From Streptomyces sp. HUAS 15-9 (lineage in GTDB: Bacteria > Actinomycetota > Actinomycetes > Streptomycetales > Streptomycetaceae): DNA of 64,000 nucleotides. The stretch covers positions 6,696,001 through 6,760,000 of the forward strand of contig NZ_CP106798.1 of NCBI RefSeq assembly GCF_025642155.1, written 5' to 3'. A model generated the notes under the pieces. It was not told the origin of the DNA. It did not search any database and saw nothing but the letters and a program-made list of their open reading frames with translations. Numbering within the stretch: position 1 is the stretch's first letter; each line of letters begins with the position of its first letter. This document shows positions 1 through 64,000 of the stretch, piece by piece. A program made the position numbers and the translations under genes.

Positions 1-846
1 ACGCTGGCCGCGGCACGCACCCCCATGGGCCGCCACGACGACGCGGGCCGCGAGGTGTGCCGCCCACAGCCGGAACGCCTCGCCGGAAGCCTGCCGCTGC
101 TCGCCCATCTCAAGGCACGCGGCGCCTACTACTTCGCCACCAACCGCTACCAGGCCGCGCTCGCCGACTACCTCGACATCGGACGGGCCATGCGCCGCTG
201 GGGCATCGACCGGCCGGTCGTGCTGCCCTGGCGGACCTACGCCGCCGACGCGCTGCTCCAGCTCGGTGAGGTCCGCCAGGCCTCACGGCTGGTCGCCGAC
301 CAGCTCGCCTCCCGGGACGTCGCACACCCCTGGGTGAACGGCCTCACCCTCCGGCTCAAGGCCGCGCTCGGCCCGCCCGCCGAGCGGCCCGCGCTGCTCG
401 CCCGCTCCGTCGACGAGCTGCGCCGCTCCGGGGACCGGCTCGAACTCGCCCGCGCCATGGCCGATCTGGGGGAGACGTTCAAGGAGTGCGGTGATCCGGC
501 CCGGGCCAACATGGTCAACCGGCGCGCCTGGCACCTGGCCAAGGAGTGCGGCGCGCAGACCCTGCGCGAGCGGATTCTGCCCGGCCGGGCCGGCGCCGTC
601 GAGCCGGCCGACGGCTCCCGGCGTACGACGCACGCCGAACTCGACGCGAAACTCAGCGAGTCCGAGAAGCGGGTCGCCCTGCTCGCCGTGCACGGCCACA
701 CCAACCGGGAGATCGCGCTGAAGCTGTACATCACCGTCAGCACGGTCGAACAGCATCTGACCCGCGTCTACCGCAAGTTGAACATCACCCGCCGTCAGGA
801 CCTGCCCGTGGACCTGCCGTTCAGCGAGGCGCTGGACCTCGCGTGA
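1..846 (+). CDS. LuxR-family (LAL-like) transcriptional regulator, C-terminal part
   Basis: The reading frame is open from base 1 to a TGA at 844-846, so 281 residues of a gene that starts outside the window are visible. The last ~60 residues form a LuxR/FixJ-type helix-turn-helix, with LSESEKRVALLAVHGHTN, then NREIALKLYITVSTVEQHL, then a VYRKLNI recognition-helix tail. The Ala/Leu/Arg-rich helical stretch before it looks like the TPR-type region of large LAL (MalT-like) regulators; the ATPase part would lie upstream. It probably acts as a cytoplasmic DNA-binding activator. Its position at the cluster border, facing the mbtH-like gene, fits a pathway-specific regulator. The family is clear; the length and exact subclass are not, because the N-terminus is missing. 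Confidence 0.85.
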   Translation, partial: TLAAARTPMGRHDDAGREVCRPQPERLAGSLPLLAHLKARGAYYFATNRYQAALADYLDIGRAMRRWGIDRPVVLPWRTYAADALLQLGEVRQASRLVADQLASRDVAHPWVNGLTLRLKAALGPPAERPALLARSVDELRRSGDRLELARAMADLGETFKECGDPARANMVNRRAWHLAKECGAQTLRERILPGRAGAVEPADGSRRTTHAELDAKLSESEKRVALLAVHGHTNREIALKLYITVSTVEQHLTRVYRKLNITRRQDLPVDLPFSEALDLA

Positions 847-890
847 CAGACAACTCGCGTGACAGACGACCTCGCATGACAGACCGAAGG
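841..890 (+). repeat. three imperfect ~17-bp direct repeats between luxR and mbtH-like genes
   Basis: The units at 841-856, 857-873 and 874-890 all begin GCGTGACAGAC or GCATGACAGAC. The first contains the stop codon of the LuxR gene and the last runs into the GAAGGAG ribosome binding site of the MbtH-like gene. The repeats look like slippage-type local duplication of the intergenic junction. A regulatory role is possible but not shown. Confidence 0.6.
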
Positions 891-899
891 AGTACGACC

Positions 900-1121
900 G
901 TGAGCGGTACGCCGTTCGAGAACCCCGACGCCGGCTATCTGGCGCTGGTCAACGACGAGGGCCAGTACTCGGTGTGGCCGGCCGCCGCCGAGGTGCCCGC
1001 CGGCTGGCGCGTCGCCCTCACCGAGTCACCCCGGCAGGCCGTGCTCGACCACATCGACCGCGCCTGGACCGACCCGCGCCCCGCCTCACTGCGGGCCGTC
1101 GACGGGCAGCCGGGCGAGTGA
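900..1121 (+). CDS. MbtH-like protein
   Basis: A 73-residue protein with the MbtH signature: NDEGQYSVWP, then PAGW, a Leu-containing spacer and WTDPRP near the C-terminus. MbtH proteins bind the N-terminal subdomain of NRPS adenylation domains and are often needed for their solubility or activity. The likely client here is the free-standing A-PCP protein at 19210-21042, or NRPS genes beyond the right edge. The start is GTG at 900, chosen because GAAGGAG (886-892) sits 7 bases upstream; an in-frame ATG at 876 has no comparable site. The 3' end overlaps the 3' end of the convergent peptidase gene by 36 bp. The call is secure from the motif; the partner is inferred. Confidence 0.92.
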   Translation: MSGTPFENPDAGYLALVNDEGQYSVWPAAAEVPAGWRVALTESPRQAVLDHIDRAWTDPRPASLRAVDGQPGE

Positions 1122-1988
1122 CGCCCTCGCGTACACCGCCTGACTGCCCGGGACGATGAACAGGGACTCGCGCAGCGCGGAGGCGGACTCGGTCGTCAAC
1201 TCCTCGACCGCGTCCGCCTCTTCGTACATCAGCGCCCGCTCCAGCTCGAAGTAGTACAGATTGAACGCGTCGACCTGTCGCTGGTAGAGCCACCACCGCC
1301 GGCACTCCTCGGCACTGCCGTGCTCCCTCAGATACACGGCCGTTAGCTGCTCCTCCAGCCGGTGCGCGAGGCGCTCCGAGGCGATCCGGGCACGGATGCC
1401 GGTGCCCGGTCGGGACCGCTCGTACAGACAGTGGCCCAGCTCGTGGGCGACACCGGCCAGCGCCCCGACCGTCGGGCCGTCGGCGCCCAGGATCACGGCG
1501 GCGTGCGGGGGCCCGACGGTGCGGAAGGGCGTGCCGTGCTCCGCCAGGGAGGACTCGGCGAGGATGCGCAGCACACGGTCGCGCCAGGGACGCAGCTGAG
1601 GCAGTTCCGGCAGGATCTCGGCGGACGGGGCGTGGGTGGGGTGGCTCAGGATCAGGTCGTCGGCGGGCAGCGGCAGGGGCAGCTCGGCCAGGTGCACGAG
1701 CATGGAGCGGCGCAGCGGCAGTACGGCCGCGTAGCGCGGGGCCGCGAGGACCTGTCGTACCTGATGGTGCGTGACGTCGAACAAGCGCCGGACCCAGGCC
1801 AGTTGCCGCAGTGCGGCCAGCCGGGAGCGGCGCTCGTGGAGCAGCGTCTCGATCAGTTCACCGGTGCCGAGCACGGCCTCGCGCTGCAGGCGCCGGCGCT
1901 CGTCGCGATAGGCGGCGACGGCCCGGGGGTCGCCGGTGAGGTCGTGCTGCGGGGCGGGCCGGTGCGTCCCGCCCCGCGGGGGTGCCAC
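1086..1988 (-). CDS. putative zinc metallopeptidase (M3-like, HExxH)
   Basis: A 300-residue protein with HELGH at residues 182-186, then CLYE, and a further Glu-rich helix (SERLAHRLEEQL) about 20-30 residues on that could supply the third zinc ligand. A later stretch, VDAFNLYYFE, is typical of the helical core of M3-type oligopeptidases. At 300 residues it is about half the size of classical M3 enzymes. There is no signal peptide, so it should be cytoplasmic. The GTG start at 1988 lies 2 bases after the stop of the Asn-rich peptide gene, so the two are almost certainly co-translated and the peptide is an obvious candidate substrate. Its 3' end overlaps the MbtH-like gene. Zinc-peptidase character is well supported; the family assignment and substrate are inferences. 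Confidence 0.75.
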   Translation of the reverse strand: MAPPRGGTHRPAPQHDLTGDPRAVAAYRDERRRLQREAVLGTGELIETLLHERRSRLAALRQLAWVRRLFDVTHHQVRQVLAAPRYAAVLPLRRSMLVHLAELPLPLPADDLILSHPTHAPSAEILPELPQLRPWRDRVLRILAESSLAEHGTPFRTVGPPHAAVILGADGPTVGALAGVAHELGHCLYERSRPGTGIRARIASERLAHRLEEQLTAVYLREHGSAEECRRWWLYQRQVDAFNLYYFELERALMYEEADAVEELTTESASALRESLFIVPGSQAVYARASLARLPVDGPQ

Positions 1989-1990
1989 GG

Positions 1991-2245
1991 TCAGTTGTTG
2001 ATGTTGTTGTTCGAGTTGTCGGCGCTGTTGCTGTTGCTGTTGGCGTTGCCGTCGTTGTTGTTCTCGTTGGCGACGATCGACAGGTCCTCCGCGAGGGCGT
2101 TGATGTCCGTGGCGGTCACGCTCTGCAGACGCGGGGCGTCGGAGTCGTCGGCCATCGCAGAGTTGTTGATGTTGCTGTTGTTGTCGGAGGAGTTGGCGCT
2201 GTTGCTGTTGTTCGACATGGAGTTGTTCGCCGGGGAGTTGTTCAC
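1991..2245 (-). CDS. Asn/Ser-rich small protein, candidate precursor or substrate peptide
   Basis: An 84-residue protein not recognised from any named family. It has 28 Asn and 16 Ser, one Arg, no Lys, no Cys and no aromatic residue. Two Asn/Ser-rich arms flank a central ordinary segment (APRLQSVTATDINALAEDLS, about residues 37-56) that could be a helix or recognition sequence. GTG at 2245 is taken as start because AGGAG (2254-2258 on the complement) precedes it by 8 bases; an ATG at 2314 would give a 107-residue version. This frame is preferred because Asn is AAC, with C at the third position as in the rest of the window; the other minus-strand frame would need CAA-rich poly-Gln and the opposite strand GTT/TTG-rich poly-hydrophobic. 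It lies directly upstream of the zinc-peptidase gene, so a precursor-protease or protein-substrate relation is plausible but unproven. Confidence 0.65.
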   Translation of the reverse strand: MNNSPANNSMSNNSNSANSSDNNSNINNSAMADDSDAPRLQSVTATDINALAEDLSIVANENNNDGNANSNSNSADNSNNNINN

Positions 2246-2518
2246 GATGAGTTCTCCTGAGGACGAGCGGTTGGCCGGGCCGGAGCCGGTCTGCGTGTCG
2301 AGCAGCGTGTCCATATAGCGCCATGGCGCTAAAGCGTCGGATGGGCTGTGGCAAGCGCATGGCAAGGTCGTGTCGCGGGTCAGACGGGCATGGCAGGAAG
2401 CCGTCATGCTCCTCGTGGCGGGACCGCGAACGACGCGGAACCTCCGCTTCCCGCATTGTGGTCCCGTGACGCATCCGGCAGGGTCGGTCGCAATCCGTAA
2501 GCCCAGCAGGAGGCCGCC
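2246..2518. promoter_or_regulatory. divergent promoter region with 16-bp perfect palindrome
   Basis: This 273-base region separates the Asn-rich peptide gene (leftward) from the prenyl-synthase-like gene (rightward) and must hold both promoters. A perfect palindrome TAGCGCCATGGCGCTA lies at 2316-2331, a good shape for a dimeric repressor or activator site. GGGACC (2420-2425) and GGTCCC (2460-2465) form a wider inverted repeat. The AGGAGG at 2508-2513 is the ribosome binding site of the rightward gene. No confident -35/-10 pair was identified. Confidence 0.5.
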
Positions 2519-3460
2519 ATGATCACGGATCAGGACCACAGGACGCCCGCTCCCGCGCACCGGCGCGAGGAGATGCTGGACCGGGTCGAGGCCAGACTGC
2601 GCGCCCTGCTGAACGACGAGTACCGCCGCCACTGCGGGCACGCCCGCGCCGCCGTCCTCGTCGAGTCGCTGGCCGAACTGGTCGCGGCGGGTGGTGAACG
2701 GGTGCGTCCCGTGGTGCTGTTCACCGGCTACCTCGCGGCGGGCGGCGCCCCGGACGACCCGCGCGCCATCGACACGGCCGCCGCGCTCGAACTGCTGGAC
2801 ACCGCCATGCTGCTGCGCTCCGACGTGCACGACAACGCGGCCGTACGGCGCGGCATGCCGGCCCTGCACGTAGCGCGCGCGGCCGAGCACGAGCGGGGCG
2901 GCTGGGGCGGCGACGCGCGACGCTACGGCGCGTACACCGCGACGCTCGCCGGTGACCTCGCGCTCGCCTGCGCCGACCGGCTGGCCGCGGGGCTGACCGG
3001 CAGCGCGCGAGCTCACTGGGACGAACTGCGCGCCGACCGCTGTGTGGGCATGTACGCGCGCGAGGCCATGACCGCGGCCTACCTCGACGACCCGTGGCCC
3101 GGCCGGTGCGTCTCCGGCTGCGACAGCGGCTGCCGGGCGGGCTGGTACGCGCTGCGCGCCCCGCTGCTGATCGGCGCCGCGCTGGCGGGCCGGGACGACC
3201 TGACCCCCGCCTACGAGGCGTACTCCGGCGCCCTGCATGCCGCCTGGCGCCTGCGCGGCTTCCTCGACGGAGGCCCCGAGTACGCCTGGGACGCCGAGCT
3301 ACTGCGTGAGGCGCTGCTCGACGGTGACGAACGGGAGGTGGCCGAGCGCATGATCCATGAACTGGTGAGCCGGGCGGGGCGGACGGCGGGTGAGGCGGCG
3401 GTGTCGGGGGCGTGGCGCGGGGAGTTGGCGTCGTTCGGGCTGCGGGTGGCTTCGGTCTGA
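2519..3460 (+). CDS. polyprenyl-synthase-like protein with degenerate Asp-rich motifs
   Basis: A 313-residue protein resembling trans-polyprenyl diphosphate synthases in layout: GGERVRP around residue 60 (family GGKRxRP) and LLDTAMLLRSDVHDN..RRGMPALH around residues 93-114, where the first Asp-rich motif and RRG-P-H segment normally sit. The canonical DDxxD is replaced by SDVHD (residues 101-105), and the second motif region reads LRGFLDGG instead of a clear DDxxD. Catalysis by the normal Mg-diphosphate mechanism is therefore doubtful. A Cys cluster (CVSGCDSGC) follows position ~195. ATG 2519 is preceded by AGGAGG at 5 bases. The gene is divergent from the Asn-rich peptide/peptidase pair, suggesting one functional locus. 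The fold is reasonably supported; activity is unknown. The last 180 bp are duplicated downstream. Confidence 0.7.
   Translation: MITDQDHRTPAPAHRREEMLDRVEARLRALLNDEYRRHCGHARAAVLVESLAELVAAGGERVRPVVLFTGYLAAGGAPDDPRAIDTAAALELLDTAMLLRSDVHDNAAVRRGMPALHVARAAEHERGGWGGDARRYGAYTATLAGDLALACADRLAAGLTGSARAHWDELRADRCVGMYAREAMTAAYLDDPWPGRCVSGCDSGCRAGWYALRAPLLIGAALAGRDDLTPAYEAYSGALHAAWRLRGFLDGGPEYAWDAELLREALLDGDEREVAERMIHELVSRAGRTAGEAAVSGAWRGELASFGLRVASV
3281..3460 (+). repeat. first copy of 180-bp tandem partial gene duplication
   Basis: Bases 3281-3460, the end of the prenyl-synthase-like gene including its stop, recur at 3533-3712 with an offset of exactly 252 bp. I count three mismatches (two silent, one changing Arg to Gly), so identity is about 98 percent. 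This is the functional copy. Confidence 0.95.
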
Positions 3461-3802
3461 GGTGTGTGGGGCGGAGTGTCCGCGGCCGGTGTGGCCCTCG
3501 CCTCCTGCACGTTTTCGGGGCGGGGCGCCGCGTATGCCTGGGATGCCGAGCTACTGCGTGAGGCGCTGCTCGACGGTGACGAACGGGAGGTGGCCGAGGG
3601 CATGATCCATGAACTGGTGAGCCGGGCGGGGCGGACGGCGGGTGAGGCGGCGGTGTCGGGGGCGTGGCGCGGGGAGTTGGCGTCGTTCGGGCTGCGGGTG
3701 GCTTCGGTCTGAGGTGGTCCGAGTCAATCCGAGGCACGTGGGGTGGGATGTCCGCCGTCCGGTGTGAGGCTCGCCTGTCGTACGCCCTGCGAGGCTCGCC
3801 TC
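3461..3802. other. gene-free spacer holding a 3' gene fragment and short repeats
   Basis: This 342-base gap between two 3' gene ends has no complete gene. It contains the second 180-bp copy of the upstream gene's tail (3533-3712). The bases after each copy are also related (for example gtgtccgcggccggtgtgg at 3476-3494 and the matching stretch around 3748-3767), so the duplicated unit was longer and has diverged outside the coding part. Two 23-bp direct repeats beginning GAGGCTCGCCT lie at 3766-3788 and 3791-3813, the second running into the stop of the ligase-like gene. No clear terminator hairpin is visible. Confidence 0.7.
3533..3712 (+). pseudogene. duplicated 3' fragment of the prenyl-synthase-like gene
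   Basis: This fragment encodes the last ~59 residues of the upstream protein in the same relative frame, up to a TGA at 3710-3712. It carries one amino acid change (Arg to Gly in VAExMIHEL). An open frame from an ATG at 3464 would read through it as an 82-residue protein, but the 5' third has no family resemblance and no convincing ribosome binding site. It is best read as a recent duplication remnant. Confidence 0.85.
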
Positions 3803-5479
3803 TCACACGCCCTCGGGACGGGGGCGGGGGGTGCCGGGGCGCAGGCGGACGAGCCAGGTGCGCAGGGCCTCCTTGCGGAGTTCGCCGTTCGGGTCCCGGG
3901 GGAGGGAGCCGACCAGTTCCAGACGGGTGGGCAGGAACGCCTCCGTCAGTCCGCGCCGGGCCAGGTGGTCGCGGAGTTCCACCAGTCCCGGCGGCTCCTC
4001 CTGGAGCGTGGGGACGACGACGGCACAGGGCATCTCGCCGTACGTCGCGTCCGTGTACTCCACGACGGCGGCCTCCCGCACCCGAGGATGCGCACGCAGC
4101 CCCTCCTCCAGCTCGTCCACCGGTACGACGAAGAGGCCACCGGTGCGTTCGTCGGCGTGGCGCACCACCGTGACCTCGCCGGGCCCGCCCACGGTCGCCA
4201 CGTCCCCCGTGTCCAGCCAGCCGTCCGAGCTGTCCCAGGCCGCCTCCACCGTGCCCGCGTGCCGCCAGGCCGCCGGAGCCACCGAGGGGCCGCGCACCCG
4301 GAGCCGGCCCTCCGCCACGGCGACCTCGAGGCCCGGCAGCGGCTGCTCCCCGGACCCGTGCGACAGGGCGCCCAGCCCCGCCTCGGGCGCCCCCCACACG
4401 CTCCGCACCGGGACGCCCAGCTCCGCCCGCAGTTCCCCGAGGAGGGCCTCGGGCGTGCCGACCCGTCCACCCGTGAGGACGAGCCGCAGCGCGGACAGGT
4501 CACGGGGCTCCTGCCGCTGCGCGGCGAGCAGTTCGGCCCAGTGCGCGGGGGTGGCGTACACCTGGCCGACCCGGGCGGACTCGACCAGGCCGAGAAAGAC
4601 ACGCGGGTCCCACACGTCCTGGAACACCCCGGTGCCACCCGCAGCGAGCGGCCAGCACACCGTGTAGAGCAGGGCGGCGAGGGAGGTCAGTGGAAGAGGG
4701 GAGGCGAAGACGCCGGCGTCCGGCCCCGCCGTCGTACCGTCGTCGCGCTGCGCCGCGAGGCCCGCGTACAACGTGTTGCCCGTGTGCACGACCGCGCCGT
4801 GGTCCTCGCCCATGCCCATGACGGTCAGCAGCAGCGCGGGCCGGTCCGGATGCGCCAGTGAGAGAGACAACTCCCGTGCGCGCGGGCCGCGTTCGTGAGC
4901 GGTGCGCAGGAAGTACGTCCCGAAGTCCACGGCACCCGTCGCCGCCGCGTCCCCGATCACCACCCGGCGCCGCAGCCACGGCAGCCGGTGCGCGAGCTCG
5001 GCCAGGACCTCCGCGTTCCCGTACTCCTCCCAGTGGTCCGGCACCACACACACCCGGGCCTGCGTGACGGTGAGGATGCGTTCCAGGTCGGGCGCGCGGA
5101 CGCCGGGCAGCACCGGCACCACCACGGCCCCGATCCGCCGGCAGGCGAGCATGAGCGCCGCGGCCTCCCACCAGTTGGGCAGTTGCAGGGCCACCGGATC
5201 GCCCTCGGTCACCCCGAGCGAACGCAGCGCCGCCGCGAACCGGTCCATGTAGAGGGCCAGTCGGGCGTACGACACGGTGACCGTCCGCCGGTCCTCCGGG
5301 TGGTGGGCGCGGTGACCGACGAAGGCCGGGCGGTCGGGGTGCGCGGCAGCGGTGCGCAGCACGTCGTGCACCAAGCCCTCGGCACGCCACAGCCCGGCCG
5401 CGCGCCAGCGCTCCGCGACGTCCGGCGGCACACTCGAACCGTCCGGCAGCGGTCCGAGCAGGGGAGCGTCCGCCGTCAT
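3803..5479 (-). CDS. acyl-adenylate-forming enzyme homologue, probably catalytically impaired
   Basis: A 558-residue protein with the length and layout of the acyl-CoA synthetase/adenylation superfamily: PNWWEAAALMLACRRIGAVV early, WLDTGDVATV at the A7 position and a small C-terminal domain. Core motifs are damaged. The Ser/Thr/Gly P-loop is replaced by LLTVMGMGEDHGAVVHTG, the A5 motif reads VWGAPEAG, and the A10 motif reads PRDPNGELRKEALR with Glu where the catalytic Lys of the GK pair should be. It may bind an acyl group or partner without adenylating, or be decaying. ATG 5479 overlaps the stop of the upstream LuxR gene as ATGA, with GGTGGG 9 bases upstream; ATG 5485 is the alternative. The coupling suggests a regulatory or sensing role next to the LuxR protein. 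The fold is clear; the function is not. Confidence 0.75.
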   Translation of the reverse strand: MTADAPLLGPLPDGSSVPPDVAERWRAAGLWRAEGLVHDVLRTAAAHPDRPAFVGHRAHHPEDRRTVTVSYARLALYMDRFAAALRSLGVTEGDPVALQLPNWWEAAALMLACRRIGAVVVPVLPGVRAPDLERILTVTQARVCVVPDHWEEYGNAEVLAELAHRLPWLRRRVVIGDAAATGAVDFGTYFLRTAHERGPRARELSLSLAHPDRPALLLTVMGMGEDHGAVVHTGNTLYAGLAAQRDDGTTAGPDAGVFASPLPLTSLAALLYTVCWPLAAGGTGVFQDVWDPRVFLGLVESARVGQVYATPAHWAELLAAQRQEPRDLSALRLVLTGGRVGTPEALLGELRAELGVPVRSVWGAPEAGLGALSHGSGEQPLPGLEVAVAEGRLRVRGPSVAPAAWRHAGTVEAAWDSSDGWLDTGDVATVGGPGEVTVVRHADERTGGLFVVPVDELEEGLRAHPRVREAAVVEYTDATYGEMPCAVVVPTLQEEPPGLVELRDHLARRGLTEAFLPTRLELVGSLPRDPNGELRKEALRTWLVRLRPGTPRPRPEGV

Positions 5480-7821
5480 GTCCATCGGCCCACCGACCAG
5501 GCCACCTGAAGACGGGTCGTACAGCCCAGCCGGCGCATGATCTGCCGTACGTGATTGACGACCGTCCACTCCGATATGTCGAGGCGTGAGGCGATCTGGC
5601 GGTTCGTCAGGCCCTCGGCGACCAGCATCGCCACCTGCACCTGGCGCGGGGTGAGTGGCTGCGCCTCCGGTGTGGGGGCCGTGGGGCGGGAGTCGGGATC
5701 GGGCGCGGCCAGGGCCTCCTCGAGAGCGGTGGCGGGCGTCATACGGAGGCCCTCGGCCCAGGCGGCCGCGTAGCCCGAGGCGTGCATGCGGGAGCGCAGC
5801 GTGCCGAGGGCCTCGTCGACCGCGGCCCGGCGGGCCGGCGCGGGGACGCTGCCCAGCGCCCGGCGCAGCGCCGCGCACGCCGCCAGGGTGCGCGTCGCCC
5901 AGGGACCCGCCGAGGGGTCGGTGCGCAACCGCAGTAGAGTCAACTCCTCGAGCACGCCGGGCAGTTCGGTGCGCTCGCCGAGCGAGCCGTACAGCTCCAG
6001 GCACTCGCGCAGCGCACGGGCCGCGCCCTGCGTGTCCTCGCGTTCCCCGGCGGCGGCCGCCCACTCCCGCAGCGCCATCGCGAGACCGCGCGCGTCCGCG
6101 ACCCTGCGGTGCGCGTCGAGACCCTTCTCCAGCAGGTCCCGTGCCTTGCGGGTGTCCCCCTGAGCGCGCAGCGCCGTCGCCAGCGCGACCGTCGCGTCGG
6201 CCGCCGCCGCGGTCGCGCCCAGCGAATCGAGGGCGGTCACCGCGGGCCCGAGCGCGGCGAGGGCGCCCGCGGGATCGCCGAACCGCAGCAGCGCCAGCCC
6301 CATCCGCGCCGACACGAGCGCCGTCTGCCGCCGGTCGCCGAGCCGCTTGCACAGCGCGAGGGCCCGGCGATGACGCCGCACGGCGAGATCGGCGTCGCCG
6401 AGCGCCAGCGTGAACGTGGCCGACAGGTCGACGAGCCGGGCGCGCAACGGCTCCGACAGCGCGGGCCGGGGCGCCGATCCGTCCGACCCCGGCTCCGGCC
6501 CCCGCCCCGGCCCCTCGTCCTGGCCCACCGCGTCGCACCACTCCACACCCTCTTTCAGATGTCCCTGTACGAGCCAGGGCGTGCGCAGTGCGAGCACCAG
6601 CGAGGCGACGTCCTCGGCCGCACCGCGGTGGTGCAGCCGGTGCAGCGCGGCCACGACGTTGCGGTGCTCGGCGGCCAGCAGGTGCAGCCAGTGACTCTGC
6701 CGGGGGCCGGTCAGCCGCGGTTCCACAGTGGTGACCAGCTGCCGGTACGCGGCGGCGTGCCGGTCCAGGGCCGCGTCGAGCAGCCCGTCGGCGGAGAGTT
6801 CCTCGGCCATGTGGGAGCGGACCGGCTCGGGCACCGCGAACCGTGGCTCGCCCTGCTCCTGGTCGAGGGCGAGGACCAGGCTCCGGTCGAGAAGCGAGTC
6901 GAGCACGGCGTCGGTGTCGGCGCGCGGCAGCGGCGAGACCCGCTCCAGCATCGGCAGCCCGAATCCCGGCTCGAACACGGCCAGTTGGCCGAGCAGCGCC
7001 AACTGGCCGCGGCTCAGACCCGTGACGGCGGACTCCGCGAGTGCCGCGAGCGAACGGTGCCGGGCGGGAGCGCCCGAGGGCCCGCCGGACAGCGCGGTCA
7101 GAGCGCCGCCGCGGTGCCGCAGCCGGGCGAGCAGCACCTGCGGCGTGAACAGCCGCAGCCGGCCCGCCGCCAGCTCCAGGGCGAGCGGCAGCCCTTCGAG
7201 CAGGGTGCACAGGGAGGCGACCGCGGCCGCGTTCTCCTCGGTGAGGGCGAAGCCGGGCACCGCGTCGCGCGCCGCCCGCGTGAACAGCGCGACCGACGCG
7301 TTGCCGGCCAGCTCGTCCGGGTCGTCGCTGCCCGGCGGGGGCACCGGCAGCCGTCCTACCGGAAGCAATCGTTCACCCGCGATGCGCATCGGCTCGCGGG
7401 AGGTGGCCAGCGCCGCCAACCGGCCTGCGGGGGTGAGGAGTTCACCGAGCACCGTGGTGAGCGGCTCACCGTGGTGGTCGCAGCCGTCGAGCACCAGCAG
7501 GGCGTCCGCCTCACCCGGGACGCGGCGCAGCTCGGCCGCCAGGCGCAGCACGGTGGCCGCGGCCTCGTCGGCGGAGGCGGCGGGCCCCAGGTCCGCCGTA
7601 CGCACGCCGCGGAACTGCCCGGGCGCGGCCTCGAACGCCGCGGCCAGCACGCTCTTGCCGACGCCGCCGGGCCCGGTGAGCGTCACCAGATGTGCCTCCG
7701 GATCGGCCAGTCTGCCGCGCAGTACGAGGAGTTCGGCGTCCCTTCCGACGAGGACGCGTCCGCTCCCCGCCGACGCCGGACGTATCCCCGGTGCGCTCGG
7801 AGCCTGCTGTGTGACGGTCAT
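5476..7821 (-). CDS. NB-ARC/LuxR transcriptional regulator
   Basis: A 781-residue cytoplasmic regulator. An NTPase domain follows the N-terminus: P-loop GPGGVGKS near residues 49-56, a Walker-B-like ALLVLDGCDHH, then ATSREPMRIAGE and GLPLALELAAGRL as in the AfsR/NB-ARC group. A long Ala/Leu/Arg-rich, TPR-like central region ends in a LuxR HTH over the last ~60 residues (LTPRQVQVAMLVAEGLTN, NRQIASRLDISEWTVVNHV). ATG 7821 is chosen over upstream in-frame codons because GGGGGAAG precedes it directly. The gene is translationally coupled (ATGA) to the degenerate adenylating-enzyme gene. A repeat array lies immediately upstream (7874-7941). Likely a pathway-specific activator; the trigger is unknown. 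Confidence 0.88.
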   Translation of the reverse strand: MTVTQQAPSAPGIRPASAGSGRVLVGRDAELLVLRGRLADPEAHLVTLTGPGGVGKSVLAAAFEAAPGQFRGVRTADLGPAASADEAAATVLRLAAELRRVPGEADALLVLDGCDHHGEPLTTVLGELLTPAGRLAALATSREPMRIAGERLLPVGRLPVPPPGSDDPDELAGNASVALFTRAARDAVPGFALTEENAAAVASLCTLLEGLPLALELAAGRLRLFTPQVLLARLRHRGGALTALSGGPSGAPARHRSLAALAESAVTGLSRGQLALLGQLAVFEPGFGLPMLERVSPLPRADTDAVLDSLLDRSLVLALDQEQGEPRFAVPEPVRSHMAEELSADGLLDAALDRHAAAYRQLVTTVEPRLTGPRQSHWLHLLAAEHRNVVAALHRLHHRGAAEDVASLVLALRTPWLVQGHLKEGVEWCDAVGQDEGPGRGPEPGSDGSAPRPALSEPLRARLVDLSATFTLALGDADLAVRRHRRALALCKRLGDRRQTALVSARMGLALLRFGDPAGALAALGPAVTALDSLGATAAAADATVALATALRAQGDTRKARDLLEKGLDAHRRVADARGLAMALREWAAAAGEREDTQGAARALRECLELYGSLGERTELPGVLEELTLLRLRTDPSAGPWATRTLAACAALRRALGSVPAPARRAAVDEALGTLRSRMHASGYAAAWAEGLRMTPATALEEALAAPDPDSRPTAPTPEAQPLTPRQVQVAMLVAEGLTNRQIASRLDISEWTVVNHVRQIMRRLGCTTRLQVAWSVGRWT

Positions 7822-7873
7822 GGCTTCCCCCTGGAGACGGCTGGGAGCAGAGTGGCCGCGGCGGACAAAGTCC

Positions 7874-7941
7874 GGCTTAAACACGGCGGTTCGGGCTTGA
7901 ATACGGTGACTCGGGCTTGAGTACGTGCGGTTCGGCCTTGA
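7874..7941. promoter_or_regulatory. array of four 7-bp direct repeats (GGCTTGA) at ~20-bp spacing
   Basis: GGCTTAA (7874-7880), GGCTTGA (7894-7900), GGCTTGA (7914-7920) and GCCTTGA (7935-7941) are spaced 20, 20 and 21 bp apart, embedded in a longer repeated context (GTTCGGGCTTGAATACG-like). On the minus strand the core reads TCAAGCC, upstream of the leftward NB-ARC/LuxR gene and downstream of the SARP gene. A spacing near two helical turns puts all copies on one DNA face, as for SARP-type direct-repeat operators. The assignment to the SARP next door is an inference. Confidence 0.55.
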
Positions 7942-7988
7942 ATACGTGTGGCTCGGTCCGACGGTTCGGACCCGCAGTCGAGGCCGCG

Positions 7989-10589
7989 CTACGCCGCCTC
8001 ACGCAGCCGCCACACCCCCGGCCGCACCTCGACCGCCGGCTCCGGCTCCCGCGGCATGTCGGCCAGACGGCGCAGGCAGCGCCGCGCATACGCCTCCAGC
8101 CGTCGGTCGCGCAGCGACGTCGCCAGATCGCGGCAGGCCGTGAAGCGGGCCCTCGCCGTCGCCTCGTCCCCCAGGTCCAGGGCGAGCAGCGCCCCGGCGC
8201 GCAGGGCGTCGAAGCGGGCCGGGGAACGGTCCGGCAGCGAGCCGAGCGCCGTGTCGAGCAGCGCGCCCGCCTCGACGTACGCACCCGCGTCGAGCCGTAC
8301 GTCGGCCAGACCCACCAGCGCGCGCCCGTGCTCGTGGTCGTTGGCGCAGCCGCGGGCGGCCCGCACGGCCGCCTCGTACAGCTCCTCGCTGCGGGCCAAC
8401 TCCCGTTGCTGCCAGGCCAGATCCCCGAGCGAGCGCAGCATCCGCGCCTCGCCCGCCCGGTCCCGCGACCGCCGCGCCGCGTCCAGGCCGAGCGTGTGCG
8501 CGGTCCGCCAGAAGTGCCACGCGGCATGCGACTCCAGGCCACCGGAGAGGGAGTCGGCCAGGCGCAGCGCCGCCTGCCAGGCACCGTGCGCGTGCGCCGT
8601 GCGCAGCACACCGACCAGGACCGCCAGACCGGAGCCGGTGTCGGTGTGGGTGCCTGCGGCGGTGGTGGCCGAGGGACCCGTGGACGCCACGGTGTTCGCG
8701 TACGCCTCGGCGAGGCGGCCCGCCGCGTCCCGGGTCGAGTCCTCCGGTTCGTGCCGGGCGAGCAACTCGGCGGCGAGCAGCCGCAGCAGTGGGTGGAAGC
8801 GATAGCTGCCCGAGTCGTCGGCCTCCAGCAGCCGCGCGTCGACGAGACCCTCGACGACCCGGCCGGCCGCGTCGGTCCCGAGGCCCAGCACCGCCGCCGC
8901 CGGGCGGAGTTCGACCGGGGCGTCCGGCAGCAGGGCCAGCAGCCGGAACGACCGCTGCTGCTCCGCCGTCGCCGCCGCGCACCCCGTCAACAGCACGTCC
9001 CGCACGTCGAGTTCACCGACCCGCAGGGCGTCCAGACGGTCCCGGGCGTCCCGCAGCCGGGCGGCGAGCGTCTGCGGTGTCCAGTGCGGGCGGGCCGCGA
9101 GCTGCGCCGCCGCGCTGCGCAGGGCCAGCGGAAGACGGCCGCACAGACCGGCCACCTCCAGCAGGGCCGCCGCCACTTCGGGATCGGCGGCGGCCGCGAT
9201 GGATTGCCGTGCCTCTTCCGCACCCCCGCCGGGACCCCTGCCGGACACCGTAGCCAGCAGCGCGCAGGCCGCCTCCGACGGCAGCGGCGCCAGCGAGACG
9301 GTGCGGACCGCGGTGAGCGAAGCGGGCGTACGGCGCATGGTGATCAGGGCCCGGCAGCCCTCGCCGGTCGGCAGCAGCGGGCGCAGCTGCGCCTCGGAAC
9401 CCGCGTGGTCCAGGACGAGGAGCAGACGCCGGCCCGCGAGGAAGGTGTGCAGGGTGTCGCGCAGATCCTCCACCCCCTCGGGCAGCGGGCCGTTCTCGCC
9501 CGCTCGCCGCAGCAGCCGCGTCAGCGCCTGCGCCGCGGTCAGCGGACGGCCCGGCTCCGGCTCCAGATCGACGAACAGCCGCCCGTCCGGGAAGGCGTCC
9601 GCGCACCGGTGCGCGGCCTCCACGGCCAGCGCCGTCTTGCCCACGCCCGGCATCCCGGCCACGGCGACACACGTACCGGCCGGTGACGACCTCAACAGGT
9701 GCACCACCCGCGCGAGTTCGTCCTCCCGGCCGGTGAAGGCCGGATCGGCGGCGGGCAGCGCCACGGGCCTGCCGCGCGCCTGGCTCACCGTGACCGCTCC
9801 GGACGGTGCCGCCTCGTCGACCAGCAGACCCGCGTCGCCCTCCAGGATCCGCCGGTGCAGCTGTTGCAGCGCCGGGCCCGGCTCGATCGCCAGCTCCTCG
9901 ACCAGGGTGCGGCGCAGCTGCCCGAACGCGCGCAGCGCCTCCGCCTGCCGGCCGGCCCGGAACAGCGCCAGCATCAGATGCCCGTGGAACTCCTCACGCA
10001 ACGGATAGCGCGTCGTCACCGACTGCAGCTCGGCGATCAGATCGCGGTGCCTGCCCAGCTCCAGGTCCGCGCGCACCCGCTGCTCCAGCGCGGCCACGCC
10101 CGCCTCCTCCAGCCGCACCGCCGCCGCCTCCAGCGCCGGTCCGTGCGGGGTGTCCGAGAGCAGCGGACCGCGCCACAGGTCGGTCGCCTGCCGCTGCAGT
10201 GCCGACGCCCGGGCGAAGTCGCCCGCCTCCAGGGCCTGTCGGCCGCTCGCGTGCAGCGCCTCGAACCGGGCCAGATCCAGCCGGTCCGGCTCCAGGCTCA
10301 GCACATAGCCGGGCTGCCGGGTCACCAGCGCCTCCCGGCCGAACCCGTCCTGGGCCGTGTTGAGCTGCTTGCGCAGCTGCGAGATGTACACCTGCAGCGT
10401 GGTGGTCGCCGTACGCGGCGGATCGTCCTGCCACAGCTCGTCCGTCAGCGCCTCCACGGACACCACCTCGCCGCTGCGCACCAGCAGCGCGCCGAGGACG
10501 ACGCGCAGCTTCGCGGCCCGGGGCGTGTACGAGACGCCGGGGCCCGCGCTGCCCTCGATCTCCATCGGGCCGAGGATGCGGAACCTCAT
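7989..10589 (-). CDS. SARP-family regulator with NB-ARC ATPase and TPR region (AfsR-like)
   Basis: An 866-residue protein. Residues ~1-95 form the OmpR-type winged helix of SARPs (MRFRILGPMEI, SVEALTDELWQDDPP, LQVYISQLRKQL). Residues ~100-245 form the bacterial transcriptional activation domain (DLARFEALHASGRQALEAGD, PLREEFHGHLMLALFRAGRQ). An NB-ARC ATPase begins near residue 280 (FTGREDELARV, AGMPGVGKTALA near 305-315), and the C-terminal ~300 residues look TPR-like. SARPs activate antibiotic genes through direct repeats near -35. ATG 10589 starts 13 bases after the stop of the AfsA-like gene, so the two form an operon, linking butyrolactone synthesis to activator expression. The architecture is clear; the targets are inferred. 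Confidence 0.92.
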   Translation of the reverse strand: MRFRILGPMEIEGSAGPGVSYTPRAAKLRVVLGALLVRSGEVVSVEALTDELWQDDPPRTATTTLQVYISQLRKQLNTAQDGFGREALVTRQPGYVLSLEPDRLDLARFEALHASGRQALEAGDFARASALQRQATDLWRGPLLSDTPHGPALEAAAVRLEEAGVAALEQRVRADLELGRHRDLIAELQSVTTRYPLREEFHGHLMLALFRAGRQAEALRAFGQLRRTLVEELAIEPGPALQQLHRRILEGDAGLLVDEAAPSGAVTVSQARGRPVALPAADPAFTGREDELARVVHLLRSSPAGTCVAVAGMPGVGKTALAVEAAHRCADAFPDGRLFVDLEPEPGRPLTAAQALTRLLRRAGENGPLPEGVEDLRDTLHTFLAGRRLLLVLDHAGSEAQLRPLLPTGEGCRALITMRRTPASLTAVRTVSLAPLPSEAACALLATVSGRGPGGGAEEARQSIAAAADPEVAAALLEVAGLCGRLPLALRSAAAQLAARPHWTPQTLAARLRDARDRLDALRVGELDVRDVLLTGCAAATAEQQRSFRLLALLPDAPVELRPAAAVLGLGTDAAGRVVEGLVDARLLEADDSGSYRFHPLLRLLAAELLARHEPEDSTRDAAGRLAEAYANTVASTGPSATTAAGTHTDTGSGLAVLVGVLRTAHAHGAWQAALRLADSLSGGLESHAAWHFWRTAHTLGLDAARRSRDRAGEARMLRSLGDLAWQQRELARSEELYEAAVRAARGCANDHEHGRALVGLADVRLDAGAYVEAGALLDTALGSLPDRSPARFDALRAGALLALDLGDEATARARFTACRDLATSLRDRRLEAYARRCLRRLADMPREPEPAVEVRPGVWRLREAA

Positions 10590-10602
10590 CACGGCACCCG
10601 CG

Positions 10603-11592
10603 TCACAGATCCTGCACGACACTCGTGCGGGCCTCGGCCACCGCGCGCCGGTGCTGGGTCACCGTCAGCGTCACCGGCACCGACGGACGCCCCTCGGCGT
10701 CCCGCTCCAGCGGCCCGGGCACCGCCACACAGCGCAGCGGCAGCCCCGCCTGCGCATACCCGCGGAAGTGCACGTCCCAGTCGGCCACCACGGCCCGGTC
10801 GGCGTCCACGCCACTGGCCCGGCCCGCGGTCAGGATCGAGGTCTGGCGCAGCGCCTCCAGGAGCAGCAGCCCGGAGACCTGGCCGTCCGCGGACGGGGCG
10901 AGCGCCGGGTTGTCCCCGCGGGTGAGGATCCATGTCGTCAACCGGCCGTGCGCCGACATGCCCGGCTCGCACACCACCACGTTGCCGGGGGCGCGACGGC
11001 CGATCTCGGCCGGGTCGACGGGCCAGCCCGCGCCGTCCGGCACGTCGTCCAGCTCGGGGGCGGCACGCAGTGCGCGGCGGCTGTGCTCGATGTGGTTGCG
11101 GTGCAGCGTCGGCATCAGGAAGACCAGCCCCGCCCTGCCGGTACAGCACGGGACGTCGTCGATGCGCACGTCGACGGAGAATGTCAGCCCCCGCGGCACC
11201 CCGCCGATCACATGGTCGGGCCGCGCGGTCAGCCGCGTCGTCATCCGGGGCGGCTCGGTGTCCCCGGCGCGCCAGGCCCGCAGATCGGTCAGGGAGAGCG
11301 CGAACCGGTAGAACAGGCCCGGCCGTTCGCGCGGCACACCGAAGTACCGGTGCCCCACGAACTCGCCGACCTCGCGCACCTCCTCCGTGACGGACTGCGC
11401 GTCGTGGAAGTGGCCGGGACCGTCGTTGAACAGCGGATGCCCGGTGGGCACCGAGCCGGCCAGGACGAAGTTCTCCTCGCCGCTGCTGGGCGCGTCGAGA
11501 AGGTAGTGCTCCCAGGACGTCGGGCAGTGGATCAGATGGCGGGTCGCGTACTTGAGCCCCCGGGCGGCGGTGCTCGTCGTGTCGACAGTCAT
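10603..11592 (-). CDS. AfsA-family gamma-butyrolactone biosynthesis protein
   Basis: A 329-residue protein with two AfsA hot-dog-like repeats. The first includes FVLAGSVPTGHPLFNDGPG and the second follows ADWDVHFRGYAQAGLPL. Family members such as AfsA and ScbA condense a beta-keto acyl-ACP with dihydroxyacetone phosphate, the first committed step to gamma-butyrolactone signals. It would act in the cytosol and yield a diffusible signal controlling the onset of antibiotic production. The ATG start at 11592 has AGGAGAG close upstream. It is the first gene of an operon with the SARP gene. No TetR-type butyrolactone receptor gene is seen in the window, which is unusual because the two are often adjacent. 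An AfsA-like protein recruited to a pathway reaction is a less likely alternative. Confidence 0.88.
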   Translation of the reverse strand: MTVDTTSTAARGLKYATRHLIHCPTSWEHYLLDAPSSGEENFVLAGSVPTGHPLFNDGPGHFHDAQSVTEEVREVGEFVGHRYFGVPRERPGLFYRFALSLTDLRAWRAGDTEPPRMTTRLTARPDHVIGGVPRGLTFSVDVRIDDVPCCTGRAGLVFLMPTLHRNHIEHSRRALRAAPELDDVPDGAGWPVDPAEIGRRAPGNVVVCEPGMSAHGRLTTWILTRGDNPALAPSADGQVSGLLLLEALRQTSILTAGRASGVDADRAVVADWDVHFRGYAQAGLPLRCVAVPGPLERDAEGRPSVPVTLTVTQHRRAVAEARTSVVQDL

Positions 11593-11912
11593 GGTCTCTC
11601 CTCGGCGCGTTGGGAGCGCTCCCGGCTCACAGAGCTTGGGGAGGGCCCGTCCTGCGGCGCGCACTGTCCCCGTGGCCGCCACGCGGACGGCCCAGGCACA
11701 CCAGGGTGCGGAGACCCAGGTGCCGGATGCCAGCCGGGGACGGTGGCAGCAAGTTGCACGGCAGTTAGTTGGGGTGCCGGGCCTGCCCGTGGGCAACCCC
11801 CGCTTTAGCCCCGCTCAGGCGGTCGACGGCACGGTGGGTGTCAAGGCGCGGTCGCACCCGGCCACCCCCTGTCACCGCGTGCCCGCGCCGATCGCCCGCC
11901 CCGCCCCGGACG
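11593..11912. promoter_or_regulatory. 320-base upstream region of the afsA-like operon
   Basis: This gap lies between the end of the LuxR gene and the start of the AfsA-like gene, both on the minus strand. It should contain the AfsA/SARP promoter. A hairpin at 11771-11800 is listed separately. I found no open frame with family resemblance, no AGGGG array like those upstream of the biosynthetic genes, and no convincing butyrolactone-receptor box, although degenerate boxes cannot be excluded by eye. Confidence 0.5.
11771..11800 (-). terminator. possible hairpin terminator after the LuxR gene
   Basis: GGGGTGCC (11771-11778) can pair with GGCAACCCC (11792-11800) with a one-base bulge. The loop also contains CGGGC and GCCCG, which can pair. 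It lies about 110 bases downstream of the leftward LuxR gene (11913-13259) and upstream of the AfsA-like gene, so it could end the LuxR transcript. It lacks a U-run, as is common in actinomycetes. Confidence 0.35.
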
Positions 11913-13259
11913 TCATCCCCCGTCGTCCCGGGCGGGGCCCGCGGTCAGCCCGACCCAGTGCGCCACCTGGGCGCGCGAGGTGCTGCCGAGCTTCTTGAAG
12001 ATGCGGCTGAGATGCGTCTCGACGGTCTTCGGGCTGAGCCGGAGCCGCGCCGCGATCTGCTGATTCGTACACCCCTCGCTGACCAGGACGGCCACCTGCG
12101 CCTCACGCCCGCTCAGCGCGTCGAGCAACGGCCCCGCGCCGCCGCTGAGCTCCGCCTTGTCGCTCGGCACCGCGGGGGGCCGTTCATGCTCCCGAACCAC
12201 ACGGACCTCCCGCAGCCGGGCGGCCGCCCGGTCCCGCCACACCCCGCCCAGGGCGCGCGCGTCCCGCACCGCCGTCTCCGCCGCCTCCAGGGCGCCCGCG
12301 ATGTCGTTCGCCGCCAGCCGCACCTGGGCCAGACAAAGCGCCGCGTCCACGGCCAGCGGGACCCCGCCGGTGCGGCGCGCCGACTCGGCCGCCCGCTCGG
12401 CCCACCGCCCGGCCGACGCCAGATCCTCCGCCGCGAGCCGGGCCCGGGCGAGCCCGAGCTCCAGCAGGCCCGCCACATGCTCCTGCGCCGCGTCACGGGC
12501 CCGCACCAGCGCCTCCCCGAGCCGCCGCTCGGCCTCCCGCCTGCGCCCCGTGTAGAACAGCGCGTCGGCCAGCCGGTACACCGAGTCGAGGCGCCGCAAC
12601 AGCGCGTCCTGACCGAGCCCGTCCAACAAGCGCGCGGCAGCGTCGGCGGCGTCGAGAGCGGCACCGAAACGGCCCACGGCGGCGTATGAGGCGGCGAGCA
12701 GACAGCGGGCGTGGACGATGTCGACGTCGGACCCGGCTCCGGTCCCGGCTCCCGCCTCGTCCCCTTCTCCGGCCCCGACCCCGACGCCGAACTCCGCCTC
12801 GTGCAGGGCCCTCTGCGCCCATTGCTGCGCCGTACGCCCCAGGGCCGGTTCCCCCCGGTCCAGGGCCAGCGCGGCGCATTCCAGGGCCGATGCCGTGGCG
12901 GGCAGGGTGCGCAGGGAAGGGGCCGAACGCTCCAGGCATCGTTCAGCCTCGTCCCAACGGCCCAGCAGACGCAGGGCGGTTGCGTACACCAAGGCATCCC
13001 GGGCGGTCAGCGGCACGGACGCGTACTCCCGCAGTGCGGACTCCGGCAGGCCGGCCAGTACCAGGGCCCGGGCGCGCAGGAGCCTTGCCTCCTTGTCGTC
13101 GGGCGGGAACAGCCGTAGCAGCGAAGCGGCCGCCGCGGCCTCGCGGTGCAAGCCGCTCGCCACGAAGCTCAACAGCTCGGCGCTCGCCCGCGCCGTGGCG
13201 TCCGGGGCCTCGTCGGTACGCATCCGGGCCTCAACCTCCCCCTTGGTCACCGCGACCAT
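11913..13259 (-). CDS. LuxR-family regulator with helical (TPR-like) N-terminal region
   Basis: A regulator of up to 448 residues. The last ~65 residues form a LuxR HTH (LSGREAQVAVLVSEGCTN, NQQIAARLRLSPKTVETHL, IFKKLGSTSRAQVAHWV). The rest is Ala/Leu/Arg-rich helical sequence with tandem TPR-like units (for example LLRARALVLAGLPESAL, ALRLLGRWDEAERCLE). No P-loop is seen, so it resembles the C-terminal half of a LAL regulator as a stand-alone protein. The start is uncertain: ATG 13259, GTG 13250 (after GGGAG) and ATG 13223 (11 bases after GGGGGAGG) are all possible; the longest is given. It is divergent from the MFS transporter gene and may control it or the cluster. Confidence 0.85.
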   Translation of the reverse strand: MVAVTKGEVEARMRTDEAPDATARASAELLSFVASGLHREAAAAASLLRLFPPDDKEARLLRARALVLAGLPESALREYASVPLTARDALVYATALRLLGRWDEAERCLERSAPSLRTLPATASALECAALALDRGEPALGRTAQQWAQRALHEAEFGVGVGAGEGDEAGAGTGAGSDVDIVHARCLLAASYAAVGRFGAALDAADAAARLLDGLGQDALLRRLDSVYRLADALFYTGRRREAERRLGEALVRARDAAQEHVAGLLELGLARARLAAEDLASAGRWAERAAESARRTGGVPLAVDAALCLAQVRLAANDIAGALEAAETAVRDARALGGVWRDRAAARLREVRVVREHERPPAVPSDKAELSGGAGPLLDALSGREAQVAVLVSEGCTNQQIAARLRLSPKTVETHLSRIFKKLGSTSRAQVAHWVGLTAGPARDDGG

Positions 13260-13383
13260 CTCCCACCCGGACCGGGGACTCCAAGAGCGCTGCCTTGTCC
13301 GGTAGTTGCACGACAGGAAGTCCCTGAGGCGTCGGGTGATTCCCGGACTACTGACACCGCCCGTACGAGGTCAGGCTCGGATC

Positions 13384-14709
13384 ATGGCTGTCGAATCGGA
13401 ACCCGCCGCCCGCCCGGTGACGGCCCTCCACGCGTCCGGCGCGAGCCGTGGACTGCGGGCGGGGTACGCCTCCGGGGCCCTGGTCACCGGTGCGTTCAGC
13501 ACGCTCCCGGGCCTCCTGCTGCTGCCGTACCTCACCGACACGCTCGGCGTCGGCGCGGCCCTCGCCGGAACCGTGATCCTCGTTCCCAAGGTGTGGAACG
13601 CCTTCCTGGGGCCGCTCGTGGGGCATGCCGGTGACCGTCGGCCGCGCCGCCGCGCCCATCTGCTGGGCGGGGGCGTCGGTGTCGCCGCCGCGTTCGCGCT
13701 GATGTTCTCGGCACCGGGGCCCGCCTCCGCCGGGGCATGGTGGGCCGCGGTGGGCTTCTTCCTCGCCGCCACCGCGTACGCCTTCTTCCAGGTCCCTTAC
13801 TCCGCCCTGCCGGCCGAAGTGACCGACCGGCTCGCCGACCGGGTCGCCCTCGTCGCCGGCCGCGTCGCCGTGATCGCCGTCTCCGCGCTGCTCATCGGCG
13901 CCGCCGGACCCGCGCTCGTCGACGCGGGCGGCGGGGGAGTGCCGGGACACCGCATGGTCGGGCTGTTCGGCGCGGTGTGCGTGCTGGTGGGTACGGCGGG
14001 AGTGCTGATCGGCATCGAGCGCGCTCCCCGGGGTGCCACGAGGCCCACCGGGCCCGGTCTGCGCCGCCAACTCGCCCTCGCACGACGGGTGCCGGGGTTC
14101 CCCGCGCTGCTCGTCGGGATCGTCGTCCAGTCCGTCGCGACCGGTGGACTGACTGCCGGGGCCCCCTACTTCAGCGAGCACATCCTCGGCGACAAGGCTG
14201 CCACGGGACTGCTCGTCGCCGCGTTCGTCGCCCCGAACCTGCTCACCGTGCGCGCCTGGACCCGGCTCGGGGCCCGTGTCGGCCACCGGGCCGGGTACCG
14301 GTGGGCGTGCGCCGTCTTCGCCGCGGGCTGCCTGCTCCTGCTCGCGGCTCCCGCCCTCCCCCTGCCCCTCGTACTGGCGGTCATGGCCCTCGCCGGTGCC
14401 GGGCACGCCGGGCAACTCCTCTTCCTCTACGCGATGTTGCAGGACTGCATCGCGGGCGAAGAGCTGCGCGGGGCGGGCGTCTCCTCCGGTCTCTTCACGA
14501 CCTGCGAGACCCTGGGACTGGCGGTCGGGCCCTTCCTCTACGGCCTGATTCTCGCCCTCTTCGGTTACGTCTCCTCGGGCACCGGCCACGCCGTCACCCA
14601 GTCGGCGACGGCACACATGGGCATCCTCGTCGGCATCGGCCTGACCCCGGCGGCAGCGGCACTCGTCGCCGCCGCGGTACTGGGCCGGGGAGTACGGGGC
14701 CGAGGCTGA
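13384..14709 (+). CDS. MFS transporter of the GPH (MelB-like) type
   Basis: A 441-residue integral membrane protein with about 12 hydrophobic segments. The N-terminal half includes LPGLLLLPYLTDTLGVGAAL and KVWNAFLGPLVGHAGDRRPRRR, the latter matching the cytoplasmic loop 2-3 motif of glycoside-pentoside-hexuronide/cation symporters (family DxxxGxxxDR). FFQVPYSALPAEVTDR is also typical of that family. The likely role is proton- or cation-coupled transport of a pathway product or precursor. ATG 13384 is chosen because the protein then begins just before the first membrane segment; an upstream frame from 13306 would add a basic, unconserved extension. It is divergent from a LuxR gene and convergent with the HypE-like gene. 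The substrate cannot be read from sequence. Confidence 0.85.
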   Translation: MAVESEPAARPVTALHASGASRGLRAGYASGALVTGAFSTLPGLLLLPYLTDTLGVGAALAGTVILVPKVWNAFLGPLVGHAGDRRPRRRAHLLGGGVGVAAAFALMFSAPGPASAGAWWAAVGFFLAATAYAFFQVPYSALPAEVTDRLADRVALVAGRVAVIAVSALLIGAAGPALVDAGGGGVPGHRMVGLFGAVCVLVGTAGVLIGIERAPRGATRPTGPGLRRQLALARRVPGFPALLVGIVVQSVATGGLTAGAPYFSEHILGDKAATGLLVAAFVAPNLLTVRAWTRLGARVGHRAGYRWACAVFAAGCLLLLAAPALPLPLVLAVMALAGAGHAGQLLFLYAMLQDCIAGEELRGAGVSSGLFTTCETLGLAVGPFLYGLILALFGYVSSGTGHAVTQSATAHMGILVGIGLTPAAAALVAAAVLGRGVRGRG

Positions 14710-14717
14710 GGACGGGT

Positions 14718-14734
14718 CCCCACCCGGGCTGGGG
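14718..14734. terminator. short hairpin between convergent MFS and HypE-like genes
   Basis: CCCCA (14718-14722) pairs with TGGGG (14730-14734) around a CCCGGGC loop in the 30-base gap between two converging genes. It could serve both strands. The stem is only 5 bp, so confidence is low. Confidence 0.35.
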
Positions 14735-14739
14735 CGGCG

Positions 14740-15756
14740 TCACAGCAACCGCGCCGGAGCCCCGTCCTCGTCCCCGTCGGCCGGAAGCGGTGCCGTATCG
14801 CCCTCCGCCGACCGGAGTTCGACCATTCCGGGCGGACCAGGCGTGACCGAGCCGACCGTCGTGGCCAGGCGTCCATTGCGCCGGCCCCGTAGCGCGGTCA
14901 GCGCCATGGCCTCCGCCGCGGGGTCGACCACCAGGCAGACACAGCCCGCGCCGGCCGCGTACAGGGGGTCGAGTCCCAGGACGTCGAACGCCTCCCGGGC
15001 GCCGTAGGGCACCGGCAGCGCGGCCTCGTCGACCCGTACCGCGTGCCCCGAGCGTCCCGCGAACTCCCGCAGCACCGCGGCGAGTCCGCCCTCGGCGACC
15101 ATCCCGGCCGCCCGCAGCGCGCCCGGCGGCAGTGCCGTACGGACCGCCTCGACCAGTCCGCCGAGCGGAGCCACGTCGCTGGGCACGTGGTACTCGAAGC
15201 CGAGCCCGGCGCGCAGCGACAGCACATGCACCGCATGGCTGCCCAGCGGCGCGGAGACGAGGATCCGGTCACCCGGGCGCAGCGTGCCGGGGTCCGGCGG
15301 CGGGTGTGTGAACACCCCGAACCCCGTTGCCGTGAGGGCGAGTCGGTCGACCTCACCGGCCCGTACGACCCGCGCGTCCACCGCCGCGACCCGTACCCCG
15401 GCCTCCTCCACCGCCTCCCGCACGGACTGCGCGGCACGGTGCAGCAGCGCGGTCGGCAGCCCCGCCTCCACGACGGCGGCCAGGGCCAGCCGACGCGGCG
15501 TCGCACCGGCGACCACCAGTGCGTTGACGGCCGCGCACACCGCGAGCCGCCCGATGTCGCCGTTGCCGAAGAACGGCGGGTCCACCACGGACGTCACGGT
15601 GCGCAGGGCGAGCGGCGCGGGACCCGGCTCTTGGACGGGTTCGGGATCGTAGAGATCGCCCAGCGCCGAGACGAAGACTCGGGTCGGTGACATGGCGCCG
15701 CGCTCGTCGCGCAGCGCCACCTGGCCCACGGGCAGGGGAACGTCGTCCCGCAGCAA
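14740..15756 (-). CDS. HypE-like / AIR-synthase-related protein
   Basis: A 338-residue protein of the AIR synthase (PurM/SelD/ThiL/HypE) fold. The segment PPFFGNGDIGRLAVCAAVNAL near residues 60-80, followed by VAGATPRRLALAAVVEAGLP, matches the HypE pattern (GGDIGKLAVHGTVNDL, then ARPxxLSxxxxxEEG). C-terminal pieces GMVAEGGLAAVL and DPLYAAGAGCVCLVV match the substrate-side domain. HypE uses ATP to dehydrate a protein thiocarboxamide to a thiocyanate in NiFe-hydrogenase maturation; its conserved C-terminal PRIC-type Cys tail is absent here (the end is DEDGAPARLL). No hydrogenase gene is nearby. An ATP-dependent dehydration or kinase-like step in the pathway is possible. The TTG start at 15756 has AAAGGGGGG 6 bases upstream. 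It is divergent from the amidase gene. Confidence 0.75.
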   Translation of the reverse strand: MLRDDVPLPVGQVALRDERGAMSPTRVFVSALGDLYDPEPVQEPGPAPLALRTVTSVVDPPFFGNGDIGRLAVCAAVNALVVAGATPRRLALAAVVEAGLPTALLHRAAQSVREAVEEAGVRVAAVDARVVRAGEVDRLALTATGFGVFTHPPPDPGTLRPGDRILVSAPLGSHAVHVLSLRAGLGFEYHVPSDVAPLGGLVEAVRTALPPGALRAAGMVAEGGLAAVLREFAGRSGHAVRVDEAALPVPYGAREAFDVLGLDPLYAAGAGCVCLVVDPAAEAMALTALRGRRNGRLATTVGSVTPGPPGMVELRSAEGDTAPLPADGDEDGAPARLL

Positions 15757-15873
15757 GGAAATCCCCCCTTTCCGGACCCGGGAACGCGGCGGTCGGTCTC
15801 ACCACCAGTCTGGGTCAGTCTGCCCCCGCGTCACCGTCACGGTAGCCCGGGAAATCACGGACAACCCGCAGGC

Positions 15874-15944
15874 AGGGGTGGCGATTCAGGGGTGTTGAGG
15901 GGTCCGGCAAGGGGGACTGTCCGGGCGGTCGCCGTTCCTAGGGT
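15874..15944 (+). promoter_or_regulatory. AGGGG-array promoter of the amidase-thioesterase genes
   Basis: AGGGGT occurs at 15874, 15888 and 15898, and AGGGGG at 15910. The last three are spaced 10 and 12 bp. A -10-like TAGGGT lies at 15939-15944, 23 bases after the last repeat. The same order and spacing recur at 58017-58072, and a two-copy version at 18276-18330. No TTGACA-like -35 is present, so activation by a protein binding the repeats is expected. Confidence 0.65.
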
Positions 15945-15990
15945 CGAAGACCCGGAGGGCCCGGGCAGCAGGCGGATCTACGGAGCGGCC

Positions 15991-17481
15991 ATGGTGGACG
16001 TCAGCACGCGGACGGAGCGGATGGAACGGCAGCAGGCCGCCGCCGACCGGCTCGACGAGCGGCTCGGGGTGTTCGTGCGCCGCTTCGACATCTCTCGTGC
16101 GGAACCGGCCGGTTCCGGCCCGCTGCGGGGCGTCACCCTCGGCGTGAAGGACGTCTTCGCCACCCGTGAGGCGGTCCCCACGGCACACAGCAGGGTGTAC
16201 GACGCCGACTGGCACCGTGGCCGCGACGCCGTGGCCGTACGACGTCTGCGGGACGCCGGAGCCGTACCGCTGGGCCTGACCACCGCCGCCGAGCACGCCC
16301 TGGGCCGCCCCGACCCGGCCCTGCCGTTCCCCGTGCCGCGCAACCCCTGGGACCCGGACCGCTACCCCGGCGGCTCCAGCAGCGGCAGCGCCGCCGGTCT
16401 CGTCAACGGCCTGTTCGACGTCGGCCTGGGCACCGACACCGGCGGCAGCATCCGTATCCCCGCAGCCCTGTGCGGCGTCACCGGCGTCAAGCCCACCCAC
16501 GGCCTAGTCCCGACCGCCGGCTGCCACCCCCTCGCGCCCGGCCTCGACACCGTCGGCACCCTGGCCCGTACCGTCCGCGAAGCGGCCCGCGCCCTCGGCG
16601 TCGCCGCCGCCTGGGACAGCCCCGAGCCCGCCTGGCGAGCCGACCTGGACGGTATCCGCGTCGGCGTCCCCGACCGCGCCCTGGAGGAGTCCGGGCAGCT
16701 GTCCCCACAGTGCCGCGAGGCCTTCGACACCGCCCTCGAAGCCCTCCGTGACCAGGGCGCGAAGATCGTTAGCGTCGAACTCCCCGAGCTGTACCCGCTG
16801 TTCGCCGCCCAGCTCATCACCCTGCTGGCCGAGGGCTTCGAACGGCACGGCGCCGGGCTGCGCGGCCGCTGGGACGAGTACGGGCGGCCGTTCAGGCGCA
16901 CCCTGGTGCTCGGCGGCCTGATCCCCGCCTCCGTGTACGTCCACGCGCAACGCGTCCGCACCTGGGGCGCCGGCGCGCTGCGCGGCCGCCTCGACGGACT
17001 CGACGCCCTCGCCACCCCCACCTGGCCCACCGCCGCCCCCCGCTACGACGACCCCGCCGGCCTGGCCACCGTGTCCTGGCTGCCCAGCCTGTGGAGCGCC
17101 GTCGGCTTCCCGGCCGTGGCCCTGCCGATGGGCTTCGACACCGCCGGACTGCCGCTGTCCCTGCAACTGGCCGGCGCCCCCGGCACCGACCGCGCCCTGC
17201 TCGCCGTGGCCGACGCCTACCAGCAGGGCACCGACTGGCATCTGCGCACCCCAGCCCCGCTCCCCGCCACGCCGCCCGCCCCCGTCGCCCTGCCGCAGGG
17301 CGCACCCTCCGAGGCGGAGACCCGCCGGCAGCTGGGCGCGGCACTGCACCGGGCCGGAGTACCCGTCCCCGAAGCCGAACTCGCCGAGTTCGCCGGGCAG
17401 TGGCAGCTCACCGAAATGCTCTTCGGATTCCTGCCGGAACTCCGTGACCCGGCACACGAGATGGACCAAGACGAGAACTGA
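15991..17481 (+). CDS. amidase-signature family hydrolase
   Basis: A 496-residue enzyme with the complete amidase signature: Lys53 in LGVKDVF, Ser129 in PGGSSSGSAAG and nucleophile Ser153 in GTDTGGSIRIP. The 76- and 24-residue spacings fit the Ser-cisSer-Lys triad. Family members hydrolyse amides to acid and ammonia or move ammonia between amides. It is cytoplasmic, with no signal peptide. ATG 15991 is chosen because GGAG precedes it by 5 bases and the AGGGG-array promoter lies just upstream; the frame is open from 15892 but that extension would start inside the promoter. The C-terminus carries ~80 extra residues (Pro/Ala linker and an acidic helical tail). It is co-transcribed with the type II thioesterase (10-base gap). 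The substrate could be a side-chain or terminal carboxamide of the product; unknown. Confidence 0.9.
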   Translation: MVDVSTRTERMERQQAAADRLDERLGVFVRRFDISRAEPAGSGPLRGVTLGVKDVFATREAVPTAHSRVYDADWHRGRDAVAVRRLRDAGAVPLGLTTAAEHALGRPDPALPFPVPRNPWDPDRYPGGSSSGSAAGLVNGLFDVGLGTDTGGSIRIPAALCGVTGVKPTHGLVPTAGCHPLAPGLDTVGTLARTVREAARALGVAAAWDSPEPAWRADLDGIRVGVPDRALEESGQLSPQCREAFDTALEALRDQGAKIVSVELPELYPLFAAQLITLLAEGFERHGAGLRGRWDEYGRPFRRTLVLGGLIPASVYVHAQRVRTWGAGALRGRLDGLDALATPTWPTAAPRYDDPAGLATVSWLPSLWSAVGFPAVALPMGFDTAGLPLSLQLAGAPGTDRALLAVADAYQQGTDWHLRTPAPLPATPPAPVALPQGAPSEAETRRQLGAALHRAGVPVPEAELAEFAGQWQLTEMLFGFLPELRDPAHEMDQDEN

Positions 17482-17491
17482 GGTACTCCTC

Positions 17492-18277
17492 ATGACGACG
17501 CAGCAGAGCCCGGTGCCGACCACCGCGGAAAGTGCCTGGATTCGCCGCTACCACCCCGCCGTCGCCGACGCTCCCCGTCTGATCTGCTTTCCGCACGCGG
17601 GCGGTTCGGCGAGTTTCTATTTCCCGGTCGCCAAGGAGCTGACCCCCGGGATCGACGTCCTGGTCGTGCAATATCCGGGCCGTCAGGAACGCCGTAGGGA
17701 ACCCCTCATCGACAACGTCCCGGAACTGGCCCGGCTCGCCTTCGAGGAACTGCGCCACTACGCCGACCGGCCGCTGTACCTGTTCGGCCACAGCATGGGC
17801 GCCACCGTCGCCTTCGAGATCGCCCGCCGCTTCCGGGACGCCGGACTCCCGGCCCCCGCCCGGCTGTTCGCCTCCGCCCGCCGCGCCCCCTCCCGCACCC
17901 GCGACGACCGCGTCCACACCCGCGACGACGAGGGCGTCATCAGGGAACTGCGCAGGCTGAGCGGCACCGACGACCGGGTCCTGGGCAACGAGGAGATCAT
18001 GCGGCTCGCGCTGCCCGCGATCCGCAACGACTACAAGGCCGTGGAGACCTATCGCGTCGACCGCGGAGTGAGTGTCGACTGCCCCGTCACCGTCCTGATC
18101 GGCGACACCGACCCCAACACCACCCTCGACGAGGCCCACGCCTGGGCCGGGCACACCACCGCCGACTGCGAGGTGCAGTCGTTTCCCGGCGGCCATTTCT
18201 ACCTCGCCGACCGGCAGCGCGAGGTGCTCGACGCCATCACCTCGCGGATAGCCGCCACCGCCACGGTCCGAGGATAG
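17492..18277 (+). CDS. type II thioesterase
   Basis: A 261-residue alpha/beta hydrolase of the stand-alone thioesterase class found beside PKS and NRPS genes. Markers are LICFPHAGGSASFYFP at the N-terminus, QYPGRQERRREP, the nucleophile Ser101 in GHSMGA, an Asp in IGDTDP and the catalytic His in FPGGHFYL. Such enzymes clear stalled or wrongly primed acyl groups from carrier proteins. ATG 17492 follows the amidase stop by 10 bases, with GAGGTACTCCTC as a weak ribosome binding site. Because the PKS has no integrated TE, a role in product release cannot be excluded. The stop TAG overlaps the first AGGGGT of the next promoter. Confidence 0.93.
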   Translation: MTTQQSPVPTTAESAWIRRYHPAVADAPRLICFPHAGGSASFYFPVAKELTPGIDVLVVQYPGRQERRREPLIDNVPELARLAFEELRHYADRPLYLFGHSMGATVAFEIARRFRDAGLPAPARLFASARRAPSRTRDDRVHTRDDEGVIRELRRLSGTDDRVLGNEEIMRLALPAIRNDYKAVETYRVDRGVSVDCPVTVLIGDTDPNTTLDEAHAWAGHTTADCEVQSFPGGHFYLADRQREVLDAITSRIAATATVRG

Positions 18278-18330
18278 GGGTGACCTCGCCCGGACTAGGG
18301 GTCCGCACCGCGACCACCCGCATCTAGCGT
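18276..18330 (+). promoter_or_regulatory. AGGGGT-repeat promoter upstream of the starter-unit and PKS genes
   Basis: AGGGGT is at 18276-18281, overlapping the thioesterase stop, and again at 18297-18302. TAGCGT at 18325-18330 follows the second copy after exactly 22 bases. The promoter at 58017-58072 has the same 22-base gap to TAGCAT. It probably drives the long operon from 18394 into the PKS genes. Confidence 0.65.
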
Positions 18331-18393
18331 GAAGTTCACCGCCGCCACGAATTCTCCTTTTTCGTGGCCAGAGGACAGGAATAGGGAATAGCC

Positions 18394-19206
18394 GTGAGTC
18401 GAATAGCGTGGAAGACGCTGAGCAGCGGAGAGCGCGAAGGTCTCCTGCTGGCGGTCGACTTCGTCGCGGGAAGCCGCGCGCCGGCCCAATTCGCCGACCT
18501 CGCCCCGCTCCTCGAACCGCCGCTCACCCTCTGGGCGAGCCGCCCCCCGGGCCCCGACGACCAGGTCCCGCCCACCGGAAACGCCTACCTCGACTGGTGG
18601 CTGGGCGAAGTACGAGCCTCCGGCACCCCGGTGGAGGCGGTACTCGGCTACTGCGCCGGCGGCGTCTTCGCGGCCGCCCTGGCCGAGCGCATCGCCTACT
18701 GGCAGCCCGCCCCCCGGCTCATCCTGCTCGACCCCGAACTCCCCGCGACGAGCGGCCTGTACGACGACTTCCACACCGCGGGCGACTCCCTCGCCGCGCT
18801 GCTCACCCCCGCCGAACTCGACGCGTTCCACGCCCGCGGCGAAGCCCTCGAGGCACAGTACGGAGGCGACCGGCTCCCGGTCGTCGGACGCGAACTGGCC
18901 GACACCTTCACCACCGCCGTGGCCACCGCGGCGGACCGGCTCGACCTGGACGAGGACATCCGCGACGAACTCTCCGGCGCCTTCGTCTCCCTGGTCTCCT
19001 ACCTCACCGCGGCCACCACCCTCAGCCCGCTGCCCGCCTGGAGCACCGCCACGGCCCTCACCACGACCCCGCCGGACCAGCCCGTCGGCCACGAACACCG
19101 GGTCCCCGTCGCCCACGACGACCTCCTGCGCTCCACCGAGACCGCGCGGGCGCTGGAACGGCTGCTGGCCGAGTCGCCCGTCGCCGCGACCGGCAAGGCC
19201 GGGTGA
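18394..19206 (+). CDS. thioesterase-fold protein with Cys nucleophile; candidate carrier-to-carrier acyltransferase
   Basis: A 270-residue protein of the alpha/beta hydrolase thioesterase type, but its nucleophile elbow is GYCAGG with Cys87 where thioesterases have Ser. A candidate Asp lies in LILLDPELP and a candidate His in VAHDDLLRS. Cys-nucleophile relatives such as SyrC and CmaE do not hydrolyse; they move aminoacyl groups from one carrier protein to another. The neighbouring A-PCP protein (start 3 bases after this stop) and free-standing ACP fit that role: donor PCP to acceptor ACP or first PKS module. It is a paralogue of 58144-59001 (shared AxLGxCAGxVxAAALAER and LDPEL/FDPEL segments). 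The GTG start has AGGGAAT upstream. The shuttle function is inferred. Confidence 0.7.
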   Translation: MSRIAWKTLSSGEREGLLLAVDFVAGSRAPAQFADLAPLLEPPLTLWASRPPGPDDQVPPTGNAYLDWWLGEVRASGTPVEAVLGYCAGGVFAAALAERIAYWQPAPRLILLDPELPATSGLYDDFHTAGDSLAALLTPAELDAFHARGEALEAQYGGDRLPVVGRELADTFTTAVATAADRLDLDEDIRDELSGAFVSLVSYLTAATTLSPLPAWSTATALTTTPPDQPVGHEHRVPVAHDDLLRSTETARALERLLAESPVAATGKAG

Positions 19207-19209
19207 CCG

Positions 19210-21042
19210 ATGGTGACGACGACCACCGCCGCTGCAACGGCGGCTGTCGCTGCCGCTGCCGCTGCCGCTGCCGTTCCGGTGCCCGGTCGCCCGGCGACGG
19301 AGCCCGCGGGCTGCCCCGACCACCCCACCCTGCTCCCCGCCCTCTTCGCCGAGCAGGCCCGCCGTACCCCGGACGCCCCCGCCCTCGTCGACGGCGACAC
19401 CATCGTCACCTACCGCGAACTCGCCGAGCGGTCGGCTCAGTTGGCCCACCATCTGATCTCCCTCGGCCTCGGTCCGGAGGACATCGTCGCGGTCGGCATG
19501 CGGCGCGGCGCGGAGCTCGTCGCCGCCTTCCTCGCCGTACTCAAGGCCGGTGCCGCCTATCTGCCGCTCGACCTGCAGAACCCGCCACAGCGCCTCGCCC
19601 TCATGACCGAGGACGCCCGCCCGGCCGCCCTGATCACCCGCACGGGCAGCGCCGCCCCGGCCGGAACCGCGGCCATCGTCCTCCTCGACGACGCCGCCAC
19701 GCGCGCCGAGATCGCCGCCGCCCCCACCACCGACCCCCGGGACACCGACCGCGTCCGGCCGCTGCACCCCGACCACCCCGCGTACGTCATCTACACCTCC
19801 GGCTCCACGGGCCGCCCCAAGGGTGTCGTCGTCACCCACCGCCCGCTCGCCGCCTACCTCGGCTACGCCCGCGGCACCTACCCGAGCGCCGCCCGCACCA
19901 CCCTGCTGCACTCCTCCGTCGCCTTCGACATGACGGTCACCACCCTGTACGCGCCCCTCACCAGCGGCGGCACCATCCGCATCGGATCACTGGAGGAACC
20001 GGGCCCCAGCCCCGCCCTCCTCAAGGTGACGCCGTCGCACATGGCCCTGCTCGCCACGCTCCCGCCACAGGCGGCACCCACCGAACAACTCGTCGTCGGC
20101 GGCGAACTCCTGCTCTCCGAGACCGTCGAAGCCTTCCGCGCCCGCCACCCCCACGTCACCGTCCTCAACGAGTACGGCCCCACCGAGGCCACCGTCGGCT
20201 GCTGCGTGCACGCCGTCCACCCCGGTGACCACCTCCCGTCCGGCGCCGTCGCCATCGGCCGGCCCACCTGGACCAGCGAACTCCGCGTCCTGGACGGGCA
20301 GTTGCGCTCCACCGACGACGGGGAGCTGTACATCGCGGGCGGCCAGCTGGCCCGCGGTTATCTGCGCCGCCCCGCCCTCACCGCGGAACGCTTCGTCGCC
20401 GACCCGTACGGCCCGCCCGGCACCCGCATGTACCGCACGGGAGACCGTGTGCGCCGCGCCCCCGACGGCACCCTCTCCTTCCTCGGCCGCCTCGACGGCC
20501 AGGTCAAGATCCGCGGCTACCGCGTCGAACTCGGCGAGATCGAGTCGGCCCTGCTGCGTCACCCCGCCGTCTCCCGCACCGCCGTCACCGTCCACCGGAC
20601 CGGCACCGGCGACACCCACCTCGTCGCCTACATCGTCCCGGCCGGTGCGACGATGCCCGACGGTTCGTCGCTGAAGGCACACCTCGCGGACACCCTCCCC
20701 GACTACATGGTGCCCAGCGCCTTCCTCACCCTCGACACCCTGCCCCTGAACGCCAACGGCAAGCTGGAGACGGACCGCCTCCCGGCCCCCGACTTCGCCG
20801 CCGTCACCACGTACCAGGCGCCCGAAACCCCCGAACAGACCCTCCTGTGCGACCTGTTCGCCACCTTCTCCGGCGCCGCCAAGGCCGGCCTCGACGACGA
20901 CTTCTTCGCCCTGGGCGGCACCAGCCTGGGCGCTGCCCAGGTCGCCAACAAGGCCCGCAGGCAAGGCATCCGCATCGGCCTCCAGGACATCGCCGACCAC
21001 CGCACGGTGCGCCGCCTGAGCGAGGCACTCGCCGCGCACTGA
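19210..21042 (+). CDS. free-standing NRPS adenylation-PCP didomain protein
   Basis: A 610-residue protein with a complete adenylation domain: VLKAGAAYLPLDL (A2), YTSGSTGRPKG near 195-205 (A3), FDMTVTTLYAPL (A4), NEYGPTEATVG (A5), YRTGDRVRR (A7), GQVKIRGYRVELGEIE (A8) and NANGK (A10). A PCP follows with LGGTSLG, Ser572. There is no condensation or TE domain. Reading the specificity pocket by eye gives D-M-T-K-V-G-E-G-C-K, closest to the published Asn/Asp-type codes (for example DLTKLGEVGK for Asn), so an Asn/Asp-like alpha-amino acid is a tentative prediction. It would load the starter amino acid on its own PCP for modification or transfer. The N-terminus has an Ala-rich linker of ~30 residues. 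It overlaps nothing but lies 3 bases from the upstream gene. Confidence 0.9.
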   Translation: MVTTTTAAATAAVAAAAAAAAVPVPGRPATEPAGCPDHPTLLPALFAEQARRTPDAPALVDGDTIVTYRELAERSAQLAHHLISLGLGPEDIVAVGMRRGAELVAAFLAVLKAGAAYLPLDLQNPPQRLALMTEDARPAALITRTGSAAPAGTAAIVLLDDAATRAEIAAAPTTDPRDTDRVRPLHPDHPAYVIYTSGSTGRPKGVVVTHRPLAAYLGYARGTYPSAARTTLLHSSVAFDMTVTTLYAPLTSGGTIRIGSLEEPGPSPALLKVTPSHMALLATLPPQAAPTEQLVVGGELLLSETVEAFRARHPHVTVLNEYGPTEATVGCCVHAVHPGDHLPSGAVAIGRPTWTSELRVLDGQLRSTDDGELYIAGGQLARGYLRRPALTAERFVADPYGPPGTRMYRTGDRVRRAPDGTLSFLGRLDGQVKIRGYRVELGEIESALLRHPAVSRTAVTVHRTGTGDTHLVAYIVPAGATMPDGSSLKAHLADTLPDYMVPSAFLTLDTLPLNANGKLETDRLPAPDFAAVTTYQAPETPEQTLLCDLFATFSGAAKAGLDDDFFALGGTSLGAAQVANKARRQGIRIGLQDIADHRTVRRLSEALAAH

Positions 21043-21060
21043 CCCACACGACATGCACCA

Positions 21061-21120
21061 CAACCAGCACCACAACAGGCACCACAACAGGCACCACAAC
21101 AGGCACCAGAACAAGCACCA
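21061..21120 (+). repeat. five tandem 12-bp repeats before the methyltransferase gene
   Basis: Units of 12 bp (CAACAGGCACCA three times, flanked by CAACCAGCACCA and GAACAAGCACCA) fill the gap between the A-PCP and methyltransferase genes. They end 15 bases before the methyltransferase ATG, and the methyltransferase ribosome binding site (GGAG) follows them. The unit length is a multiple of three, and a short frame from an ATG at 21053 reads His/Asn/Arg-rich, but it is not a recognised peptide. Confidence 0.85.
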
Positions 21121-21135
21121 GGAATTGGAGACACG

Positions 21136-22167
21136 ATGGAGCTGCTGCAGCTCGCCGGCATGGGCTGGATCTCCCGGTCCCTCGGCGTGGCCGCCCGCCT
21201 GGGCATCGCCGACCACCTCGCCGAGGGCCCCAAGTCGCCCGCTCGACTCGCCGAGTTGACCGACGCCGACCCGGACGGCGTGCTCTACCTGCTGCGCGTC
21301 CTGGGCATCGTCGGCGTCTTCCACGAACGCGAGGACGGCACCTTCGAGCAGACCGACACCTCGGAGCGGATGCGCGACGACCACCCGCAGTCCATGCGCT
21401 ACTGGTGCGTCCTGGGCGGCGAGATGTACTACGACGTCTGGCGCGACCTGCTCACCACCGTCAAGACCGGAAAGCCCGCCTCACGCTCCGAGTACGGCGA
21501 GTCCATCTACGCCTACATGGACAAGGACACGGACGCCGGCGAGGTCTACGACAAGGCCATGGCCGACATCACCCGCCCCGCGGCCGCCGAACTCGCCCGT
21601 GACTTCGACTTCTCCCGGATCTCCAAGGTCATCGACGTCGGCGGCGGCACCGGCCACCTCCTCAAGGGCATCCTCGCCGCCCACACCGACATCCACGGCA
21701 CCGTCGCCGAACGCGCCGACGTCGCCAAGCGCGGCGCCCAGCTCCTCGACGAGTCCGGCGACAAGGACCTGATCCGCCGGCTCTCCTTCACCGAGGCCGA
21801 CTTCTTCGAGGAGGTCCCGAGCGGCGCCGACGCCTACTTCCTCAAGAACGTCCTGCACAACTGGAGCCCCGACAGCAGCACCCGCATCCTCAAGACGGTC
21901 CAGCGGGCCATGGCACGCACCGTCGAGGAGTCCGAGGGACTCGCCGCCGAACCCGTCCTCTTCGTCATCGAGCCGCTCCTCGGCCACGACAACGCCTCCG
22001 CGATCCGCTCGCTGTTCCAGATGGTGGTCTGCGAGGAGGGCACGCGCATCCGGTCCGAGGAGGACATGCGCAGGCAGGCCGAGGGCGCCGGCCTCGAAGT
22101 GCGGTCGATCCGCAATCTCTCCACCGAGCACAGCGTCGTCGAGTGCGTCCTCGCGACCCGCGACTGA
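21136..22167 (+). CDS. SAM-dependent O-methyltransferase (Methyltransf_2 type)
   Basis: A 343-residue enzyme. An N-terminal helical dimerisation domain (LGVAARLGIADHLAEGP, LYLLRVLGIVGVF) precedes a Rossmann SAM-binding domain with VIDVGGGTGHLL. The catalytic-base region reads FLKNVLHNWSPD, the His of the LHDW-type motif in this family. Family members methylate hydroxyl groups on small molecules such as polyketides and phenols. The ATG at 21136 follows TTGGAGACACG. Its place between the A-PCP and ACP genes suggests it acts on the starter unit, perhaps while carrier-bound, but a late tailoring step is also possible. Confidence 0.9.
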   Translation: MELLQLAGMGWISRSLGVAARLGIADHLAEGPKSPARLAELTDADPDGVLYLLRVLGIVGVFHEREDGTFEQTDTSERMRDDHPQSMRYWCVLGGEMYYDVWRDLLTTVKTGKPASRSEYGESIYAYMDKDTDAGEVYDKAMADITRPAAAELARDFDFSRISKVIDVGGGTGHLLKGILAAHTDIHGTVAERADVAKRGAQLLDESGDKDLIRRLSFTEADFFEEVPSGADAYFLKNVLHNWSPDSSTRILKTVQRAMARTVEESEGLAAEPVLFVIEPLLGHDNASAIRSLFQMVVCEEGTRIRSEEDMRRQAEGAGLEVRSIRNLSTEHSVVECVLATRD

Positions 22168-22219
22168 CCCACCCCGCCGACCGGCATCCCCACCCGCCTC
22201 CAGAGAGGACCAACCCGCC

Positions 22220-22471
22220 ATGTGGGACGACCAGTTCGAGGGCCTCGTCCGCCCCCACCTCGGCTTCCTCCCCGAGGACGCCCCCTTCACCCAGGACCTC
22301 GACCTGCGCGACGCGGGCCTCGACTCGCTCGGCATCGTCGACCTGCTCATAGAGATCGAGAACACCTACGAGGTCAAGTTCACCGACGACGCCCTGTCCA
22401 TGGAGACGTTCAGCACGCCGGGCGCGCTCTGGCGCACGCTGTCCGGCCTGCGCGCCGCAGCCGTGAGCTGA
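22220..22471 (+). CDS. free-standing acyl carrier protein
   Basis: An 83-residue carrier protein with the phosphopantetheine site Ser36 in AGLDSLG and an acidic, helical body ([16 protein letters not shown]). It lies 55 bases upstream of the first PKS gene and downstream of the methyltransferase gene. With the A-PCP protein and the Cys-nucleophile protein it completes a set for transferring an activated amino acid onto a discrete ACP, from which the KS of module 1 could be primed. The ATG at 22220 is preceded by GAGAGGA at a slightly long distance. Confidence 0.92.
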
Positions 22472-22526
22472 CCCCTCATCCCCATCCAGCCTCCCTCCCG
22501 CTCCTCTCCCACAGGTGGACGACCGC

Positions 22527-25500
22527 ATGTCGAATGAGTCGAACGAACAGAAGCTCCTCGACTACCTCAAGAGGGCCACGACCGAACTGCGCGACACCCG
22601 CAGGCGGTTGCGCGAGGAGGAGGAGAAGCAGTACGAGCCGATCGCGATCGTCGGCATGGCCTGCCGCTACCCCGGCGGGGTGACCTCGCCGGAGGACCTG
22701 TGGAGCCTGCTGGCCGCCGGCGGCGACGCCATCACCCCCTTCCCGGCCGACCGCGGCTGGGACGCGGCGGGCCTGTACGACCCGGACCCGGACGCCCCCG
22801 GCAAGACCTACTCCGTCGAGGGCGGCTTCCTGGAAGGGGCCGCCGACTTCGACGCCGATTTCTTCGGCATCAGCCCGCGCGAGGCCCTTGCCACGGACCC
22901 GCAGCAGCGGGTGCTGCTGGAGACGTCGTGGGAGGCGTTCGAGCGGGCGGGCATCGACCCCACGTCCCTGCGCGGCAGTGCCACGGGCGTCTTCGCCGGC
23001 GCCATGTACCACGACTACGGCGCCCACCTCCAGAATGTTCCCCAGGACATCTCCGCCTTCCTCGGCAACGGCAGCGCGGCGAGCGTCGTCTCGGGCCGGG
23101 TGTCGTATGCGCTGGGTCTTGAGGGGCCTGCGGTGACGGTGGACACGGCGTGTTCGTCGTCGCTGGTGGCGGTGCACCTTGCTGCGCAGGCGCTGCGGAG
23201 CGGTGAGTGCTCGCTGGCGCTGGCGGGTGGGGTGACGGTGATGTCGACGCCGGACACGTTCGTGGACTTCAGCCGGCAGCGGGGGCTGGCCTCCGATGGG
23301 CGGTGCAAGCCGTTCGCCGAGGCGGCCGATGGCACCGGCTGGGGCGAGGGTGTTGGCGTCCTGGTCCTGGAGCGGCTGTCGGACGCGCGTCGCAACGGTC
23401 ACCGGGTGCTGGCGGTGGTGCGGGGTTCGGCCGTCAACCAGGACGGCGCGAGCAGCCAGCTGACGGCACCCAACGGACCGTCCCAGCAGCGGGTCATCCG
23501 CCAGGCACTCGCCTCCGCCCGGCTCACCGCTCAGCAGATCGACGCGGTGGAGGCGCACGGTACGGGGACCCGGCTGGGGGATCCGATCGAGGCGCAGGCG
23601 TTGCTGGCGACGTACGGTCAGGACCGTGCCGCGGATGCACCGCTGTGGCTGGGGTCGATCAAGTCGAACCTGGGGCACACGCAGGCGGCCGCCGGTGTGG
23701 CCGGGATCATCAAGATGGTCCTGGCGATGCGTAACGAGCAACTGCCGCAGACCCTCCATGTCGACGCGCCTTCGTCGCATGTGGACTGGTCGGCCGGTGC
23801 GGTGGAACTGCTGACCGAGGCCAGGCCGTGGAAGCAGGCCGAAGAGCGGGTGCGGCGGGCTGGTGTCTCGTCGTTCGGTATCAGCGGCACCAACGCGCAC
23901 GTGATCGTGGAGGAAGCCCCGGCCGAGGATCCCGCCGAGGCGGGCGAGCTGATGACGCTGCCCGTGGTGCCGTGGATCGTCTCCGGCAAGACCGCCGAGG
24001 CCGTGCGCGGGCAGGCGGCGCGGCTGCTCGGGTTCGCCGTGACCAGGCCGGAACTGGATCTGGCGGATGTCGGCTACTCGCTGGTGACACAGCGGTCTTC
24101 GTTCGCGTACCGGGCGGCTGTGGCGAGCGGCGACCGGGAGGAGCTGCTCGCCGGGCTGGAGGCCATCGCCGGTGGGGGTGCCCCCTTGGCGAGCGGTGGG
24201 CGGGAGCCGCTGGCGTTTCTGTTCACCGGGCAGGGGAGTCAGCGGGCCGGGATGGGCCGGGGGCTGTATGAGGCCTTCCCGGTGTTCGCGGCCGCGCTGG
24301 ACGAGGTGTGTGCCGCTCTGGACGTGCACCTCGAACGGCCCCTGAAGGACGTGATGTTCGGCGGGGAGGGCCTGGACGAGACGGGGTACACGCAGCCCGC
24401 TCTCTTCGCCCTGGAAGTTGCCCTGTTCCGGCTGCTGGAGGCGTGGGGCGTACGGCCCGACGCACTGGCCGGTCACTCCATCGGTGAGCTGGCCGCCGCA
24501 CATGTGGCCGGGTTGTGGTCGCTGGAGGACGCGGCGACGCTGGTGGCTGCTCGTGGCCGTCTGATGCAGCAGCTGCCGGCCGGGGGCGCGATGGCCGCCG
24601 TACAGGCCACTGAGGACGAGGTACGGGCCGTTCTCCCCGCAGGCACCGGTATCGCCGCCGTCAACGGGCCGGTGTCCATCGTCGTCTCCGGGCCGGAGGC
24701 GGGCGTGGACGAGGTCGTACGGCACTTCTCCGAGGCGGGCCGCAAGACCAAGCGGCTCACCGTCAGCCACGCCTTCCACTCCCCGCTCATGGAGCCGATG
24801 CTCGCCGAGTTCGAGCAGCTTGCCGCCCGACTCACCTACGCCGAGCCCGCGATACCGATCGTCTCCACACTGACCGGCGCGCAGGTGTCGTACGAGGAGC
24901 TGTCGCGGCCGTCGTACTGGGTCCGGCACGTCCGTGAGGCGGTCCGTTTCGCCGACGCCGTGGCGACCCTCGACGGGCGCGGGGTCCGTACGTTCCTCGA
25001 GCTGGGCCCGGACGCCGTCCTCACGGCGATGGCCGCGGACACCGGTACGGAAGCGACGCTTGTCGCGGGTCTGCGGCGTGACCGTTCCGAGGCACGGGCC
25101 CTGGTCGAGGCGCTCACCCGGCTTCCCGTTGTCGACTGGGCGGCCTACTTCGGCCCCGGCCGGCGCTCCGTCGATCTGCCCACCTACGCCTTCCAGAACC
25201 AGCCGTACTGGCTCGACGCCTACGCGGGTGCGGTGCGCGGTGACGTCGTCAGTGCCGGGCAGGTGGATGCCGAGCACCCGCTGCTGAGCGCGGCGGTGGA
25301 ACTGCCGGACGGCGAGGGCGTGTTGTTCACCGGTCGGGTGTCGCTCGCCGCCCAGCCGTGGCTGGCCGAGCATGCCGTGCACGGCACGGTGATCGTGCCT
25401 GGCGCCGCGCTGGTCGAGATCGCCGTGCGGGCGGGAGACCAGGTCGGATGCGGGACCGTGGGTGACCTGACGCTGCATGCCCCGCTCGTTGTTCCGGAGA

Positions 25501-28500
25501 GTGGTGCGGTCGCGCTGCGGGTGCGTGTCGGTGAGGGGGACCGGCCCACTGTCACGGTCCACTCCCGCCCGGAGGGTGAGGAGACCTGGACCCTGCACGC
25601 GGAGGGCTCCCTGTCGGCCGATGCCGTCGAGCCGCTCGGCGACCTCGACGTCTGGCCTCCGGCCGGCGCCGAACCGGTCGACATCGCCAACCTGTACGGC
25701 GACCTGGCCGGCGTGGGTCTGGAGTACGGTCCGCTCTTCCAGGGGCTCACGGCCGCCTGGCGCTCCGCCGACGGCACGGTCCATGCCGAGGTCGCCCTGC
25801 CCGAGGGCACCGACACGGACGGTTTCGGAATCCACCCCGCCCTCCTCGACGCCGCCCTGCACGCCATCACCCTGGCGCAGGAGGCGGACTCCACGGCCCA
25901 ACTGCCGTTCTCCTGGTCGGACGTCACGCTGTACGCCACCGGGGCCTCGGTGCTGCGGGTGCGTGTCGTGGACGAGGGCTCGGGTTACCGGCTCGACCTC
26001 GCGGATCCGACTGGTACTCCGGTGGCCACGGTCGGTGCGCTGGCCCTGCGTCCGTCGGCGGTGGAGACGGCCACCGTTCGTGATCTGTACCGGGTGGACT
26101 GGGTCCCGGTGAACGCGCAGGCTACCGAGCCCACAGCCTCGTACACCGTCCTGCATGCTGCCACGGCCGCCGAGTTGCTCCCGCGGCTCCAGGCCCACCT
26201 CGACGGCGAGAGGACTCTGCTAGTTCACACAGTCGGGGCTGCCAGCGCCCCGGAGCAGTCCGCGATCCGCGGCCTTACCCGCGCCGCCCAGGCAGAACAC
26301 CCCGACCGCATCGTCCTGATCGACACCCGGGACGTGCCCGAGCACATCCCGGCCGGTGAGCCCGAACTCGCCCATCAGGAGGGCCGGTTCCACGCACCAC
26401 GACTGATTCGCGAGACCGCGTCGGCGGACGGCGGCGCTTCGTGGTCCACGTCGGGCACGGTACTGGTGACCGGTGGCACCGGAGGCCTGGGCGCGCTGAC
26501 CGCTCGCCACTTGGTGGCCGCCCACGGTGTTCGCAACGTCCTGCTCACGAGCCGACGCGGTATCGAGGCTCCCGGTGCCGTCGAACTCGTAGCTGAGCTG
26601 CGCGAGTCGGGCGCCGAGCACGTGACCGTGGAGGCGTGTGACGTCTCCGACCGGGAGGCGGTGGCCCGTCTGCTGGCAGCCCACCCGGACATCACGGCGG
26701 TCGTGCACACCGCGGGCGTACTCGACGACTCGACGATCGAGTCACTGACACCGGAGCGCCTGGAGTCGGTGTGGGGACCCAAGGCACTCGCGGCGCGGTA
26801 CCTGCATGAACTGACGGCCGACCGGGATCTGGACGCGTTCGTCCTCTACTCCTCCAGCGCGGCCACCTTCGACGGCACCGGACAGGCCAACTACGCGGCC
26901 GCCAACGCCTACTTGGACGGCCTTGCCGCGCGTCGCCGGGCCCAGGGGCTGCCGGGCGTCTCGCTGGCCTGGGGCCTGTGGGCTCCGGAGGTCGGTGGCA
27001 TGGGCGCCGACCTCACCGCGGCCGACCTGGACCGGATGGCACGCGTCGGAGTCCTGCCCATCGACGAGGAACGGGGCCTCGCCCTGCTGGACGCGGTGCT
27101 CTCCGGCGCGTACGGCGAGCAAGCGCATCTGCTTCCCGTCGTCATGGACGCCCGAGCCCTGGAACAGCGGGCCAGGCGCGGTGAACTGCCCCATGCCCTG
27201 CACGGACTGGTCCGGCCCTCGGCCGCCGCACGCAGGGCCCTCGCGACCGGCTCGAAGACCACGGCCGGAGACCTGGCCGGCCGACTCGAACGGCTGCCGG
27301 CCGCCGAACGCACCCGCGTCCTGCTCGATCTCGTACGCCGCCACGTCGCCTCCGTCCTCGGATTCGGCAGCGCGTCCGACGTCGCGCCCGAAAAGCCCTT
27401 CAAGGAGTTCGGCTTCGACTCCCTCACGGCAGTGGAGTTCCGCAACCGGCTGGCCGCGGAGGCGGGTCTCCGGCTTCCGGCGACACTCGTCTTCGACCAT
27501 CCGACGCCGACCGCGGTCGCCGGCTTCCTCGAAGCCGAACTCGTGGGCGTCGATGAGGCGTCAAAGGCCATGCCGGTGACGACAGAGGCGGCGACGGACG
27601 ATCCGGTCGTGATCGTCGGCATGGCGTGCCGTTACCCCGGCGGGGTGGCCTCACCGGAGGACCTGTGGGGTCTGCTCGCCGCGGGCGGTGACGCGGTGAG
27701 CGAGTTCCCGTCCGACCGTGGTCCGCTGTGGCAGGAGTCGTACGACCCCGACCCGGAGGCCATCGGCAAGACCTACACCCGGCACGGAGGATTCCTTTCC
27801 CAGGCTGCCGAGTTCGACCCGGGGTTCTTCGGGATCAGCCCGCGTGAGGCGCTGGCGATGGACCCGCAGCACCGGCTGCTGCTGGAGACGTCCTGGGAGG
27901 CGTTCGAGCGGGCGGGCATCGACCCCGTCACCGTGCGCGGCAGCGCCACCGGAGTCTTCACGGGCGTCATGTACCACGACTACGCCACGGTGCTCGAACG
28001 CTCCGCCCACCACGACACCGAGGGCTTCATGGGCGTCGGAGGCAGCATCGCCTCGGGCCGGGTGTCGTATGCGCTGGGGCTTGAGGGTCCCGCGGTGACG
28101 GTGGACACGGCGTGTTCGTCGTCGTTGGTGGCGGTGCATCTGGCCGCGCAGGCGCTGCGGGGTGGTGAGTGCTCGCTGGCCCTTGCCGGTGGTGTGACGG
28201 TGATGTCGACGCCGGACACGTTCGTGGACTTCAGCCGGCAGCGGGGTCTTGCGGCGGACGGCCGGTGCAAGCCGTTCGCCGAGGCCGCCGACGGCACCGG
28301 CTGGGGTGAGGGCGTGGGCGTCCTGGTGCTGGAGCGGTTCTCGGACGCGCGTCGCAACGGTCATCGAGTGCTGGCGGTGGTGCGGGGTTCGGCCGTCAAC
28401 CAGGACGGCGCGAGCAATGGCCTCACCGCTCCCAACGGTCCCGCTCAGCAGCGGGTCATCAAGCAGGCGCTGGCGGCAGCGGGCCTGACCCCGCAGCAGG

Positions 28501-31500
28501 TCGACGCGGTGGAGGCGCATGGGACGGGGACCCGGCTGGGGGATCCGATCGAGGCGCAGGCGTTGCTGGCGACGTACGGTCAGGACCGTGCCGCGGATGC
28601 GCCGCTGTGGCTGGGGTCGATCAAGTCGAACCTGGGTCATACGCAGGCGGCCGCCGGTGTGGCCGGGATCATCAAGATGGTTCTGGCGATGCGTCATGAG
28701 CGGTTGCCGCGGACGCTGCATGTGGATGCGCCTTCGTCGCATGTGGACTGGTCGGCGGGTGCGGTGGAGCTGCTGACCGAGGCCAGGCCGTGGGCCGCTG
28801 GGGAGCGGACCCGGCGCGCCGGTGTCTCTTCCTTCGGCATCAGCGGCACCAACGCCCACGTGATCGTGGAGGAGGCTCCGACCGAGGAGCCGGTGCCGAT
28901 GGCGGAGGCCGCCTGGTTGCCGGTGGTGCCGTGGATCGTCTCCGGCAGGACTGCCGAAGCCGCACGTGAGCAGTCTGCACGCCTCCTCGAACTCATCGGT
29001 GACGGGGATGGGTTGGACCCCGCGGATGTGGGCTTCTCACTGGCCACCCAGCGGTCGGCGTTCGCGCATCGGGCCGCCGCGGTCGCAGGAGACCCGGATG
29101 GTCTGCGCGCCGGGCTGGAGGCCATCGCCGATGGGTCCGTGACGCCGTCGGTGGTCGGGGGTTCGGTGGCGTTCCTGTTCACCGGGCAGGGGAGTCAGCG
29201 GGCCGGGATGGGCCGGGGGCTGTATGAGGCCTTCCCTGTGTTCGCGGCCGCCCTGGACGAGGTGTGTGCGGCTCTGGATGTTCACCTCGAACGGCCTCTG
29301 AAGGACGTCATGTTCGGTGGTGAGGGCCTGGACGAGACGGGTTGCACGCAGCCTGCCTTGTTCGCTCTGGAGGTGGCGCTGTTCCGGCTGCTTGAGGCGT
29401 GGGGTGTACGGCCCGACGCGCTGGCCGGGCATTCGATCGGTGAGCTGGCCGCCGCACATGTGGCCGGGCTGTGGTCGCTGGAGGACGCGGCGACGCTGGT
29501 GGCTGCTCGTGGCCGTCTGATGCAGCAGCTGCCGGCCGGGGGTGCGATGGCCGCCGTACAGGCCACCGAGGACGAGGTACGGGCCGTGCTGCCGGAAGGC
29601 ACCGGTATCGCCGCCGTCAACGGGCCGGTGTCGATCGTCGTCTCCGGGCCGGAGGCGGGCGTGGAGGAGGTCGTACGGCATTTCTCGGAGGCGGGTCGCA
29701 AGACCAAGCGGCTCACCGTCAGCCACGCCTTCCACTCCCCGCTCATGGAGCCCATGCTCGCCGAGTTCGAGGACATCGCCGCCCAACTCACGTACGCCGA
29801 GCCTGTGATACCGATCGTGTCCACCCTGACGGGCACGCAGGTGTCGTACGAGGACCTCGCCGAGCCCGCCTACTGGGTCCGGCACGTCCGCGAGGCCGTC
29901 CGTTTCGCCGACGCCGTCGCCACCCTTGGCGAGAAGGGCATCGGTACGTTCCTGGAGCTCGGCCCCGACGCCGTCCTCACGGCGATGGCCGCGGACACCG
30001 GTACGGAAGCGACGCTTGTCGCGGGTCTGCGGCGTGACCGTTCCGAGGCGCAAGCTCTGGTCGAGGCGCTCACCCGGCTGCCGGTTGTCGACTGGGCTGC
30101 CTACTTCGGCCGGGGCTGGAAGGCCGTCGACCTGCCCACCTACGCCTTCCAGCACCAGCCGTACTGGCCCGAGCACTCAACGCTCGATGCCGGTGACGTC
30201 CACGCGGTGGGCATCGCCTCCGCCGACCACCCGCTGCTCGGTGCTGCGGTGGAACTGCCCGATGGCGACGGCGTGTTGTTGACCGGTCGGCTGTCTTTGG
30301 CCACGCACCCGTGGCTGGCCGAGCACGCGGTGAACGGCACGGTGATCGTTCCCGGTGCGGCCCTGGTCGAGATCGCCGTACGCGCCGGAGACCAGGTCGG
30401 ACGCGGCACCGTCCGCGACCTGACCCTGCACGCCCCGCTCATCGTCCCGGAGACCGGCGCGGTCGCCCTGCGCGTGCGCGTCGGCGAGGACGACGAACCT
30501 GCCGTGACCGTCCACTCTCGTCCCGAAGGTGAGGACGGTCCCTGGACCCTGCACGCCGAGGGCTCCCTGACGGGCGATGCCGTCGAGCCGGTAGCCGATC
30601 TCACTGCCTGGCCCCCGGCCGGCGCCGAGTCGGTCGACATCACGAACCTCTACGGCGATCTGGCCGCCCTGGGGTTGGAGTACGGCCCGCTGTTCCGGGG
30701 GGTCTCGGCTGCTTGGCGGTCCGCCGATGACACCGTGTACGCCGAGGTCGCGCCGCCGGAGGGCACCGACACCCAGGGCTACGGCATCCACCCGGCCCTC
30801 CTCGACGCATCCCTGCACTCGCTCGGCCTGCTGGACACGGGGGACGAGGCCCGGGCAGAGCTTCCGTTCTCCTGGTCGGACGTGACCCTGCACGCATCCG
30901 GGGCCTCGGCTCTGCGAGTGCGCATCACCAAGGAAGGCGCCGGCCAGAGGCTGGAGCTGGCCGATCCGACCGGTACTCCGGTGGCCACGGTCGGAGCGCT
31001 GACCCTGCGTCCGCCGGCGGTGGAGACGGCCACCGTCCGTGATCTGTACCGGGTGGACTGGGTGCCGGTTACCGCGCAGGCGACCGAGCCCACCGCCTCG
31101 TACACGGTCCTCCGTGCCGCCACGGCCGGCGAACTGCTCCCGCGGCTCCAGGCGCACCTCGACGGCGAGCAGAGCCTTCTCGTCCACACCACCGGCGCCG
31201 CCACCGACCCCGAGCAGTCCGCGATCCGCGGCCTGACCCGGGCCGCCCAGGCCGAACACCCCGACCGCATCGTCCTCATCGACACCCAGGACATCCCCGA
31301 ACACATCCCGATGGGAGAGCCGGAACTCGCCCACCACGACGGCGAGTTCCATGCTCCCCGACTGGCCCGGGAGACGGCCGCGGCCGCCACCGGCACCTGG
31401 CCCACCACCGGCACCACCCTCATCACCGGCGGAACCGGCGGCCTCGGCGCCCTCACCGCACGCCACCTGATCTCCACCCACGGCGTACGCAGCATCCTGC

Positions 31501-34500
31501 TCACCAGCCGACGCGGCACCCAAGCCCCCGGCGCCACCGAACTCGCTCTTGAGCTCACGGACTTGGGCGCCGAGGTCGAGATCGTCGCCTGTGACGTGAC
31601 CGACCGTGCCGCGCTCGCCGAACTCCTCTCCGCGCACCCCGACATCACCGCCGTCGTCCACACCGCCGGCGTGCTCGACGACTCGACGGTGGAGCACCTC
31701 ACCGGTGAGCGCCTGGCCGGTGTCCGGGCTCCGAAGGCCGACGCGGCCCGTCATCTGCACGAGCTGACGGCCGACCTCGAGCTCGAAGCGTTCGTCCTGT
31801 TCTCCTCGGCGGCAGGGTGCTTCGACGGCATCGGACAGGCCAACTACGCGGCCGCCAACGCCTACTTGGACGCCCTCGCCGCGCAACGCCGGGTCCAGGG
31901 GCTGCCGGGCATCTCGATCGCCTGGGGCCTGTGGGCACCGGAGGCCGGCGGCATGGGCGCCGAACTCACCACGACCGACCTGGACCGCATGGCACGCGCG
32001 GGCGTCGAGGCGATCGGAGCGGAGGAGGGCACGGTGCTCTTCGAAGCGGCGCTCGCGGCGTCGGTCAGCCGGGCACACGTCGTGCCCATCAAACTCAACC
32101 TAGGCGCATGGGACACGGACGCGCCGGCGCTTCTGCGTGATCTCGTACGGCCCCGGGCACGCCGTGCCGTACGGGCCTCGCTCGGCTCGGACACGGGCCG
32201 CCCGGCCGGGAACTCCCTCCAGGACCGGCTGGCCGCCCTGCCCGACACCGCGGCGCGCCGTGATCTGCTGCTCGATCTGACCCGCAAGCGGGTGGCGGCC
32301 GTGCTCGGCTTCGCCGGAGCGCAGGCTGTTTCGGCCGATGCGGCCTTCATGGAGCTGGGCTTCGACTCGCTCACCGGAGTGGAGTTCCGCAACGCGCTCG
32401 GCGCCGACACCGGCCTCAGGCTGCCCGCCACGCTCGTCTTCGACCACCCGAGCCCCACGGCGGTTGCCGACTACCTGCTGACCGAACTGGTTGGGCACGA
32501 GCTGGACTTGGCCACCGGTCAGAGAGCGGCCGTCGCCGTGGCCGCCGCCGTGGACGAGCCGATCGCGATCGTCGGTATGGCCTGCCGCTACCCCGGTGGC
32601 CTCAACTCGCCGGAGGAGCTGTGGCAACTGCTCGTCTCCGGCCGTGACGCCATCACCTCGCTGCCCACGGACCGTGGATGGGATGTCGCGGGTCTCTACG
32701 ACCCCGACCCGGAGGCCATCGGCAAGACGTACTCGCGGCACGGCGGATTCCTCGGCCAGGCAGCCGAGTTCGATCCCGCCTTCTTCGGGATCAGCCCGCG
32801 TGAGGCGCTGGCGACGGACCCGCAGCACCGGCTGCTGCTGGAGACGTCGTGGGAGGCGTTCGAGCGGGCGGGCATCGACCCGGCCACCGTGCGCGGCAGC
32901 GCCACCGGTGTCTTCGCCGGCGTCATGTACAACGACTACGGCATCCGGCTGAACGGCTATCCGTCCGACCTGGAGGGCTACCTCGGCACCGGCAGTTCCG
33001 GAAGCGTGGCATCGGGGCGTGTCGCCTACGTCCTCGGACTCGAGGGCCCTGCCGTCACCGTGGACACGGCCTGCTCCTCCTCCTTGGTCACCGTCCACAT
33101 GGCCGCGCAGGCGCTGCGGAGCGGTGAGTGCACGATGGCCCTGGCCGGTGGCGTCACCGTGATGGCGACGCCCGAGACGTTCGTCGGCTTCAGCAGGCAG
33201 CGCGGGTTGGCGCCCGACGGCCGATGCAAGCCGTTCGCCGAGGCGGCCGACGGCACCGGCTGGGGCGAGGGCGTCGGCATGCTCGTACTCGAAAAGCTCT
33301 CCGACGCCCGCCGCCACGGACACAACGTCCTCGCGGTGGTACGGGGTTCGGCGATCAACCAGGACGGCGCGAGCAACGGCCTCACCGCCCCCAACGGCCC
33401 CTCCCAGCAGCGCGTCATTCGCCAGGCACTCGCTTCGGCGCGGCTGACCCCGCAGCAGGTCGACGCGGTGGAGGCGCACGGTACGGGCACCCGGCTGGGC
33501 GATCCGATCGAGGCACAGGCGCTGCTGGCCACCTACGGCCAGGACCGTGCCTCGGATGCGCCGCTGTGGCTGGGGTCGATCAAGTCCAACCTGGGACACA
33601 CCCAGGCCGCCGCCGGTGTGGCCGGGATCATCAAGATGGTCCTGGCGATGCGCAATGAGCAACTGCCGCGGACGCTGCATGTGGATGAGCCGTCCTCGCA
33701 CGTGGACTGGTCGGCCGGTGCGGTCGAGCTGCTGACCGAGGCCAAGCCCTGGAAGGCGGGGGAGCGAACCCGGCGCGCCGGTGTCTCCTCCTTCGGCATC
33801 AGCGGCACCAACGCTCACGTGATCATCGAAGAGGCGCCCGCCGAGACCTCCGCCGAACCGGACGCCTCGGCCCGCAGGGTGCCGGTACTGCCGTGGATCG
33901 TCTCGGGCAGGACCGCCGAGGCCGTACGTGCCCAGGCGGCCCGGCTCCTGGACTTCGCCACGGCCCACCCGGAGTTGGACTCCACGAACATCGCCCATTC
34001 CCTGACGGCCCGACGCGCCTCCTTCTCCTGCCGCGCGGGTGTGGTGGCGCGGGACCGGGGCGGGTTGCTGGCTGGGCTGGAGGCCATTGCCGGCGGGGGC
34101 GTCACGCCCACGGTCGCCGGGGGTTCGGTGGCGTTCCTGTTCACCGGGCAGGGGAGTCAGCGGGCCGGGATGGGGCGTGAGCTGTATGAGGCCTTCCCGG
34201 TGTTCGCGGCCGCGCTGGACGAGGTGTGTGCCGCTCTGGACGTGCACCTCGAACGGCCCCTGAAGGACGTGATGTTCGGTGGGGAGGGCCTGGACGAGAC
34301 GGGGTACACGCAGCCTGCCTTGTTCGCTCTGGAGGTGGCGCTGTTCCGGCTGCTGGGGGCGTGGGGTGTGCGGCCGGATGTGCTGGCCGGTCACTCCATC
34401 GGCGAGTTGGCCGCCGCTCATGTGGCCGGGTTGTGGTCGCTGGAGGATGCGGCGACGCTGGTGGCCGCGCGCGGCCGTCTGATGCAGCAGCTGCCGGCCG

Positions 34501-37500
34501 GGGGCGCGATGGCCGCCGTACAGGCCACCGAGGACGAGGTGCGGGCCGTGTTGCTGGAAGGCACCGGTATCGCCGCCGTCAACGGCCCGACCGCCGTGGT
34601 CGTCTCCGGGCCGGAGGCGGGCGTGGACGAGGTCGTACGGCACTTCTCCGAGGCGGGCCGTAAGACGAAGAGGCTGAGCGTCAGCCACGCCTTCCACTCC
34701 CCGCTCATGGAGCCCATGCTCGCCGAGTTCGAGCGCATCGCCGCCCAACTCACCTACAGCAAGACCAAGTTCCCGATCGTGTCGACCCTGACGGGCGCGC
34801 AGGTGTCGTACGAAGACCTCTCCACCCCCGCCTACTGGGTCCGCCACGTCCGTGAGGCGGTCCGTTTCGCCGATGCCGTCACTGCTCTCGACGAGCAGGG
34901 CATCGGTACGTTCCTGGAGCTCGGCCCCGACGCCGTGCTGACCGCGATGGTCGCCGACCCGCGCGCCGTACCCACCCTGCGCCGCGACCGCACCGAACCC
35001 CAGGCCCTGGTCGAAGCCCTCACCCGACTGCCCGAAGTCGACTGGACCGCCTTCTTCGCGGGAACCGGTGCCCTCCCCGTCGAACTGCCCACCTACGCCT
35101 TCCAGCACGGCACCTACTGGCTCGCGGACACGGGCGCCGGAACGGCGACGGGCTTCGGGCAGTCGGACGCCGAGCACCCGCTGCTGAGCGCGGCCGTGGA
35201 ACTGCCGGACGACAACGGCGTGTTGTTCACCGGCCGACTGTCCCAGTCCACGCACCCGTGGCTGGCCGAGCACGCCGTGAACGGCACGGTGATCGTGCCC
35301 GGCGCGGCCCTCGTCGAGATCGCCGTACGCGCCGGAGACCAGGTCGGACGCGGCACCGTCCGCGACCTGACCCTGCACGCCCCGCTCGTCCTGCCGGCCG
35401 ACCGCGCGATCGTTCTCCATGTTCGTGTCGGTGAGGGCGACGAGCCCGCCGTGACCGTCCACTCCCGCCCCGAAGGTGAGGACGGTCCCTGGACCCTGCA
35501 CGCCGAGGGCGCCCTCTCCGCCGACGCCGTGGCACCCGCCACCGACCTCACCGTCTGGCCCCCGGCCGGGGCCGAACCGGTCGACACCGCCACCCTCTAC
35601 GACGACCTGGCCGCCATGGGACTGGAGTACGGCCCGCTGTTCCAGGGGGTCTCGGCCGCTTGGCGCACCGCTGATGACACCGTGTACGCCGAGGTCGCGC
35701 TGCCCGAGGGCACCGAGTCCCAGGGCTACGGCATCCACCCGGCCCTCCTCGACGCGTCCCTGCACTCCATCAGCCTGTTGGACAGCGGCGACGACACCGC
35801 CCAGCTGCCCTTCTCCTGGACCGACTTCGCTCTGCACGCCACCGGAGCCTCGGCGCTGCGGCTCTGTATCGAGCGCACCGGGTCGGGCTTCCGTATCGAC
35901 GCCGCCGATCCGACCGGTACTCCGGTGGCCACGGTCGGAGCGCTGACCCTGCGTCCGCCGGCGGTGGAGACGGCCACCGTCCGTGATCTGTACCGGGTGG
36001 ACTGGGTGCCGGTTACCGCGCAGGCGACCGAGCCCACCGCCTCGTACACGGTCCTCCGTGCCGCCACGGCCGGCGAACTGCTCCCGCGGCTCCAGGCGCA
36101 CCTCGACGGCGAGCAGAGCCTTCTCGTCCACACCACCGGTGCCGCCACCGACCCGGAGCAGTCCGCGATCCGCGGCCTGACCCGGGCCGCCCAGGCCGAA
36201 CACCCCGACCGCATCGTCCTCATCGACACCCAGGACATCCCCGAACACATCCCGGCCGGAGAGCCCGAACTCGCCCACCACGACGGCGAGTTCCATGCTC
36301 CCCGACTCGCCCGGGAGACGGCCGCGGCCGCCACCGGCACCTGGCCCACCACCGGCACCACCCTCATCACCGGCGGAACCGGCGGCCTCGGCGCCCTCAC
36401 CGCACGCCACCTGATCTCCACCCACGGCGTACGCAGCATCCTGCTCACCAGCCGACGCGGCACCCAAGCCCCCGGCGCCACCGAACTCGCCCTTGAGCTC
36501 ACGGACTTGGGCGCCGAGGTCGAGATCGTCGCCTGTGACGTGACCGACCGTGCCGCGCTCGCCGAACTCCTCTCCGCGCACCCCGACATCACCGCCGTCG
36601 TCCACACCGCCGGAGTGGTGCAGGACGGGACGATCGGTTCGCTCACGCCGGAGGCGCTCGACGCGCTACGGGGGCCCAAGATCGATGCCGCCCGGCATCT
36701 GCACGAACTGACGGCCGGGCACGACATCGGGGCCTTCGTCCTCTACTCCTCCGCCGCCGGTGTGCTGGGCGGTGCGGGGCAGGGTGCCTACGCCGCCGCC
36801 AACGCCGCCCTGGACGCCCTGGCCGCCGAGCGGCGTGCGCAGGGGCTGCCGGGCATCTCGATCGCCTGGGGCCTGTGGGCGCCGGAGGCCGGAGGCATGG
36901 GAGCCGGGATCGGCGAGGCGGACATCGAGCGCATGGCGCGCTCCGGCGTACGGCCGCTGACGGTGGCCGAGGGGCTCGCACTGCTGGACGCGGCGATCGG
37001 GGCGGGCCGCGTCCTGCTGGTTCCCGCCGGGCTGGAAGTTTCCGCCCTCGCCCGTATCTCCGGAGGTCAAGTACCCGCGCTGTTTGCGCAGTTGGCGCGG
37101 TCGATGGCCGTGCGCCGGTCCGCCGCCGGTGCCGTTGCCAAGGGCGGGCAGGAGCTGGCGCAGCGGCTGGCGGGGCTCGCGGCTCCCGAGCGGCAGCGCC
37201 TCGCCCTCGAGGTGGTCAACCGGCATGTCGCCGGCGTCCTCGGTGGGGGCGGCGGCAGCGGGGCCCTGGAGATCACCCCGGACAAGCCCTTCAAGGAACT
37301 CGGATTCGACTCGCTCACGGCGGTCGAGCTGCGCAACGGCCTGGGCGCCGAAGCGGGGGTCCGCCTCCCGGCGACGCTCGTCTTCGACTACCCGACCCCG
37401 GCCGAACTCGCCGGATTCCTGCTCCGGCAACTGGTTCCCGAAGATGCCGCCGAGGCCGGTGACGGGACCGACGGGACGTACGAGGAGAGCGTGCGGGCGA

Positions 37501-37706
37501 CCCTGCGGACGATTCCGCTGGCCCGGCTCAGGGATGCCGGCCTCCTGGACGCCCTGCTCGAACTCGCGGGCCACCGGCCCACGGCCATGGGCACACACCT
37601 GGCGGCGGACGACCCGGCGGGCGAAGGCGCCGGAAACGTGGACGACATCGACGACATGGATGCCGAGAGCCTCATCTCGATGGCGCTCGAAGGATCGGAC
37701 TTCTGA
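22527..37706 (+). CDS. type I PKS, modules 1-3 (each KS-AT-DH-KR-ACP)
   Basis: A 5059-residue protein. An N-terminal coiled-coil docking segment ([20 protein letters not shown]) precedes three modules. Module 1: KS from ~37 (Cys209), AT Ser651, DH His949 ([10 protein letters not shown]), KR (GGTGGLG near 1315, Tyr1456, LDD), ACP Ser1632. Module 2: KS Cys1863, AT Ser2303, DH His2600, KR Tyr3107 (LDD), ACP Ser3281. Module 3: KS Cys3516, AT Ser3957, DH His4249, KR Tyr4755 (VQD in place of LDD), ACP Ser4929. All ATs carry GHSIGE and HAFH, so malonyl-CoA is expected. Each module should add CH=CH, giving a conjugated triene. All KS domains have DTACSSS; there is no loading module. A C-terminal docking tail ([13 protein letters not shown]) pairs with the next protein. 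ATG 22527 follows AGGTGG. Confidence 0.97.
30961..31669 (+). repeat. DH-KR linker/KR segment of module 2, near-identical to module 3
   Basis: These 709 bp match 35905-36613 (offset 4944) without indels and with only a handful of differences that I can see (for example ggcgcc/ggtgcc, ccccgag/cccggag, atgggagag/gccggagag). Identity is about 99 percent, far above the surrounding KS and ACP parts, so recent gene conversion or duplication is likely. Confidence 0.9.
35905..36613 (+). repeat. module 3 copy of the near-identical DH-KR linker/KR segment
   Basis: Partner of 30961-31669. The identity stops abruptly at CACACCGCCGG: module 2 continues GTGCTCGACGAC (LDD motif) and module 3 continues AGTGGTGCAGGAC (VQD). 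The breakpoint therefore falls just before the KR stereochemistry motif. Confidence 0.9.
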
Positions 37707-37750
37707 TGACGCGGCTGACGACGCGCGACGCGGATTGGGTGAGGTAAGAG

Positions 37751-49444
<11,694 letters not shown>

Positions 49445-49552
49445 CATCCGGCGGACTTTCGAAGGGGCGTCCCGCCAACCGGCGGACGCCCCCGCGGACG
49501 TCCGCCGCTGTCGCCGTCGTACGAGGGGATCAGAGGGGAAGTAGGGGAAGAA

Positions 49553-52500
49553 ATGGCTGACGAGAAACAGCTGGTCGACACGCTCAAGCGGGTCGCAGCC
49601 GACCTGCACGACACCCGTCGGCGGCTGCGTGAGGCCGAGGAGAGGGAACACGAGCCCATCGCGATCGTCGGTATGGCCTGCCGGTTCCCCGGCGGCGTCG
49701 GCTCGCCCGAGGACCTGTGGGCCATGCTCGACGCCGGCCGCGACGGCATGGCCCCCTTCCCCCGCGACCGGGGCTGGAACCTGGACCAGCTCTCCGCCAG
49801 CGACGGACATGGCGACACGGACCGCCGCGCCGGGTTCCTCCAGAACGCCGCCGGATTCGACGCCGAGTTCTTCGGCATCAGCCCCCGTGAGGCGCTCGCC
49901 ATGGACCCGCAGCAGCGCGTGCTCCTGGAGACCTCCTGGGAGGCGATCGAACGCGCCGGCATCGACCCGCACACCCTGGCCGGCACCCGCACCGCCGTCT
50001 ACGCGGGCGTCAGCAGCAACGACTATCTGCGCGGCCTGACCCGGATGCCCGACTCCATCGCGGGCCACATGATGACCGGCGTCGCGGCGAGCGTCCTGTC
50101 CGGGCGCGTCTCCTACGTCCTGGGCCTCGAAGGCCCGTCCCTCACCGTGGACACGGCGTGCTCCTCGTCCCTCGTCTCGGTGCACCTGGCGGCCCAGGCA
50201 CTGCGCGGCCGCGAATGCACCCTCGCCCTCGCGGGCGGCGTCACGGTCATGGGCTCCGCCGGTACGTTCCTGGAGTTCAGCCGCGCCGACGGCCTCTCCG
50301 GGGACGGCCGCTGCAAGGCGTTCGCCGACGCGGCCGACGGTACGGGGCTCTCCGAGGGCGTCGGCGTCCTGGTCCTGGAGCGGCTGTCGGACGCGCGCCG
50401 CAACGGTCACCGGGTGCTGGCTGTGGTGCGGGGCTCGGCCGTCAACCAGGACGGCGCCAGCAACGGCCTCACCGCCCCCAACGGCCCCTCCCAGCAGCGG
50501 GTCATCAAGCAGGCCCTGACGTCCGCGCGCCTCACCCCGCAGCAGGTCGACGCCGTGGAGGCGCACGGCACGGGCACGCGGCTCGGCGACCCGATCGAGG
50601 CGCAGGCGCTGCTCGCGACCTACGGCCAGGACCGTGCCTCGGATACGCCGTTGTGGCTCGGATCGATCAAGTCCAACCTCGGCCACACCCAGGGCGCCGC
50701 CGGCATGGCGGGAGTCATCAAGATGGTGCTCGCCCTCCACCACGAACGGCTGCCGCGGACCCTCGGGGTGGACAGGCCGTCGTCGCATGTGGATTGGTCG
50801 GCGGGTGCGGTGGAGCTGCTGACCGAGGCCAGGCCGTGGAAGCGGGCCGGGGAGCGGGTGCGGCGGGCTGGTGTCTCGTCGTTCGGTATCAGCGGCACCA
50901 ACGCGCACGTGATCGTGGAGGAAGCCCTGGCCGAGGAGCCGACGCCGGTGGCGGAGGTGACGGCTGGGCTGCCGGTGGTGCCGTGGATCGTCTCCGGCAG
51001 GACGAACGAGGCGGTTCGGGATCAGGCGGCGCGGCTGCTCGAGTTCGCCGTGACCAGGCCGGAGCTGGATGCGGGGGATGTGGGCTGCTCGCTGGTGACA
51101 CAGCGGTCGGCGTTCGCATGTCGGGCGGGTGTGGTGGCGCGGGACCGGGGCGGGTTGCTGGCTGGGCTGGAGGCCATTGCCGGCGGGGGCGTCACGCCCA
51201 CGGTCGCCGGGGGTTCGGTGGCGTTCCTGTTCACCGGGCAGGGCAGTCAGCGGGCCGGGATGGGGCGTGAGCTGTATGAGGCCTTCCCGGTGTTCGCGGC
51301 CGCGCTGGACGAGGTGTGTGCCGCTCTGGACGTGCACCTCGAACGGCCCCTGAAGGACGTGATGTTCGGCGGGGAGGGGCTGGACGAGACGGGGTGCACG
51401 CAGCCCGCTCTCTTCGCTCTGGAGGTGGCGCTGTTCCGGCTACTTGAGGCGTGGGGGGTACGGCCCGAGGCGCTGGCCGGTCACTCCATCGGCGAGTTGG
51501 CCGCCGCTCATGTGGCCGGGTTGTGGTCGCTGGAGGACGCGGCGACGCTGGTGGCCGCTCGCGGCCGTCTGATGCAGCAGCTGCCGGCCGGGGGTGCGAT
51601 GGCCGCCGTACAGGCCACTGAGGACGAGGTACGGGCGGTTCTCCCCGCAGGCACCGGTATCGCCGCCGTCAACGGCCCGACCGCCGTGGTCGTCTCCGGG
51701 CCGGAGGCGGGCGTGGAGGAGGTCGTACGGCATTTCTCGGAGGCGGGTCGCAAGACCAAGCGGCTCACCGTCAGCCACGCCTTCCACTCACCGCTCATGG
51801 AGCCCATGCTCGCCGAGTTCGAGCGCATCGCCGCCCAACTCACCTACAGCAAGACCAATTTCCCGATCGTGTCGACCCTGACGGGCGCGCAGGTGTCGTA
51901 CGAAGACCTCTCCACCCCCGCCTACTGGGTCCGCCACGTCCGTGAGGCGGTCCGTTTCGCCGATGCCGTGGTGACACTGGACGGCCAGGGCATCGGTACG
52001 TTCCTGGAGCTCGGCCCCGACGCCGTACTGACCGCGATGGTCGCCGACCCGCGCGCCGTACCCACCCTGCGCCGCGACCGCACCGAACCCCAGGCCCTGG
52101 TCGAAGCCCTCACCCGACTGCCCGCAGTCGACTGGACCACCTTCTACGGCCCCGGCCGGCACCCCGTCGACCTCCCCACCTACGCCTTCCAGCACCAGCA
52201 CTACTGGTTCCGCAGCAACTCGGTGGGCTCTGGGGAGCCCGGTGACTTCGGGCTCGCGGCGGGTGGGCATCCGCTCCTGGGCGCGTCGGTGGAACTGCCC
52301 GACTCCGAAGGGGCGTTGTTCACCAGTCGGTTGTCCCTGGCGACGTACCCATGGCTGGCCGAGCACACGGTGAACGGCACGGTGATCGTTCCCGGTGCGG
52401 CCCTGGTCGAGATCGCCGTACGCGCCGGAGACCAGGTCGGACGCGGCACCGTCCGCGACCTGACCCTGCACGCCCCGCTCATCGTGCCGCAGACCGGCGC

Positions 52501-54919
52501 GATCGCCCTGCGCGTGCGCGTCGGCGAGGGCGACGAGCCCGCCGTCACCCTCCACTCCCGCCCCGAAGGCGAGGAGGGTGGCTGGACCCTGCACGCCGAG
52601 GGTGTTCTCTCGGCGGCCGGGTCCGAGCCGGGCCCGGGTGCCGTCGCCTGGCCGCCCGCGGCCGCACAGCCGATCGACACCGAGTACCTCTACGCCGGAC
52701 TCGCCGCCCTGGGCCTGGAATACGGCCCCCTCTTCCAGGGCCTCACGAGTGCCTGGCGCGACGGGGACACGGTGTGCGCCGAGGTCACGCTGCCCGAGGA
52801 CACCGAGACCGACGGGTACGGCATCCACCCCGCGCTTCTCGACGCGGCCCTGCACTCCGTGGCCGCGGGGGAACTGCTGCCGGCGCCCGAACCCGGCTCG
52901 GCCTGGCTGCCGTTCTCCTGGTCTGACGTCACCCTGCACGCCACGGGCGCCCGTACCCTGCGCGTCCGGGTCGCCGTCACCACGCCCGGTGCCATCACTC
53001 TCGACGCCGCCGACGCCGAGGGCAGGCCGGTGCTGTCCGTCGGGACACTCGCGCTCAGGCCCGTGCCGGTGGCGGCCGGAGCGGGTGCGGGCGCGTCGGG
53101 CGCGGGCGACGCTGAGTACGGCGTCGACTGGACCGTCGTCGAGGGACTGCCGTGCGCCGGAGCCGAGGAGCCGCTGCCGCTGCCCGAGCCCGGCCGCGTG
53201 GAGGCGCTGCCCGCTGCCGGCTGGTCCGCGCTGACCGCCCCGGCCGCGACCTCGCCCACCGAGGCCGCGACCGTCGTCCTCGCGGCGCTCCAAGAGTGGC
53301 TGGAGCGGGCCGCACCGGATGAGCGGCTGCTCGTCGTCACCCGGGGTGCCGTGGCCACCGCGCCCGGAGAGGACGTCACGGACCTGGGCCAGGCAGCTGT
53401 CACCGGACTCGTCAGGGCGGCCCGGACCGAATACCCGGGGCGGCTGCTGCTCCTCGACGTCGACAGTGACGCGCCGTCCCTCTCCGCCCTGGGTTCCGAT
53501 GAAGACGAACTCGCGCTGCGCGGCGGCACGTTGCTCGCACCGCGCCTGGTGCGTCGTGCGACGGCGGCGGCAGCAGCCGGTCCGGAACCGGTCTGGCCCA
53601 CCACCGGCACCGTCCTGATCACCGGCGGCACCGGTGGTCTGGGTGCCCTGGTCGCCCGGCATCTGGTCACCGAGCACGGCGTACGCAACCTGGTCCTCGT
53701 CGGGCGACGCGGTCCCGAGGCCCCCGGTGCCACCGAACTCGCTGCAGAGCTACGGGAGTCGGGCACCGAGGTCACCCTCGCCGCCTGCGACGTCGCCGAC
53801 CGGGACGCGCTGGCCGCGCTGCTCGCCGCGCACCCCGGCGTCACCGCGGTCGTGCACACCGCCGGTGTCGTCGACGACGCGACCCTGGGACGGCTCACCC
53901 CGGCCCAACTGCGCCGCGTCCTCGCCCCCAAGGCGGAGGCCGCCCACCATCTGCACGAACTCACCCAGGACCTCGACGCGTTCGTGCTCTTCTCGTCCGC
54001 GGCCGGCGTGCTGGGCGGCGGCGGACAGGCCAACTACGCGGCCGCCAACGCCTACCTGGACGCGCTCGCCGCGCGCCGGCGCGCCCACGGGCAGCCCGCG
54101 GTGTCCCTGGCCTGGGGCATGTGGGACCCGGCCACCGGCGGCATGGGTTCCGAGCTCACCGATGCCGACCTGGAGCGGATGGCCCGTACCGGCGTACGGC
54201 CGCTCGGCGCCGAACAGGGCCTCGCCGTCCTGGACTCGGCCGTCGCGGCGGCGGACGCGCTCACCGTGGCCGTACGCCTCGACGTGCCCGCGCTCGCCCG
54301 GTCCCTCAGCGGCGGCGTCCCGGGCCTGCTGCGTTCGCTCGTCCGTGTCCCCTCCCGCCGTACCGCCGCGGGCGGCGCGACGGGCGGCGGTACCGGACTG
54401 CGCGACCGACTCGCCGTGATCGGCGACCGGGAGGAGCGGGCCTCACTCGTGCTCGACCTGGTGCGCCGGCACGTCCGCACCGTCCTCGGCTTCGGCGCGG
54501 GACAGACCGTCGAGGCCGAGAAGCCCTTCAAGGACTTCGGCTTCGACTCGCTCACGGCCGTCGAGTTCCGCAACGCGCTCGCCGCCGAGACCGGCGTACG
54601 GCTCCCCGCCACGCTCGTTTTCGACTACCCCACCCCGCATGAACTCGCCGCCCACCTGCTGAAGGAACTGGCACCAGCCGACGACGACCCCGCCACTGCC
54701 CTGCTGCGTGGCCTCGACCACCTCGAACCCCTCATCGGAACGCAGGAGTTGGACCAGCTGACCCGGTCCCGGATCACCGTACGGCTGCAGGCCCTCCTGG
54801 CCCGCTGGCAGGACTCGGACGACCCGCGGCCAAAAACAGCGCAGGTGGCCGCCGACGACCTGGCAGCGGCATCCGACGACGAACTCTTCGCCCTCCTCGA
54901 CGGCGAGACCGGGAGCTGA
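49553..54919 (+). CDS. type I PKS, module 6 (KS-AT-DH-KR-ACP)
   Basis: A 1788-residue single-module protein. An N-terminal docking helix ([20 protein letters not shown]) leads to KS from ~34 (Cys203), AT Ser645 (GHSIGE, HAFH: malonyl-CoA), DH His938 ([10 protein letters not shown]; partner DAALH), KR Tyr1495 (VDD, B-type-like) and ACP Ser1666. The C-terminal docking tail has [20 protein letters not shown] and ends [15 protein letters not shown]. Expected addition is CH=CH. The ATG at 49553 is preceded by three AGGGGA repeats (49524, 49534, 49543), the last serving as ribosome binding site; they resemble the AGGGG boxes of the cluster promoters but have no -10-like hexamer behind them. Confidence 0.97.
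51131..52207 (+). repeat. AT-domain segment of module 6 shared almost identically with modules 3 and 7
   Basis: The ~1-kb AT-coding block is collinear without indels with 34041-35040 in module 3 (offset 17090) and with 56543-57619 in module 7 (offset 5412). Long runs are identical in all three, and the G/T-rich codon style (ctggaggatgcggcgacg) differs from the C-rich style of the neighbouring KS parts. Modules 1 and 2 carry slightly more diverged versions. The malonyl ATs appear homogenised by recombination. Confidence 0.85.
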
Positions 54920-54925
54920 ACGACC

Positions 54926-58016
<3,091 letters not shown>

Positions 58017-58018
<2 letters not shown>

Positions 58019-58072
58019 GGGGCGCTAGGGGTGGCCATAGGGGCTCTCACCCGCCATGGCCACTTCTAGCAT
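58017..58072 (+). promoter_or_regulatory. AGGGG-array promoter of the second Cys protein and ABC exporter genes
   Basis: AGGGGG at 58017, AGGGGT at 58027 and AGGGGC at 58039 are spaced 10 and 12 bp. TAGCAT at 58067-58072 follows the last after 22 bases. The 10/12 spacing is the same as in the amidase promoter and the 22-base gap the same as in the promoter at 18276-18330. The first box overlaps the stop codon of PKS module 7. Confidence 0.68.
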
Positions 58073-58143
58073 CGAGGGCACCCGGCAGAACCGGCCGGAT
58101 GCCAAGTCGAGAACGCGACACACCAGTCAGGAAGGGGCAGCCG

Positions 58144-59001
58144 GTGGAAAACAACGACGTGTGGCTGAAAATCGGCGGCAGCAGCCAGGAGGAACTGGTG
58201 CTCGCCGTCGATTTCACCGCCACCGGCCGTCCCGACGCCCGCTTCTCCGACCTGTTCTCGCTCACCGCGGCGGGCCGCCACCATGTCTGGGAGACGATGC
58301 CCCAGGCCGTCGCCACCGATGTGGGGCCCGGCGGCCAGGAGTATCTGGACCGCTGGTTCGACTCCGTGCGCGAGAGCGGGCGGCCGGTCGGCGCGGTCCT
58401 CGGCTTCTGCGCCGGCTCCGTGTATGCGGCCGCCCTGGCCGAACGCCTCACGCAATGGCAGGAAAGCGCCCCGCAGCTCATTCTCTTCGACCCGGAACTC
58501 GCCAACCCGCTCGGTCTCTACTGGCAGTTCCACATGTCCTTGAGCCTCTTCGAATCCATCGTGGGCCCCGAGCCGGTCTCGGCCGCCAACACCGAGGGGC
58601 ACCACGTCCTGGAAAGCACCGACGACATTCGGGTTCTCGGTACCGAACTGGTGCGTCTTTTCCGTGGCGTGAGTGAACCCGCGTTCGACCAGCTCGACCT
58701 CGACGAGGAGAGCCGTGCCGAATTCACCGAATCCTTCACCGCTTTCGTCGCCTATGTTGTCGCCGCGGGCGATTTCGACTCCATGGAGAACTGGCACAAG
58801 GCGGTCGCCTTCACCTCGGCGAGCCCGCTCAGCGGGCTCAACCGGCTCCGCTCGACCGATCCCGAGACCGCGGCGCGCGTCGTGTCGGGGGAAATCCGGT
58901 TCGGCAGCGAGCACATGAACCTGCTGCGCGACGAGGACGCCGCGAAGGCCCTGGACGCGCTGCTGTCCCCGCAGGACCTCTCCCGACAGATCCGGATGTG
59001 A
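58144..59001 (+). CDS. second thioesterase-fold protein with Cys nucleophile; candidate chain-transfer enzyme
   Basis: A 285-residue paralogue of the protein at 18394-19206. The nucleophile elbow is GFCAGS with Cys89, the candidate Asp is in LILFDPELAN and the candidate His in FGSEHMNLL. GTG 58144 is chosen because GGAAGGGG precedes it; a frame open from 58099 would overlap the promoter region. Its position directly after the TE-less last PKS gene, under a promoter matching that of its paralogue, suggests it takes the finished chain from the module-7 ACP to another carrier such as the PCP of the NRPS at 62050-64000, by analogy with SyrC/CmaE. Hydrolytic or cyclising release is the alternative. 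The stop is 1 base from the ABC ATPase start. Confidence 0.68.
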   Translation: MENNDVWLKIGGSSQEELVLAVDFTATGRPDARFSDLFSLTAAGRHHVWETMPQAVATDVGPGGQEYLDRWFDSVRESGRPVGAVLGFCAGSVYAAALAERLTQWQESAPQLILFDPELANPLGLYWQFHMSLSLFESIVGPEPVSAANTEGHHVLESTDDIRVLGTELVRLFRGVSEPAFDQLDLDEESRAEFTESFTAFVAYVVAAGDFDSMENWHKAVAFTSASPLSGLNRLRSTDPETAARVVSGEIRFGSEHMNLLRDEDAAKALDALLSPQDLSRQIRM

Positions 59002-59002
59002 C

Positions 59003-60187
59003 ATGACGACGACCCCAGAGACCAGGACCGCAAGGGACGAGGGAGGCACCACCGTCACGGCCGCGTCCCCTTCCCCGACCACGAGCACAGCAGCGAAGCC
59101 GGACAACAAGAAGAAGACCCGGAGCGGGAGGAAGCCGGGAAGCACGAAGGCGTCGGAGAGCGAGAAGGCGCCGGAGAACAAGAACACGTCGGAGAGCGAG
59201 AAGGTGCCGGAGCAGGACAAGAAGCCGGCTGCCGTGAAGGGTCCCCGGCACGCCGCTCCCGAGCCCGCCCTGCGCATCACCGGACTGCGCAAGGACTACG
59301 GCGACGTCAAGGCCGTCCGAGGACTCGACCTGAGCATCGCGCCCGGTGAGGTGGTCGCCCTGCTCGGCCCCAACGGAGCAGGCAAGTCCACCACCGTCGA
59401 CATGATCCTCGGCCTGGCCAAGCCGACCGCGGGCAGCATCACCGTCTTCGGCAAGGCCCCGTACGTCGCCGTACGGGAGGGCATGGCGAGCGCCGTCCTG
59501 CAGGAGGGCTCGCTCATCGACGACCTGAGCGTCCGCGAGACCCTCGGGATGATCTCCTCGCTCTACAAGGACCCGCTGCCCATGGACGAGGTCCTGCGCC
59601 GCGCCAACATCGAGGACATCGTCGACCGGCGCGGCACCAAGCTCTCCGGCGGCCAGCGCCAGCGCGCCCGGTTCGCCTGCGCCCTGGTCGGCAACCCGCA
59701 GCTGCTCATCCTGGACGAGCCGACCTCCGCGATGGACGTGGGCAGCCGCCGCAAGTTCTGGGAGTCGATGCGGAAGTTCACCGACACCGGCCGTACCGTC
59801 GTCTTCGCCACGCACTACCTCGACGAGGCCGAGGAGTTCGCCGACCGTGTCGTCCTGATGCGCGCGGGACAGATCGCCGCCGACGGCACCGTCGCCGAGA
59901 TCCGCGCCCTCACCGCCGGCCGGCTGCTGCGCGCCGCCGTACCGGGGGCGACCGCCGACGAGCTGAAGAAGCTGCCCGGTGTCACCGCGGCGAGCATCCG
60001 CCTCGGCCAGGCCGAGCTGCACTGCGACGACTCCGACGCCGCCGTCCGCGCGCTCGTGACGCGGTACGCCGACGCCCATGACATCGAGATCAGCGCCACC
60101 GGCCTGGAGGAGGCGTTCCTCACGCTGACCTCGGACGACGACGCCTCCCAGGACGACACGCGGAACACGGAGGACGAGGCCGCATGA
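59003..60187 (+). CDS. ABC transporter ATP-binding protein with Lys/Glu-rich N-terminal extension
   Basis: A 394-residue ATPase of the DrrA/CcmA type: Walker A GPNGAGKST (Lys128), Q-loop AVLQEGSLIDDL, signature LSGGQRQRARF, Walker B LLILDEPTSAMD and switch His in ATHYLDEAE. The C-terminal ~90 residues form the DrrA-like accessory domain. Before the ABC core are about 90 residues of low-complexity Thr/Lys/Glu/Ser sequence (for example PDNKKKTRSGRKPGSTKASE), unusual for the family and probably disordered. The start at ATG 59003 is 1 base after the previous stop, so coupling supports keeping the extension, though a later start cannot be ruled out. It works with the adjacent permease (ATGA overlap), likely in product export and self-resistance. 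Confidence 0.93.
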   Translation: MTTTPETRTARDEGGTTVTAASPSPTTSTAAKPDNKKKTRSGRKPGSTKASESEKAPENKNTSESEKVPEQDKKPAAVKGPRHAAPEPALRITGLRKDYGDVKAVRGLDLSIAPGEVVALLGPNGAGKSTTVDMILGLAKPTAGSITVFGKAPYVAVREGMASAVLQEGSLIDDLSVRETLGMISSLYKDPLPMDEVLRRANIEDIVDRRGTKLSGGQRQRARFACALVGNPQLLILDEPTSAMDVGSRRKFWESMRKFTDTGRTVVFATHYLDEAEEFADRVVLMRAGQIAADGTVAEIRALTAGRLLRAAVPGATADELKKLPGVTAASIRLGQAELHCDDSDAAVRALVTRYADAHDIEISATGLEEAFLTLTSDDDASQDDTRNTEDEAA

Positions 60188-60921
60188 CCGGCTACCTGGC
60201 CATCGAGATCAAGCGGATGCTGCGCGGACCGCGCTTCATCGTCTTCGCGTTCGTCGTGCCCGTCGTGATGTACCTGCTGGAGTGCATGCTCTACAAGAAG
60301 CAGACCATCCCGCACTCCCACGGCATCACCTACAGCGCCTGGCTGATGTGCAGCCTGGCCGCCTACAGCGCGTTCACCTCCTCCATGCACACCACCGCCC
60401 GGGTCGCCCACGAACGGCAGATCGGCTGGCACCGGCAGCTGCGGCTGACCCCGCTGCTGCCGCGCACCTACCTGCTGACCAAGGTGTTCGTGGCGATGGT
60501 CGTCGCGCTGCCCGGCCCGGCCTTCGTGGCCCTGTTCGGCTGGCTCGTCCAGGACGTACACCTGTCGGCGAGCGGCTGGCTGCAGATCACCCTCGGCATC
60601 TGGATCGCCGCGCTGCCGTGTGCCGTACTCGGCCTGGTCATCGGCCTGTACGTGGCCCCCGAGCAGCAGCAGATGTACCTCCAGGGCCTGATCATCCTCT
60701 TCGGCTTCCTCGGCGGACTGCTCCTGCCGACCACCGGGTTCCCCGACTGGCTGGTCGACATCATCAAGGTCATGCCCAGCTACTGGCTCGCCGACATCGG
60801 CCACGGTGCCCTGCTGCACGACACCCGGGCCCTGGTCGGCGCGGCCGTGCTGGCCGCGTGGACGCTGGTGTTCTCCGGCGCGGTGGTCCTCAGCTACCGG
60901 CGCGAGGCGGCCCGGGCCTGA
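60184..60921 (+). CDS. ABC-2 type transporter permease
   Basis: A 245-residue membrane protein with about six hydrophobic segments (FIVFAFVVPVVMYLLE; VFVAMVVALPGPAFVALFGW; LGIWIAALPCAVLGLVIGL; GLIILFGFLGGLLLP; a C-terminal segment AAVLAAWTLVFSGAVVLSY). It starts within the stop of the ATPase gene (ATGA), so the two subunits form a DrrAB-like exporter. Short cytoplasmic loops contain RQIGWHRQLRLTPL, typical of ABC-2 permeases. Export of the pathway product is inferred from context. Confidence 0.92.
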   Translation: MTGYLAIEIKRMLRGPRFIVFAFVVPVVMYLLECMLYKKQTIPHSHGITYSAWLMCSLAAYSAFTSSMHTTARVAHERQIGWHRQLRLTPLLPRTYLLTKVFVAMVVALPGPAFVALFGWLVQDVHLSASGWLQITLGIWIAALPCAVLGLVIGLYVAPEQQQMYLQGLIILFGFLGGLLLPTTGFPDWLVDIIKVMPSYWLADIGHGALLHDTRALVGAAVLAAWTLVFSGAVVLSYRREAARA

Positions 60922-60934
60922 GCGGTCCCGGCCG

Positions 60935-60964
60935 TACGAGTCTCAGCCATACGAGTCTCAGCCA
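60935..60964 (+). repeat. two exact 15-bp direct repeats after the exporter genes
   Basis: TACGAGTCTCAGCCA occurs at 60935-60949 and 60950-60964, followed by a partial third unit (TACGAAGAAG). It is a small slippage-type duplication between the permease stop and a terminator hairpin. Confidence 0.9.
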
Positions 60965-60976
60965 TACGAAGAAGAG

Positions 60977-61007
60977 GTGGGCGCCGGCCGAGGAGGTCGG
61001 CGCCCAC
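60977..61007 (+). terminator. hairpin terminator after the ABC exporter genes
   Basis: GTGGGCGCCG (60977-60986) is perfectly complementary to CGGCGCCCAC (60998-61007) with an 11-base loop. It lies 56 bases after the permease stop and 60 bases before the hydrolase gene. There is no U-run, as usual in actinomycetes. Confidence 0.75.
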
Positions 61008-61067
61008 TCGCATGTCCAGCCGTCCACCTTCCCTGTCCTGCCCCGAACCCGACCGAGAGGGACCCCT

Positions 61068-61967
61068 ATGTTCCTGGCCCCCAGCCGCAAGGGAGTCGTC
61101 CCCTTCCGCGGCCACCACACCTGGTACCGCGTCACCGGAGACCTGCACAGCGGCCGTACCCCCCTCGTCGTCGCGCACGGCGGCCCCGGCTCCGTCCACG
61201 ACTATCTGCTGAGCCTGACGGCGCTCGCCTCCGACGGGCGCCCGGTCATCCACTACGACCAGCTCGGCAACGGCCAGTCCACCCGCCTGCCCGACCAGGG
61301 CGCCGACTTCTGGACTGTGGACCTGTTCCTGGCCGAACTGGACGCGCTTCTCACCCACTTGGACATCGCCGACGACTACCTGCTGTTCGGCCAGTCCTGG
61401 GGCGGCATGCTCGGCGCGGAGCACGCCGTGCGCCGCCCGGCCGGACTGCGCGGCCTCGTCATCGCCAACTCGCCCGCCTCCATGCCCCTGTGGCGCGCGG
61501 AGTGCGAGCGCCTCAAGGACGAGCTGCCGGCCGACGTCCGCGACACCCTGCGCCGCCACGAGGCCACCGGCGACTTCGCCCACCCCGACTACCAGCGCGC
61601 CGTCCTCGCCTTCTACGAACGCCACCTGTGCCGGGCCCGCCCGCTGCCCCCCGAAGTCGCCGGCACGCTCCTCGCCCTGCAGAGCGACCCCACCGTCTAC
61701 GGCACCATGAACGGCCCCGCCGACTTCCATGTCATCGGCACCCTCAAGGACTGGAGCGTCATCGACCGCCTCCCCGCGATCGACGTCCCCACCCTGGTCA
61801 TCACCGGCGCCCACGACGAGGCGACCGAGGCCACGATCCGCCCCTTCCTGGACCATATCCCCCAGGCCCGCTGGGAACTCTTCGAGGACTCCAGCCACAT
61901 GCCCCACGTCGAGGAGCCCGAGCGCTTCGAGACGGTCATGCGGGAGTGGCTGGCGCAGGTGGGCTGA
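61068..61967 (+). CDS. proline iminopeptidase-like alpha/beta hydrolase (S33)
   Basis: A 299-residue enzyme with the S33 signature HGGPGSVHDY (oxyanion region), nucleophile Ser110 in FGQSWGGMLG, an Asp in VITGAHDEAT and a His in SSHMPHVEEPERF. Family members remove N-terminal residues from small peptides. In some antibiotic clusters a relative (VinJ type) removes a protecting aminoacyl group from the finished or nascent polyketide. Here it could trim an aminoacyl cap, but there is no direct evidence. ATG 61068 is preceded by GAGAGGGACCCCT. It is flanked by two hairpin terminators, so it is probably monocistronic. Confidence 0.88.
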   Translation: MFLAPSRKGVVPFRGHHTWYRVTGDLHSGRTPLVVAHGGPGSVHDYLLSLTALASDGRPVIHYDQLGNGQSTRLPDQGADFWTVDLFLAELDALLTHLDIADDYLLFGQSWGGMLGAEHAVRRPAGLRGLVIANSPASMPLWRAECERLKDELPADVRDTLRRHEATGDFAHPDYQRAVLAFYERHLCRARPLPPEVAGTLLALQSDPTVYGTMNGPADFHVIGTLKDWSVIDRLPAIDVPTLVITGAHDEATEATIRPFLDHIPQARWELFEDSSHMPHVEEPERFETVMREWLAQVG

Positions 61968-61981
61968 GCGCACGAACGCGG

Positions 61982-62012
61982 AAGGGGGACCGGGCGAGGC
62001 CCGGTCCCCCTT
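61982..62012. terminator. strong bidirectional hairpin terminator
   Basis: A 14-bp perfect stem (61982-61995 with 61999-62012) closes a 3-base GAG loop. The left arm begins AAGGGGGACC and the right arm ends TCCCCCTT. It lies between the hydrolase gene and the convergent NRPS gene and should end transcription from both sides. Confidence 0.9.
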
Positions 62013-62049
62013 CGGTGCTGATCGACTTCCGTACTGATCGACCGGAGGC

Positions 62050-64000
62050 CTACTCCGACTTCTCCGCGATGAACCCGGCAAGGGCCCGCGGCGTCGGATG
62101 GGCGAAAAGGTCCGCGAGGCGAACGCGCACCTTCACGTCCGTCGTCCGCTTGATGCGCTGCAGCAGCTGCACCCCCAGCAGCGAGTGCCCTCCGTGCGAG
62201 AAGAACCCCGAGCCGGCCTTCAGGTCCTCGCGTTTGAGGAACTCCCGCCACAGGACGACGAGCTGATCGGTCAGCTCATCGGTGTCGATGCCGCTCGTCG
62301 CGCCCCGCTCCCGCCCGGCCAGGGCCTGAGCCCGCAGCCGCAGCCCCTCCAGGTCGGGCCGTCCGCCCACCGACGGCAGCGCGTCCACCACGACTACCCG
62401 GTCCGGCTCGGCGGACGCCGGCAGGGACACCCGTATCTGCTTCAGCAGCCGCTCGGCCAGACCCTCGGCCGGGCCGCCGCCCGTGGGCGCCACGAACGAC
62501 ACCACACGCCCCGCCACCGACACGCTCGCCGCACCCGCCACCTCCGCATGGGCCAGCAGCACCGCGTCGATCTCGTCGAGCCCGAAGGCGACCCCCTGGA
62601 CCGTGACCTGCCGGTCGAGCCGGCCCAGCAGCTCAAGACGCCCGTCCGGCAGCCAGCGCGCCAGTTCCCCGGTGCGCCGCACGGTCCCGTCCGCCTCCGC
62701 GAGGCACAGCTCCCCGCGCACCCGCACCGGCAGCTCCCCACCGTCGGGCGCCGCCACCAGGGCCCGTACGGCCGACCACTGGCCCGGCGCGTACGACGAG
62801 AGCTGCGCGACCGCGGGGGAGAGGGGTACCGCGGTCGGCAGCCCGTGCCGGTGGCCTCCGGCGACCGCGGCCCGGTCGGCATCGCTCCACACCGACAACT
62901 CGCCCACGGGACTGCCCAGTTCCTCTCCGAGTCGGACCAGGAGCGCGTCGTAGCGGGCGAGCAGCAGGCCCACCTCGGCCGGCGAGAACACCTGGGTGCG
63001 GAACACGGCACGGATGCGCAGCTCCTCCTCGTCCCCGGGCTGCGGCCCGGCCCCGGGCATGAAGAAGAACTCCAGGTCGAACTTGCTGAAGCCGTTCTCC
63101 ACGTCCCGCATGCGCGCCGGGAACCCGCCGACCGCGAAGTCACCGGACGTGCCGCCGGGCACATAGTTGAACAGATGCGTGCACAGCGAGTTGCGCCAGC
63201 TCGCGCCGGTATCCGCGTCCCGCACCTCGTCGAGCACCAGCTCGGCCGGCACCCCACTGTGCCCGATCCCCTCGAGGAACACCGAACGCACCCGGTTCAC
63301 CAAGCGCTTGAAGGGCTTGGCCGGATCGATACGCACCCGCAGCGGCAGCACGTTCACGTGGTAGCCGATCGCCGACTCTCGCCCGGCGGGCCGTACGCTC
63401 ACCGGCGAACCGACGACCAGATCCCGCCCGGCGCCGTGCCGCGACAGCAGCAGACAGTACGCGGACAGCAGGATCACGGCCTCCGGCGCGCGCAGCTCAC
63501 GGCACAGCCGCCGTACCACTTCGTGCGCCGGACGCGACAACGTGTACCAGGTGCTCTCCCCGGCGAGATCCGGTGTGTCGGACGGCGGGTTGCCGAACCA
63601 CAGGCCGCCCCCGTCGCCGGCGCGGTAGCCGTGCAGCTGATCCCGCCAGAACTCCAGGCTCTCCTCGGAGGGTTCGGGCTCCACGGCAGCCGGCACGGAC
63701 GGTGTCGTGTCGTAGCCGTCCGGGTCCTGGAGCGCGTGCAGCAGCTCACTGAGGAACGACACGGTGGACATCGCGTCGAACACCAGATGGTGCAGCGCGA
63801 CACTCACCGTGCAGCCGCCACCGTCCGACGTGAACACCGCCCCCCGCAGCAGCAGCGAGCCGTCGAGCGCGAACGGCGCCCCCACGAACTCCTCCACGGC
63901 GGCCTGTACGTCACCCGCGCCCACCGGCACGGCGGACACCGGCAGCGCCACCGCCTCGGGCGCGAGGACACTCTTGGCGAGCTCGGTCTCCGAGGCCCTG
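62050..64000 (-). CDS. NRPS fragment: condensation - truncated adenylation - PCP (N-terminus beyond the window)
   Basis: The frame is open to base 64000, so only the last ~649 residues are visible. First comes a condensation domain lacking its N-terminus, with active-site HHLVFDA (family HHxxxDG, last Gly changed to Ala), then AIGYHVNVLPLRV and WRNSLCTHLFNYVP. About 60 residues later an adenylation domain begins only at its A6-A8 end (RVRGELCLAEADGTVRRTGEL, then LELLGRLDRQVTVQG); the large catalytic subdomain with P-loop, A4 and A5 is absent. A PCP closes the protein (FFSHGGHSLLG, then TPRALAGFIAEKSE). It could condense the PKS chain with an amino acid but must obtain that amino acid from an in-trans A domain, such as the A-PCP protein or a gene to the right. 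Confidence 0.88.
   Translation of the reverse strand, partial: RASETELAKSVLAPEAVALPVSAVPVGAGDVQAAVEEFVGAPFALDGSLLLRGAVFTSDGGGCTVSVALHHLVFDAMSTVSFLSELLHALQDPDGYDTTPSVPAAVEPEPSEESLEFWRDQLHGYRAGDGGGLWFGNPPSDTPDLAGESTWYTLSRPAHEVVRRLCRELRAPEAVILLSAYCLLLSRHGAGRDLVVGSPVSVRPAGRESAIGYHVNVLPLRVRIDPAKPFKRLVNRVRSVFLEGIGHSGVPAELVLDEVRDADTGASWRNSLCTHLFNYVPGGTSGDFAVGGFPARMRDVENGFSKFDLEFFFMPGAGPQPGDEEELRIRAVFRTQVFSPAEVGLLLARYDALLVRLGEELGSPVGELSVWSDADRAAVAGGHRHGLPTAVPLSPAVAQLSSYAPGQWSAVRALVAAPDGGELPVRVRGELCLAEADGTVRRTGELARWLPDGRLELLGRLDRQVTVQGVAFGLDEIDAVLLAHAEVAGAASVSVAGRVVSFVAPTGGGPAEGLAERLLKQIRVSLPASAEPDRVVVVDALPSVGGRPDLEGLRLRAQALAGRERGATSGIDTDELTDQLVVLWREFLKREDLKAGSGFFSHGGHSLLGVQLLQRIKRTTDVKVRVRLADLFAHPTPRALAGFIAEKSE

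Follow-up and report, generated by a model that had tools for sequence, protein, structure and literature searches.

Some of the HExxH proteins encoded in RiPP clusters are alphaKG-dependent hydroxylases of Gln runs, and PosC, which belongs to these oxygenases, also hydroxylates Asn (PMC12636437). Among the borosins, SonM needs residues R67, Y71, and Y58 (PMC8429565); the other sources cited for this work are PMC11395268 and PMC10885120. The DNA compared here with such systems is a stretch of 64,000 nucleotides from Streptomyces sp. HUAS 15-9 (hereafter, the window), which carries a trio of genes encoding an Asn/Ser-rich peptide, a HELGH metallopeptidase, and, divergent from both, a protein similar to prenyl synthases. 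No description of this trio and no match to "PRLQ" combined with "precursor peptide" were found in the literature searched (titles and the beginnings of abstracts, chiefly outside subscription journals), which is not proof of novelty. The gene structure of the locus, its conservation pattern, the family relations of its proteins, the loss and gain of motifs, and the cluster context are established below by computation.

The gene of the precursor-like peptide (positions 1991..2245, minus strand) has homologues in other genomes and begins with GTG, which is separated by 8 bases from the end of an AGGAG ribosome-binding site. Translation of this frame reproduced the composition on which the original prediction was built, namely, 28 Asn and 16 Ser in 84 residues, with no Cys, no Lys, and no aromatic residues (Phe, Trp, and Tyr are absent, as is His). 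The argument from AAC usage was also sound: AAC is used for each of the 28 Asn, and the peptide frame has a GC3 of 0.976, compared with 0.37 and 0.41 for the two alternative frames of the same strand (coding sequence without the GTG codon). The peptidase gene starts 2 bases past the peptide stop, exactly as had been stated, and the same 2-base gap is found in S. olivochromogenes A53. The peptide is thus placed as RiPP precursors are, a short ribosomal product beside a processing enzyme, with a ribosome-binding site, a coding pattern, and a conserved adjacency to a predicted peptidase; it is real and very probably translated. When the genome itself was searched at the DNA level for paralogues, nothing but short weak matches turned up beyond the locus. 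The region between the peptide and synthase genes (2246..2518), a candidate divergent promoter region, is strongly conserved relative to S. olivochromogenes. On the left flank of the cassette lie the gene of an MbtH-like protein (900..1121, plus strand), convergent and overlapping with the peptidase gene, and that of a LuxR-type regulator.

The peptide has no Pfam domain, its scans against Pfam and NCBIfam were empty, and its sequence resolves into one short core between two low-complexity arms. The core, APRLQSVTATDINALAEDLS (residues 37–56; 2078..2137, minus strand), was compared in an alignment of 13 peptides, eight from genomes in which the peptide adjoins the peptidase and five others (P0002–P0006); P0001, 98% like the peptide of the window, was left out, and the window row is one N-arm Asn short (83 versus 84 aa). 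The 20-residue consensus was [A/T]PRLQS....D......D.., with PRLQS and the two Asp columns the same in all 13 peptides. Eleven of these have Asn/Ser-rich arms; the arms are Gly/Thr-rich in the peptide of genome G291 and Gly-rich in that of G568; the N-arm of P0006 is 6 residues long (its start is possibly miscalled), and so is the C-arm of four peptides from a second genus, g7. Between the window and S. olivochromogenes, the core codons carried no non-synonymous and three synonymous changes, and among four g7 genomes, no non-synonymous change in any of the six pairs, with one to three synonymous ones. Values of dN/dS for the whole peptide, which rest on few changes, ranged from 0.12 to 2.96 within g7 and reached 1.4 between the window and S. 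olivochromogenes. The original prediction had asked which part of the peptide homologues keep: the core is kept, and the Asn/Ser arms are not. The core looks like the functional element of the peptide, and the arms behave as disordered spacers of kept composition. The switch of the arms from Asn/Ser to Gly/Thr or Gly argues against Asn-specific modification or Asn-driven self-assembly as the shared function. With one conserved core between two arms and coupling to the peptidase in eight of eight genomes, the peptide resembles a precursor or substrate, as had been proposed.

The HELGH protein (300 aa; 1086..1988, minus strand) models as a compact M3-like gluzincin, the nearest folds to the model being the M3/M2/M32 peptidases. 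H182, E183, H186, and E205 are invariant in all 20 aligned sequences; the first three belong to the predicted zinc-binding motif HELGH (residues 182–186; 1431..1445, minus strand), and Glu205 (1374-1376, minus strand) is, from the alignment, the candidate third ligand, so that the HExxH motif and the downstream Glu of M3 peptidases both have counterparts. Family scans of the peptidase were empty (no Pfam match and no NCBIfam family at E ≤ 1), and a profile search of PDB sequences returned a single row, which at E = 0.33 is not credible. The family model of the alphaKG-HExxH oxygenases is TIGR04267/IPR026337.

The recurrence of the trio in other genomes, on which the original prediction depended, was found in two genera. 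In S. olivochromogenes A53 (L001), the LuxR, MbtH, peptidase, peptide, and synthase genes follow the order of the window; in g7, the trio is present in five genomes, in four of which a methylase gene is inserted between those of the peptide and the peptidase; and Streptomyces sp. NPDC086787 lists all three proteins. A related peptide adjoins the peptidase homologue in each of the eight genomes whose flanking DNA was read. The peptidase itself was rare: it was detected in 1 of 199 genomes of the genus and 6 of 394 genomes of the family (the window genome being counted in both), in 5 of 35 genomes of g7, in 1 of 120 relatives of G568, where nothing new appeared, and, by profile search, in 2 of 392 genomes of the genus (window genome counted), all these samples overlapping. 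Plasmid searches yielded no peptidase and, at 1e-40, no synthase. The synthase was present in 20 of the 394 family genomes (E ≤ 1e-60), among them all six that have the peptidase; the probability of such an overlap by chance is 8e-9 for independent genomes, which these are not. In the remaining 14 synthase-positive genomes, the peptidase was not found, and no PRLQS peptide was present in the 5.7–16 kb around the synthase. Consequently, the synthase has no fixed link to the peptide system and would rather be part of a PKS cluster.

The surroundings of the trio are those of such a cluster. The region is collinear with genome G267 from about −16.6 kb to 49 kb, and PKS similarity continues beyond; the gene calls behind this collinearity and behind the loci of the relatives are script-made and rough, with the strand sometimes wrong. 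By Pfam, the cluster encodes AMP-binding proteins, PPTases, a metallophosphoesterase, a BTAD/SARP regulator, and LuxR-type regulators, as well as an AfsA-domain protein, an A-T didomain, an amidase, and type I PKS modules. One of the AMP-binding proteins, named FAAL here, has a DIP2-like C-terminus, and an acyl-CoA-dehydrogenase-like (ACAD-like) protein gave a match below the cut-off only (both scanned in G267). In G568, the peptide and peptidase genes lie among homologues of the FAAL (64%), ACAD-like (63%), and SARP (55%) genes, with adjoining PKS modules, and the genome contains no such synthase at E ≤ 1e-20. MbtH accompanies the trio in the window, in S. olivochromogenes, and at four g7 loci, and was not found in the stretches read at G291, G568, and the 14 synthase-only loci. 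Homologues of the flanking regulators and enzymes of the cluster were present at 10 of these 14 loci (L046–L055) and few at the other four (L042–L045). This distribution makes the peptide and the peptidase look like a cassette that is accessory to this kind of type I PKS cluster. The notion of the trio as a locus independent of PKS genes was therefore not upheld: in the window and in g7 a syntenic PKS cluster surrounds it, and 14 of the 20 synthase-positive genomes have no detected peptidase.

The divergent gene (2519..3460, plus strand) encodes a protein of 313 aa that matches Pfam polyprenyl_synt (1.2e-12) and has the all-helical fold of prenyl synthases; a 193-nt duplicate of its 3′ end (3272-3464), 97% identical, lies at 3524..3716 on the plus strand. 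The degenerate first Asp-rich motif SDVHD, singled out earlier, was confirmed (residues 101–105; 2819..2833, plus strand), and in the window protein both Asp-rich motifs and the KT motif are all lost. None of the 65 homologues, that of the window included, has the second Asp-rich motif or the KT lysine, and 63 of them lack the full first motif (P0064 and P0094 keep DDVRD), whereas five of five outgroup proteins keep both Asp-rich motifs and KT. Just before the former KT motif, three aligned cysteines in the arrangement C-x3-C-x3-C (C197, C201, and C205; 3107..3133, plus strand) are shared by 65 of 65 homologues and by none of the five canonical relatives; the site is probably metal-binding. 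The polyprenyl-transferase cargo of family 2 encapsulins was considered and rejected, since the score for NCBIfam NF041169, 48.4 bits, is far below the cut-off of 450.

The gene inserted in the four g7 genomes encodes a TP-methylase of 253–255 aa (PF00590 matches of the two scanned proteins, 2.3e-12 and 2.9e-13), and G568 has a truncated copy in the same position (46.6% over 118 aa); no match at E ≤ 0.01 was found in the genomes of the window, G291, and L001. In the midpoint-rooted tree of the peptidase, G568 stands on the opposite side from the rest, so that a methylase present in the ancestor and lost repeatedly is the simpler explanation, although it could also have been gained independently. 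A profile of five methylases recovered OphMA and SonM from the PDB sequences at about 1e-17 and other TP-methylases at no better than 4e-4; the best NCBIfam match, YabN, was far below its cut-off. At the positions aligned with SonM Y58, R67, and Y71 (OphMA Y63, R72, and Y76), the four g7 methylases and one from Serratia have S or H, D, and F or Y, respectively. Since the key residues of SonM are thus not kept, alpha-N-methylation must not be assumed. A class-wide sample, which contained no known positive, gave 0 of 246 for the methylase, a result therefore of little weight, and a scan of viral contigs gave 91 pattern matches and no relative. The idea of a modified ribosomal peptide is accordingly plausible for the family, in which four relatives have the methylase; in the window genome, no such enzyme was found.

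The g7 methylase query also matched a gene on a plasmid of Serratia liquefaciens (30.2% identity, 95% covered, 1e-29), upstream of which a 77-aa peptide with three HPRLQAAAPMNLAKVIGGF units is encoded. The similarity of these units to six Streptomyces cores was reached by 3 of 20,000 shuffles, and by 130 of 20,000 when the PRLQ columns were removed. Downstream of the methylase lies the gene of a HEALH protein, P0102, a homologue of which follows the peptidase in G568 (24.6% over 236 aa, 4e-9). With this plasmid, the link between PRLQ peptides and methylases of this kind extends beyond Streptomyces and, over the 17 kb read, to a setting away from PKS genes. A plasmid search with the HEALH protein of G568 returned nothing, despite its match with P0102; with P0102 as the query, two Streptomyces plasmids with a HEAVH protein were found, and the 12.5 kb around each HEAVH gene contained no PRLQ peptide. 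E. coli genomes gave no match to the Serratia stretch. Distant TP-methylases encoded on plasmids of Bradyrhizobium and Haloarcula were set aside, the peptides adjoining them being of a non-PRLQ kind. In the stretches from Burkholderia and Sinorhizobium, the PRLQ scan detected no small peptide of this type.

In the reading preferred here, to which we give about an even chance, the peptide is a precursor that is recognized through its core and cleaved by the M3-like peptidase encoded beside it, and some members of the family may be methylated as well; the cleavage, the core recognition, the action of the methylase on the peptide, the role in the product, and the metal binding are what we infer. 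The peptide and peptidase would form the two-gene cassette of a RiPP-like family, here called PRLQ peptides, whose ribosomal precursor would be recognized by a partner protein through the invariant xPRLQSxxxxDxxxxxxDxx, a segment probably helical after a PRLQ turn, with the arms serving as unstructured spacers that keep composition and not sequence. The dedicated compact peptidase would cut at or beside the core, releasing or trimming it; in part of the family, a borosin-related TP-methylase, the gene of which is missing from the window genome, would act on the peptide first. The cassette would then probably give the PKS cluster a peptide-derived piece or a processed signal. The divergent protein would be a component of that cluster with a prenyl-synthase fold, in which the three-cysteine site may have replaced the diphosphate/Mg site.

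A different role for the peptide, possible but clearly less probable, would be to regulate or inhibit the peptidase, or to act as a tether that binds proteins: the core would dock in the enzyme, the disordered arms would keep the peptide soluble, and the substrate of the peptidase would be another component of the PKS pathway, such as a peptide or a protecting group on the polyketide. A strict core with replaceable arms is what a short binding motif would show, the window genome has no methylase, and the cluster encodes an A-T didomain and an amidase; however, the methylase in five relatives (one copy truncated) and the triplicated Serratia unit are more easily explained by a modified substrate than by an inhibitor. 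Another reading, an unlikely one, is decay: a former pathway for modified peptides would have left the cassette behind in the PKS cluster, and in the lineage of the window it would no longer serve any function. Such decay would agree with the absence of the methylase from three genomes and its truncation in G568, and with the fast evolution of the arms and a dN/dS for the entire peptide that is near or above 1 in the majority of pairs, but not with the dN/dS of 0.23 of the peptidase (window versus S. olivochromogenes), the unchanged core residues in the same comparison, and the HELGH motif kept in all seven sequences of the window's clade in the peptidase tree.

The precedent of PosC, which takes Asn too, would allow the HELGH protein to be an alphaKG-HExxH-type oxygenase hydroxylating Asn instead of a peptidase. 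This is improbable, given that arms without Asn runs occur (G291 and G568), that NCBIfam gave no match, that the nearest fold is that of M3/M2/M32 peptidases, and that Glu205 is invariant. Least probable of all is the option, offered earlier, of a structural protein rich in Asn that self-assembles and has a protease of its own for processing: the low-complexity arms of 11 of the 13 peptides have the composition for it, but G291 and G568 do without an Asn-rich arm, P0006 has almost no N-arm, and the g7 peptides almost no C-arm.

The following broader picture can be offered tentatively. PRLQ peptides would be a new RiPP-like class of Streptomycetaceae and Serratia plasmids, with a fixed, sometimes repeated PRLQ-helix unit in interchangeable disordered arms, a dedicated miniature M3-like peptidase in Streptomycetaceae, and, in part of the class, a borosin-descended methylase with a rebuilt active site; the Streptomyces cassette would feed a PKS, yielding a polyketide–ribosomal peptide hybrid, and its neighbour would be a prenyl synthase turned three-cysteine metalloprotein, with a metal site in place of the diphosphate/Mg site. 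The peptide family is defined by a searchable motif (PRLQS and two Asp) together with a partner peptidase that matches no Pfam model; domain-based genome mining would probably miss this family, which is linked here to an unusual PKS cluster. The complete exchange of arm composition around an unchanged 20-residue core is a natural test of the role of disordered arms, and the prenyl-synthase-fold protein, with its cysteines in 65 of 65 homologues, is a clear case of catalytic motifs replaced by a probable metal site.

Compared with the M3 oligopeptidases (oligoendopeptidase F and Pz peptidase), the window peptidase is about half as long (300 aa) and has no Pfam match; its His–Glu spacing is shorter than that of M3. 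From the actinobacterial GGPP/FPP synthases (3qqv and Rv2173), the window protein differs in the lost motifs, the three gained cysteines, and the deletion of the segment after the second motif. The alphaKG-HExxH RiPP oxygenases PflC and PosC likewise place a HExxH protein beside a RiPP-like precursor (PMC12636437), whereas the window protein matches no family and its nearest fold is different. The split borosins (SonM/SonA, type IV) are similar to the relatives of this locus in that a TP-methylase of similar size is accompanied by a small precursor encoded separately, and the methylase of these relatives is closest, among PDB sequences, to SonM and OphMA. The window genome differs from these systems in having no match (E ≤ 0.01) to the precursor-coupled methyltransferase of the OphMA/SonM family. 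The precursors differ as well: the SonA leader is a five-helix bundle (PMC8429565), whereas the PRLQ precursor consists of a PRLQ core and low-complexity arms.

The three-cysteine synthase, a prenyl-synthase-fold protein of 313 aa (2519–3460, forward strand), is probably the single most unusual protein in the locus. Comparison of the window synthase with 64 homologues revealed that the cysteines of a CX3-4CX3C motif (3107–3133) were invariant, and the diphosphate-binding motifs were gone from the same protein. The 3' end of its gene was involved in a tandem duplication (3272–3464 and 3524–3716; 193 nt, 97% identity, spacing 252 nt). The three-cysteine synthase was also present in four Streptomyces genomes (loci L042–L045) in which few parts of the PKS cluster accompanied it; in two of these loci, L042 and L045, it adjoined a homologue of the 4'-phosphopantetheinyl transferase of the PKS cluster.

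The divergent promoter region (2246–2518), located between the synthase and peptide genes, was highly conserved in comparison with S. olivochromogenes. Repeated GGCAAG words and the palindrome AGCGCCATGGCGCT, the latter only partly retained in S. olivochromogenes, were noted in this region by eye; these elements may be regulator sites.

In genome G568, two copies of the PRLQ cassette (peptide and predicted zinc peptidase genes) were found on contig C1 at 64770 and 9739677, close to either contig end, an arrangement that fits a linear chromosome with terminal inverted repeats.

An unfamiliar RiPP-like cluster was found on a Serratia liquefaciens conjugative plasmid (L070, 7714–10450), containing genes for a triple PRLQ-repeat peptide, a TP-methylase, a HEALH protein (P0102), a 2OG-Fe(II) oxygenase and an MFS transporter; S. 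marcescens and S. ureilytica plasmids contained partial matches to this locus. The HEALH protein encoded in L079 (10671–11654), assigned to no Pfam family, is a homologue of P0102, which also matched HEAVH proteins of two Streptomyces plasmids (L087 and L088); on both plasmids, three small annotated genes lie in front of the HEAVH gene.
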